Assembly (NCBI GenBank): GCA_016871915.1
Contig: VHBP01000012.1
Span: forward strand, 1 to 49,345
Direction of reading: 5' to 3'
DNA length: 49,345 bases
Source of the DNA: Gemmatimonadota bacterium
Lineage (GTDB): Bacteria > Gemmatimonadota > Gemmatimonadetes > Gemmatimonadales > Gemmatimonadaceae
Shown here piece after piece: positions 1-49,345 of this stretch. The notes under the pieces were generated by a model. The model was not told the DNA's origin. It was given only the letters and a program-made list of their open reading frames with translations, and searched no databases. Positions within the stretch are counted from its first letter, which is position 1. Each line of letters opens with the position of its first letter. Both the position numbers and the translations under genes were made by a program.

Positions 1-1
1 G

Positions 2-223
2 CTCCCGAAGGCCCTGGTGAAGCCGGTGAGTTTCCTCGGGTTCGAGAACGCGCGCCTCGGGATCGTCGGCCGCAACCTCTGGACTTCGACCAACTACTCC
101 GGTTATGATCCGGATGTGACCGGCACCTCGGGGCTCGGTGGCAATCCGTTCGTGTATCGCGTTGACTACTTCACCTACCCGCAGTTCCGCACCTTTACCT
201 TTATGTTCGAGCTCGGCTTCTGA
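2..223 (+). CDS. SusC/RagA-family TonB-dependent outer membrane receptor, C-terminal end (partial)
   Basis: Only the last 73 or so residues lie in the window; the gene begins upstream of base 1. The visible part has the usual end of SusC-type porins: a stretch N-L-W-T-S-T-N-Y-S-G-Y-D-P-D, a Gly-rich loop, then a final beta strand that ends in an aromatic residue (E-L-G-F), the outer membrane sorting signature. SusC proteins form a 22-strand barrel that imports oligosaccharides or peptides with TonB energy. A SusD-like lipoprotein begins 26 bases downstream, which confirms the pairing and implies one operon. The substrate cannot be told from this fragment. Confidence 0.85.
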   Translation, partial: LPKALVKPVSFLGFENARLGIVGRNLWTSTNYSGYDPDVTGTSGLGGNPFVYRVDYFTYPQFRTFTFMFELGF

Positions 224-249
224 GCCGCGCCTATATGAGGAGATCGACG

Positions 250-1806
250 ATGCGAATGAAGACCTTCCGTGGCCTGGGCCTAGCTGCCGTGCTTATGGTA
301 ACGGGGTGCAAGTCGCTGGACATCACCAATCCGAACGCGCCGGACGCCTCGCGCGCGCTCGCCGATCCCGCCGCCATCGAGGCGGTGGCGGCCGGCTCCA
401 TCCGGCAGTTCATCAGTGCCTATGAGGGGAACTCCGCGGTGGCGCCCCTCACCACGATGGCGCAGTCGTACAGCGCATCGTGGAACAACTTCAACATGAA
501 CTTCTACTCGAGCCTCGACGCCGACGGCACGCGCAACAGTCGGTCGTGGCAGAACGATCCGGCGGCGGCCGGTCGGACGAGCATCGAGCAGTACTGGCAG
601 GGCTACTACAGCGCCCTCTCCCTGGCGACGAACGTCTTGAAGGCGATCCGCAAGAACGGGCTCGTCATCAACACCGCGTCCGACACCAAGCGGGCCGAGG
701 CGGTGACGCTCCTGATCCAGGGGGCGGCCCTCTCCGGGATCGCGATGAACTACGACAAGGGGTACATCATCGATGAGAACGCCGACCTGGCGAACCTCAC
801 GTACTCCAACCGCAAGCAGGTGCGGGATGCGGCGCTCGCCAAGTTCGACAACGCGGCCGCGATCGCGACGGCGAACAGCTTCACCACCCCGCCGGCCTGG
901 TTGAACGGGCATGGGTACTCCAGCGCGCAGATCGCGCAGGTGGCGAACACGATGGCGGCGTACCTCCTCGCCAACTGGCCTCGCACCGGCGCCGAGAACG
1001 CCGCGGTCGATTGGGCGAAGGTTGTGAGCTACGCCTCGAAGGGGATCTCATCCACGACGCCGTTTAACTTCCAGTTCGAGGGTGACGGCTGCACGGCCTG
1101 GTGTCCGGAGGTGCTGGTCTGGTTCAACTCGCTCGACACCGCCCGCCTGCACACCCGTGTGGCGAATCTGCTCGACGCGTCGCAGAAGAACCCGTGGCCG
1201 GCGGGCGGCAACCCGCAGCCCAACTCGGCGGACAAGCGCCTCGGTGACGGGTCGTTCGGGACGGCGTCGATGGTGGCGGGCTTCGGGAACAAGCCGAAGA
1301 CCGCGAACGGCGGGACCGACTTCGCCTACTCCTCGCAGGCGATCTTCAACATGGCCCGCGGTTCGTACCACCAGTCGAACATCGGCCATATCCGGTACGA
1401 TGCCACTGGCGTGCAGTCGCCGACCGGGATCTACTCCGGCTACGGCACGGCGCCGGTCTTCTCGGCCGCGCAGAACGACCTGCTCTGGGCGGAGGGGCTG
1501 ATCGAGACGAACACGAACCTCGCCCTCGCCGCCACCAAGATCAACAACACCCGCGTCGGGCGTGGCGGGCTCGCCGCTGCCGCGGCGGGGGATGGGCAGG
1601 CCGGGCTCCGCACCAAGCTCCGGTACGAGATGGAGATCGAGCTCCTCGGGCTCGGGGCGGCGCCGTACTACTATCGCCGTCGTGTCGATGGGCTCGTGAC
1701 CGGAACCCCGCGCGAGATGCCGGTGCCCGCCAAGGAGCTCGGTGTCTTCGGCCAGGCGCTCTACACCTGGGGCGGGGCCACGCCGAATTCCCCGACCCCT
1801 CCCTGA
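250..1806 (+). CDS. SusD/RagB-family outer membrane lipoprotein
   Basis: Surface lipoprotein that forms the lid of the SusC importer encoded just upstream. I prefer the ATG at 250 over the one at 235, because the AGGAG at 237-241 lies at proper ribosome-binding distance from 250. The start gives a short lipoprotein signal peptide ending in a V-T-G-C lipobox, so the mature protein starts at a lipidated Cys. The following L-D-I-T-N-P-N motif is typical of SusD proteins, and 518 residues is a normal family length. The C-terminal region (E-L-L-G-L-G... Y-Y-Y-R-R-R) resembles the end of Gemmatimonadota SusD homologues. The ligand is unknown. A strong hairpin terminator follows the stop codon. Confidence 0.85.
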   Translation: MRMKTFRGLGLAAVLMVTGCKSLDITNPNAPDASRALADPAAIEAVAAGSIRQFISAYEGNSAVAPLTTMAQSYSASWNNFNMNFYSSLDADGTRNSRSWQNDPAAAGRTSIEQYWQGYYSALSLATNVLKAIRKNGLVINTASDTKRAEAVTLLIQGAALSGIAMNYDKGYIIDENADLANLTYSNRKQVRDAALAKFDNAAAIATANSFTTPPAWLNGHGYSSAQIAQVANTMAAYLLANWPRTGAENAAVDWAKVVSYASKGISSTTPFNFQFEGDGCTAWCPEVLVWFNSLDTARLHTRVANLLDASQKNPWPAGGNPQPNSADKRLGDGSFGTASMVAGFGNKPKTANGGTDFAYSSQAIFNMARGSYHQSNIGHIRYDATGVQSPTGIYSGYGTAPVFSAAQNDLLWAEGLIETNTNLALAATKINNTRVGRGGLAAAAAGDGQAGLRTKLRYEMEIELLGLGAAPYYYRRRVDGLVTGTPREMPVPAKELGVFGQALYTWGGATPNSPTPP

Positions 1807-1830
1807 TCCACGGGTCGGCTGATCGCTGAG

Positions 1831-1868
1831 GACCGAGGGGGAACGCCGACTGGCGTTCCCCCTCGGTC
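1831..1868 (+). terminator. Strong hairpin terminator after the SusCD operon
   Basis: A perfect 17-bp inverted repeat (arms 1831-1847 and 1852-1868, beginning GACCGAGGGGG) encloses a 4-nt loop GACT. Only a short T stretch (GTTTC) follows, so it is an imperfect intrinsic terminator. It separates the SusD gene from the next gene on the same strand, which starts at 1892. Confidence 0.75.
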
Positions 1869-1891
1869 GTTTCACCCCTATCCTTGAGGGT

Positions 1892-2698
1892 ATGCCCCCC
1901 CGGCCCTCTCCCCTGCGTCGCACCCGTTTGGTCGCCCTCCTCTCCCTCTGGGGGGCCCTCGCGGCCCCGCTTGGCGCCCAGGGGGCGTTCGCGACCCTCA
2001 AGGGCGTAGTCACCGATGCGGTCACGCAGCAGCCGGTGGTCGGTGTGCGGGTGGTCATCGCGGCCACCGGGCGCTTCGCCACCACCGACTCCATCGGGGT
2101 CTTCGAACTGAAGGAGATCCCCTCCGGGGTGATCCGCTTCTTCTTCACGGCGCCCGGCTATCCCCGCACCACGCTGGTCCTCGCCCTCGCCAAGGGGGAG
2201 ACGATGGTCCAGCGGTTCGAGCTCGAGGGGACGAGTGCGGAGGTCGCCTCCAGCGACTCCACGGGGGGGAAGGTCCAGCGACTCCCTGCCACCGAGGTGA
2301 CGGGAGAGCCATCGCGAGGCGTCCGCTACGAGGACTTCGAGCGCCGGCTCAAGACGGGGCGCGGGCAATATGTGACGCGCGAGGTGATCGAGGAGCGTGG
2401 CTACAACAACCTCTCCGATGCGGTGCGCGGGCTCCGCGGCGTGGCGATCGAATGTGGGAGTCGGGGGTGCCTCGTCCGCATGGCGCGAGCCCTCCCCGGC
2501 TGCTACCCGCAGTACATCGTCGATGGGCGCCCCGACAACTTCTTCGGCCCCAACGTCGCGGTGCGCGACATCGAAGGGATCGAGGTCTATTCCGGTGCCT
2601 CGGATGTCCCCGGTGAGTTCGCGGGGACCGATGCAGGGTGCGGGGTCGTCGTCATCTGGACGCGGAACGGCCCACCCCCGCCGCCCCGCCGTCCGTAA
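1892..2698 (+). CDS. Secreted protein with carboxypeptidase-regulatory-like domain and TonB plug-like domain, no barrel
   Basis: The 268-residue product has an N-terminal signal peptide ending near A-P-L-G-A-Q. Residues about 33-110 form a CarboxypepD_reg-like beta sandwich (L-K-G-V-V-T-D... G-V-F-E-L-K-E-I-P). Residues about 160-262 resemble a TonB-receptor plug, with an L-S-D-A-V-R-G-L-R-G-V segment, a Y-I-V-D-G-R core and an I-E-G-I-E-V-Y-S-G strand. The beta barrel that normally follows is absent; the protein ends in a proline-rich tail. Two cysteine pairs (E-C-G-S-R-G-C; C near Y-P-Q and G-C-G-V) may form disulfides. Function is not known; it may be a periplasmic partner of TonB systems or of a receptor. 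It lies alone between a terminator and a convergent gene. Confidence 0.7.
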   Translation: MPPRPSPLRRTRLVALLSLWGALAAPLGAQGAFATLKGVVTDAVTQQPVVGVRVVIAATGRFATTDSIGVFELKEIPSGVIRFFFTAPGYPRTTLVLALAKGETMVQRFELEGTSAEVASSDSTGGKVQRLPATEVTGEPSRGVRYEDFERRLKTGRGQYVTREVIEERGYNNLSDAVRGLRGVAIECGSRGCLVRMARALPGCYPQYIVDGRPDNFFGPNVAVRDIEGIEVYSGASDVPGEFAGTDAGCGVVVIWTRNGPPPPPRRP

Positions 2699-2716
2699 CC
2701 ACGCGACCGGGGACGG

Positions 2717-5485
2717 CTAGAACGCCGTCCCGAGCAGCATCGCGTTCAGCACGAGCCGGTCCATCGCGCGCCACCACCCGCGGAACATCGGATCGTTGGT
2801 GAACATCACGACGTTCCCACGCCCGACGCGCTCCTGCACGATGAAGCTCGTCCCCCGGAGGAGCTTCTCGCTGTTCTCCGGAAAGGTGAAGCCGGCACGG
2901 CGGAGCGGCCCGGTGGTGGGGAAGACGCCGACGTTCCCGCCCTCCTTCGAGAGCCCGTAGGCATCGCTCCCGCTCACGAGCACCGTCATCCGCTGCTGCT
3001 CCATCCCGAGCGTGAGCCAGTGCGTGAGGTCGAGCACCACATCGAAGTGGCTCCCGGGAAGGTCGGCGAGGCGTGCCTCGCAGGCGCTCGGGCTCGCGGC
3101 CGCCTTGAGGGAGTCGAGCGGCGCCGCCGCGGCCGCCGCGGACTTGGCGTCCTTCTCGGGGCAGTCGATCCGCCGCGCGGAGGTGAGGTCGACGTCCTTC
3201 CCCATCGCCCAGCGCGTGGCGCCACCGAAGGTGATCAGCGCCCCACCATTCTGCACCCACCGCCGGAGATTCTCTCCCTTGCCGAGTCGACCGAGCCCAC
3301 CGCTCGGGACGAGGATCACGTTGAAGCCGGAGAGATCGCCATTGAGGGCGTCGGCCGCGATCGGGGTGAAGCGGATCCCGTAGCGCTGCTCGAGACTCCA
3401 CCAGATGGCGCCATAGCTCGTCTGCGAGATCCCCTCGTTCGCCACCACGGCGATCCGCGGCGCCTCGAGCGAGACTACCTCCGCCGATCCCGTCCCGTAC
3501 TGCGCGGCATCGGGGAAGGCAGAATTCACTCCCCGCACCTCGACACCCGCCGCTTCCGCGAGCGCATGCACGCGGTCGGCGAGGGTGCCATCGTTGCGGG
3601 AAACGCGTGCGACCCAGGTCCCACGTGGCCAGATGGTGTTCCCGGCCTGGATCGGCTTGGAGGCGATCGCGACGCGATAGCCCTCCTGCAGGAGCTGCGC
3701 CGCGAGCTTACCGGCGCCGTTGCGATCGTTCTTCCAGAGGAAGGCCGAGGTCGCGTTGCGCCCGTCTACGATCCCACCGCTGATCGTGTGCGGGAGCCGC
3801 TCGCCGTTGAGCATCGCACCACCGGCACTCGACAGCAGCGCCCCCGTCACCGCGGGGGCATCCTCGGTCCAGAACGCCTCGACGCCGAAGGCCACGGGGA
3901 GCGCCCACGCCGAGATATCGTAGAACTCGAACCCTTCATCCTCGCTCCCGTCGCCCGGGCGCGCCTTGTTCCGCTCGAAGCGGGCGAGCTGCTCCTTGGC
4001 GAAGGTGGGATCGAGCTCAGGGTCGGGCTCCAAGACCGCCTTGGCGACGCGGCCCTGCGGCTGTGAGAGGTCGATCACATAGGCGCCGGCAGGGAAGGTG
4101 CGGGCCCCCACGGCATCGGTGGCGTAGCTGCGGGCCTTGGTGCTCGCGAAAGGCGCCGTGGTGCGGGTGACCTCGATCCCATGCCGCAGGAGCGCGGCGG
4201 CGAGCTCGGCGGCGCGCGCGGGATCGTTCCCGGGGAGGAGGACCACGCGCTTCATGGTGCCGGTGCGGCCGTCGCTGATCGCCTTCTGACGGAAGGCGGC
4301 ATAGTCGCGCACCATCTCGCGCGCGCCTTTCGCCGAGGTCTCGAAGGTCGCGAGCGCGGCCACGTAATGCTTGGCGATCCCGTCACGGAGCGAGAGGAGG
4401 GTGCCGTCCTCTCGCCGCTTGAGGAGGGCGGGGCCACCATCGGTCTCGTAGGTGGTCCCCATCGCACCATTCAGGCTCGGCCACGAGTCGTAGTAGCCCG
4501 GGTAGTAGAGATCGAAGGCATCGCGCACGAAGTAGAGCCATCCGCGCTGGTCGAAGGCAGCGGCGTTCCCGCGTCCGATCCGCTCCCCCCAGCTGAAGGG
4601 CCACCCGGAGATGTTCGCATTCACCGGGCGCGCCGGCGGCGCCATGTAGTAGGTGCTGGTGTAGCCGTGCAGATCGGCGACGACCATCGGATGCCAGCGG
4701 AGGAGCCCGCCGACGATGTGCTGCACCTCCTTCTGCGTCATCGCCATCAGGTCGCGGTTCATGTCGAACCGGTAGTGATTGAAGCGACCCGAGACCGACC
4801 AGGGCTGATTGCGCTGCTGTTCGAGGGCGAGTCGATCGGGGCTGCCGACGGCGATCGAGTTGCTCCAGGCGGCGAAGCGCTCATGTCCGTCGGGATTCGA
4901 GCTCGGGTTGATCACCACGACGGCGTTCTTGAGGAGCGCGACCGTCGCGGGATCCTCGGTGGCGGCGAGGTGATAGAGCAGCTGCATCGAGGCCTCGAAC
5001 CCTGGGACCTCGTCGCCATGCACCGAGCCAGAGAACCAGACGACGGCCGGCGTGCGCGCGACCAAGGCATCGACCTGACCCTGCGAGAGCCCGCGCGGGT
5101 CGGCGATCTTGTCGAGGTCGGCCCGGATGGCATCGAGACGCGCGATGTTCTCCGGCGCTGAAACGAGGTAGATGCGCATCGTGCGCCGCTCGTTCGAGGC
5201 GCCGATCTCCTCGACGCGCACGCGATCCTTGGCGGCCTCGGTGATCCCGAGGAGCACCCGCTCCTGCAGATGGTACTGCGTGTGCCAGGTGCCGACGGCG
5301 TAGCCGAGGATCGACTCGGGGCGAGGGATGCCGGCGCGATAGGGGCCGTTGTAGAAGGAGAAGTTCCGGTCGTCGCGGAGCGAATCGACGGGGACACGAC
5401 CCTGGGCGGTGAGGGCGGTGAGCGGGGCGGCGAGGAGCGTGGCGAGGGAGGCGAGGGCCACGAGCGCGGACGCGAGACGACGCAT
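2717..5485 (-). CDS. Secreted M14-family zinc carboxypeptidase (large)
   Basis: Exported metallopeptidase predicted to remove C-terminal residues from peptides. I chose the ATG at 5485 because GGAG lies 8 nt upstream and the start is followed at once by a signal peptide (M-R-R-L-A-S... ending A-L-T-A-Q); the frame is open further upstream, but that part overlaps kup. The product is 922 residues. Zinc ligands are seen in H-G-D-E (about residue 155) and in L-H-G-Y (about 272), and the catalytic Glu in T-Y-E-T-D-G-G (about 347). The C-terminal 500 residues include a glutamine-amidotransferase-like fold region common in this large subfamily. It lies 44 nt downstream of kup and may share its transcript. 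A second relative lies at 26647-29426. Confidence 0.85.
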   Translation of the reverse strand: MRRLASALVALASLATLLAAPLTALTAQGRVPVDSLRDDRNFSFYNGPYRAGIPRPESILGYAVGTWHTQYHLQERVLLGITEAAKDRVRVEEIGASNERRTMRIYLVSAPENIARLDAIRADLDKIADPRGLSQGQVDALVARTPAVVWFSGSVHGDEVPGFEASMQLLYHLAATEDPATVALLKNAVVVINPSSNPDGHERFAAWSNSIAVGSPDRLALEQQRNQPWSVSGRFNHYRFDMNRDLMAMTQKEVQHIVGGLLRWHPMVVADLHGYTSTYYMAPPARPVNANISGWPFSWGERIGRGNAAAFDQRGWLYFVRDAFDLYYPGYYDSWPSLNGAMGTTYETDGGPALLKRREDGTLLSLRDGIAKHYVAALATFETSAKGAREMVRDYAAFRQKAISDGRTGTMKRVVLLPGNDPARAAELAAALLRHGIEVTRTTAPFASTKARSYATDAVGARTFPAGAYVIDLSQPQGRVAKAVLEPDPELDPTFAKEQLARFERNKARPGDGSEDEGFEFYDISAWALPVAFGVEAFWTEDAPAVTGALLSSAGGAMLNGERLPHTISGGIVDGRNATSAFLWKNDRNGAGKLAAQLLQEGYRVAIASKPIQAGNTIWPRGTWVARVSRNDGTLADRVHALAEAAGVEVRGVNSAFPDAAQYGTGSAEVVSLEAPRIAVVANEGISQTSYGAIWWSLEQRYGIRFTPIAADALNGDLSGFNVILVPSGGLGRLGKGENLRRWVQNGGALITFGGATRWAMGKDVDLTSARRIDCPEKDAKSAAAAAAPLDSLKAAASPSACEARLADLPGSHFDVVLDLTHWLTLGMEQQRMTVLVSGSDAYGLSKEGGNVGVFPTTGPLRRAGFTFPENSEKLLRGTSFIVQERVGRGNVVMFTNDPMFRGWWRAMDRLVLNAMLLGTAF

Positions 5486-5529
5486 GTCGGACTCCGGGGA
5501 GTGATGGGCCATCGAGGGCCCGGGGACGA

Positions 5530-7485
5530 CTAGAACTCGAGCTGCGTGCCCAGCTCCACCACGCGATTCGGTGGGAGCTGGAAGTACTGCGTCGCAGAGC
5601 GGGCGTTCCGCGACATGAAGGCGAAGAGGTGTTTGCGGAAGATCCACATCGAGCGGCCGTGCTTCTTCCAGGGGCCGCGGCGCGGGATCAGCTGTTCGCG
5701 GCCGAGGTAGTAGCTCGTGTCGAGGGGACGGGCGGCGACGCCGGCATCGCGGCACTGCTGCACGACCTCCTTCACGTCGGCGCGCTCCATGAAGCCGTAG
5801 TGCGCCGTCGCGCGGAAGAAGCCCTGCCCGAGCGCCTCGATCTTGGCGCGCTGGGACTTCGGGACCTCGGGGATGTCGTCGGTGAGGATTGAGAGGAGGA
5901 TCACCGTCTCGTGCAGCACCTTGTTGTGCTTGAGGTGATGCAGGAGCACGACGGGGACGCCGGTCGCCTCGGAGGTCATGAAGACTGCGGTGCCAGGGAC
6001 GCGCACCGGGGAGCGTCGATTGATATCCTCGAGGAAGGTGTCGAGCGGGAGTGACATGTCAACGACCCGCTCGCGGAGGATCTCGCGGCCCCGCTTCCAA
6101 CTCGTCATCAGCGTGAAGAGAGCGATCGCGACGAGGAGCGGGACCCACCCGCCGTGCCAGATCTTGAGGAGGCTCGCTCCGAAGAGGGAGCCATCGATGA
6201 GCAGGAAGAGCAGGAAGAACGCCGCCGACTGCCAGCGTGGCCATCCGAAGCGGGTCGCGGTCACCACCGTGTAGACGGTGGTCGTGATGATGAAGGTCCC
6301 GGTGACCGCGATCCCGTAGGCCGCATCGAGCCGCGCCGACTCCGGGAAGGCGAGGACGATCAGCAGGCAGCCGATCATGAGGGCGTTGTTCACCTCGGGG
6401 ATGTAGATCTGCCCGAACTCCTTGGCGGAGGTGTGGGTGATCGTCATCCGCGGGCTGTATCCCAGCTGGATGCACTGCTGCGTGAGCGAGAAGGCGCCGG
6501 AGATCATCGCCTGCGAGGCGATGATCGCGGCGAGGGTCGCGAGCCCAGTGAGCGGATAGAGGACCTCGCGCGGCGCGAGGAGATAGAACGGATTCGCCGC
6601 CGCGGTCGCGTCACGCAGGATCAGCGCCCCCTGCCCGAAGTAATTCAGCACGAGCGCGGGGAGCACCATGATGAACCAGGCGAGGCGGATCGGGCGACGG
6701 CCGAAGTGCCCCATGTCGGCGTAGAGCGCCTCCGCTCCGGTGACCGCGAGGACCACGGCGCCCAGGATGAGGAAGCCCGCGGTCCCATGCGTGACGAGGA
6801 AGCGCGCCGCATAGCCGGGGTGCACGGCGAAGAGGATCTCCGGGGCGTGGAGGATCTCGCGCACGCCGAGGAATCCGATCGTCGCGAACCAGACGAAGGT
6901 CACTGGGCCGAAGATCTTCCCCACCGCCGCGGTCCCGACGCGCTGGGCGAGGAAGAGCCCGACGAGGATCATCAGTGTGAGCGGGACCACGAGGGGCTCG
7001 AGCGCCTCGGAGCCGACCGCGAGGCCTTCGACCGCGGAGAGCACGGAGATCGCGGGGGTGATGATCCCGTCGCCGTAGAGCAGGGCGGCGCCGAAGAGGC
7101 CGAAGCCGATCAGGATGGCGCGGTAGCGGAGGTCGCTCTGCCGGAGGAGTAGGGCGAGCATCGCGAGCATCCCGCCTTCGCCGCGATTGTCGGCCCGCAG
7201 CACGAAGACGATGTACTTCACGCTCACCACGAGGATGAGCGCCCAGAGGATCAGCGAGAGGACCCCATAGACATTCTCCGGGGTCGGAGCGATCCCGTAC
7301 TCCGGCTTGAAACAGGCGCGGAGCGCGTACAGCGGGCTGGTCCCGATGTCACCATAGACGACCCCCAGCGCGGTGAGGGTCAGGATCGCGAGGCGCTTTC
7401 CCCGCGGATTAGGGTCGACCCCATGATGACCGCCAGCGTGAGATGCTGACGGTACGGAGTCCGTTGAAGCAGAGGGGTCCGACAT
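5530..7485 (-). CDS. kup: Kup-family low-affinity potassium uptake protein
   Basis: Inner membrane K+/H+ symporter of 651 residues, the usual length for Kup. After a hydrophilic N-terminal tail rich in Ser and His, the family signature G-V-V-Y-G-D-I-G-T-S-P-L-Y begins around residue 41. About 12 membrane segments follow, then a cytosolic C-terminal domain of roughly 150 residues (R-V-P-G-T-A-V-F-M-T). The motif R-A-D-N-R-G-E-G-G in the second loop is also family specific. The protein helps maintain cell potassium at moderate external concentrations. It is the first gene of a possible two-gene unit with the M14 peptidase; nothing suggests a functional link between the two. Confidence 0.95.
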   Translation of the reverse strand: MSDPSASTDSVPSASHAGGHHGVDPNPRGKRLAILTLTALGVVYGDIGTSPLYALRACFKPEYGIAPTPENVYGVLSLILWALILVVSVKYIVFVLRADNRGEGGMLAMLALLLRQSDLRYRAILIGFGLFGAALLYGDGIITPAISVLSAVEGLAVGSEALEPLVVPLTLMILVGLFLAQRVGTAAVGKIFGPVTFVWFATIGFLGVREILHAPEILFAVHPGYAARFLVTHGTAGFLILGAVVLAVTGAEALYADMGHFGRRPIRLAWFIMVLPALVLNYFGQGALILRDATAAANPFYLLAPREVLYPLTGLATLAAIIASQAMISGAFSLTQQCIQLGYSPRMTITHTSAKEFGQIYIPEVNNALMIGCLLIVLAFPESARLDAAYGIAVTGTFIITTTVYTVVTATRFGWPRWQSAAFFLLFLLIDGSLFGASLLKIWHGGWVPLLVAIALFTLMTSWKRGREILRERVVDMSLPLDTFLEDINRRSPVRVPGTAVFMTSEATGVPVVLLHHLKHNKVLHETVILLSILTDDIPEVPKSQRAKIEALGQGFFRATAHYGFMERADVKEVVQQCRDAGVAARPLDTSYYLGREQLIPRRGPWKKHGRSMWIFRKHLFAFMSRNARSATQYFQLPPNRVVELGTQLEF

Positions 7486-7543
7486 CGCGAGGGAAAGCTA
7501 GCGATGCCGGACCCCGGGTGCAGCCTCGTGGGCCGCCTCGCCG

Positions 7544-8764
<1,221 letters not shown>

Positions 8765-8767
8765 GGC

Positions 8768-10333
8768 TTATCGGCTCCCGCCGCCGCCACCGCCCCCACC
8801 GCCGCCGCCGGTCGGGCGACCGCCCCCAGCACCACCTGCGCCGCCGGTGCTTCCGCCACCCAAGGGAGAGCCACCGCCGGTCATGGCGCGGAAGCGCTCC
8901 GTGCTCTGCTGTCGCTGCGCTTGGAGGGCAGCGGCACTCAGGAGGGCGACCTTCTCCCCCGGCTTGAGGCCGCTGATGACCTCGGTGTAGTCGTAGTCGG
9001 CGACGCCGAGGCGGACAACGCGCGGCTCCCAGGTACTATCGGCCTTCTGGACGAAGACGAGGCCGGAGCGGCCGCCACTGCGGCGGGCGCCGTTCGGCGC
9101 GCCACCGGTCGTGGCGCCATTCATCCCCTGGGGGCGTCCGCCAGCGGAGCCTCCAGCGGCGGCACCGCCCGTCGCCCCTCCGCCGTTCCGGCGTCCACCG
9201 ACGCGCGGCGCGGCGGAATCACCCCCGGTGCCACGGGCACGGCTCCCATTGGTGCGGGCGGCATCAGCAAGGCCGGTGCTCGGACGTCCGCCAGCGGGTG
9301 CACCGCTCGCTGCGCCGGGTGCGCCATTCCGCATCCCGGCCGCCCCACCGAACCCACTCCCTTGGCTCGCCCGGATCTGCGCCTGCACGCTGTCGGGATC
9401 GAGGCCGAGGAGGGGGGCCGCCTGTGCCGCCTCGCGCACGGAGCGGACCGCCTCGTTCGCCACGGCGATGACCTCCTCGCGCCGCTCGGAGACGATCGAG
9501 ACCTCGCCATTCATCCCGGGCATGAGGAGCCCGTCGCGGTTGTCGAGGGTCACGAGCACGGGGAACATGGTCACGTTCTGCTGCACCACCGCCTGCGGTT
9601 CGATCTTCTCGACCACGCCGCGGAAGGGGCGATCGGGGAAGGCGTCGACGGTCACCGTCGCCTCGAGGCCGGCGCGCACGGCGCCGATGTCGGTCTCGTT
9701 CACGAGGGCGCGGGCGCGCACGCGCGTGAGGTCGGCCATCTTCACGATGGTGGTCCCGCCACCGACGGCGCTCGTCCCCGACTGCACGACCTGTCCCAGG
9801 GCGACGGGCTTCTCGATGATCGTCCCGAGCACCGGCGCCGTCACGCGCGCCTCCTCCAGTCGCTGCTGCGCGATGTCGAGCGCGGCGCGCGAGCGGACGA
9901 TCGCCGACTGCGCGTTGGCGAAGTCGAGCTGCGCGGCCTCGTTCTCCTGCGCGGTGATGATGCGCGCGGCGAGCAGCTCATCCGAGCGCTTCTTCTGGAT
10001 CGAGGAGACCTCGAGCCGCTTCTCCGCCGCCTCGAGATCGGCCTTCGCCTGATCGAACTGGTTCTGCACGTCGCGCGTGTCGAGCTGCACGATGAGATCG
10101 CCGGCGCGCACCAGCGTCCCGGTCTCGACCGGCATCTGGATCACCTGGCCCGATGCGCGGGACTTCACCTCGACGACGTTGATCGGTTCGATCACTCCGG
10201 TGGCCTCGGCCTGCACCACGATGGTGCGCCGGGCGATCTCCGTGGTCCGGATCACGAGGGGCTGCTCGGCCTTCTTCCCGCACGCCGTGAGCAGGGCGGC
10301 GGCGGTGAGGAGCAGGAGGGGCTGACGGGTCAC
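8768..10333 (-). CDS. MacA-like periplasmic adaptor lipoprotein with Gly-rich insertion and tail
   Basis: Membrane fusion protein that links the permease to TolC. I prefer a GTG start at 10333: GGAG lies 8 nt upstream and the start gives a compact lipoprotein signal with lipobox L-T-A-C. An ATG at 10372 that overlaps the tolC stop codon by 1 nt is the alternative and would add 13 residues. Domains in order: biotinyl-lipoyl half (about 35-75), alpha hairpin (about 75-170), second lipoyl half, beta barrel (to about 300), and a membrane-proximal part. The last region is interrupted by a low-complexity Gly/Ala/Arg/Asn segment at about residues 321-423, and the protein ends in a poly-Gly tail (about 490-521). 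Both are unusual for the family. Confidence 0.88.
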   Translation of the reverse strand: MTRQPLLLLTAAALLTACGKKAEQPLVIRTTEIARRTIVVQAEATGVIEPINVVEVKSRASGQVIQMPVETGTLVRAGDLIVQLDTRDVQNQFDQAKADLEAAEKRLEVSSIQKKRSDELLAARIITAQENEAAQLDFANAQSAIVRSRAALDIAQQRLEEARVTAPVLGTIIEKPVALGQVVQSGTSAVGGGTTIVKMADLTRVRARALVNETDIGAVRAGLEATVTVDAFPDRPFRGVVEKIEPQAVVQQNVTMFPVLVTLDNRDGLLMPGMNGEVSIVSERREEVIAVANEAVRSVREAAQAAPLLGLDPDSVQAQIRASQGSGFGGAAGMRNGAPGAASGAPAGGRPSTGLADAARTNGSRARGTGGDSAAPRVGGRRNGGGATGGAAAGGSAGGRPQGMNGATTGGAPNGARRSGGRSGLVFVQKADSTWEPRVVRLGVADYDYTEVISGLKPGEKVALLSAAALQAQRQQSTERFRAMTGGGSPLGGGSTGGAGGAGGGRPTGGGGGGGGGGGSR

Positions 10334-10371
10334 GGCACGAACTCCACAGGAGGACGAAAGGAAGGTGGGCA

Positions 10372-11670
10372 TCAGAGATCCCGCCCGATGAGGGCCTCGA
10401 TCTGCGCCCGCGCGGTGCGGGCATCGAGACGGGCCTGGATCAGCGCCTGACGCGCCGAGATGAGGGTGCTCTGCGAGGCGAGCAGGTCGAGCAGGGTGCC
10501 CGCGCCGAGGTTGTAGCGCTCCTGCTGCACGCGCAGATCCTCCTCGCCGGCGAGGACCGACTGCTGCTGGATCTCCACGCGCGCTTCGGCGGTGCGGAGG
10601 GTGCCGAGCTGCTGGATCATGAGCTGCCGCGCGTTGAGCTTGGCGTCACGGAGCGCGGCTTGCGCGTTCTGCTCCGCGAGACTCGCCTGCAACACCTGCT
10701 GCTCGCGATTGAGCCCGTTGAAGACGGTGAAGTTCACGCGGAGGTTGGTCGCGATGTTCTTGTTGCGCGTGTCGCCGAGGAAGGCGAAGCCGGGCTGCGA
10801 GGCGGCGTAGTTCTGCGAGAGCCCGAGCGAGAGGGTCGGGAGATAGGGGGTCTTGGCCGCGCGCGAGCTCTGCTTGGCGGCATCGGCGGCAGCGATCGCT
10901 TGTCGGACCGCCGGGCCCTGTTCGGCGAGGGCGAGGAGCTCCGCGTCGCTCCGTGTGACGCGGAGCGCGGCGTCGCGTTGGTCGTCTGGCGCCGCAGTCA
11001 CGAGCGTCGCGGAGCCGACGAGGCGCGAGAGACTCGCGTTGGCGCCGGCGAGGGCGTTCTCGGCCGCGAGGACGGCGAGACGCGCATTGCCGACGGCGAT
11101 CACCGAGCGTAGCGAGTCGGAGCGGGTGGCGGCGCCGGCGCCCACGCGGGCGTTGGCGGCCTTGAGCTGCTCCGCGGCCTGCTCGAGCTGCTTCGCGGCG
11201 GCGCTCTGTTGCTCGCGAGCGGCGAGCACGGCGTAGAACTGCTGCTTCACGTTGAGCGCGACGGTGAACTCCTGCGCGACCTCACTCGCCTCGGCGGCAT
11301 CGACGCCGGCGCGCGCGGCCTGGAGCTCGAACCACCGCCGGCCGCCGTCGAAGACCTCGAGATTGGAGTTCAGGCTGTGGCTGGCGCGCCACGGGACGTC
11401 GTTCGGGAGGATCGTGTCGAGGTCGAGGAGGTACCGCGTGCCGTTCTGGCGATTGGCGCCCGCCCCGAAGGAGAGGGTGGGGAGGTAGGCCGCATAGCGC
11501 GATCGCACCGTCCCGGCCTGTTGCCGGACATTGTTGCGGGCCTGCACCGCCGCCGGCGCGTTGCGCTTGGCGAGCCGCACCGCCTCGTCGAGGGTGATCG
11601 GGCGCGCCGCCTCCTGGGCCCCGAGGGCCATGGGGAGGCACACCACCATCAGTCGGACCATCCGCCGCAT
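10372..11670 (-). CDS. TolC-family outer membrane efflux protein
   Basis: Outer membrane channel subunit of a tripartite exporter, 432 residues, close to the usual TolC/OEP length. A signal peptide ends at M-A-L-G-A-Q, followed by I-T-L-D-E-A-V-R-L-A, the usual start of the mature OEP repeat. Two related halves are visible: each has Ala/Gln/Glu-rich coiled-coil helices and a Y-L-P-T-L-S strand motif (about residues 60 and 276). The gene sits between the Spy-like gene and the adaptor. Gene order and the 1-nt overlap with a possible ATG of the adaptor gene support one functional exporter. Confidence 0.92.
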   Translation of the reverse strand: MRRMVRLMVVCLPMALGAQEAARPITLDEAVRLAKRNAPAAVQARNNVRQQAGTVRSRYAAYLPTLSFGAGANRQNGTRYLLDLDTILPNDVPWRASHSLNSNLEVFDGGRRWFELQAARAGVDAAEASEVAQEFTVALNVKQQFYAVLAAREQQSAAAKQLEQAAEQLKAANARVGAGAATRSDSLRSVIAVGNARLAVLAAENALAGANASLSRLVGSATLVTAAPDDQRDAALRVTRSDAELLALAEQGPAVRQAIAAADAAKQSSRAAKTPYLPTLSLGLSQNYAASQPGFAFLGDTRNKNIATNLRVNFTVFNGLNREQQVLQASLAEQNAQAALRDAKLNARQLMIQQLGTLRTAEARVEIQQQSVLAGEEDLRVQQERYNLGAGTLLDLLASQSTLISARQALIQARLDARTARAQIEALIGRDL

Positions 11671-11673
11671 CAG

Positions 11674-12042
11674 TTACCGCTCCTGGCGACCGCGCTCGCG
11701 CGCGCGCCGCATCTCGTCATATCGGGTGCGCTGCTCGGGGGTGAGCATCGCCTGGATCTCCTGCCGCGCCGCCGTCCCGACCGAGTCGAGCGATGGACGG
11801 ACCGGGGCCATCAGGGAGTCGTACCCCCGATTGCGCGCATCGAGGATCGAATCGAATCGGGCCCGCTGCGCCGCGTCGAGTCCGAGCTCGGTGGAGATGC
11901 GCTCGCGCATGCTGCGGGGATCCCGCCATTCGCGTGCCAACCGCTCGCGCAGGATCACGCGGTCGGCGACGATGCCGAGGATCGCGCCCACCACGACCAT
12001 CGAGGCATAGAACGCGAGGGCCTTCCCTTTGGTTCGAGTCAT
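11674..12042 (-). CDS. Spy/CpxP-like membrane-anchored periplasmic protein
   Basis: A 122-residue protein with a single N-terminal hydrophobic segment (A-F-Y-A-S-M-V-V-V-G-A-I-L-G-I-V-A), then a highly charged helical domain. It contains the L-T-P-E-Q sequence that matches the LTxxQ motif of Spy/CpxP and metal-resistance sensor families, and a second related L-D-A-A-Q. In such families the domain acts as a periplasmic chaperone or stress sensor. Position between the anti-sigma-like gene and the tolC gene suggests a role in sensing envelope stress or protecting the exporter. No metal-binding cluster is seen. Assignment rests on motif, size and context and is moderate. Confidence 0.6.
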   Translation of the reverse strand: MTRTKGKALAFYASMVVVGAILGIVADRVILRERLAREWRDPRSMRERISTELGLDAAQRARFDSILDARNRGYDSLMAPVRPSLDSVGTAARQEIQAMLTPEQRTRYDEMRRARERGRQER

Positions 12043-12050
12043 GACATCTC

Positions 12051-12428
12051 CTAGCGGGGACCCGGGGCGAGGTACGCCCCCGGTCGGTCGTCATCGAAGA
12101 GCCCACGACGGGCGAAGGTCGGCTGCACGTCGGCCGGGGTCTCGATCTGCGTCTCGTACGCCATCCGGGTCTCCACCGATCGGGCGCGCATCCAGAGCGA
12201 CCCGGCGACGATGAGGGTGAGCCCAGCCGCGAGGAGTCCCACGCGGTAGGTCCGCTCGGAGATCGCCCACCACTCGCCCTCTTCATGGCCCTGCGCCACG
12301 CGGGCCAGGATGCGTGCGTGAAGCCCATCCCAGTAGGCCGGATCGGCTGGTGGGGCGGTGAGCGCTCGGAGGTGCTCGGTCAGTTCGTCATCCCGGTGCA
12401 GCGCCGGGCCGCGGGTCTCTTCGGTCAT
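12051..12428 (-). CDS. Membrane-spanning anti-sigma factor-like protein
   Basis: A 125-residue protein whose start codon overlaps the end of the ECF sigma gene by 4 nt (ATGA), the usual arrangement for a sigma/anti-sigma pair. The N-terminal 70 residues are cytosolic and contain W-D-G-L-H-A-R-I-L-A-R-V, resembling the helix of anti-sigma domains. A single membrane helix (about residues 75-97, V-G-L-L-A-A-G-L-T-L-I-V-A-G) is followed by a short periplasmic tail. The zinc motif HxxxCxxC of ZAS-type anti-sigma factors is absent. Function is inferred mainly from context. Confidence 0.6.
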   Translation of the reverse strand: MTEETRGPALHRDDELTEHLRALTAPPADPAYWDGLHARILARVAQGHEEGEWWAISERTYRVGLLAAGLTLIVAGSLWMRARSVETRMAYETQIETPADVQPTFARRGLFDDDRPGAYLAPGPR

Positions 12429-13015
12429 ACGTCACTCCTCAGCGCCCCGAGCAACTGGCGCAAATGGGATCGGGCATAGTGCAGGTCGGAGCGAGCCGTC
12501 CCCTCGGGGATCCCGAGCATCTGGCCGATCTCCGCGTGGCGGAACCCCTCCACGTCGTGCAACGTGATCACCGCGCGTTGCCGCGCGGGGAGCTCGGCGA
12601 GCGCCGCCGCCAACCGACGGCGCACCTCCGCCGTCTCCGCGGGATCGCGGTAGGGCGACGCCACCGTCTCCGGCAACTCGTCGGCATCCCGCACCTTCCG
12701 CCGACGGGTGATGTCGAGCGCCGCATTCGCCACGATCCGGTGGAGCCAGGCCCCGAAGGCCTGATCGGGGCGGAAGCGCTCCAGCGCGCGGTAGGCGTGG
12801 AGGAACCCTTCCTGCACCGCGTCCTCCGCATCCTCGTGGTTGAGCACGATCGCCCGCGCCACCGCGTACGCCCGCCGCTGGTGCCGAAGCACCAGGGTGC
12901 CGAAGGCCGCCTCCTCGCCCCGCTGGGCGGCGAGGATGAGCTCCCGCTGGTCCGCTGGCCGGTCAGGCACCATGCGGACGGTGGTCGGGGTCCAGGGGAG
13001 GACCATCGTGGTCAT
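12425..13015 (-). CDS. RNA polymerase ECF-type sigma factor
   Basis: A 196-residue group 4 sigma factor. Region 2 (residues about 30-95) shows D-A-E-D-A-V-Q-E-G-F-L-H-A-Y and the W-L-H-R-I-V-A-N motif. Region 4 (about 135-190) has L-P-A-R-Q-R-A-V-I-T-L-H-D-V-E-G-F and the helix-turn-helix E-I-G-Q-M-L-G-I-P-E-G-T-A-R-S. It heads an operon that continues with the anti-sigma-like, Spy-like, TolC, MacA-like and permease genes, so it probably controls this export system by autoregulation. Upstream lies a TATA-like segment around 13041-13048 (minus strand GTATATGAGG), a possible promoter element; I could not define an ECF-type -35 box. Confidence 0.92.
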   Translation of the reverse strand: MTTMVLPWTPTTVRMVPDRPADQRELILAAQRGEEAAFGTLVLRHQRRAYAVARAIVLNHEDAEDAVQEGFLHAYRALERFRPDQAFGAWLHRIVANAALDITRRRKVRDADELPETVASPYRDPAETAEVRRRLAAALAELPARQRAVITLHDVEGFRHAEIGQMLGIPEGTARSDLHYARSHLRQLLGALRSDV

Positions 13016-13080
13016 GCGCGACGCTCACGTGGCACATCCTCATATACGTCGGAGCGAGGGCTGACGTTGGGGCGTTACAG

Positions 13081-13122
13081 GGACCAGGGGCCAGGGACCC
13101 AGGACCAGGGGTCAGGGAACAG
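13081..13122. repeat. Tandem 7-nt repeat, GGACCAG type, six units
   Basis: Six consecutive degenerate 7-mers read on the plus strand: GGACCAG, GGGCCAG, GGACCCA, GGACCAG, GGGTCAG, GGAACAG. The period is exactly 7 nt over 42 nt. The array runs into the 3' end of the HD-hydrolase gene on the minus strand, whose stop codon (13112-13114) is part of the fifth unit. The other members of this family lie at 15889, 18705, 31279, 37281 and 47420. Confidence 0.85.
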
Positions 13123-13708
13123 CGGGCCCCGCGAGTCCGAGGGTGGGTGCGATCCCGCGCATCGCCTCGATCACGAAGGCGATGTGTGCCTCGAGTTCGA
13201 CGCCGAGCTCGGCCGCTCCGTTAACGACATCCTCTCGGGAGACCCCGCGAGCGAACGCCTTATCCTTGAGCTTCTTCCGCACCGAACTCGCCTCGAGATC
13301 CATCACGCTCTTGGAGGGACGCACGAGGGCGGCGGCGGTGATCAGCCCGCAGAGCTCATCGACGGCGAAGAGGGCCTTGGCCATCTGGCTCTCGCGCGCG
13401 ACCCCGGTGAAGGGGGCGTGGCCGAGGATCGCCTGACAGATGTCGTCTGGGTAGCCGAGGGTGCGGAGGTGGCGGACCCCCTCACTCGGGTGCTCGGCGT
13501 CGGCGGCCTGTGCGTCGTTGGGGAAGCGCTCGTAGTCGAAGTCGTGCAGGAGGCCGGCGAGCCCCCAGCGTTCGACATCTTCGCCGAAGTGGGAGGCGTA
13601 GGCGCGCATCGCGGCCTCGACGGCGAGCATGTGGCGCCGGAGGGAGACGTTGGGGGTCCACGCCTCCATGAGGGCGAGGGCGCTGGCACGATCGGGAAGG
13701 GTCGACAT
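13112..13708 (-). CDS. HD-domain hydrolase
   Basis: A 198-residue protein of the HD phosphohydrolase fold. The metal ligands can be traced: His in R-R-H-M-L-A, the H-D pair in G-L-L-H-D-F-D-Y-E, a further His in I-L-G-H-A-P-F, and Asp in F-A-V-D-E-L-C-G. These proteins usually hydrolyse phosphate esters or nucleotides; the substrate is not known here. I use the ATG at 13708, which starts the conserved domain after 12 residues. The open frame continues upstream into the neighbouring ATPase gene but with no conserved content. No clear ribosome-binding site is seen. The stop codon lies inside a tandem 7-nt repeat, which also encodes the last residues. Confidence 0.8.
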   Translation of the reverse strand: MSTLPDRASALALMEAWTPNVSLRRHMLAVEAAMRAYASHFGEDVERWGLAGLLHDFDYERFPNDAQAADAEHPSEGVRHLRTLGYPDDICQAILGHAPFTGVARESQMAKALFAVDELCGLITAAALVRPSKSVMDLEASSVRKKLKDKAFARGVSREDVVNGAAELGVELEAHIAFVIEAMRGIAPTLGLAGPAVP

Positions 13709-13757
13709 GGGAGGCAAGATACACCGCCTCGACCGCGTGGTTTCCTTAAGGATCGGG

Positions 13758-15722
13758 CTAGGAGGTTCGCCCCGCCGGAGCCGACGCGGCCCGCAGCGCA
13801 TTCAGGATCACCGCTACATCGATCCCCTCCTGGATCAGCGCCCCCACTGTGGGGGGGATGAACCCGAGCGCGGCGACGACCATCGCCGCACCAGAGAGGA
13901 CGAGTCCGGCGACGATGCTCTGCCGTGCGATCTTCACGGCGCGCTGGCCGATGCGCACCGCATCCTCGACGCGCGTGACATCATCGGCGAGGAGCACCAC
14001 GCCAGCCGCCTCGGCGGAGATCCCGCCGCCGTGCGCGGCGAGGGCGACCCCGACCGTCGCAGCGGAGAGTGCGGGGGCATCGTTGGTGCCGTCGCCCACC
14101 ATTAGGACGCGGTGGCCGCTCGCCTCGAGTGCCTTCACCGCGGCGACCTTTCCATCGGGGAGGAGATCCCCCTGGGCCTCGCTGATCCCCAACGCCTCAG
14201 CCATCGGGCGCACATTCTCCACGTGATCGCCGGAGAGGAGGACGGTGCGGGTGAGGCCAAGCTGCGTGAGGCGCTGGAAGAACGGAGGGAGATCGGCGCG
14301 GAGGCGGTCGCCGAAGGTGATGACACCGATCATCGGCAGCGCGGCCTGCTCGAGGGATTCGACCACCACATAGGCGCGGAGCCCACCAGCGGTGGCCGGG
14401 TGCAGCGCGTCGAGGGCGGTGCGACGCTCAGGGTGATGCTCCCCGACCAACGTGCGATTCCCGACGCTGACGCGGTGCGCGTTCACGAGGCCGGTGACCC
14501 CGCGCCCCGCATGCTCCACGATCTCGCGCGCCGAGGGAATCTGTAGCTTCCGAGCGGTCGCCTCATCGAGGACGGAGCGCGCGAGGAGATGTCCACTCCC
14601 CATCTCGATCGCGGCGGCGTAGCGCAGGAGTTCGTCGGCGGAGGCGCCATCGATTCCTTCGACGGAGGTCACCGCGGGCCGGCCGTGCGTGAGGGTCCCC
14701 GTCTTATCGAAGACCACGGTGTCGACGCGCGCGAGGAGTTCGAGCGCGGTGCCATTGCGCACGATCACCTGACGGCGGGCCGCGCGGTTGATCCCACCGA
14801 TCACCGCGACCGGGGTCGCGAGGAGGAGCGGGCAGGGGGTCGCGACGACGAGGACGGCGAGGACGCGCAGTGGATCGCGTGAGATGACCCACGCGATGAC
14901 GCAGGCGAGGATCGTGATCGGGGTGAACCAGACCGCCCAGCGGTCGGCGAGACGTTGGATCGGGGACTTCTCCCCCTGGGCCGTTCGGACGAGCTCGACG
15001 ATGCGCGCATAGAGCGAGGCGCTGGCGAGGGCGGTGGCACGAAGCACCAGCGGCGAGGCGGTGTTCACCACGCCGGAGCGTACTTGCGCACCCGGCCCCA
15101 CGCGCTCGGGAATCGGTTCGCCAGTGATGCGCGAGGTGTCTAGCGAACTGGAGCCCTCGACCACCTCGCCGTCGCAGGGGATCATCTCCCCGGGGCGCAC
15201 CAAGAGGAGGTCACCGACGGCGATCCGCTCGACCGCGACATCGGTGACCGCGGTCCCGATCAGCGGGTCGCCGGCCGCGGGGCGCTCCGACGCGAGGCGG
15301 TGCGCGATGCGTGGCGCTGCCGCCTCGAGCTCGCGCACCGCATCCGACGCGCGTCCTTCGGCGTAGCGCTCGAGGAGTTCACCCCCCGTCTGCATCAGCA
15401 CGATCACCAAGCCGGCGATCGGCTCCAGGAGGACGATCGCGGTGACGATCGCGAGCATCGCGACCACATCGGCGGCGAACTCGCCACGGAGCATCCCCTT
15501 GATGGTGCGCCAGGCCACCGGCGCCCCGAGGAAGACAAGTCCCGTCATCAGGGTCGGGACTGACCAGCGCGCGAGCTCGGGGTGCAGACGGAGCGCGAGT
15601 CCGAACGCCAGGATCAGGAGCGTCTGGATCGGCGCGGCCGCCGCGGCGAGCGGAAAGGGAAGCGCCCTGCGCCCCTCGAGGGACGCAGGGCGCTCGGCGG
15701 CCGGCGACTCGGCCGCGGTCAT
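13758..15722 (-). CDS. Heavy-metal translocating P-type ATPase (P1B-like)
   Basis: Inner membrane metal pump of 654 residues. There is no N-terminal heavy-metal-associated domain. Visible motifs: actuator loop T-G-E-P-I-P-E, membrane metal site T-P-C-P-L (about residue 296) where most Zn/Cd pumps have CPC, phosphorylation site D-K-T-G-T-L-T (Asp 339), and hinge G-D-G-T-N-D-A-P-A-L. The motif normally written S-E-H-P-L-A reads S-G-H-L-L-A here, so the conserved Pro is replaced by Leu. Both deviations suggest a non-classical subgroup with uncertain metal specificity. A 54-residue His-rich membrane peptide is encoded directly upstream with 1 nt between the genes. Confidence 0.88.
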   Translation of the reverse strand: MTAAESPAAERPASLEGRRALPFPLAAAAAPIQTLLILAFGLALRLHPELARWSVPTLMTGLVFLGAPVAWRTIKGMLRGEFAADVVAMLAIVTAIVLLEPIAGLVIVLMQTGGELLERYAEGRASDAVRELEAAAPRIAHRLASERPAAGDPLIGTAVTDVAVERIAVGDLLLVRPGEMIPCDGEVVEGSSSLDTSRITGEPIPERVGPGAQVRSGVVNTASPLVLRATALASASLYARIVELVRTAQGEKSPIQRLADRWAVWFTPITILACVIAWVISRDPLRVLAVLVVATPCPLLLATPVAVIGGINRAARRQVIVRNGTALELLARVDTVVFDKTGTLTHGRPAVTSVEGIDGASADELLRYAAAIEMGSGHLLARSVLDEATARKLQIPSAREIVEHAGRGVTGLVNAHRVSVGNRTLVGEHHPERRTALDALHPATAGGLRAYVVVESLEQAALPMIGVITFGDRLRADLPPFFQRLTQLGLTRTVLLSGDHVENVRPMAEALGISEAQGDLLPDGKVAAVKALEASGHRVLMVGDGTNDAPALSAATVGVALAAHGGGISAEAAGVVLLADDVTRVEDAVRIGQRAVKIARQSIVAGLVLSGAAMVVAALGFIPPTVGALIQEGIDVAVILNALRAASAPAGRTS

Positions 15723-15723
15723 C

Positions 15724-15888
15724 TCAGTGCGACTCGGTCGCGGGTGCCGCCTCGTGATGGGCGTCGAACTTGCGGTTCGTCAGCGTCATCGTGATGAGGA
15801 CGACCGCGAGGATGCCGATGAGGCCGATGATCAGGCCCTTGAAGGCGGCGGCGGTGTCGCGTCCGGACATCGGGGTGCCAGTGGTCAT
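15724..15888 (-). CDS. Small single-span membrane protein with His-rich tail
   Basis: A 54-residue frame runs from ATG 15888 to TGA 15724-15726 and ends one base before the start of the P-type ATPase. The middle (about residues 17-36, G-L-I-I-G-L-I-G-I-L-A-V-V-L-I) is a clear membrane helix. The C-terminal tail contains D-A-H-H-E and ends in E-S-H. A second ATG at 15870 (M-S-G-R) could also be used. Tight coupling and the His-containing tail suggest an accessory subunit or metal-donor peptide for the ATPase; this is inference. The start codon directly abuts a tandem 7-nt repeat, leaving no usual ribosome-binding site, so the second start deserves attention. Confidence 0.6.
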   Translation of the reverse strand: MTTGTPMSGRDTAAAFKGLIIGLIGILAVVLITMTLTNRKFDAHHEAAPATESH

Positions 15889-15923
15889 GGGATCAGGTAC
15901 CAGGGGTCAGGGGACAGGATCAG
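15889..15923. repeat. Tandem 7-nt repeat filling the spacer between cyclophilin and small membrane gene
   Basis: Five units on the plus strand: GGGATCA, GGTACCA, GGGGTCA, GGGGACA, GGATCAG. The array fills the whole spacer from the stop codon of the cyclophilin gene (15920-15922, inside the last unit) to the start codon of the small membrane gene at 15888. Confidence 0.8.
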
Positions 15924-16378
15924 GCGACGCGGACGGAGACCATGTGGTCCTTGTCCGTGAGGGTCTTCATCACGTCGAGGCCCGAGGTGATCTGGCCAAA
16001 GACGGTGTGCACGCCATCGAGGTGCTTGGTGTTGGGTTCCGAGAGCACCATGAAGAACTGGGAGCCGCCCGTGTTCAGGCCGGCGTGCGCCATGGAGAGG
16101 GCGCCAACGGCGTGGCGCTGGGGGTTTCCCTTGGTCTCGCACGTGATCGTCCACCCCGGGCCGCCGGTGCCTGGCGGGCCCTTCGGCGTGCCACCGATCT
16201 TCGCGTTGGGGCAGCCCCCCTGCACGACGAAGTCGGAGATCACGCGGTGGAAGCGGATCATGTCGTAGAAGCCGTCGTTGGCGAGCTTCTCGAAGTTGGC
16301 GACCGTGCCGGGCGCGTCCTTCTCGTGGAGCGTCGCGACGATGGTGCCCTTGTTGGTCTCGAAGGTGGCGGTCTTCAT
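15920..16378 (-). CDS. Cyclophilin-type peptidyl-prolyl cis-trans isomerase
   Basis: A 152-residue single-domain cyclophilin without a signal peptide, so probably cytosolic. It catalyses cis-trans isomerisation of X-Pro bonds and assists folding. Family residues are visible: F-H-R-V-I (active-site Arg), V-Q-G-G (binding loop), [13 protein letters not shown], and the late [11 protein letters not shown] block where many cyclophilins have the Trp of the cyclosporin site replaced. The length fits the short bacterial PpiB class. The gene ends inside a tandem 7-nt repeat. Confidence 0.93.
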
Positions 16379-16412
16379 GGGGGGAAAGGCAGAGAGTGTT
16401 CGAGAAATCTAC

Positions 16413-16913
16413 CTAGCGGCGGGGACGCCTGCCCAGTGAGACGGTGAAGAGATAGTACCGGGGGACTTTGCACCCATTTCGGAGGGCGGGTTCGAAGGTC
16501 CACTGTGCGATCGCCGCCTTGAGGTTGGTCGTGTACCAGCCCTCCGGCGACTGCAACATCGCGAAGGTGGTCATGTCGGGGCGGCCCACGGTATCGACGA
16601 GGACCTCCGCCTTGATGGTGTCGCCGCGGCTCCGGCGAAGTACGGCCGGCGGGACAGGCCGCTTGATCGGGGGCGGTTCCATCTTCACCGGCGTCGGGAC
16701 GCGCTCCACCTCGAGTCGTGGATCGAGTCGCGCATCCTCGCGGGCGAGCTCGCACGAATCTTTCGGCGGGGCGAGGAGCTGTGCGTTCTGCACCGCGGAG
16801 CTCCGGCGCGCGGGGGCGCAGGCGACGGCGATGCAGACGAGCGCCATCGCCGCGAGCGCTGAGGTGCGCAGGGTGTGATGAGGCGAGGAAGCGGCAGCGG
16901 GAGAGAAGGCCAT
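16413..16913 (-). CDS. TonB C-terminal-domain protein, probable lipoprotein
   Basis: A 166-residue protein with an N-terminal hydrophobic signal ending in I-A-V-A-C, which may serve as a lipobox. A Pro-rich linker (E-P-P-P-I-K-R-P-V-P-P) precedes a TonB_C-like domain of about 80 residues: I-K-A-E-V-L-V-D-T-V-G-R-P-D and A-I-A-Q-W-T-F-E-P-A-L-R-N-G. In true TonB this domain contacts receptor TonB boxes, but lipoprotein versions of unknown role are common in this kind of genome. I chose the ATG at 16913, 10 nt after the nth stop codon; a longer frame to 17006 would overlap nth. Confidence 0.72.
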   Translation of the reverse strand: MAFSPAAASSPHHTLRTSALAAMALVCIAVACAPARRSSAVQNAQLLAPPKDSCELAREDARLDPRLEVERVPTPVKMEPPPIKRPVPPAVLRRSRGDTIKAEVLVDTVGRPDMTTFAMLQSPEGWYTTNLKAAIAQWTFEPALRNGCKVPRYYLFTVSLGRRPRR

Positions 16914-16923
16914 CGGTCGGGAG

Positions 16924-17643
16924 TCAGAGGGCAGCGGAGGGGCAGCAGTCGGCGAGGACGCACTCGCCGCAGCGCGGCCGGAGCGCCGCGCAGGTGCGGC
17001 GCCCATGCCAGATCATGAGGTGCGAGAGCTGGGTCCAGCTCTCGCGCGGGAAGAGCGGGATCAACGCCTGTTCGATCTTCACGGGATCGGACTCGCGCGT
17101 GAAGCCGAAGCGGGCGGAGAGTCGCGCCACGTGGGTGTCGACGACGATCCCTTCGTTGCGACAAAAGGCGTTGCCGAGGACGACGTTCGCCGTCTTGCGT
17201 CCGATCCCGGGAAGGCGGACGAGTGCGTCCATCTCCGTCGGGATCTCACCGCCATGTTCGGCGACGACCTGTCGCGCGAGCCCGAGGATCGACTTCGCCT
17301 TGTTCCGATAGAACCCCGTGCTCTTGATGACCGCCTCGATCTCCTCGAGCGAGGCCTGCGCGAGCGCCTGCGGGGTCGGCCAGCGGCGAAAGAGTTCGGG
17401 GGTCACCATGTTGACGCGTGCATCGGTGCACTGCGCCGAGAGGACGGTCGCGACGGCGAGCTCGAAGGGATTGCGGTGCGTGAGCTCGCAGTGCGCGTCG
17501 GGGTAGGTCGCTGTGAGTCGACGCTGGATCTCGAGGGCGTGCGCGCGCAGTGCCTCGCCACGTAAGCGAGCGGGGCGTCGGGTCGCGGTCTTCTTCGCGG
17601 TCTTCCTTTTGGGCGCGGTGCGCGGTGACTTCTTGGCGGCCAT
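16924..17643 (-). CDS. nth: Endonuclease III, DNA glycosylase/AP lyase
   Basis: Base-excision repair enzyme that removes oxidised pyrimidines and cuts the abasic site. The start at 17643 gives 239 residues with a basic Lys/Arg-rich N-terminal extension of about 25 residues. The helix-hairpin-helix L-P-G-I-G-R-K-T-A-N carries the catalytic Lys150, and V-V-D-T-H carries Asp169. The 4Fe-4S cluster ligands follow the classical C-X6-C-X2-C-X5-C pattern (Cys 218, 225, 228, 234). It is complete. The TonB_C-like gene follows after 10 nt. Confidence 0.96.
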   Translation of the reverse strand: MAAKKSPRTAPKRKTAKKTATRRPARLRGEALRAHALEIQRRLTATYPDAHCELTHRNPFELAVATVLSAQCTDARVNMVTPELFRRWPTPQALAQASLEEIEAVIKSTGFYRNKAKSILGLARQVVAEHGGEIPTEMDALVRLPGIGRKTANVVLGNAFCRNEGIVVDTHVARLSARFGFTRESDPVKIEQALIPLFPRESWTQLSHLMIWHGRRTCAALRPRCGECVLADCCPSAAL

Positions 17644-17647
17644 GATG

Positions 17648-17845
17648 TCAGCGTGCCGCGTGCCGACGCCGCTGCGCGAACGCCACCACCTCGTCCACCC
17701 CGCGCGTGTTGAGCACATCGCCGGCGGTGAGCCACCCCTTCCGTGCCATCCCGATTCCCAGTGCCATGTTATCGAGGCCGTCGACCGAGTGTGCGTCAGG
17801 GCCGATCTCGTGTAGCAGATGCGCTGCGGCGCGAGAGTCCATCAT
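17648..17845 (-). pseudogene. Orphan C-terminal fragment of PolX (PHP domain end)
   Basis: A 65-residue frame resembles only the end of the PHP domain of bacterial family X DNA polymerase: D-A-H-S-V-D-G-L-D-N, then G-I-G-M-A-R-K-G-W-L-T-A-G-D-V-L-N-T and D-E-V-V-A-F. Complete PolX proteins have about 570 residues; the polymerase domain and most of the PHP metal site are missing. No continuation exists upstream, where a different gene lies. It has a plausible start (AGAGG next to two ATG codons), so it might be expressed, but a decaying remnant is more likely. The family match is from recognition of the motif, not a search. Confidence 0.55.
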
Positions 17846-17884
17846 CCTCTGAATATACGGGAGCGGGCCGGTGGCTCCTGCTCC

Positions 17885-18841
17885 TTACCCCGTCACGAGT
17901 GATTCGGTCTCGTCGAGGAAGGTGTCGATCGCGGCTTCAATCTCTGCCGGGCGCTCCACGTACGGCACATGACCACAGTCGTCGAGCCAGCAGGTCCGTG
18001 CCCCGAGCGCCTCAGCGATCGCCGCCGCGGAGGCGAGTGGGATCGGGTCCTGCCGCCCATGGACCACGAGGGTGGGGATATGCAGCTGGCGCAGGGCGGG
18101 GAGGAGGTCGAAGTCCCCGAGCGATTCCCAGGTGGACTGCTGCACGCGCCCGGTGACGCGGAAGGGGGTGAGGTCGCGCGCCCGCGTGGGATCGGCGAAG
18201 TAGCCGGCGACGCTCAGCTCGAAGATCCGCTGCTGGTAGGCCGCGGGGTCTTGGGCGCGGAGGCCGCTCGCCTCGAGCGCCGCGCGTAGCTCGGCGATCT
18301 GCGGGCTCCGTTGCCGCGCGGCCATCTCCGCCTCGAAGGTCGCGCGATAGGCGCGACTCACCGGGGCCGGGTTGATGAGGACGAGACGACGCGGCATCGG
18401 GCCGGCGCGTCCGGCGGCGGATTCGATGGCATAGAGCAGGGCGAGGAGGGCGCCCCACGAATAGCCCACCAGCGTGAGCGGCCCTGGGGCGAGCTCTGTG
18501 ATCACCGCGGCGCAGTCGGCGACATGGGTCTCCCAGGTGATCGGGGTGCGGTCATCGGTCTTGGAGCGTCCCCCGCCGCGCTGATCGTAGAAGAGCGTGC
18601 GCCGCCGCCGTGCGAGGAAGAGGAGTTGCGGCAGAAGGTAGTCATGATGCGCCCCTGGCCCACCATGGAGCACGAGCATCGTGCTGTTCGTTCCCTGCGC
18701 AGTGCTTTCAGCTTCCAGCCTTGAGCCTCCAGCCTCCAGTGGGCCATAACTACACCAGTACAACGGGAGCGCAGTGCTCTCCGTGGTCCCTGCGTGCATC
18801 GGAGCGGGAATCGGTGGCATATGGGTCAGAGGAAGGTGCAT
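17885..18841 (-). CDS. Alpha/beta hydrolase, prolyl aminopeptidase-like (S33)
   Basis: A 318-residue hydrolase predicted to release N-terminal proline or act on related small amides. The oxyanion motif H-G-G-P-G, nucleophile elbow G-Y-S-W-G, catalytic Asp in G-R-Q-D-P and His in C-G-H-V-P-Y are all present. Residues 35-46 (L-E-A-G-G-S-R-L-E-A-E-S) are encoded by a tandem 7-nt repeat inserted in frame between the first beta strand and the H-G-G-P-G loop. An ATG at 18820 is an alternative start; the one used here overlaps the upstream deacetylase gene by 16 nt. No secretion signal is seen. Confidence 0.85.
   Translation of the reverse strand: MHLPLTHMPPIPAPMHAGTTESTALPLYWCSYGPLEAGGSRLEAESTAQGTNSTMLVLHGGPGAHHDYLLPQLLFLARRRRTLFYDQRGGGRSKTDDRTPITWETHVADCAAVITELAPGPLTLVGYSWGALLALLYAIESAAGRAGPMPRRLVLINPAPVSRAYRATFEAEMAARQRSPQIAELRAALEASGLRAQDPAAYQQRIFELSVAGYFADPTRARDLTPFRVTGRVQQSTWESLGDFDLLPALRQLHIPTLVVHGRQDPIPLASAAAIAEALGARTCWLDDCGHVPYVERPAEIEAAIDTFLDETESLVTG
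18705..18739. repeat. Tandem 7-nt repeat inside a coding region
   Basis: Five units on the plus strand: CTTTCAG, CTTCCAG, CCTTGAG, CCTCCAG, CCTCCAG. They lie in frame within the N-terminal part of the prolyl aminopeptidase-like gene and encode an insert rich in Leu, Glu, Ala and Gly. The unit type matches the array at 47420-47503. Confidence 0.82.
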
Positions 18842-19728
18842 GCGATGCGCGCGGTGTTGCAGTGCACGCGCACGGTGTCGTGGATGTCCCGGCCATAGCC
18901 CCCCGCGATCACGATCGCGACGGGGACGCCGATCGCCCGCGCCGATTCGAGCACGAGGGCATCGCGACGCATCAAGCCGTCAAAGGTGAGCCGGAGGCGA
19001 CCGAGGGCGTCCCCCTCGTGGGGATCGGCACCCGCCAAATAGCAGACGAGATCGGGCTGAGCGGCGGCCAACACCCCGGGGAGGGCGTCGGCGAGTCGCT
19101 CGAGGTACTCGGTGTCCTCGGTCCCATCCTCGAGCTCGATGTCGAGTGTGCCCGGGACCTTCCGGAAGGGGTAGTTCCGCCCGCCGTGCATGGAGAACGT
19201 GAAGCTCGCTTCGTCTCCTGCGAGGATGTCGTGCGTCCCATTCCCCTGGTGCACATCGAGATCGATGATCGCGACGCGTCGGATCCGTCCTTCCGCGCGC
19301 AGCGTGCGCACCGCGATGGCGACATCGTTGAGGACACAGAATCCCTCACCATGGCTGGCGAACGCGTGATGCGTGCCGCCGGCGAGATTCATCGCGATCC
19401 CCTCCTGCAGTGCGTACCGCGCCGCTTCGAGCGTCCCGCCACTCGCCCGGAGCGAGCGCTCCACCAGACCTGGACTCCAGGGGAATCCCATCCGTCGTTG
19501 CTCCGCCGCGGTGAGGCGACCGTCGAGCACGTGGGCGAGATAGGCGGCGTCGTGGACCCGTCCCGCATCGACCAAGGCGAGCCGCTGCGGGTCATGGACC
19601 CGACCCGCCGGGACGATCCCCTCGGCCACGATCGCCTCTCGCAGGAGCGAGTATTTGGCGATCGGGAAGCGGTGGCCGTCAGGGAGCGGGATCGTGTAGT
19701 GCGCGCTCGACCAGACGTGGAACGCCAT
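18826..19728 (-). CDS. Histone deacetylase-superfamily (AcuC/HDAC-like) zinc deacetylase
   Basis: A 300-residue enzyme of the arginase/deacetylase fold, which in bacteria removes acetyl groups from proteins, polyamines or small amides. Signature blocks: G-G-T-H-H-A-F (the catalytic His pair), G-F-C-V-L-N-D-V-A, zinc-binding D-L-D-V-H-Q-G-N-G-T, and a late A-G-A-D-P-H-E-G-D with a further zinc Asp. The length and order match the short class of bacterial HDAC homologues. It starts close to the divergent HEAT-repeat gene and is followed by the hydrolase with a short overlap. Confidence 0.92.
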   Translation of the reverse strand: MAFHVWSSAHYTIPLPDGHRFPIAKYSLLREAIVAEGIVPAGRVHDPQRLALVDAGRVHDAAYLAHVLDGRLTAAEQRRMGFPWSPGLVERSLRASGGTLEAARYALQEGIAMNLAGGTHHAFASHGEGFCVLNDVAIAVRTLRAEGRIRRVAIIDLDVHQGNGTHDILAGDEASFTFSMHGGRNYPFRKVPGTLDIELEDGTEDTEYLERLADALPGVLAAAQPDLVCYLAGADPHEGDALGRLRLTFDGLMRRDALVLESARAIGVPVAIVIAGGYGRDIHDTVRVHCNTARIACTFL

Positions 19729-19797
19729 GCGGATCTCGGGTGTGGGAGAGCGGTGAAGGGTATACTACTAACAGACCGGCTCCCGCTCACCCCGTCG

Positions 19798-21311
19798 ATG
19801 CCCAAGTCCCCGCTCGCGGCCCTCGAACGCACCCGCGCCTTCGCCGAGCTCCTCACCGTGGTCGCCGAGCATCCGGAAGACCATGCCGCGCAGGCCAGCA
19901 TGATCACGGCCGTCTTGGAGAGCGCAGAGCCCGAGGCGTTGGTGATGGCTCCCGTCGTCGGAGGCCTCGAAGTGAACGGTCTACCGGCGGATGTCCCGGT
20001 CGTCGCGCCGCTCCTTCAGCGGGCGGGGATCCTCGAGCTTGGGCTCGCCGCGCACATCACGGAGGACCAGCTTGCCGAGGTGGTACGACTGCTCGCCCGT
20101 GTCGCCTCGGACGACGTGGACCAGTCAGCGATGGAGGCCGGCTTCCGAGCGTTGGCGGGGGGGACGGTCCATGTCCGTTTTCGTCCGCGCGCGGTCCGGC
20201 CAACCGCCGTCATCGATCGCATACCGGAAGAGGCGCCGCTCGCCCTCCCCTCGCATCCTACCGAGGAGCTCGGCGCCGTCCTCATGCAACTCGAGGCGAT
20301 CGCGACCCTCGATCCGCCAGATGAGGATTTGGAGCGCGAGGCCGTTGCCCGCCTGATCCCGATCGTTCAGCTCGCGAGCAAGCATGGTCGGGATGACGAG
20401 ATGATCGATGGGCTCCACGCGCTGTTGGTGGTCGAGCAGGAGGCACAACGGGATCCGCGTCGCACAGCGCGGCGCCAGGCCATCACGGAAGCGTTCCAGG
20501 CATTGGGTAGGACGCCGCTGATCCGACGTGTCGCCGAATTGTGCATCGTTCAGGCCGATGGGCCGGACGCCTCGGTGACGCAGGCGATCCTCCGGCGCTT
20601 CAAGGATGACGGCGTCCGGGAGATGCTGGGCTACTGGTCTGCCGCTCCGACGCCGGCTCAGCAGGATGTGATGCTCCGGGTGATGCGGACGATGCCGCGG
20701 CTCTATGTAGCGCTGAATGCGCTGATCCGGGGCCGCGACGTGCTGGTGGCTCGGTCAGCGATCGCCGTCCTCGCTGACGTCGCGGACGGTCGGGCGGAGG
20801 AGGTGTTGCGCGAGCACACACGCCATCCGCAGGAGAAGGTACGACGAGCGGCGCTCGCCGCACTCGCGCGGTGTGGCTCTGAGCTGGCGCAGGTGGCGTT
20901 GGTGGCGGCGGTCACGATGACATCCCAGCGGTCCGACTCTGTGCGATCCAATCCCTCGCGCGCCCTCGGGGTTCGATGGCCGTTCCGCGACTCGCCGCGG
21001 TGCTGGAGAAGGAACGGAACCCCGACGTCCTCGCTGCGGCGGTGATGACGCTTGGGGTCATCGCCACGGCCGAGACGGTCGCGCTCCTCGAGCGGCTGGC
21101 GCTTGGCAAGGTTCGTGCGCCGGTGGCCTCGTCGACGGCCGCGCGCATCGACGCCTGTCGTGCGCTCCTCGCCGTGCGATCGCCGGCCGCCATGGTCGCG
21201 CTCCAGCATGTCGCTTCGGAGGCTGACCCTCAGGTGAGGTCAGCCGCGCTGCAGCTCGTGGCGGCCGCCTCGCGCCGCGGTACGACCACGATCCCGGCCG
21301 CGCTCGGCTGA
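19798..21311 (+). pseudogene. HEAT-repeat protein, interrupted by one -1 frameshift
   Basis: The reading frame from ATG 19798 codes for helical repeats (for example L-I-R-R-V-A-E-L-C-I-V and A-R-S-A-I-A-V-L-A-D-V-A-D-G-R-A). Around 20911-20916 coding continues in the -1 frame: D-D-I-P-A-V-R-L-C-A-I-Q-S-L-A, then further HEAT units to the TGA at 21309. Joined, the protein would have about 500 residues. A single missing base near GTCACG (for example one C lost from CC) explains the break. No signal peptide is seen. The role is unknown; such proteins are scaffolds. A TATACT element at 19761-19766 could be the -10 box. The frameshift may be an assembly error. Confidence 0.75.
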
Positions 21312-21333
21312 CCCCGCTACCTGCGGGGTCAGC
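21307..21333 (+). terminator. Hairpin overlapping the stop codon of the HEAT-repeat gene
   Basis: An 11-bp perfect stem (21307-21317 with 21323-21333; GCTGACCCCGC paired with GCGGGGTCAGC) with the loop TACCT. The TGA stop at 21309-21311 is part of the left arm. There is no T tract. The next gene is convergent, so the hairpin may serve as the transcript end. Confidence 0.6.
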
Positions 21334-21432
21334 GTGCCGTGAAGTCGGTCCGCGCCGTCACCACCCCATGCCGCGAGCATCGATGGTCTCAGTGGGAAGG
21401 GAAGGTGATGGGGTGGATGTGGCGTGCAGATG

Positions 21433-23103
21433 TCAGCGACCCTCGTAGACCTTGCGACCGGCGAACCAGGTGGATCGGACGCGTACCTGCGGCAACATCG
21501 CGTCGGGGATCCGCAGGAGATCCTGGTCGAGCACGACGAAGTCCGCATGCTTCCCGGGTGTGAGTGAGCCGAGCTCGCGTTCTTGGAAGGCGGCGTAGGC
21601 AGGCCAGATCGTCATCGACTTGAGTGCCTCCTCGCGGGTCATCCGTTGCTCGGGGAACCACCCCCCGACCGGCCACCCCTTGGCATCCTGGCGCAAGACG
21701 CTCGCCTTGAAGGAGATCAGGGGATCGACGTACTCCACCGGGAAGTCGGAGCCGTTGGGGATGATCGTCCCGGTCTCGAGGAGCGAGCGCCAGGCATAGG
21801 CGCCGCGGAGCCGCGTCTCCCCGAGGCGGTTCCCCGCCCAGTGCATGTCGCTCGTCTGGTGTGAGGCCTGCATGCTCGGGATCACCCCGAGCGCGGCGAA
21901 GCGCGGGATGTCGTCGCTGTGGAGGATCTGCGCGTGTTCGACGCGGAAGCGATGGTCCGCCGTGGGACGGGCGGCGAGCGCCCCCTGATACGCATCGAGC
22001 ACCAAGCGATTCCCGCGATCGCCGATGGCATGCGTGTTCACCTGGAAGCCCGCCACGAGGGCGCGGTCCGCCACCTCACGGATATGCGCGGGGGCTGAGA
22101 CGAGGAGCCCGCTCGTCGACGCGTCGTCGCTGTACGGCTCGAGCAGGGCGGCGCCGCGCGACCCCAGCGCACCGTCCTGATAGAGCTTGATCGACCGCAC
22201 CCAGAGACGACCGTCAAAGAGTCCGCTCTGCGGGCCACGACGGAACCAGGCCTCGAGGGTCGGCGCATGGTCCGAGATCATCGCGTAGAGGCGCATGTCG
22301 AGCGCGCCCTCCCGACCGAGCTCCTCGTAGAGCTCGAGGGTCTGCGCCGAGGCGCCGGCGTCATGGACCCCGGTCAGTCCCCAGCGGTGCATCTCGGTGA
22401 TCGCGGCGGCGATCATCCCCTTCACGTGTGCACGCGTCGCCGCTGGGATGCTCCGCTCGACGAGCCCCTGCGCGTTGTCGACCAAGACGCCGATCGGCTC
22501 ACCACGCGCGTCGCGGATGATCTGTCCCCCACTCGGGTCCTTGATGGCACGTGTGAGACCGGCACGCTGCATCGCGAGCGCATTCACCACGGCGGCGTGG
22601 CCATCTACCCGCTCGAGATAGACCGGGTGATCGGGGACCGCGCGCGAGAGCGCCTCATGCGAGGGCCACCGCGTATCGCCCCAATCGTTCTGATCCCACC
22701 CGCGCCCGATGATCCACTCCCCCTTCGGCGTCTGCTTCGCCCGTTCCACCACGCGCGCGATCACCGCGTCGTACGATGTGGTCCCGACGAGGTCCACGTT
22801 GCGGAGTGACTGCCCGAGCCCGAGGACGTGTGCATGGGCATCGGTCATCCCGGGGATCACGGTCAGGCCATCGAGGTCGAGCACCTGCGTCGAGGCGCCA
22901 GTAAGCGCCATCGCGCCGGCGCGATCCCCGACGAAGACCACGCGCCCCCCACGGATCGCCATCGCATCGACCACGGGCCGGGTGGCATCAGCGGTGTAGA
23001 TGCGGCCATTCGTGACGACGAGATCGGCGGGCGCCTGCTGGGCCGTGGCCGGGTGCGAGACCCCGACGACGAGAACAAGGAGGAAGGCGAGATGACGAGG
23101 CAT
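21433..23103 (-). CDS. Secreted amidohydrolase family 3 protein (YtcJ-like)
   Basis: A 556-residue metal-dependent hydrolase with a signal peptide (ending A-T-A-Q-Q), so it acts in the periplasm or outside. Metal ligands are in D-A-H-A-H (about residue 88), N-T-H-A-I-G-D and V-E-H-A-Q, with the catalytic Asp in G-S-D-F-P-V-E. The composite beta-sandwich halves are visible at the start (L-V-V-T-N-G-R-I-Y-T-A) and end (G-K-H-A-D-F-V-V-L-D). The family removes N-acyl groups or hydrolyses cyclic amides; the substrate is unknown. It lies in a block of secreted peptidases on the same strand. Confidence 0.9.
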   Translation of the reverse strand: MPRHLAFLLVLVVGVSHPATAQQAPADLVVTNGRIYTADATRPVVDAMAIRGGRVVFVGDRAGAMALTGASTQVLDLDGLTVIPGMTDAHAHVLGLGQSLRNVDLVGTTSYDAVIARVVERAKQTPKGEWIIGRGWDQNDWGDTRWPSHEALSRAVPDHPVYLERVDGHAAVVNALAMQRAGLTRAIKDPSGGQIIRDARGEPIGVLVDNAQGLVERSIPAATRAHVKGMIAAAITEMHRWGLTGVHDAGASAQTLELYEELGREGALDMRLYAMISDHAPTLEAWFRRGPQSGLFDGRLWVRSIKLYQDGALGSRGAALLEPYSDDASTSGLLVSAPAHIREVADRALVAGFQVNTHAIGDRGNRLVLDAYQGALAARPTADHRFRVEHAQILHSDDIPRFAALGVIPSMQASHQTSDMHWAGNRLGETRLRGAYAWRSLLETGTIIPNGSDFPVEYVDPLISFKASVLRQDAKGWPVGGWFPEQRMTREEALKSMTIWPAYAAFQERELGSLTPGKHADFVVLDQDLLRIPDAMLPQVRVRSTWFAGRKVYEGR

Positions 23104-23138
23104 GCGCAGGGAGGACGTAAGATGGACGTGCGACCGAC

Positions 23139-25007
23139 TCAGCGAATCCTACTGCCGACCCACGAGGCGCGGAACGCGAGTTCGGTCGCGGTCGGGGTAC
23201 GACCCGCCGCCTCGAAGGACACGACCTCGACGTTCGGATCCTCAGCGAGCGTCAGGGGAGCCGAGCGTTCCCCGGCACGCCCGACCCAGGTGACACGCAG
23301 CGTGGTGCCGGCGCGACGGCTCGCGAGCAGCTCGCGCAGCGCTGCCGCCGTCATGACCGGCGCATCATCGATCCGCGTGATCCGATCCCCGGTGGTAAGC
23401 CCCGCCAGATAGATGGGGCTCCCGATCAGCGGAGCGCTCGCGAGGACGAGCCCACCCGACTGGTCGGTGAATCGGACGTCGCCGAGCCAAGCCTGTCCAG
23501 GGCGTGCGGGCCGCACGAGGAACCCCGCGCGCGCCAACAAGGTCTCATACGCCGGTCGTTCGCTCCCGATCACATAGCGCGCGAAGAAGTCCCGCGCGAA
23601 GGCGGTGTCGCGCGTCACCTCGGCGAGCACCGACTGGACATCCGCCACCGTGTAGGTGCGCACGGGGGCGAGTGAGGCTGTCTGCTCGCGGCCGAAGCGC
23701 GTCCACATCCGCCGCATGACGTCATCGAGTGTCACCGGCTCCGGTCGGTCGCGCAGGGTGAGATCGAGCGCGAGCCCGAGCGCCTCACCATACGTGTAAT
23801 ACGAGAGGAAGGTGTTGCTGCGATTCTGTGGATCGATCGAGACCGCGGCATCCACGAAGGGGGCCTGCTGACTCATTGCGACCGCGCCGCCAAAGCCACG
23901 AGCCGGGGAGACCGTCATCGCGTTCACCGCGCCGGTGAGGCGACGGGCGTACTCCGTGGGGGAGACGATCCTGGCGCGCGCGATCGCCAGCACGCCGTAG
24001 TAGTTCGTGAAGCCCTCGGCGAACCAGAGCTCGCCGCTCATGTTCGCCTGCGAGAAGTCGAAGGGCTCGAGCGACCGTGGACGGATGCGCTCCACGTTCC
24101 ACGCATGGAAGAACTCGTGTGAGACCGTGCCAAGGAGACCGATCATGTTGCCCCGGAGGTCGCTCGACGACGTGAGCGAGGTCGAGTTCCGGTGTTCCAT
24201 CCCGTCGCCGGCGCAGGTGATGCGGTAGCACGCGATGAACGTGTAGCTCCCGAAGTCGAAGCGCGGGAGTTCGCCGAAGATCGCCGCCATCTCGTCGACG
24301 ACCTTCCTCGTGAGGGTCGCGAAGGAATCGACCTCGGCGTGCGTGCCCTCGTGGTTGACCGCGAGGCGGATGCGCTGCGTGCGACTCGCCGGCCCCACGT
24401 CCCAGCTCCGGACATCCAACGCACCGAGGTGCGTAGGGGAGTCGAGGAAGTAGGCGAGGTTCGGCGCACGGAAGGTCTCGCCGTCGTTCGTGGTCTCGAG
24501 TTGCGTCGCGATCTGCCAGGCGGGATCAGGGCGGCGGAAGGTCACGTCGATCGGGCGCGAGGCGAGTGCGGGCGCGTAGGCGAACGTGGCTGGGATGTTC
24601 AGGTGTGCCTTGGTCTCGTCGATCCCGGCATAGGTGCCGTCGGCGCGGTCACCGAAGAGGGTGTAGCGGAACAACACCTCGCCGCGGTGGCCGGCGACCT
24701 CCCACGCATGTGGGGAGACACGCCTGACGGTCAGCGCTCGGCCCGTCGCGTCGGTGGCCGCGACTCGATAGACGTTCTTCGCGAATTCATGTAGGGCATA
24801 CCGCCCCGGTGAGCTCCGGGCCATCTCCACGCGCAGCGGGCCGGTGGGGACCGCGGCGAACCTGATGGTGATCTCCGCTTCGTGGTGCGCCCGATTCGGG
24901 AAGGTGATCTCGTAGCGGATGGGAGCGGTTGGCTGGGCCTGTGCCGGGAGCACACCTACTGAGAGGATGAGCGCACATCCGAAGAGCAGCGATCGAAGAG
25001 TGGGCAC
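23139..25007 (-). CDS. Secreted M61-family glycyl aminopeptidase with PDZ domain
   Basis: A 622-residue protein with a cleavable signal peptide (ending A-Q-A-Q). The N-terminal beta domain contains L-R-V-E-M-A-R-S-S-P-G-R-Y-A, as in M61 proteins. The catalytic centre is S-H-E-F-F-H-A-W-N-V-E-R-I-R-P (HExxH) with the third zinc ligand Glu in E-L-W-F-A-E-G-F-T-N-Y-Y. The substrate-contact motif G-M-E-H-R-N-S-T precedes it. The C-terminal 120 residues form a PDZ domain. M61 enzymes cleave N-terminal Gly or Ala. The gene lies 9 nt after the M24 gene and 35 nt before the amidohydrolase, so the three may form one transcript. Confidence 0.93.
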   Translation of the reverse strand: MPTLRSLLFGCALILSVGVLPAQAQPTAPIRYEITFPNRAHHEAEITIRFAAVPTGPLRVEMARSSPGRYALHEFAKNVYRVAATDATGRALTVRRVSPHAWEVAGHRGEVLFRYTLFGDRADGTYAGIDETKAHLNIPATFAYAPALASRPIDVTFRRPDPAWQIATQLETTNDGETFRAPNLAYFLDSPTHLGALDVRSWDVGPASRTQRIRLAVNHEGTHAEVDSFATLTRKVVDEMAAIFGELPRFDFGSYTFIACYRITCAGDGMEHRNSTSLTSSSDLRGNMIGLLGTVSHEFFHAWNVERIRPRSLEPFDFSQANMSGELWFAEGFTNYYGVLAIARARIVSPTEYARRLTGAVNAMTVSPARGFGGAVAMSQQAPFVDAAVSIDPQNRSNTFLSYYTYGEALGLALDLTLRDRPEPVTLDDVMRRMWTRFGREQTASLAPVRTYTVADVQSVLAEVTRDTAFARDFFARYVIGSERPAYETLLARAGFLVRPARPGQAWLGDVRFTDQSGGLVLASAPLIGSPIYLAGLTTGDRITRIDDAPVMTAAALRELLASRRAGTTLRVTWVGRAGERSAPLTLAEDPNVEVVSFEAAGRTPTATELAFRASWVGSRIR

Positions 25008-25016
25008 CCTGACAAG

Positions 25017-26510
25017 CTACATGGGGGGCGTACGCCCCGTCTTCAAGGTGCGGTACCGGTCAATGACAGCCGAGTCCAGCGGGGGCCGGGGCTTGGCCAG
25101 TAGGGCCTCGATCCCCTCGATCTCTCGAGGCACCGCCGCCGAGACCCGTTCGACCCCAGCCGGGGTCACCAGGTAGTCGTCCTCGATCCGGACCCCGATG
25201 TTGGCATAGCGCGCGACCGCTGGCCCGATCTTCGCCGTCAGCCGTCGATTCCCCGGCGTGTCGGGGAGGATCGTCAGGAGGTTCTCCCGCACGTAGATCC
25301 CCGGTTCGATCGTGAAGGCACTCCCGATCCCGAAGGTCCCGGTCAGGGTGTACTGCTCGGGATCGTGCACCACGAGCCCGATCCCATGCCCGAGGCCATG
25401 CATGTAGAAAAGCTGCAGCTGAGGACAGGTGCGCGGTTGCTGCGCCGTCCCGCAATCGTAGGTCTCCTCAGGAGACTCGATCAACCCGAGGCGGGCGAGG
25501 CCGTTCCGCAGCACCGCGGTCGCCGAATCGGTCATCGCGCGTGCCGGACCCCCCAAGCGGATCTGTCGCTCGGCGGCGACTTGGGCACCGAGCACCACCT
25601 CGTAGATCTCGCGCTGCGCGGGGGAGAATCGGCCGCTCACCGGAACCGTGCGGGTGATGTCGGCGGCGTACCCGTCGTACGAGGTCGCCATGTCGAGGAC
25701 GATCACCTCGCCCGCCTGCGCCACCCGCTCCGACCGGTTGTAGTGCAGGGTGGTCGCATTGGGACCAGAGCCGACGATCGATCCGTACGCGGGGCCGTCG
25801 CCACCGGCCTGACGCCAGGTGGCCTCGGCGATCGCCTGCAGGGTGAACTCGGCCACGCCGGGCTGCACCGCGGCGAAGGCGGCGAGGTGGCCCTGCGCGC
25901 TCAGCTCCGACGCGATGCGGATCCGCTCCAGCTCCGCCGGACTCTTTCGGCCGCGGAGGCGGTTCGCCTCACGCCGCGCATCGACCACCTCGATCTTCGG
26001 GTTCGCCGTGCGCAGGCCGTCGATGAACTGATCATGGAGCGAGCGCTCCGTCATCCGCGAGCCGATGTCGCCGAGCACGTGGAGGGTCCTGTGAATGGCG
26101 AGCAGGGAGTCGAGTACGGTCGAGAGGTTCGCGGCATCGCGTCCCTCGAGGCCGAGGCGCGGCCGCACGCCTGCGACACCAAGGCGGGCGCCGGTCCACA
26201 CCTCGCGCGCTGGGTCACGCCCCTGCACGAAGAGGAGGTCCCGGCGCTCGGTGCCCTTCTTCACGATCACCAAGGCCGATCCCGGCTCGGTGAAGCCGGT
26301 GAAGTAGAAGAGGTACGGGTGCTGGCGGAAGGGGACGTAATCGGGGACGGGCTCTGGGGCTCCGAGGGCGAGGATCACCCCGTCGGGAAGGGCCCGGACG
26401 AGGGAGTCGCGTCGTGCCGCGAACTCGGCCACAGGGAGCTGCGCCGTGAGGGGCGCCGCGAGGCTGGCGAGGAACGCGCCGCGCAGGAGGGAGCGGAGGG
26501 GGGAAGGCAT
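25017..26510 (-). CDS. Secreted Xaa-Pro aminopeptidase (M24B)
   Basis: A 497-residue exported metallopeptidase that removes the N-terminal residue before proline. The ATG at 26510 was chosen because it starts a signal peptide (L-R-S-L-L-R-G-A-F-L-A-S-L... T-A-Q). The N-terminal aminopeptidase-P domain (F-R-Q-H-P-Y-L-F-Y-F-T-G-F) precedes the pita-bread domain. The five metal ligands are visible: Asp in V-L-D-M-A-T and A-D-I-T-R-T, His in G-L-G-H-G-I-G, Glu in T-I-E-P-G-I-Y and in V-R-I-E-D-D. Divergent from the M14 peptidase gene with 136 nt between the starts. No further regulatory element is recognised there. Confidence 0.93.
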   Translation of the reverse strand: MPSPLRSLLRGAFLASLAAPLTAQLPVAEFAARRDSLVRALPDGVILALGAPEPVPDYVPFRQHPYLFYFTGFTEPGSALVIVKKGTERRDLLFVQGRDPAREVWTGARLGVAGVRPRLGLEGRDAANLSTVLDSLLAIHRTLHVLGDIGSRMTERSLHDQFIDGLRTANPKIEVVDARREANRLRGRKSPAELERIRIASELSAQGHLAAFAAVQPGVAEFTLQAIAEATWRQAGGDGPAYGSIVGSGPNATTLHYNRSERVAQAGEVIVLDMATSYDGYAADITRTVPVSGRFSPAQREIYEVVLGAQVAAERQIRLGGPARAMTDSATAVLRNGLARLGLIESPEETYDCGTAQQPRTCPQLQLFYMHGLGHGIGLVVHDPEQYTLTGTFGIGSAFTIEPGIYVRENLLTILPDTPGNRRLTAKIGPAVARYANIGVRIEDDYLVTPAGVERVSAAVPREIEGIEALLAKPRPPLDSAVIDRYRTLKTGRTPPM

Positions 26511-26646
26511 AGGTCTCGAGAAGATACCATCACCAGCCGCCGGTGCGTTCAGGTCGCCGATGGGCGGCGGAGGTGACCTCAGCACCCGACCCGGTATCGC
26601 CGTAGACTTCAGCAAGGTCCACCCTTGTCCCCGGAGTCGCGTCGTG

Positions 26647-29426
26647 ATGTCCTGGCGTCCCCTGGTCCGGAGCTGTGCGCTCCTCGTGCTCTCTGCACTC
26701 CCGCTCGCCGCACAGTCGCGGCTGACCTCGCCCAAGGAGTACTTCGGGCATGAGATTGGCGCGGATTACGTCCTCCCGAACTACACCAAGTTCCTCGCGT
26801 ACTGGGAGACCTTGGCACGGCAGTCGGATCGGATGGAGCTCGACACCATCGGGAAGACGGCGGAGGGACGCCCGCAGGTGATGGCGATCGTCTCGAGCCC
26901 GGAGAACCTTCGCAACCAGGAGCGCTATCGCCGGATCGCTGAGCGGTTGGCGCGCGCCGAGGGGGTGAGCGAGGCCGAGGCGCGGCAGCTCGCGAAGGAG
27001 GGGAAGGGGATCGTCTGGATCGATGGTGGGTTGCATGCCACCGAGGTGCTCGGCGCGCAGCAGCTGATCGAGACCAACTGGCAACTCGTCTCGGGGACGG
27101 ATGAGGAGACGCAGCGCTTCCTCAACGACCTGATCATTGTGATGGTCCATGCCAATCCCGATGGGATGGAGCTCGTCAGCGATTGGTATATGCGGGAGAG
27201 CGATCCCAAGAAGCGGGGGATGAACATCCCACGCCTCTATCAGAAGTACATCGGGCATGACAACAACCGCGATTTCTATCTCGCGGCGCAGCCCGAATCC
27301 GAGAACATGAACCGGATGCTCTACTCGGCCTGGTATCCGCAGGTGATGTACAACCATCACCAGACGGGCCCGGCGGGGACGGTGATGTTCGCGCCCCCCT
27401 TCCGTGATCCGATGAATTACAACATCCACCCGTTGATCAAGACGGGGCTCGATGTGGTGGGTGGGGCGATGCACAACCGCTTCATCGTCGAGGAGAAGGG
27501 CGGGGTGGTGATGCGTTCGGGCGCCGGGTACTCCACCTGGTGGAACGGCGGGCTCCGCACCACGGTCTACTTCCACAACATGATCGGGTTGCTCACCGAG
27601 ACGATTGGTAATCCGACGCCGATGGAGATCCCCTTCATCGCGAACCGCCAGCTCCCGAGCGCCGATCTCCCGATGCCGGTGAAGCCTGGCGTCTGGAAGT
27701 TCCGGCAGTCGATCGACTACTCGGTCACCGCGAACAAGGCGGTGCTTGATGTGGTCTCGCGCAACCGCGAGCACTTCCTCTTCAACATCTGGAAGATGGG
27801 GAACGATCGGATCCAGCAGGGGAATCGCGACAGCTGGACGATCTGGCCGAAGCGTGTGGATGCGGCGCAAGCGCGGATCGCGGCGGAGAACCGCGGCCGC
27901 GCGACCGCCGGTGGTGATGATGCGATGGCCTTCCTCGGCGGGATGGCGGCGGCGGGACAGTCGCGGACCGGTGCGGGGGCGCAGGCGCTGATGGGGGTGC
28001 TCAACGATCCCGCTCTGCGAGATCCGCGCGCGTACATCCTCTCCTCTGATCAGCCCGACTTCCCGACGGTGGTGAAGTTGATCGTCGCGTTGCAGAAGGC
28101 CGGCATCGATGTCCATCGTGCGACCGGGCCGATTGCCGCGGGCGGCACACGCTATCCGGCAGGCTCCTATGTGGTGAAGACGGGCCAAGCTTTCGGCGCG
28201 CACGTGCTCGACATGTTCGAGCCACAGGATCACCCGAACGACTTCCGTATCCCCGGTGGGGCGCCGACGCCGCCGTACGACAACGCGGGGTGGACCCTCG
28301 CGATGCAGATGGGGGTCGAGTTCGTGCGCAGTATGGACGAGGTCACCGGTCCGATGGAGAAGATCGCGCCGACCGCGCGTGTGACGCCCGCAGCTGGTAC
28401 CGTCGCCGCGGGGAGCGTCTGGTCGCTCTCGCCGGCGTACAACGACGCCTTCATCGTCGTGAATCGCCTCCTCAAGTCGGGGAGCCAGGTCTCGCGGAAG
28501 GCCGATGGCACCTGGATCATCCCGAACACTGCGACGAGCAAGGGGATCGTCGAACGCGCCGCGCGCGAGCTCGGGCTCTCCTTCGGGGCGGCGAGCACCA
28601 GCGGTGCGACCACCGTCAAGCCGATGCGGATCGCCCTGTGGGATCGCTACGGCGGTTCGATGCCCTCTGGGTGGACGCGCTGGCTGCTCGAGCAGTACGA
28701 GTTCCCCTTCGAGGTGGTCTATCCGCAGCAGCTCGATGCGGGGAACCTCAACGCGAAGTATGACGTGCTCCTCTTCGTCGACGGCGCGATCCCGGCGATG
28801 CGCGCCGCTGGCGCCGGTGGTCGCGGCGACTTCATGGGGGGCGCGGGAGGGCCCGATACGACCGCGTTGCCGGCGGAATTCCGTCGGATGGTGGGGAGCA
28901 TCACTGCCGAGCGGACGATCCCGCAGCTGAAGCGCTTCGCGGAGGCGGGCGGGACGATCATCACGATCGGGGCTCGACGAACCTTGCCGCGCACTTGGGG
29001 CTCCCGATGAGCAATCATCTGGTGGAGCGCACGCCGGAAGGGGCGGATCGCCCGCTGGGGAACGCGAAGTTCTACGTGCCGGGTTCGCTCCTCGAGGTCG
29101 CTGTGGATAGCACCGCGCCTGGCACGCTCGGGATGGGACGCCGGGCGATCGTGATGTTCGACAACAGCCCGGTTTTCCGCCTCGCCCCTGATGCGGCGGC
29201 GCGTGGCGTGCGGCCGCTCGTCTGGTTCGACACCGTCTCGCCGCTCAAGAGCGGGTGGGCCTGGGGTCAGAACTATCTCGAGGGTGGGGTCGCGGCGGCG
29301 GATGCGCAGGTCGGCCGCGGGATGGTACGCCTCATCGGCCCCGAGGCGCTCTTCCGCGCGCAGCCGCACGGGACCTTCAAGCTCGTCTTCAACGGATTGA
29401 TCGGGACGACCCGCGCGGGCATGTGA
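26647..29426 (+). pseudogene. Secreted M14-family zinc carboxypeptidase, one -1 frameshift near the 3' end
   Basis: The start ATG 26647 has GGAG 7 nt upstream and begins a signal peptide (ending P-L-A-A-Q). Zinc and catalytic residues are intact: H-A-T-E (about residue 130), N-H-H-Q-T-G (about 237), L-T-E-T-I-G (about 318). The first frame stops at 29010. Coding resumes in the -1 frame at about 28974, reading S-T-N-L-A-A-H-L-G-L-P and ending at 29426, which gives about 926 residues in total. The break is at a GGGG run (28969-28972), so one lost G (or neighbouring C) restores the gene. It is related to the M14 protein at 2717-5485. The downstream membrane gene overlaps the stop (ATGTGA), which suggests the full frame is the functional one. 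Confidence 0.85.
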
Positions 29427-29821
29427 TCGCGCTCGTCGTCGGACTGCTCGGCATCGTCGGGGCGTACGTCGGGGTCCTCCTGGGCCTCACGTCGCCCCTC
29501 GTGCCGTTGGGGATGGCGCTCGGCACCACCGCGGTGCTCGGTGGGATCGCGCAGCTCGCGATCGTCCGTGCGGGGCGTGAGACCCCGGCGCTCGCCCGTA
29601 CGGTGCGGTGGGTCTTCGGGGGGATGGCGGTCGGGTTCGTCGTCGTGCTGCTGTTGCCGGCGCCGGTTGCTGGTGGGCCGCTGCTCTTTGGGTTGCCGCG
29701 CGTCACGGCGATCCTCCTGCTTGTGGTCGGTGCGATGCCGTTGGTGGTGCTCCCGATCGCCTACGCGCGCGCCTTCGACGCCGAGGTGATCCCACCGACG
29801 GAGCGCCGTCCCGATGCGTGA
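29423..29821 (+). CDS. Small integral membrane protein upstream of a symporter
   Basis: A GTG start at 29423 overlaps the end of the peptidase gene (ATGTGA). The 132-residue product has four hydrophobic segments (about residues 2-20, 22-45, 59-80, 88-115) and a short charged tail. I do not recognise the family. It overlaps the following sodium:solute symporter gene by 8 nt, so both are translationally coupled. Some symporters of this class have small partner subunits, and such a role is possible here; that is inference from gene order only. Confidence 0.6.
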   Translation: MIALVVGLLGIVGAYVGVLLGLTSPLVPLGMALGTTAVLGGIAQLAIVRAGRETPALARTVRWVFGGMAVGFVVVLLLPAPVAGGPLLFGLPRVTAILLLVVGAMPLVVLPIAYARAFDAEVIPPTERRPDA

Positions 29822-31274
29822 GGTGGTAGGGCTCGCCTACTTCGCGATCTGTGCGGCGATCGCGGTCTGGGCCACGCGTCGCACCCGCACCGCCGATGAC
29901 TTCTTCGTCGCAGGGCGCGGGGTGGGGCTCGTCCCCTTCGCCATCGCCGCGATGGCCTCCACGCTGAGTGGGTTCGCCTTCATCGGTGGGACGGGGCTCG
30001 TCTATTCCCTGGGGATGACGGCGATCTTTTTGATCCTCCCCGCTGGTGTCACGAACACCCTTGGCGCGTGGGTGCTGGGGAAGCGGATGCATCGGTTGGG
30101 GAGCACGCGAAAGCTGCTCACCGTCCCCGATGCGTTGGCGGCGCGCTATCGCTCCCCCGCGACGCAGGGGCTCAGCGCGGTGGCGATCCTCGCCGGGGTC
30201 GTCGGGTATCTCGCCACGAATGCGCTCGCCTTAGGCGTGGTGATCGATGCGCTCTTCGCGACGGGGCTCGGGCCAGGGATCTGGATCGGTACCGCGGTCA
30301 CCTTGGCGTATTCGGTGAGTGGCGGGATCCTCGCAGGGATCTACACCGATGTCTTCCAGGGGCTCGTGATGGCGATCGCCTCGACGGCGGTCTTCGTCTT
30401 CGCGCTCGATGCCGGCGGCGGGCTCGCGGCGATCACTCGCACGATCGAGGCGGCGGATCCGACGCTACTTGGCCCCTGGGGCGCCCGCGGCGCGATGACC
30501 GCGCTCTCGTTCTTCTTCGTCTTCGCGGTGGGCTCGCTCGGACAGCCGCAGATCGCGCACAAGTACTACATGCTCTGCGATCTCGCGCGCCTCAAGTGGT
30601 ATCCGGTGCTGATGACCGTCGCGATGGTCCTCTCGCAGCTCCTGCTCTTCTCGGTCGGCGTCACGGTGAAGGCGCTCGTCTTGCGTGGGGAGATGCCATC
30701 GCTCGCCTCTCCTGATGAGGCGACCCCGCAGTTCCTCCTCCGCTTCGTCCCGGTCGTCCTCTCCGCTCTCGTCTTCGCCGGGGTGGCCGCCGCGATCATG
30801 AGCACGGTGAACTCGTTCTTGAGCATCGGGGCGGCCGCGCTGACGCATGACCTTCCGCGTGCCTTGGGGCGCGAGCCAGTCCGTCAATTGCTGATCGGGC
30901 GCATCTGGACCGTCGTGATCGCCGTCCTCGCGGCACTGCTCGCGCAACAGGCGGGACTCTTGGTCGCCTTCCTGGGGATCTTGGGCTACGGGCTCTTCGC
31001 CTCGACCCTCGTCCCTGCGCTCGCCATCGGACTCAATTGGACCGGCGCCACGCGCGAAGGGGCCCTCGCCTCGATCGCCACCGGACTCACGCTGACCGTA
31101 GGACTCGAGTGGCTCGTCTGGTCCAAAAAGCTCACGGTCCCCCAAGGGATCACCGTCACGGGGATCACCCTCGTGACCTCACTCCTGGTCTTTCTCTCGG
31201 TGTCATGGCTGACGCGAGATCACGCCGCCGCTCAACTCGACCCCGACGTCCGCGCCATCATGCTAGACAACTAG
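29814..31274 (+). CDS. Sodium:solute symporter (SSS family)
   Basis: A 486-residue inner membrane symporter with about 13 helices. Family features: the early D-D-F-F-V-A-G-R-G (as in PutP and PanF), A-M-A-S-T-L-S-G-F-A-F-I-G in helix 2, and A-A-A-I-M-S-T-V-N-S-F-L-S-I in helix 9 with the Ser/Thr sodium site. The solute cannot be read from the sequence; candidates are amino acids, small acids or sugars. It follows a peptidase operon, so uptake of amino acids or peptides is an attractive guess. Confidence 0.9.
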   Translation: MREVVGLAYFAICAAIAVWATRRTRTADDFFVAGRGVGLVPFAIAAMASTLSGFAFIGGTGLVYSLGMTAIFLILPAGVTNTLGAWVLGKRMHRLGSTRKLLTVPDALAARYRSPATQGLSAVAILAGVVGYLATNALALGVVIDALFATGLGPGIWIGTAVTLAYSVSGGILAGIYTDVFQGLVMAIASTAVFVFALDAGGGLAAITRTIEAADPTLLGPWGARGAMTALSFFFVFAVGSLGQPQIAHKYYMLCDLARLKWYPVLMTVAMVLSQLLLFSVGVTVKALVLRGEMPSLASPDEATPQFLLRFVPVVLSALVFAGVAAAIMSTVNSFLSIGAAALTHDLPRALGREPVRQLLIGRIWTVVIAVLAALLAQQAGLLVAFLGILGYGLFASTLVPALAIGLNWTGATREGALASIATGLTLTVGLEWLVWSKKLTVPQGITVTGITLVTSLLVFLSVSWLTRDHAAAQLDPDVRAIMLDN

Positions 31275-31278
31275 AGCA

Positions 31279-31313
31279 GTGACCTGTCCGCTGACACCTG
31301 TCCCCTGCTACCT
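31279..31313. repeat. Tandem 7-nt repeat between convergent genes
   Basis: Five units read GTGACCT, GTCCGCT, GACACCT, GTCCCCT, GCTACCT on the plus strand (AGGTAGC type on the minus strand). The last unit holds the TAG stop codon of the acyl-CoA dehydrogenase gene (31308-31310). It fills the short space to the convergent symporter gene. Confidence 0.72.
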
Positions 31314-32483
31314 GAGTATCCCCTTCGCGATCGTCTGCAACTGCATGTTGCTCGTCCCCTCGTAGATCGTACCGATCTTCGCATCGCGATAGAACTTCTC
31401 CACCGGATAATCGGTGGTATAGCCGTAGCCACCGAAGAGCTCGACCGCGAGTGAGGTGACCCGCTCGCAGACCTGCGAGGAGTAGAGCTTCGCCATGGCG
31501 CCCACCTGCGCGATGTCGTGTCCCGCATCGCGGAGCCGCGCCGCGTTGTAGACCATCAGGCGTGCCGCCTCGAGCTCCGTCGCCGCCTGCGCGACCTGGA
31601 ACTGGACCCCTTGGAACTCGGCGAGCGGCTTCCCGAACTGCGTCCGCTCCTTGAGATACGCGACCGCCGCATCGAGTGCGCCCTGCGCGTTCCCGATCAT
31701 CTGCGCGCCGATCCCGATCCGCCCTTCGTTCAAGGTCTCGATCGCGATCTTGTATCCCTGACCCACGGGACCCAACACGTCGGCGTCAGGGACGAAGACC
31801 CCGTCGAGGATCAGCTCCGTCGTGCTCGACGCGCGGATCCCGAGCTTGCTCTCCTTCTTCCCGACGGAGAAGCCCTTCGCCTCACGCTCCACCACGAAGG
31901 CGGTGATTCCCTTATAGCCCTTGCTCGGGTCGACCGTCGCGAAGACGATGTACAACCCCGCCTCGGCGCCATTCGTGATCCAGAGCTTCCGCCCGGTGAG
32001 CGACCATCCTCCCTCGACCTTCGTCGCGCGGGTCTGCAGCGCGAAGGCATCGGAGCCACTCCCCGCCTCGGAGAGGGCGTACGCGCCCACCGTGCCCGAG
32101 CAGAGGCGCGGCATCCAGCGCGCGAGTTGCTCCTCGGTACCGGCAGAGAGCAATGGGTGCGCGACGAGCGTGTTCTGCACGTCGACCATGATCGCCGCCG
32201 CAGCGTCAACCTTGCTAATCTCTTCGACGGCAAGCGTCACCATCATCACCGAACCGGCGGCGCCGCCATGTGCCTCGGGGGCCTGGATCCCCATCAACCC
32301 CATCTCGAAGTAGGCGGAGATGAGCGCGGGATCCAGCTTACCCGCCTGTTCCATCGCTTGGACGCGCGGGGCGACCTCGCCGCGCGCGAACTCCGCCACC
32401 GCATCGCGGAAGGCGAGTTCGTCCTCGGAGAGCATGGTCAGCGCGGGGCGGGCGAGTTCGGGAGCGATGGTCGGACGCGACAT
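31308..32483 (-). CDS. Acyl-CoA dehydrogenase
   Basis: A 391-residue FAD enzyme that makes the first oxidation of beta-oxidation or branched-chain amino acid breakdown. Motifs: Y-A-L-S-E-A-G-S-G-S-D and W-I-T-N-G in the FAD/substrate site, R-T-Q-F-G-K-P, and the C-terminal G-T-I-Y-E-G-T-S-N-M-Q whose Glu is the catalytic base. The sequence resembles the short/branched-chain group, but chain length specificity is not determined. No other fatty acid genes are near. The last Arg codon and stop lie in a tandem 7-nt repeat. Confidence 0.92.
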   Translation of the reverse strand: MSRPTIAPELARPALTMLSEDELAFRDAVAEFARGEVAPRVQAMEQAGKLDPALISAYFEMGLMGIQAPEAHGGAAGSVMMVTLAVEEISKVDAAAAIMVDVQNTLVAHPLLSAGTEEQLARWMPRLCSGTVGAYALSEAGSGSDAFALQTRATKVEGGWSLTGRKLWITNGAEAGLYIVFATVDPSKGYKGITAFVVEREAKGFSVGKKESKLGIRASSTTELILDGVFVPDADVLGPVGQGYKIAIETLNEGRIGIGAQMIGNAQGALDAAVAYLKERTQFGKPLAEFQGVQFQVAQAATELEAARLMVYNAARLRDAGHDIAQVGAMAKLYSSQVCERVTSLAVELFGGYGYTTDYPVEKFYRDAKIGTIYEGTSNMQLQTIAKGILR

Positions 32484-32497
32484 CGGACACCACGGTT

Positions 32498-32512
32498 GGG
32501 GGGAAGACCCCC
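32498..32512 (-). terminator. Possible short hairpin after metH
   Basis: G-rich and C-rich arms (GGGGG, AAGA loop, CCCCC on the plus strand) lie between metH and the acyl-CoA dehydrogenase start. The stem has only five to six base pairs and no T tract, so it is weak evidence for transcript termination. Confidence 0.3.
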
Positions 32513-32517
32513 GAAAT

Positions 32518-35500
32518 CTAGCGGCGCACCGGGTCGTAGTTCAGGATGGGTGCGAGCCACCGCTCCGCCGTCGCGAGCTCCATCCCCTTCCGCGCCGCGT
32601 ACGACTCCACCTGGTCCTTCTCGATCTTCCCGACGCCGAAGTACTTCGCCTCAGGATGCCAGAAGTACCACCCCGAGACCGCCGAGGCCGGCAGCATCGC
32701 AAAGCTCTCGGTGAGATGCACGCCGACATTCTTCTCCGCATCGAGCAGATCGAAGAGGGTGCGCTTCTCGGTGTGATCGGGGCAGGCGGGGTACCCCGGG
32801 GCCGGACGGATCCCCTGATACTGCTCGCGGATCAGCGCCTGGTTGTCGAGCGCCTCGTTCGGGGCATAGCCCCAGAGCTCGCGCCGCACCCGCTCGTGCA
32901 TCCGTTCCGCGAACGCCTCGGCGAGACGATCCGCCAGCGCCTTGAGGAGGATCGACGAGTAGTCGTCATGCGCCGCTTCGAAGGCGGCGACCCGTTCGTC
33001 GAGCCCCACGCCGGTGGTGACGACGAAGGCGCCGAGCCAATCGGTGACGCCGGCGCTCTTGGGGGCGACGAAGTCGGCGAGCGCGAGATTCGGGCGCCCA
33101 TCCTTCTTCACCATCTGCTGACGGATCGAGTACACTGTGACGCCGCGACCGGGGAGGATGATGTCCTCCTTCCCGTCGGAGTGCGCTTCGAAGAACCCGA
33201 CCGCCGCACGCGCGGTGAGCCACTTCTCGCTGACGATCTTGTCGAGCATCCCCTGCGCATCACGCCAGAGATTCCGCGCCGCCTCACCCACGACGGGGTC
33301 GTCGAGGATCGCGGGATACGACCCCGCGAGCTCCCAGGTCTGGAAGAACGGGGTCCAGTCGATGCGCGGCACGAGTTCCTCGAGCGGCACATCGTCGAAG
33401 ACGCGCACCCCCTCGAAGCTCGGGCGGGGCGGGGTGACCCCGGCCCATGAGAGGGCGACCTTGTTCGCGCGCGCCTCCTCGAGCCGCTGGCGCGTCGCGT
33501 CGTTCTGCCGCGCGGCCCGCGCCTCGCGCGCCTGTTGATACTCGGTGCGTACCTCCTCCACGAAGTTCTCGCGGAGCCCATCGCTGAGCAGGCTCCCTGC
33601 CACGCCCACGGCGCGGGAGGCGTCGAGCACATGCACCACCGGCGCCGAGTAGTTCGGCGCGATCTTCACCGCCGTATGCACCTTGGAAGTGGTCGCCCCA
33701 CCGATGAGGAGGGGGACGGTCCACTGCTCGCGTTCGAGCTCGCTCGCAAGGAAGGCCATCTCCTCGAGCGAGGGGGTGATCAGCCCGGAGAGGCCGATGA
33801 TGTCCACGTCGTGGGTGCGCGCGGCCTCGAGGATCTTTGCCGCCGGCACCATCACGCCGAGGTCGATCACCTCGAAGTTGTTACACTGGAGCACAACGCC
33901 GACGATGTTCTTCCCGATGTCGTGCACGTCCCCCTTCACGGTGGCGAGGAGCACTTTCCCCTTCGCCTGACGCTCGCCACCTGCTGCGGCCTGTTCGGCC
34001 TCGATGTAAGGGATGAGGTGCGCGACCGCCCGCTTCATCACACGCGCCGACTTCACCACCTGCGGGAGGAACATCTTCCCCGCGCCGAAGAGGTCGCCGA
34101 CGACGTTCATCCCCTGCATCAGCGGCCCTTCGATCACCTCGATCGGGCGATCGTACAGATGCCGCGCCTCCTCGGTGTCCTCCACCGCGAACTCGGCGAT
34201 CCCATGCACCAGCGCATGCGTCAGCCGCTCGTTGACCGGGGCTTCACGCCACGAGAGATCGACCTTCCGCTGCTGCGCCTGGCCCTTCGCGTCGTCGGCG
34301 ACGGCGAGGAGCCGCTCCGTGGCATCGGGGCGTCGCGCGAGGATCACATCCTCGACGCGCTCACGGAGGTCGGCGGGGATGTCCTCGTAGATCACGAGGG
34401 CGCCCGCATTCACGATCCCCATGTCCATTCCCGCCTTCACGGCGTGGTAGAGGAAGGCGGAGTGGATCGCCTCACGCACCGCGTTGTTGCCGCGGAAGGA
34501 GAAGGAGACGTTGCTCACCCCACCGGAGATCCGCGCATGCGGGCAGCTCGCCTTGATCTGCCGCGTCGCCTCGATGAAGGCGAGCGCGTATCGGTCGTGC
34601 TCCTCGATCCCCGTGGCGACGGCGAAGATGTTCGGATCGAAGATGATATCCTGCGGCGGGAAGCCCACGTGCTCCACGAGGAGCGTATAGGCCCGCTGGC
34701 AGATCGTGACCTTCCGCTCGACGGTGTCGGCCTGCCCCTGCTCGTCGAACGCCATCACGATCACCGCGGCGCCGTACCGACGCACGAGCGTCGCCTGCTG
34801 CAGGAAGGCCGCCTCGCCCTCCTTGAGGGAGATCGAGTTCACGATCGACTTCCCCTGCACGCAGCGGAGCCCCGCCTCGATCACCTGCCACTTGGAGGAG
34901 TCGATCATGATCGGGACCTTCGCGATCGCCGGCTCCGTCGCCACGAGGTTCAGGAAGCGCGACATCGCCGCCTCGGCGTCGAGCATCCCCTCGTCGAAGT
35001 TGATGTCGATGACGACGGCCCCCGCCTCCACCTGCTGGCGCGCCACCTCGAGGGCCTGGTCGTAGTGCCCGCCGAGGATGAGGTCGGCGAACTTCTTGGA
35101 TCCGGTGACGTTGGTGCGCTCGCCGACGTTCACGAAGTTCGAGTCGGGGCCGATCACCAGCGGCTCGAGCCCGGAGAGGCGGAGGACCGGGGGTGGCGTC
35201 GGGATCGCACGCGGCGCGATATCACGGACGGCGTTCGCGATCGCGCGGATATGACCGGGGGTCGTCCCGCAGCACCCACCGACGATGTTCACGAGCCCCG
35301 ACTCCGCGAACTCCTTGAGGATCGCCGCGGTGAAGGCCGGGGTCTCGTCGTAGCCCCCCATCTCGTTGGGGAGGCCGGCGTTCGGGTGCACTGAGACGCG
35401 GCAGTCGGCGATGCGCGAGAGCTCCTGCACGTAGGCGCGGAGCTCCTTGGCGCCCAGGGCGCAGTTGAGCCCGACGCTGAAGGGGCGCGCATGCATCACC

Positions 35501-36219
35501 GAGGTCCAGAAGGCCTCGGTGGTCTGCCCGGAGAGCGTGCGCCCGCTCGCATCGGTGATCGTGCCCGAGATCATGACGGGCACGCGGAGCCCGCGGGCGG
35601 CGAAGACCTCCTCGACCGCGAAGAGTGCCGCCTTGGCGTTGAGTGCGTCGAAGATCGTCTCGACGAGGATGATGTCGGCGCCGCCGTCGAGGAGCCCTTC
35701 GGTCGCTTCGACATACGAGGCGACGAGCTCCGTAAAGGTCACGTTGCGCGCGCCGGGGTCATTCACATCGGGAGAGATGCTCGCGGTGCGATTCGTGGGG
35801 CCGAGGACGCCGGCGACCCAGCGCGGGCGTCCGTCCTGTGCCTCGAACTCGTCGCAGAGGCGGCGCGCGAGGGCGGCCCCCTCGACGTTGAGCTCGCGGA
35901 CCAGCTCCTCCATCCCATAGTCTGCCATCGCGATCCGCGTGGCGTTGAAGGTGCTCGTCTCGATGATGTTCGCGCCCGCCTCGAGGTAGGCGCGATGGAT
36001 CCCGCCGATCACATCGGGGCGGGTGAGGATCAGGAGGTCGTTGTTCCCGCGGAGGTCGCGCGGCCAGTCGGCGAAGCGCGCGCCGCGGTAGTCGGCCTCG
36101 GTGAGGCGATGCTGCTGCACCATCGTCCCCATCGCACCATCGATGATGAGGATCCGCTCGCGCGCCTCGTCGTGGAGGCGGGCGTTGCGCGTCTCGCGCG
36201 TGAAGGGGGGCTGGCTCAT
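32518..36219 (-). CDS. metH: Cobalamin-dependent methionine synthase
   Basis: A 1233-residue enzyme that transfers the methyl group from methyltetrahydrofolate to homocysteine. I place the start at 36219 (M-S-Q-P-P-F), overlapping the metF stop by 4 nt. Domains: homocysteine binding (to about 330; zinc Cys in G-L-N-C-A-L-G and G-G-C-C-G-T), pterin binding (about 350-620), B12 binding with [10 protein letters not shown] (about residue 750, the His that replaces the lower ligand), and the SAM reactivation domain ([12 protein letters not shown] near the end). Length equals that of the classical enzyme. Cotranscribed with metF, downstream of a SAM-II riboswitch. Confidence 0.96.
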
Positions 36220-37127
36220 CGGGGGGTCACCTCCCCGCGCAGCCCCTCGGCGGGGGTACGCGGATGCGGGCGGAGCCCGAGGATGTGGCATAGGGCGTAC
36301 GCGAGGTCGGCGCGGTTGAGCGTGTAGAAGTGGAACTCCGTCACGCCGGCCTGCGCGAGTTGCTGACACTGTTCCGCAGCGACGGTGGCGGCGATCAGCT
36401 TCCGCGTCTCCGGGTCGCCATCGAGACCGTCGAAGACGCGCGCCACGCTCGCCGGGATCGCGGCCCCGGTGGCTTGCGCGAACTTCCGCGTCTGCGTGAA
36501 GTTCGTGACCGGCATGATCCCCGGGACGATCGGGATCGTGATCCCCGCCTTCCGCACGCGGTCGAGATAGCGGAGGTAGGTCCAGTTGTCGAAGAACATC
36601 TGCGTGATCGCGCGCGTGGCGCCAGCGTCGATCTTGCGCTTGAGGTTGTCGAGGTCGGCCTGCGGGGAGAGTGCCTCGGGGTGCGTCTCGGGGTAGGCGG
36701 CGACGGTGATCTCGAAGTCGTGGCGCCGCTTCAGTCCCTCGACGAGATCCGAGGCGAAGGCATAGCCCTCGGGGTGCGGCGTGTAGGTGCCATCGCCATT
36801 GGGGACATCGCCGCGGAGGGCGACGATGTGCCGCACCCCGACCGCCCAATAGTCATCCGCGACCGCATCGACCTCGGCGCGGGTCGCTCCCACGCAGGTC
36901 AGGTGGGCGGCGGGGACGAGGGAGGTCTCCGTCATCAGGCGGCGCACCGTGTGGTGCGTGCGCTCGCGGGTCGAGCCGCCGGCGCCGTAGGTCACCGAGA
37001 CGAAGCGCGGGTTGAGGGGCGCCAGGCGGGTGATCGAGCGCCAGAGCGTCTCCTCCATCTCCGCCGTCTTGGGCGGGAAGAACTCGAAGGAGACGAGGAA
37101 GGGGACGGGTAAGGCGAGAGAGCTCAC
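36216..37127 (-). CDS. metF: Methylenetetrahydrofolate reductase
   Basis: A 303-residue flavoprotein that makes the methyltetrahydrofolate used by MetH. Typical features: E-F-F-P-P-K near residue 15 (with the catalytic Glu), V-T-Y-G-A-G-G-S-T, and A-L-R-G-D-V-P. The start is a GTG at 37127 with GGAG 6 nt upstream. The stop overlaps the metH start (ATGA). Both genes lie behind a SAM-responsive leader, matching control by methionine or SAM supply. Confidence 0.96.
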
Positions 37128-37150
37128 AGCAGACTCCAGAAAGCACGAAA

Positions 37151-37176
37151 GCCCGAGGCGTCGAGGCGCACCGGGC
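37151..37176 (-). terminator. Hairpin downstream of the SAM-II aptamer (possible expression platform)
   Basis: On the minus strand GCCCGGTGCG and CGCCTCGGGC pair with one mismatch and one wobble around the loop CCTCGA. The hairpin is followed by TTTCGTGCTTTC, a weak T-rich stretch. It lies 24 nt before the metF start and could act as attenuator or influence ribosome access. The mode of control is not decided by the sequence. Confidence 0.5.
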
Positions 37177-37177
37177 T

Positions 37178-37231
37178 GGCGCTTTAGCGGGATGTTTTAC
37201 GTGGCCGCAAGTTGCCTCGAAATCGCCACGG
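37178..37231 (-). promoter_or_regulatory. SAM-II (SAM-alpha) riboswitch aptamer upstream of metF-metH
   Basis: The minus-strand leader has the compact SAM-II pattern: a perfect 6-bp stem (CGTGGC at 37230-37225 with GCCACG at 37205-37200), the conserved GATTT directly after the 5' arm, TTGCGG before the 3' arm, then GTAAAAC and the terminal GCTAAAGCGCC. These parts match the known SAM-II consensus of alphaproteobacterial met genes in order and spacing. It sits about 50 nt before metF, whose product supplies methionine synthesis, so repression by SAM is expected. Identification is by eye; a covariance search with Rfam SAM_alpha (RF00521) would settle it. Confidence 0.82.
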
Positions 37232-37247
37232 AATCGGTTGTGACTAA

Positions 37248-37276
37248 AACCTATCATCCGGATGAACGGATGGCAA
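37248..37276 (-). promoter_or_regulatory. Probable promoter of the metF-metH operon
   Basis: TTGCCA (37276-37271) and TAGGTT (37253-37248) on the minus strand are separated by 17 nt, close to sigma-70 spacing. The predicted transcription start lies about 10 nt before the first stem of the SAM-II aptamer, which fits the geometry of a riboswitch leader. Confidence 0.5.
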
Positions 37277-37280
37277 GGGC

Positions 37281-37343
37281 AGGGACCAGGTGAGAGGGAC
37301 CAGGGGTCAGGGTCCTGTTCCCTGATCCCTGGTCCCTGACCCC
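37281..37343. repeat. Tandem 7-nt repeat array with inverted halves
   Basis: Nine units of 7 nt: AGGGACC, AGGTGAG, AGGGACC, AGGGGTC, AGGGTCC, TGTTCCC, TGATCCC, TGGTCCC, TGACCCC. The first half is nearly the reverse complement of the second, giving a long hairpin (37295-37312 with 37320-37337). The array lies between the divergent promoters of metF and the secreted small protein. It is directly followed by a perfect palindrome CTGATATCAG (37344-37353). The rest of the 391-nt gap between the two gene starts holds the SAM-II leader and, from 37354 to 37518, nothing that I recognise. Confidence 0.85.
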
Positions 37344-37518
37344 CTGATATCAGAGTGCGCCCCGAATCGATGGGAGGTGCGTCGAATCGGTGATGGCGGG
37401 CTCGGGTCTACCCGACAACCTCCCCCGTCGCCCGCGGACTGGACGCGCCTCCCCCTCCGCGGCTGTGGACCTCTCCCGGTTGGACCGACCCTCACTCACC
37501 TCCCATCTGGAGTACCGT

Positions 37519-37788
37519 ATGACCCAGATCCTCGCTCGCCGGCGTGCCATTCGCGCCGCCCTCTTCCTCCCCATGGTCTCGGGGCCGCTGCTCGCGCAGA
37601 GCTCCGGAACCACCGCGCCATCGACCCCCACCGAGGTCGTCGTCCAGTGCCTCAATGCCGCGGCGACCGCCTTCGTGCAGTGCCTCACCGACCTGCCGTG
37701 GTACGCCGAGGGGCTCTGCTACAGCAAGTACGCCGCCGACGGGATCCTCTGTGCCCCGTCGACGCTCCTCAAGTTCATGATGGCCTGA
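37519..37788 (+). CDS. Small secreted protein with four evenly spaced cysteines
   Basis: An 89-residue frame from ATG 37519 with GGAG 6 nt upstream. A signal peptide (R-R-R-A-I-R-A-A-L-F-L-P... ending L-L-A-Q) leaves a mature part of about 60 residues. Its cysteines at 44, 55, 67 and 78 are spaced C-X10-C-X11-C-X10-C, as in small helical disulfide proteins. I do not recognise the family. The stop codon overlaps the start of an ABC ATPase gene (TGATG), so the two are translated together. It could be an exported peptide or a periplasmic accessory of the transporter. Confidence 0.65.
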   Translation: MTQILARRRAIRAALFLPMVSGPLLAQSSGTTAPSTPTEVVVQCLNAAATAFVQCLTDLPWYAEGLCYSKYAADGILCAPSTLLKFMMA

Positions 37789-38516
37789 TGGACACCCTGG
37801 TCGAGGCCCGTGGGGTCCAGCATTCGATCGACACGCGCGCGATCCTCACGGGTCTCGACCTGTCCATCGCGCGAAGGGAAGTGGTTGGGGTGGCTGGACC
37901 GAATGGGGCGGGGAAGTCCACGCTCGGGCGACTCCTCCTCGGGTTCCTCTCCCCGACCTCGGGGACGATCACCATCGGGGGGACCGATCCGATGACCTAT
38001 CGGCGGACCCGCGGGGTGGGGTTCCCCCATGAGGATGCTGGACGGGGGTGGGAGTATGCGACGCCCCGTGCCCTGCTCGCCCTGCATGTCGATGATCTGG
38101 GGGCGCTGACGCGCGACCCCATCTGCCGCACCCTCGGGATCGCGACGCATCTCGATCGACGGGTCGCGACCCTCTCCAAGGGACAGTGGCGCGCCTGTCA
38201 GCTCGCGATGGTGCTCCTCCCGCGCACCGCGTTCCTCCTCCTCGACGAGCCGGAGGCAGGACTCGATCCCGGCGCACAGGGACGTCTCCACGAGGCAATC
38301 GCGATGCGTGCGGCGGCGGGGGCGGCGATCCTCTTCCTGTCGCATCACCTCGATTCCCTCGCGACCGTCACGCAGCGGATCCACCTCCTCGTGCGCGGGG
38401 GGTTCCACGATCGGATCGATCCCACCGAGATGAGTCTCGCCGCCTTGCGCCTGCGGTATATGCGCGGGGTCGATGCGGTGCTCGCGAACCAACTGATGCG
38501 CGGGAGGGCCGCCTGA
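37788..38516 (+). CDS. ABC transporter ATP-binding protein
   Basis: A 242-residue ATPase subunit. Walker A is G-P-N-G-A-G-K-S-T (37-45), the signature is L-S-K-G-Q (129-133) instead of LSGGQ, Walker B is L-L-L-D-E-P (150-155) and the switch His is at 186 (L-S-H-H). The Q-loop position seems to hold His81 (G-F-P-H-E), which is uncommon. It starts with a TGATG overlap after the small Cys-protein and ends with the same overlap before the permease gene. It resembles ABC-2 type exporter subunits. Confidence 0.88.
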   Translation: MDTLVEARGVQHSIDTRAILTGLDLSIARREVVGVAGPNGAGKSTLGRLLLGFLSPTSGTITIGGTDPMTYRRTRGVGFPHEDAGRGWEYATPRALLALHVDDLGALTRDPICRTLGIATHLDRRVATLSKGQWRACQLAMVLLPRTAFLLLDEPEAGLDPGAQGRLHEAIAMRAAAGAAILFLSHHLDSLATVTQRIHLLVRGGFHDRIDPTEMSLAALRLRYMRGVDAVLANQLMRGRAA

Positions 38517-39273
38517 TGCTCCCCCATCTCCTCATCCGACTCCCATCGGCCTGGCGCGCGCCCGCTATCCTGCTCGCCACCTGGCGGCGCTGGGGTTCGA
38601 TGCTCGCGGCCTGTCTCGCGAGCGTCGTGCTCCTCGCGAGCATCGATGGCACGCGCGCCGAGCTCGTGATGGCGATCCTCCTGTATGCGCCCCCCATCCT
38701 CGCCCTGATGGTGATGGGTGGGGTCTTTGCCCATTGGCGTCGCGCCTCCGTCTGGACGACGATCGCCCAACGCGCGGGGGCGGGGCTCGCCGACGGATGG
38801 CGCCTCCTCGGGCTCGCGGCGGCTCTCCACCTCCTGCTCCTCCTCCCGATCGCGGGGCTCGCACTCCAGAACATGCCCCTGCCACCGCCGGCAGCCGACG
38901 TCCCGCACGCCGTCGAGCGGGCCGCCGTCTTCGTCTCGGCCTGGGGATCATCTCCTTCCTCACCGTCGCGACGGTCGCCGTCCTCGCGCGACGCGGGGTC
39001 GCGGGACTCATGATCGGCTGGATGGCGGTCCCGGCGGTGCTCGCCTTCGCCGGTCCGGTGATGGGTCTGGAGAAGGAGGTCACTGAATCCCTCGCCTACC
39101 TGGCGCCCCCCTTCCATGCGGCGGCCCGTCTGCACGATGTGCTGATGGGGGAGAGCGCCGACCTCACGCGGCGCGTGGTCACGCATCTCCTCACCTTCCC
39201 GATCCTGTGTGCGGGGCTCATCACCCTCGGGCTGCAGCGATTGGTCGACGCCCCGACCGAGGTCGATCCCTAA
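38516..39273 (+). pseudogene. ABC-2-like permease, interrupted by one -1 frameshift
   Basis: Starts at ATG 38516 in a TGATG overlap with the ATPase gene. The first 142 residues contain two to three hydrophobic helices (for example V-M-A-I-L-L-Y-A-P-P-I-L-A-L-M-V). Around 38939-38947 the coding continues in the -1 frame: L-G-I-I-S-F-L-T-V-A-T-V-A-V-L-A and further helices to the TAA at 39271-39273. The joined protein would have about 252 residues and six helices. One C missing from GCCCTG explains the break. It is probably the membrane subunit for the ATPase upstream. Confidence 0.72.
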
Positions 39274-39490
39274 CCACTCCGGAAGCATCCGCTGCCGTGG
39301 TGCGCGCTCAGGTCACCGCGCGGCCGAGGACGGTCAGGAGCGGGGCGGGGGAATCCACAGGGGAATTGTGACGGGAGAGGGGGCCGCAGAGGTAGTGTGG
39401 GGTGTGACGGCTGGCACGTCGACGGTCGGAGCGGTGGTGGTCCCATGGCGCGGGACGCGGAGGGCTGGTCATACTCCCGAGACCGCGCCT

Positions 39491-40051
39491 ATGTCGTCCT
39501 CGTCCCCCTCCTCCCCGATCGACCCCTCGCTGCCGTTGCGGGCGAAGGCGGGCGACCGCCAGGCCTTCGCGCAGTTGGTCGAGCTCTGCTATCCGCGGTC
39601 GCTCCGGTTCGCCCTCCACATGGTGGGGAACCGGGAAGATGCGGAGGAGGCGGTGCAGGACACTTTCGTCCGGGTGTATCACCACTTGGGCCAGTTCCGG
39701 GACGATGGGCGGTTCGAGCCCTGGCTCTTCCGGATCCTGGCGAATCGGTGTCGGACGGTGTTGGCGAAACGGCGGCGGCATGCGGAGGTGATCCAGTACG
39801 GCGACGTGCCGGATCATGATGCGCCGACGGCGGTGGATGGGCTGGATTGGATGGAGGAGATCCACAAGGTGTTGGCGACGCTCCCGGTGGAGCAGCGCGA
39901 GGCCTTCCTCCTCCACCACGTGGAGGAGTTGGCGTACGAGGAGATCGCCGCGGTGACGGGGGTCAAACTCAGTGCGCTGCGAATGCGAGTCAAACGGGCA
40001 TGCGATGTGTTGCGCGTGCGCCTTGCCGAGGTGAGACGGGATGATCGATGA
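39491..40051 (+). CDS. RNA polymerase ECF-type sigma factor (second)
   Basis: A 186-residue sigma factor with region 2 (about 18-85; R-E-D-A-E-E-A-V-Q-D-T-F-V-R-V-Y and W-L-F-R-I-L-A-N-R-C) and region 4 (about 120-175; L-P-V-E-Q-R-E-A-F-L-L and E-E-I-A-A-V-T-G-V-K-L-S-A-L-R). The ATG at 39491 is the first that starts the domain properly, but no strong ribosome-binding site precedes it. The 217-nt gap upstream (39274-39490) contains no gene that I can support; it presumably holds the promoter. The next gene overlaps by 11 nt and seems to be its membrane regulator. Confidence 0.92.
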   Translation: MSSSSPSSPIDPSLPLRAKAGDRQAFAQLVELCYPRSLRFALHMVGNREDAEEAVQDTFVRVYHHLGQFRDDGRFEPWLFRILANRCRTVLAKRRRHAEVIQYGDVPDHDAPTAVDGLDWMEEIHKVLATLPVEQREAFLLHHVEELAYEEIAAVTGVKLSALRMRVKRACDVLRVRLAEVRRDDR

Positions 40052-40631
40052 ACGAGATGCGGTGATCGAGACGGTGCGCGGGCGATTGCGCGCCTCGGTC
40101 GCAGACCAGGCGGACCCACGGGCGGTGGCGCGGATCCTCTCCGCGGCCTTCGCCGCGCCGGCGCCATCGCGCTGGCGGCGGTGGCTCGACGCGTGGCACC
40201 TTCCCGTGATGTCGCGCGTGGGAGCGGCCGTGGTCGCGGTGATCGCGCTCGCGGCGGGATTCGTCGCGCGCGGGGTGTTGCCGAACCGCGCGCCCGTCGA
40301 CCCGATGGCGGTGACGGGGGAGTTCCCGATCCCGGTGACGCCGGCGTCGGATCCGCGCGCCGGTGCGGTCGCGACGCAGTTCGTCTTCGAGGCACCAGCC
40401 GCGCAGGCGGTCGCGCTCGTCGGTGACTTCAACCGGTGGGTGCCGACCGCGGCCCCCCTCGTGCGGCTCCCATCCGGGGTCTGGACGGTCACGGTGCCGC
40501 TGATGCCGGGGCGTCATGTCTACGCCTTCCTCGTCGATGGCGCACGCCTCGAGGCCGATCCGCGGGCCGCTACGGTCGTCGACGCCGACTACGGCCGACC
40601 GAGCTCCGTCGTGATGGTGCCGGGCCGATGA
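40041..40631 (+). CDS. Membrane anti-sigma-like protein with periplasmic CBM48/glycogen-binding-like domain
   Basis: A 196-residue protein. The N-terminal 55 residues are cytosolic and helical, in the place expected for an anti-sigma domain. One membrane helix (about 58-77) follows, then an E-set domain (about 112-180): V-A-L-V-G-D-F-N-R-W, G-V-W-T-V-T-V-P-L and Y-A-F-L-V-D-G, ending in a D-P motif. This is the AMPK/isoamylase-N pattern that binds glucans in other proteins. It overlaps the sigma gene by 11 nt. A role as a sugar-sensing regulator of the sigma factor is inferred. Confidence 0.72.
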   Translation: MIDERDAVIETVRGRLRASVADQADPRAVARILSAAFAAPAPSRWRRWLDAWHLPVMSRVGAAVVAVIALAAGFVARGVLPNRAPVDPMAVTGEFPIPVTPASDPRAGAVATQFVFEAPAAQAVALVGDFNRWVPTAAPLVRLPSGVWTVTVPLMPGRHVYAFLVDGARLEADPRAATVVDADYGRPSSVVMVPGR

Positions 40632-41308
40632 TGCCGACCCTTTCATCTCACATGCGCGCGGCGGGCGTCGCGCTCGTCGGACTGATGTGCGGTGCGCCGC
40701 TCGTCGTCACCGCGCCCCACGCGCAGGCGCCGTCACAGGCGATCGCCCTTGCGATCCCTGACGCCAAGGCCCGACAAGCGGTCGAGCGTGAGATCGCGCG
40801 CGCCGTGAGTCGCGGACTTCCTTCGGCGCCTCTCGTCGCGAAGGCCATGGAAGGGATTACCAAGCAGGCGGCCCCCGACCGCATCCGCTCCGCCGTCGCC
40901 GCGCAGGCGCAGCGACTGGAGCAGGCGCGTGGGCTCCTCGGTCCGACCCCCTCCGAGGCGGAGCTCGTCTCAGGCGCCGAGGCGCTCGCGGCCGGGATCC
41001 CGACGGCGATGCTCAAGCAGGTGCGTGCGGCGTGGCCCGCGCAGTCGGTGGTGATGCCGCTCGATGTGCTCACGGAGCTCGTGGCGCGCGGCGTGCCGCC
41101 CAAGCAGGCGCTCGAGCGCGTCGTCACGCTCATGCGTCGTGGCGCGACCCCGGTGCAGATCGCGGGGCTCGGCGCGGCGGTGCAGGCCGATGTCGCGGCG
41201 GGACTCGCCCCCGATGCCGCGCTCGAGGTGCGCGCGCGCGGCGTGATGTCGCTCCTCCCGTCGCCCGCCGCGGCGGCGGCCCTCGCCCCGAGCGGTCGCC
41301 GCCCGTAA
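40628..41308 (+). CDS. Secreted Ala-rich helical protein of unknown function
   Basis: A 226-residue product with a signal peptide (A-A-G-V-A-L-V-G-L-M-C-G... H-A-Q-A). The mature part is helical with repeated patterns such as R-G-L-P-S-A-P-L, A-G-I-P-T-A-M-L, R-G-V-P-P-K-Q-A-L, R-G-A-T-P-V-Q-I and A-G-L-A-P-D-A-A-L, spaced by about 30 to 40 residues. I do not recognise a family. It overlaps the CBM48 membrane gene by 4 nt and so belongs to the sigma-factor operon. A periplasmic role is likely. Confidence 0.6.
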   Translation: MMPTLSSHMRAAGVALVGLMCGAPLVVTAPHAQAPSQAIALAIPDAKARQAVEREIARAVSRGLPSAPLVAKAMEGITKQAAPDRIRSAVAAQAQRLEQARGLLGPTPSEAELVSGAEALAAGIPTAMLKQVRAAWPAQSVVMPLDVLTELVARGVPPKQALERVVTLMRRGATPVQIAGLGAAVQADVAAGLAPDAALEVRARGVMSLLPSPAAAAALAPSGRRP

Positions 41309-41402
41309 CGCGTTCGCGGACCGTGGCGAGTGCGCCACGGACATTACGATGCGGCGGTGAGGGAGGGAGGCGTATCCGCGCTCGCCGGGGTACCTTCGAA
41401 TC

Positions 41403-42596
41403 ATGCCGCGCCGTGGTCCCCCCCTCGCGCTCGCCGCGCTCGTCCTCTTCGGGCGAGTTGTGGGCGCGCAGAGTGATCCGGTGCTCCGTCTCGACGCTGG
41501 ACTCGCGACCATCCAGCAGCCCGCGATCGGCACGGTGCGCGGACGCGAGACCTCCGATGCCGCGCTCCTCGCCGCCTTCTGGCGACGCCCCCTCGAGCGA
41601 TCGACCCTCCTCGCGAGCGGGAACCTCACCTACGCGCGCGATTCGCTCGCCGCGATCCAAGGGGTCGCCGTCCTCTCGACCCCCTGGCGTCGTGAGCCGA
41701 ATCTGCGCACCGATGTCGGCGTCGCGGGGGCGAGCTTCTCGTTGCGGAGCGCCGGGACCGGTGGGAATACCAATGCCTTCGTGCGACAACACGTCGTGCG
41801 CACCGATGATGGCGGGTGGGTCGGTGGGGCGATGGGTCGCACGCGCCGCGATGGCGTGCCCAGCGCGACGACCTCCACCGACCTCGGGCTCTGGCGGCGC
41901 TGGCGATTCCTCTATGGCAGCGCCTCGGTCGCCTATCAGCACTCCACCGACTGGCTCCTCCTCTACACCGCAGGCGACCTCGATGCGCGAGCGGAGGCCG
42001 ACTACGATCTCGTCGATCTGCAGTTCGTGCTGCAGGCGCGGGGTGGACCGCACGATCTGACCCTCTCGTGGACGCGACGTCGGGTCTTTGCCGACGGCCC
42101 CATCTCGCTTCCGGCGCTCCAAGGGAGCGGCACCTTCCAGCTGACCGATCGCGTGGCCCTCCTCGCGACCGTGGGGCGCCAACTCGCTGACCCGATGCGC
42201 GGACTCCCGCAGGCCGATCTCGCGATGGCCGCGGTGCGCGTAAGTCTCGGTCCCCAGCCCCTCCCGGTCATGCCGCGTGCCGTGATCGCCGAGGCGCTCG
42301 TGCACACGGAGGTCGGGACCGACTCGAGTGGTGCGACGATGACGCCGCGCGCGATCCTCGAGATCCGCGTCGAGGCGAGCGATACCGCCGCGGTCACCGT
42401 CGCCGGCTCCTTCTCGCAGTGGGAACCGATCCCCCTTCGATGGGAGGAGGGGGTCTGGATCGCACGCGCCCCGATCGAGCGCGGCACACATCGGCTCGGG
42501 GTCCGCGTAGGGAACGGGCCCTGGCGCGCCCCGCGGAATCTGGCCCGCGTCCGCGACGGCTTCGGCGGCGAGTCGGGACTCTTGGTGGTACCTTAG
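41403..42596 (+). CDS. Beta-rich envelope protein with C-terminal CBM48/glycogen-binding-like domain
   Basis: A 397-residue protein with signal peptide (V-V-G-A-Q). Residues about 25-300 show alternating polar/hydrophobic strands and aromatic ends (for example W-R-F-L-Y-G-S-A-S-V-A-Y-Q), as in an outer membrane beta barrel. Residues about 320-392 form an E-set domain like that of the membrane regulator upstream: A-V-T-V-A-G-S-F-S-Q-W, G-V-W-I-A-R-A-P-I and H-R-L-G-V-R-V-G-N-G. It lies 94 nt after the secreted helical protein. Possibly the target of the sigma factor cluster; function unknown. Confidence 0.65.
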   Translation: MPRRGPPLALAALVLFGRVVGAQSDPVLRLDAGLATIQQPAIGTVRGRETSDAALLAAFWRRPLERSTLLASGNLTYARDSLAAIQGVAVLSTPWRREPNLRTDVGVAGASFSLRSAGTGGNTNAFVRQHVVRTDDGGWVGGAMGRTRRDGVPSATTSTDLGLWRRWRFLYGSASVAYQHSTDWLLLYTAGDLDARAEADYDLVDLQFVLQARGGPHDLTLSWTRRRVFADGPISLPALQGSGTFQLTDRVALLATVGRQLADPMRGLPQADLAMAAVRVSLGPQPLPVMPRAVIAEALVHTEVGTDSSGATMTPRAILEIRVEASDTAAVTVAGSFSQWEPIPLRWEEGVWIARAPIERGTHRLGVRVGNGPWRAPRNLARVRDGFGGESGLLVVP

Positions 42597-42601
42597 CGCC
42601 C

Positions 42602-43900
42602 ATGACCACATCCTCGCGTCGTGACTTCCTCACCGGGCTCGCCGGAGCCGGTCTCGCCCTCCCCATGCTCTCCGAGCGCGCCATGGCACAGCTCGTGCGC
42701 GCGAATCTCGTCGCGGGGGACCGATCCCCCTCGGCGCTCGCCGACGACGAGAGCTACTGGTCGCAGATCCAGCGCGCCTTCGACGCCGACCGCGTGATGA
42801 TCAACTTGAACAACGGCGGGATCTCACCGACGCCATCGCATGTGCTCGAGCAGTTGATCCGCGACCTGCGCTTCGTCAACGAGCTCCCCGTCGAGCACAA
42901 CTGGCGGATCCTCGAGCCGCGGATGGAGAGCACGCGTCGCGAACTCGCGCGCGAGTTCGGATGTGACCCCGAGGAGATGGCGATCAACCGCAACGCCTCC
43001 GAAGGGATGGAGACGATGATCCTGGGGCTCGACCTCGCGAAGGGCGACGAGGTCATCGTCACCAATCAGAACTACGGTCGCATGCTCCAGGCCTGGGAGC
43101 AGCGCGAGCGCCGCGATGGCATCGTGCTCAAGCAGGTTGCGTTCCCCGTCCCACTCACCGATCCGCAGTTCCTCGTGAAGGCGATCGCAGCGCAGATCAC
43201 CCCACGCACCAAGGCGATCGAGCTCCCGCATATCACGAATCTCACCGGGCAGATCCTCCCGATCCGCGACATCGTTCGCCTCGCGCGGCCCAAGGGGATC
43301 CCGGTCTTCGTCGACGGGGCGCACGCCTTCGGGCACTTCCCCTTCACGCGCGACGCGCTCGAGTGTGACTACTACGCGACCTCGCTCCACAAGTGGATCC
43401 ATGCGCCGATCGGTGCGGGATTCCTCTCGGTGCGGAAGTCGGAGATCCCGAAGCTCTGGCCCCTCATGGCCGCGCCCAAGACGAAGGACGCCGACATCCG
43501 GAAGTTCGAGGAGTTCGGCACCCACCCGCAGGCGAACTTCAATGCGGTCTCGATCGCGCTCACCTTCCATCGGGGGATCGGGATCGATCGCAAGGTCGCG
43601 CGGCTCCGCTACCTCCGCGATCGCTGGGCGAAGGCGTTGCTCGCCGAGAGCCCGCGCGTGAAGGTCCTCACCGAACTCGGCCCCGACAAGGCGGGTGCCA
43701 TCTGCATGTTCGATGTCGAGGGGATCGATCCTGGTGCGCTCGGCGGCTGGCTCATGAGCAAGCATCGGATCGTCACCACGCCGATCGTCCACCCCGAGTT
43801 CAAGGGGATCCGCATCACCCCGAGCATCTATACCACGCCGGATGAGCTGGATACCTTCGTCGAGGCGGTGAAGGTCGCCATCAAACGAGGGATCACGTGA
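42602..43900 (+). CDS. Tat-exported class V aminotransferase-fold protein
   Basis: A 432-residue PLP-dependent enzyme of the isopenicillin N epimerase/cysteine desulfurase group. It starts with a twin-arginine signal (S-R-R-D-F-L-T-G-L-A-G-A-G). The PLP Lys is in T-S-L-H-K-W-I-H-A-P, preceded by the cofactor Asp in F-V-D-G-A-H. The conserved N-R-N-A-S-E-G-M motif binds the cofactor phosphate. Export of a folded PLP enzyme fits the Tat route. The substrate is unknown. The start lies 5 nt after the envelope gene, so it may share its transcript; the EVE gene overlaps its end. Confidence 0.88.
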   Translation: MTTSSRRDFLTGLAGAGLALPMLSERAMAQLVRANLVAGDRSPSALADDESYWSQIQRAFDADRVMINLNNGGISPTPSHVLEQLIRDLRFVNELPVEHNWRILEPRMESTRRELAREFGCDPEEMAINRNASEGMETMILGLDLAKGDEVIVTNQNYGRMLQAWEQRERRDGIVLKQVAFPVPLTDPQFLVKAIAAQITPRTKAIELPHITNLTGQILPIRDIVRLARPKGIPVFVDGAHAFGHFPFTRDALECDYYATSLHKWIHAPIGAGFLSVRKSEIPKLWPLMAAPKTKDADIRKFEEFGTHPQANFNAVSIALTFHRGIGIDRKVARLRYLRDRWAKALLAESPRVKVLTELGPDKAGAICMFDVEGIDPGALGGWLMSKHRIVTTPIVHPEFKGIRITPSIYTTPDELDTFVEAVKVAIKRGIT

Positions 43901-44370
43901 GATATTGGCTGGTCAAGTCGGAGCCCGACGTCTTCTCCTTCGCTGACCTGCAGGCGGCGCCGAAGAAGACCACGCATTGGGACGGCGTTCGCAATTATCA
44001 GGCGCGCAACACCCTGCGCGACGAGATGAAGCGGGGGGATCGTTGCTTCTACTATCACTCGAACGCCGAGCCCTCAGGGATCGCAGGGATCTGTGAGGTG
44101 GTGCGTGAGGGGTATCCCGATCATACGGCCTTCGACAAGAAGGACCCGCATTACGATCCCAAGTCGAAGCCCGACGCGCCGACCTGGTACATGGTCGATG
44201 TGAAGGCGGTGAAGGCGTTCCCGCGGCTGATCGCCCTCGGCGAACTGCGCGATGTCGCAGCGCTCAAGGGGATGGTGCTCTTGCAGAAGGGGAGCCGGCT
44301 CAGCGTGCAGCCGGTGACCAAGAAGGAGTGGGAGACGATCTGCGCGATGGCGGGCGTCTCCGCCACCTGA
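43897..44370 (+). CDS. EVE domain-containing protein
   Basis: A 157-residue single-domain protein of the PUA-like EVE family. Characteristic parts: Y-W-L-V-K-S-E-P-D at the start, the W-D-G-V-R-N-Y-Q-A-R-N block, G-D-R-C-F-Y-Y-H-S-N and the later D-A-P-T-W-Y-M-V-D-V. EVE domains bind modified DNA bases or RNA. The GTG start overlaps the preceding stop codon (GTGA). The family is widespread and often found beside unrelated genes, so the neighbour gives little functional information. Confidence 0.93.
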   Translation: MRYWLVKSEPDVFSFADLQAAPKKTTHWDGVRNYQARNTLRDEMKRGDRCFYYHSNAEPSGIAGICEVVREGYPDHTAFDKKDPHYDPKSKPDAPTWYMVDVKAVKAFPRLIALGELRDVAALKGMVLLQKGSRLSVQPVTKKEWETICAMAGVSAT

Positions 44371-44386
44371 CGCGCGTGCGGGAGCG

Positions 44387-44773
44387 CTAGCGGATCACGC
44401 GGATCGGCACGCCGACCTCGAGCCCCTGCCAGGCGCGGTCGGCGGTCCACGCGGTCCCACCCTGATCCTGTCCCGTCGCCAGACAGACGGCGTCGCCGAG
44501 GGAGAGCCCGCGATCACGTGCGGCGGCATGGATCGTGGTGGCGCGCTCGATCATCTCCCCCTCGAACGGCACCACCTCTACCGCAAGTTCGTCGAGGATC
44601 GCCCGCGCCTGGGCCGGCGCGAGTCCTCGGCGCACGAGCACGTTGGCGACCTCGAGGAGGTTCACCGCCGACATCACGGGGAGTGCTCCGGCCGGCAGTG
44701 CCGCGGCCCCGACCTCGCCCGAGAGCATCGCGAGCAGGGCCGAGGCATCGAAGATGTGCGGCCCCTCACTCAC
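44387..44773 (-). CDS. vapC: VapC-type PIN-domain ribonuclease toxin
   Basis: A 128-residue PIN domain. The four acidic residues of the active site are seen: Asp9 (F-D-A-S-A-L-L), Glu41 (N-L-L-E-V-A-N), Asp94 (L-G-D-A-V-C-L-A) and Asp112 (A-W-T-A-D-R-A-W). The start is the GTG at 44773, which overlaps the antitoxin gene by 8 nt (its stop is at 44766-44768). The toxin would cleave RNA when the antitoxin is lost. Confidence 0.9.
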   Translation of the reverse strand: MSEGPHIFDASALLAMLSGEVGAAALPAGALPVMSAVNLLEVANVLVRRGLAPAQARAILDELAVEVVPFEGEMIERATTIHAAARDRGLSLGDAVCLATGQDQGGTAWTADRAWQGLEVGVPIRVIR

Positions 44774-45017
44774 GCCAGAGGCCCTGCTTCCGTTGTGCGA
44801 GCAGCTCGTCCGCGAGCCCGGCGACCCCTGCGGGACCGAGTGCTTCGCGCACCCGAGCATGGGCCGTGGCGGCGCTGGCGCCGAAGGTGCGAAGGACGAT
44901 TGCATCGTCCCGCACCTCGACGGCGAGTTCGGCGCCGGGGGCGAGTCCGAGCGCGCGGCGGGCGCTCGCGGGGAGGACGACACGTCCATTGGCGTCGAGG
45001 CGGGTCTTCTCTGTCAT
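44766..45017 (-). CDS. vapB: AbrB/SpoVT-type antitoxin
   Basis: An 83-residue antitoxin with an AbrB DNA-binding domain at the N terminus (L-D-A-N-G-R-V-V-L-P-A-S-A-R-R-A-L-G-L), and a C-terminal tail (G-L-A-D-E-L-L-A-Q-R-K-Q) that probably covers the toxin. The start ATG at 45017 lies within an inverted repeat that is the likely operator. Translationally coupled to the PIN toxin. Confidence 0.9.
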   Translation of the reverse strand: MTEKTRLDANGRVVLPASARRALGLAPGAELAVEVRDDAIVLRTFGASAATAHARVREALGPAGVAGLADELLAQRKQGLWRE

Positions 45018-45035
45018 ACCAGCAATATATGACAG
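45011..45035 (-). promoter_or_regulatory. Inverted-repeat operator at the antitoxin start
   Basis: Perfect 8-bp arms (CTGTCATA at 45011-45018 and TATGACAG at 45028-45035) separated by 9 nt. The start codon of the antitoxin lies in one arm. Antitoxins of this type usually bind such a palindrome to repress their own operon. Binding is predicted, not shown. Confidence 0.65.
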
Positions 45036-45081
45036 AATCTCGATAGTTGCCATACTAGCCTGTTGTGGTGGGAGGGTGGTC

Positions 45082-45165
45082 GGGCGATGAAATTCGCCCT
45101 GACCTCCATCGTCCCCATCACCAGATGCCTGCGGATGGCATCTGATTCCTTCGGCGGGAATCAGA
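45082..45165 (-). terminator. Three hairpins after the TauE/SafE gene
   Basis: Three inverted repeats lie in tandem: GGGCGA/TCGCCC (45082-45099), AGATGCC/GGCATCT (45124-45143) and TCTGATTCC/GGAATCAGA (45141-45165, the last arm contains the stop codon of the transporter gene). The second and third share bases, so they exclude one another. They separate the transporter from the toxin-antitoxin operon and probably end its transcript. Confidence 0.5.
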
Positions 45166-45940
45166 TCAGATCGAGGAGCATTGTCAGACCGCTCCCGAAG
45201 CCGATCGCCACCACGGCGCGACGTACCCAGCGCTGTCCCACCCGTTGGGCCAGGAGCGATCCCCCGATCCCGCCGATGGTCGCCCCGATCGCCATCGTGA
45301 TCGCCACTGGCCAATTCACGATCCCGCTCCCGGCGAAGATCACGACGGCCACGAGGTTCATGAGGCCGCCTCCCCAGTTCTTGAGACCGTTCATCTGATG
45401 GATGTTCGTGAGCCCCATGAGGCCGAGGGCGGCGAGCATCAGGATCCCCGCGCCGGCGCCGAAGTACCCACCATAGATCCCGACCCCGAACTGGAAGACG
45501 AGGAATCGCCGTGGAGGGAGATCCAGCGTCCCGTCGGGGCGGGCGATGGTTCGCGTGGCGATCCAGGACTTCAGCAGTGGGCCCTGGATCATGAAGAGGA
45601 CGGTCGCCCCGAGGATCAGATAGGGGACGAGAGCGGCGAAGCGCCGTTCGGGGGTCCAGAGGAGGAGGAGCGCGCCGATGATCCCGCCGAGGATACTGGG
45701 GACCGCCCACGCCTTGGCCCAGCGCCGAGCCCCGCGCAGTTCGGCGCGGTATCCCCACATCGACGACATCGTGCCCGGCCAGAGGGCGACGGTCGAGGTC
45801 GCGTTCGCCGTGATCGAGGGGATTCCCAACGCGACGAGGGCGGGGAACGTGATGAGCGTCCCCCCGCCGGCCACGGCATTCATGGCGGCGCCGAGCGCGG
45901 CGGCGAGCGCGGTGAGGGGGAGGAGGGTGGTCTGGTCCAT
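45161..45940 (-). CDS. TauE/SafE-family transporter (sulfite exporter-like)
   Basis: A 259-residue membrane protein with about eight helices. The first segment A-A-M-N-A-V-A-G-G-G-T-L-I-T-F-P and the mid motif G-I-Y-G-G-Y-F-G-A-G-A-G-I are the two repeated family signatures. Members transport sulfite, sulfoacetate or other anions, and the substrate is not decided here. I use the ATG at 45940, which starts the first helix; a longer frame upstream has no conserved content. Confidence 0.9.
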   Translation of the reverse strand: MDQTTLLPLTALAAALGAAMNAVAGGGTLITFPALVALGIPSITANATSTVALWPGTMSSMWGYRAELRGARRWAKAWAVPSILGGIIGALLLLWTPERRFAALVPYLILGATVLFMIQGPLLKSWIATRTIARPDGTLDLPPRRFLVFQFGVGIYGGYFGAGAGILMLAALGLMGLTNIHQMNGLKNWGGGLMNLVAVVIFAGSGIVNWPVAITMAIGATIGGIGGSLLAQRVGQRWVRRAVVAIGFGSGLTMLLDLI

Positions 45941-46086
45941 CGGACAGGAGAAGGATAGTCGAATCTGACATCCGTGCCGGTGTACCAACCGCTATCTTTC
46001 TTCGATGGGCGGACGCACATGCGTCCGTCGCAGGTTGCGCGCCCTGCGCGACCGTTCCTCACCCTCCGCAGTCGGGACCTTCCACG

Positions 46087-47418
46087 ATGTCCGGCACGAC
46101 GACTCCCCCCACCGGCGACCATCTCGAGATCAAGGACTCTCGCACGGGTAAGATCTACTACGCCCCGATCACCGACGAGACGATCCGCACCGCCGACCTC
46201 AAGCAGATCAAGGTCAATCCCGATGACTTCGGGATCATGGGCTACGATCCGGCCTTCATGAACACCGCGTCGTGCCGCTCGGCGATCACCTTCATCGACG
46301 GCGACAAGGGAATCCTTCGGTATCGCGGGTATCCGATCGACCAGCTCGCGGAGAAGTCGAACTTCCTCGAGACCGCCTGGCTCCTGCGGCATGGGGAGTT
46401 GCCGACGCAGAAGGAATACGACGAATTCCAGCACCACATCACGTACCACACGTACGTGCACGAGAACATCAAGCGCTTCATGGAGGGGTTCCGCTACGAC
46501 GCCCATCCGATGGCGATGCTCACCGCCGGCGTCGCGGCGCTCTCCTCGTTCTATCCGACCTCCAAGAACATCTACGATGAGACGGAGCGCGACATCGCGT
46601 TCATCCGGCTCCTGGCCAAGATGCCGACCCTCGCCGCCTTCGCGTACCGGCATGTGAAGGGGCTCCCGTACGTCTATCCCGACAACTCGCTCTCGTACGC
46701 CGAGAACTTCCTCTCGATGATCGCGCGGATGTCGGAGCCGAAGTACGAGGCGAACCCGGTGTATGCGCGGGCGATCGACATCCTCTTCATCCTCCATGCG
46801 GACCACGAGCAGAACTGCTCGACCAACGCCGTCCGTGCGGTGGGCTCGTCACATGTCGATCCCTACTCGGCGATCGCCGCCGGCGTCTCCGCGCTCTACG
46901 GCCCGCTCCATGGCGGGGCGAACGAGGCGGTGCTCCGCATGCTCGAGGAGATCGGTGATGTGAAGAACATCCCGGCCTTCATCGAGTCGGTGAAGAGCGG
47001 GAAGGGGGCGGCCCGCCTGATGGGCTTCGGCCACCGCGTCTACAAGAGCTACGATCCGCGCGCCAAGATCGTGAAGTCACTCTGCGACGACGTGCTCCGC
47101 GTCGCCGGGCTCACGAAGGACATGGAGATCGCCCTCGAGCTCGAGCGCATCGCGCTCAGCGATGAGTACTTCATCTCGCGCAAGCTCTATCCGAACGTCG
47201 ACTTCTACACCGGGCTGATCTACCGGGCGATGCACTTCCCGACGGACTACTTCACCGTGCTCTTCGCCATTGCGCGGACGGCGGGGTGGATGGCCCAGTG
47301 GGAGGAGCTCCTGCTCGACAAGGAGCAGAAGATCGCGCGGCCGCGGCAGATCTATACGGGCTTCGCGGAGCGGCCGTATCAGGCGAAGGTGGATCTGTCG
47401 CATAAGATCACGAAGTAA
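46087..47418 (+). CDS. gltA: Citrate synthase
   Basis: A 443-residue enzyme of the TCA cycle that condenses acetyl-CoA and oxaloacetate. The active-site His is in H-A-D-H-E-Q-N-C-S-T, the second in the signature G-F-G-H-R-V-Y-K, and the oxaloacetate Arg and Asp follow. The N-terminal domain fits the large type II form (F-I-D-G-D-K-G-I-L-R-Y-R-G-Y). It stands alone with its own upstream region of about 145 nt. The stop codon is followed after one base by a tandem 7-nt repeat hairpin. Confidence 0.96.
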   Translation: MSGTTTPPTGDHLEIKDSRTGKIYYAPITDETIRTADLKQIKVNPDDFGIMGYDPAFMNTASCRSAITFIDGDKGILRYRGYPIDQLAEKSNFLETAWLLRHGELPTQKEYDEFQHHITYHTYVHENIKRFMEGFRYDAHPMAMLTAGVAALSSFYPTSKNIYDETERDIAFIRLLAKMPTLAAFAYRHVKGLPYVYPDNSLSYAENFLSMIARMSEPKYEANPVYARAIDILFILHADHEQNCSTNAVRAVGSSHVDPYSAIAAGVSALYGPLHGGANEAVLRMLEEIGDVKNIPAFIESVKSGKGAARLMGFGHRVYKSYDPRAKIVKSLCDDVLRVAGLTKDMEIALELERIALSDEYFISRKLYPNVDFYTGLIYRAMHFPTDYFTVLFAIARTAGWMAQWEELLLDKEQKIARPRQIYTGFAERPYQAKVDLSHKITK

Positions 47419-47419
47419 G

Positions 47420-47503
47420 TTGGAGGCTGAAGGCTGGAAGCTGGAGGCTGGAAGCGTAAAGCTTTCGGCCTCCAGTTTTTTGCTTTTAGCCTTCAGCCTT
47501 CAG
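47420..47503. repeat. Tandem 7-nt repeat array with inverted halves between convergent genes
   Basis: Twelve units of exactly 7 nt: TTGGAGG, CTGAAGG, CTGGAAG, CTGGAGG, CTGGAAG, CGTAAAG, then CTTTCGG, CCTCCAG, TTTTTTG, CTTTTAG, CCTTCAG, CCTTCAG. The first half is nearly complementary to the second, so it folds into a hairpin. It starts one base after the citrate synthase stop codon and contains the stop codon of mutY (47493-47495). It may act as a bidirectional terminator. Confidence 0.85.
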
Positions 47504-48191
47504 CCCTGCTCTTACAGCTCCCTCTCACCGGGCACTTCCCACAGTGCTTGACCCGCGCCGTGCAGATGAGCGCGCCCAGCTCCATCAGCGCCTGGTTGTG
47601 CGTCCAGGCTGCTTTCCCGGTTCTCGGGAGCGTGGCCTCGGCGATCGCCCAGATCGCCTTCTGATCGCGGGCGCGCTTGGGGTGGAGCTTCGGTGCGAAG
47701 ACGCGTGTGAGGAGGCGCGCGACGTTCGTATCAACCAGCGGCTCGCGCCGCTCGAAGGCGAAGGTCGCCACGGCGCCCGCGGTGTAGGGGCCGATCCCCG
47801 GGAGTCGGCGGAGCTGGTCGGCCTCGGACGGGAATCCCTCGCGCACCACGGCGCGCGAGACCTTGTGCAGGTTCCGCGCGCGAGCGTAGTAGCCCAACCC
47901 CTCCCACTGCGCGACGACCTGCGATTCCCGCGCCTTCGCGAGCGCCTCGACCGAAGGGAAGCGATCGAGGAAACGATGATAGAAGTCGATGACGCGCGAG
48001 ACCTGCGTCTGTTGGAGCATGAGCTCCGAGACGAGGATGCGATACGGGTCACGGGTCCTGCGCCACGGGAGATCGCGCGCGTGGCGGCGATACCAGGCTC
48101 GAAGCTTGGAGCCGAAGGTGCGGAGTACGTCCGGATCGATGCGTGGCGTGCGCGGTGCCACGCGCTTGGCACGACCGGTACCGCGCGGCAC
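47493..48191 (-). CDS. mutY: A/G-specific adenine DNA glycosylase, short form
   Basis: A 232-residue enzyme that removes adenine opposite oxidised guanine. Catalytic Glu56 (S-E-L-M-L-Q-Q-T-Q), the hairpin L-P-G-I-G-P-Y-T-A-G, Asp154 (L-V-D-T-N) and the 4Fe-4S cysteines (210, 217, 220, 226) are intact. The C-terminal NUDIX-like domain that recognises 8-oxoguanine in full-length MutY (about 350 residues) is missing; the protein ends 6 residues after the last Cys, and the final codons come from a tandem 7-nt repeat. It may be a natural short form or a shortened gene. The nickel transporter gene lies 2 nt upstream. Confidence 0.9.
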   Translation of the reverse strand: MPRGTGRAKRVAPRTPRIDPDVLRTFGSKLRAWYRRHARDLPWRRTRDPYRILVSELMLQQTQVSRVIDFYHRFLDRFPSVEALAKARESQVVAQWEGLGYYARARNLHKVSRAVVREGFPSEADQLRRLPGIGPYTAGAVATFAFERREPLVDTNVARLLTRVFAPKLHPKRARDQKAIWAIAEATLPRTGKAAWTHNQALMELGALICTARVKHCGKCPVRGSCKSRAEG

Positions 48192-48193
48192 GC

Positions 48194-48832
48194 TCAGTGC
48201 GGATCCCAGCTCGGGACGGCGGAGAAGAGGCCGCCGTCCACGATCAGTTCGCGGGCGAGGAGCAGGCCGAAGACGATGCTCAGCGCGCCAGCGGCGAGAC
48301 GCACGCTGCCCTGCATCCGCGCCACGCGGGCGCCGGCGTAGACCGTCGGTGCGGCGAGGAGGAGGGTCACGAGCATCATCCCGACGATCGTCCCGAAGCC
48401 GAACATCAACAGGTACGCGGCCGCCTCGAGCGGTGCTCGGATCGTCGAGAGCACGAGGAGCGCCACTGCCGCCGAGCCGGCGAGTCCATGCACCACCCCG
48501 ACCCAGAAGGGGCGATGGAGTGACGGCGCGCTGGGCTCATCGCGCTGCCGGAGGTTCGCATACCCGAGGCCGATGAGCATCAACGCTACCGCGAACTCGA
48601 GGCCGAGTCCGATGCGGGGCGGGATCACTAGCCGGAACCCGATGATTGCTCCGCCGAGGAGGAACAGGGTGACCGAGTGTCCGATGCCCCAGACCGCACC
48701 GATCCGCGCCGCCTGCAGCCAGGAGCGCTGGCGCGCGACGATCGTCGTTACCGCGACCACGTGGTCAGCGTCGGTGGCGTGGCGCAGCCCCAAGAGGGCG
48801 CCGAGGAGGATCGGGATGAGACTGTCGATCAT
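48194..48832 (-). CDS. Nickel/cobalt transporter family membrane protein (NiCoT/UreH-like)
   Basis: A 212-residue membrane protein with about six helices. The first helix has the signature G-L-R-H-A-T-D-A-D-H-V-V-A, the RHAxDADH metal motif of nickel/cobalt permeases. The second motif V-W-G-I-G-H-S-V-T and the later G-F-G-T-I-V-G-M also fit. The protein is shorter than the eight-helix NiCoT type, as in UreH/HupE-like members. The metal is not decided. Cobalt uptake would serve the B12-dependent MetH, but the genes are not linked. Confidence 0.85.
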   Translation of the reverse strand: MIDSLIPILLGALLGLRHATDADHVVAVTTIVARQRSWLQAARIGAVWGIGHSVTLFLLGGAIIGFRLVIPPRIGLGLEFAVALMLIGLGYANLRQRDEPSAPSLHRPFWVGVVHGLAGSAAVALLVLSTIRAPLEAAAYLLMFGFGTIVGMMLVTLLLAAPTVYAGARVARMQGSVRLAAGALSIVFGLLLARELIVDGGLFSAVPSWDPH

Positions 48833-48859
48833 CGGGCGGAATGTAATCGCCCGTTCGGT

Positions 48860-48949
48860 TCAGTCCGGCTGTCGGCTCTTAAAGAAGGCCCAGACTACTT
48901 CGGCGAACGCGACATCGCGGTTCTGTGCGCCCCGTGACGGCGCGGCGGG
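48860..48949 (-). pseudogene. C-terminal remnant, esterase-like (LpqC/PHB depolymerase type)
   Basis: A short frame ending with TGA at 48860-48862 reads N-R-D-V-A-F-A-E-V-V-W-A-F-F-K-S-R-Q-P-D. This resembles the last helix of secreted PHB-depolymerase-like esterases (consensus D-A-T-E-V-I-W-x-F-F). No matching upstream domain is present; instead an IS91-like transposase end follows. Only 20 to 30 residues support the match, so it is tentative. Confidence 0.35.
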
Positions 48950-48951
48950 CA

Positions 48952-49344
48952 TCAGCACCGTGCGGCTCGGCGGGATAGGAATTTTAATCGGGGTGGGCCG
49001 TCGATTCGCGGAGCATAGGGCGGGATCGCCGACCTCGCCAGCGCCGCGTGGCGGGTGGCGACCGGCCTCCGATCTCGCGCTCGATCTCGCGCTGGCCGCG
49101 CCTGCGCCGCGGGAACTTCCATACCGGTGCGTGGCGGGGCGTCGGGGGGCGTGTGCTCAGGTTGGCGTGGGGGCGTCGGGGCGTCGGCGGACGGGCGGGC
49201 GCAGCGTGTCGTGCCCCGGCTCGCGGGGGCCCGCGTCGATGGGGGGCTCCGCGGCCCGGCGTGCGACTCGCGGGCGGCGCGGATCCGGAGGTGGGTGAGG
49301 ATCTGGTCGATCACCGCCGTCTGCGTGATGCAGGCGACGATCCG
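48952..49344 (-). mobile_element. C-terminal end of an IS91-like transposase (partial)
   Basis: The frame enters from the right edge of the window and stops at 48952. It starts R-I-V-A-C-I-T-Q-T-A-V-I-D-Q-I-L-T-H-L, which resembles the last conserved helix of IS91-type transposases (consensus R-x-I-A-F-I-x-x-P-x-V-I-x-x-I-L-x-H-L). After it comes a Pro/Arg-rich low-complexity tail, also typical for these proteins. The main catalytic domain lies outside the window. A direct duplication (CGATCTCGCGCT-like, about 49072-49092) lies within the tail. Confidence 0.5.
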
Positions 49345-49345
49345 A

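Follow-up and report, generated by a model that had tools for sequence, protein, structure and literature searches.

The closest described counterparts of the locus analysed here are the surface-signalling systems FecI/FecR/FecA and PupI/PupR/PupB, in which an ECF sigma factor, a one-pass membrane regulator and an outer-envelope protein are encoded together, one fold is shared by the periplasmic domains of the regulator and the envelope protein, and several paralogous sets occur per genome. The transducer FecA and the anti-sigma factor FecR each contain a domain of the STN fold. Similarly, the STN domain at the end of PupR is a homologue of the signalling domain of the transducer PupB (PMC7186176). 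Two further systems resemble the locus in part: the SigI/RsgI pairs of Clostridium thermocellum, also multiple and paralogous, whose anti-sigma factors carry a carbohydrate-binding-type module outside the membrane, and CnrH/CnrY/CnrX, in which an ECF sigma factor is joined by a membrane anti-sigma factor that is very short and apparently two-helical and by a helical periplasmic partner.

Within the window (the whole stretch of DNA analysed, 49,345 nucleotides from a member of the Gemmatimonadaceae) we examined a four-gene cassette that appears to share these features and departs from each of the systems. Compared with Fec and Pup, the paired domain is a C-terminal CBM48/E-set instead of an STN domain that is N-terminal on the envelope protein, no TonB-dependent receptor was found, and an extra secreted helical-repeat protein is encoded. 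Unlike the cassette sigma factor, SigI is not an ECF factor, and the modules of its Gram-positive partners are CBM3, CBM42, PA14 or GH10 rather than CBM48; SigI/RsgI are moreover linked to glycan-degrading genes and have no outer-membrane partner. CnrX senses metal, CnrY lacks a periplasmic E-set, the Cnr set includes no outer-membrane E-set protein, and no sequence similarity was detected between the Cnr proteins and the cassette. The cassette domains themselves have the fold and the invariant first Trp of the AMPK beta glycogen-binding module and the CBM48 of GlgB, the envelope copy keeping the second Trp as well, but they are secreted or periplasmic instead of cytosolic, have no attached kinase or glucan enzyme and do not conserve the K126 position. 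By its design the cassette falls within ECF surface signalling, of which the CBM48/E-set version seems undescribed: a search of the open-access literature, with most subscription journals outside it, returned no description of the cassette or of an ECF anti-sigma factor joined with CBM48, and the single match for ECF, anti-sigma and CBM48 combined was set aside as, by its title and abstract, a gut metagenome study.

Composition of the cassette

The first-pass annotation had described a sigma factor, a membrane regulator with an E-set domain, a secreted helical protein and a beta-rich E-set protein lying together at 39491-42596, and all four genes were recovered there on the forward strand. The features of the locus are as follows.

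39366-39396, forward strand: putative autoregulated ECF promoter from a phylogenetic footprint, with a -35-like TTGTGAC (39366-39372) and a -10-like GGTAGT (39391-39396)
39491-40051, forward strand: sigma gene, ECF-type sigma-70 factor of 186 aa (Sigma70_r2 1.7e-16, Sigma70_r4_2 2.4e-14)
40041-40631, forward strand: regulator gene, putative anti-sigma factor of 196 aa (CBM_48 3.3e-10, AMPK1_CBM 1e-7)
40212-40280, forward strand: regulator transmembrane helix, about residues 58-80, read from the translation
40368-40622, forward strand: predicted periplasmic CBM48/E-set of the regulator, residues 110-194, from a profile match
40628-41308, forward strand: helical protein gene, secreted all-helical repeat protein of 226 aa with a signal peptide (AlphaFold)
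41403-42596, forward strand: envelope gene, secreted protein of 397 aa with a signal peptide, a beta-rich region at residues 25-290 (putative outer-membrane barrel) and a C-terminal CBM48/E-set at residues 313-397
42339-42593, forward strand: envelope protein C-terminal CBM48/E-set with invariant W340 and W374 (AlphaFold pLDDT about 70-85, nearest PDB entries AMPK-beta CBMs)
42602-43900, forward strand: Tat-exported class-V aminotransferase, PvdN-like (Aminotran_5 4.8e-32, weak TAT signal match)

The sigma factor consists of regions 2 and 4 only (Sigma70_r2 at residues 29-96 and Sigma70_r4_2 at residues 122-171 of 186), which is the ECF arrangement of sigma2 and sigma4 without sigma3. Elsewhere in the window (12428-13024, reverse strand), another ECF sigma factor, in which regions 2 and 4 are clear, is encoded without the cassette. 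The first 11 bp of the regulator gene lie within the sigma gene, an overlap kept in orthologues, and the helical gene shares an ATGA overlap with the regulator stop codon. A gap of 94 bp separates the helical and envelope genes of the window, so that a separate promoter for the envelope gene is conceivable. The regulator is built of a short Cys-free cytoplasmic part (about residues 1-57), one transmembrane helix, a periplasmic linker and the C-terminal CBM48/E-set; by the positive-inside rule, the basic residues preceding the transmembrane helix would place the C-terminus in the periplasm.

After its signal peptide, the helical protein is modelled as about nine helices in a solenoid-like arrangement (AlphaFold mean pLDDT 75, about 82-93 over residues 91-210). 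Profile and structure searches gave no Pfam or PDB family match for it, and the matches of its model, designed helical repeats and mTERF-type repeats with Z of at most 10.5, are uninformative. The signal peptide of the envelope protein was recognised by eye, and its beta-rich region carries a period-2 amphipathic hydrophobicity signal (z 3.2). The AlphaFold model of this protein, built from a three-row alignment, is confident at residues 294-397 only, with pLDDT below 50 in the barrel region. Porin_4 produced one weak match among 19 envelope proteins, Pfam detected neither a TonB plug nor a TonB-dependent receptor domain in the window protein or the 19 family members, and no NCBIfam or Pfam family spans the barrel region or the helical protein. 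Judged by its sequence, the envelope protein is a candidate outer-membrane barrel.

Conservation across Gemmatimonadota

Regulator relatives were detected in 197 of 298 sampled genomes of the phylum by a search that also catches other CBM48 domains. Among 39 homologous loci picked from these hits by regulator similarity, the sigma, regulator and helical genes occur together in every one. The envelope gene accompanies them in 38, the remaining locus sitting at the end of a contig, and in one case (L071) it lies upstream. For an independent, even sample of 61 genomes, the regulator, helical and envelope proteins were searched for with separate profiles and their positions compared, after manual removal of CBM48 matches to envelope proteins, fragments and proteins of branching-enzyme size. 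This sample held 62 regulators in 41 genomes, with the helical gene beside 58 of them and both partners within 4 kb of 47, at one to three cassette copies per genome. In some genera and in the outgroup class, the cassette was missing or weakly detected. Since the same four genes recur together phylum-wide, their clustering is far beyond chance, and the gene order first noticed in a single stretch of DNA is conserved across Gemmatimonadota.

The reading frames mostly overlap or abut, commonly by -4 to -17 bp between sigma and regulator genes and -4 bp between regulator and helical genes, with mostly 1-17 bp between helical and envelope genes. Distances of the cassette proteins co-vary over 36 loci (r 0.66-0.91), as shared descent alone could also bring about. 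A second helical-repeat gene follows the envelope gene at L060:6421-7218, and several other genomes likewise show a helical match at this place.

A single-protein scan of the whole-genome collection returned two loci, both from Gemmatimonadetes. A tblastn search of 72,556 plasmid records with the regulator yielded 21 matches; coverage of the query stayed below 80% in every case, and most alignments took in the E-set alone. Several of these were annotated as GlgB or alpha-amylase and were rejected as cassette relatives, as were two unannotated matches that proved to be GlgB beside a 4-alpha-glucanotransferase-like gene. The cassette is found across Gemmatimonadota and may be limited to it, the comparison outside the phylum having been made with plasmids.

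AMPK-type CBM48 domains and possible glucan sensing

Both cassette domains have the AMPK-type CBM48 fold. Residues 111-182 of the regulator match CBM_48 (3.3e-10) and AMPK1_CBM (1e-7) above the curated cut-offs, while residues 329-389 of the envelope protein match AMPK1_CBM at 9e-4, short of the cut-off for the window protein alone. Across the family, all 19 regulators compared match CBM_48, and AMPK1_CBM is recognised in 18 of the 19 envelope proteins (best 5e-8). Among solved structures, the envelope E-set model comes nearest to the glycogen-binding modules of AMPK-beta (Z 8.9, with 80-83 residues aligned at rmsd 2.4-3.0). The two E-sets are also related to each other (hhalign 1.3e-16).

The first-pass annotation had proposed that two such domains face the periplasm in a signalling system that senses a glucan or other polymer. 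The two periplasm-facing domains and their role in signalling are supported by the sequence; a glucan is one possible signal, and the sugar-contacting aromatic residues are kept in one domain and partly lost in the other. AMPK contacts glucan through W100, K126, W133 and N150 (PMC4032982). The first Trp position holds Trp in all 41 regulators and all 41 envelope proteins compared, and in the envelope proteins W340 and W374 are both invariant (41/41). In the regulators, the second position is Trp in 22 of 41 and Leu in most others, including the window's; because this Trp is lost in the window's genus, the regulator glucan site there is, as read from the sequences, degraded. The K126 position is never Lys, being A, S, T or V in regulators and mostly A, N or G in envelope proteins, and the AMPK Asn position is N in 14 of 41 regulators. 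Starch is bound by a plant domain in which, out of the four AMPK contacts, the two Trp alone are kept (PMC4032982), so by analogy glycan binding by the envelope domain is possible.

One or both E-sets might accordingly serve as a sensor of glucan or another glycan, binding external or envelope polysaccharide as is the case for the CBM-bearing RsgI of Clostridium thermocellum (PMC12203970). This precedent, the starch-binding plant domain and the Trp pair of every envelope E-set speak for such a sensor; the residue at the K126 position and the regulators of the genus speak against it, and so does the genomic setting. The absence of a nearby glucan enzyme, which had been pointed out before, extends to the whole genome of the window (98.75% complete), where searches found neither GH13 nor a GT5 glycogen synthase, and CBM48 in the cassette alone. 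Seven genomes of the genus, the window's included, carry the cassette without any GH13, other members of the genus having GH13, and no glycan gene recurs as a neighbour at the cassette loci examined. We consider a glycan sensor unlikely. A role in protein-protein coupling accounts for the cassettes without GH13 at least as well as glucan sensing, and annotations such as 'glycogen-binding' or 'isoamylase early set' in Gemmatimonadota genomes can mislead. The invariant glucan-type Trp pair of the envelope E-set, which a pure protein-protein role would not need, is a point against the coupling reading.

Promoter-like element, proposed signalling route and neighbouring genes

A footprint over nine loci of the genus gave the consensus GAAATGTGAC-N16-GGGTAC, situated 100-odd bases before the sigma gene. 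The pattern AAATGTGAC-N15..17-GGGTA occurs nine times in 17 genus genomes, once per genome and always just upstream of the cassette sigma gene, compared with one match for the reversed-pattern control. With two mismatches allowed, 15 matches were obtained, among which all nine with zero or one mismatch lie at the cassette and the other six have two mismatches; the flanks of two of these six (L085 and L092) were read and showed no such sigma gene downstream. As all perfect and near-perfect matches in the genus sit before the cassette sigma gene, the pattern suggests that the sigma factor is autoregulated through an ECF-type promoter-like site. The copy in the window has diverged and was missed by both the strict pattern and the two-mismatch search. 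A second TGTGACGG (39403-39410 of the window), lying some 35 bp downstream from the -35-like TGTGAC, is conserved through most of the genus and may be a regulatory direct repeat.

The cytoplasmic part of the regulators is usually about 52-63 residues long and has a two-helical look by eye. A zinc-binding (ZAS, class I) anti-sigma factor was ruled out, as 40 of 41 N-termini contain no Cys and Pfam gave no zf-HC2 match in the regulator. The N-terminal segment matched no anti-sigma family in Pfam and had no profile match to CnrY. For CnrY, a two-helix anti-sigma segment is enough (PMC7406223), and in size the regulator N-terminus resembles this class II protein, unlike the zinc-binding class I. 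A FecR or TonB-receptor assignment was also rejected, no FecR, STN, plug or TonB-dependent receptor match being present in the regulator or envelope protein by Pfam.

With a probability of roughly 55%, we read the cassette as an autoregulated ECF sigma/anti-sigma envelope-signalling system built like FecI/FecR/FecA, with paired E-sets replacing the paired STN domains. The E-sets are proposed as a coupling pair across the periplasm because those of the regulator and the envelope protein are related, as are the STN domains of PupR and PupB. For the cassette proteins we infer a ligand, an anti-sigma activity and an outer-membrane location. The short cytoplasmic segment of the regulator would keep the sigma factor inactive in the manner of CnrY, the envelope protein would form an outer-membrane barrel from which its E-set hangs into the periplasm as a transducer towards the regulator E-set, and the helical protein would act as a periplasmic adaptor or inhibitor. 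A change at the outer membrane would alter the contact between the E-sets, upon which the regulator would release the sigma factor or be cleaved, and the freed sigma factor would transcribe mainly its own operon and so supply more sensor proteins.

The single anti-sigma-like transmembrane protein, the operon promoter footprint and the co-encoded secreted proteins would also suit an envelope-stress response of the RpoE/RseA kind, with the barrel as a regulated client or output instead of the sensor and the E-sets structural. RpoE-type regulons are wide, in contrast to the strict promoter pattern found at the cassette only, and matched E-sets on regulator and envelope protein would be left unexplained, and we regard this response as unlikely. 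That the regulator is no anti-sigma factor and the operon simply has an ECF sigma factor expressed along with an envelope-structure complex would agree with an N-terminus lacking a recognised anti-sigma domain, and is very improbable in view of the overlapping sigma and regulator frames, the topology and the pairing in 39 of 39 loci.

Extending the coupling reading, we suggest tentatively, at somewhat less than even odds, a Gemmatimonadota-wide surface signalling in which glycogen-type E-sets on a barrel and on a minimal anti-sigma factor were recruited as a coupling pair, in the place of STN in FecA/FecR. If true, a poorly studied phylum would have a testable route from the outer membrane to transcription, in several copies per genome, and a known sugar-binding fold would be used for trans-envelope signalling in organisms possibly without glycogen metabolism. 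The FecA/FecR design of the same fold on both partners may then have arisen more than once.

The aminotransferase gene starts just after the envelope gene; it adjoins orthologous cassettes in other genera and is absent from paralogous cassettes. It is a neighbour of the orthologous locus and not part of the core cassette, and it may be an output gene of the window's copy. On the reverse strand after the cassette, an EVE-domain protein and a PIN-domain protein, the latter probably a toxin of a toxin-antitoxin pair, are encoded at 43897-44370 and 44390-44878. Upstream of the cassette (32518-37127, reverse strand), MetF (MTHFR) overlaps an ORF identified by eye as the cobalamin-dependent methionine synthase MetH, and a homologous ORF is found near the cassette in other loci of the genus.
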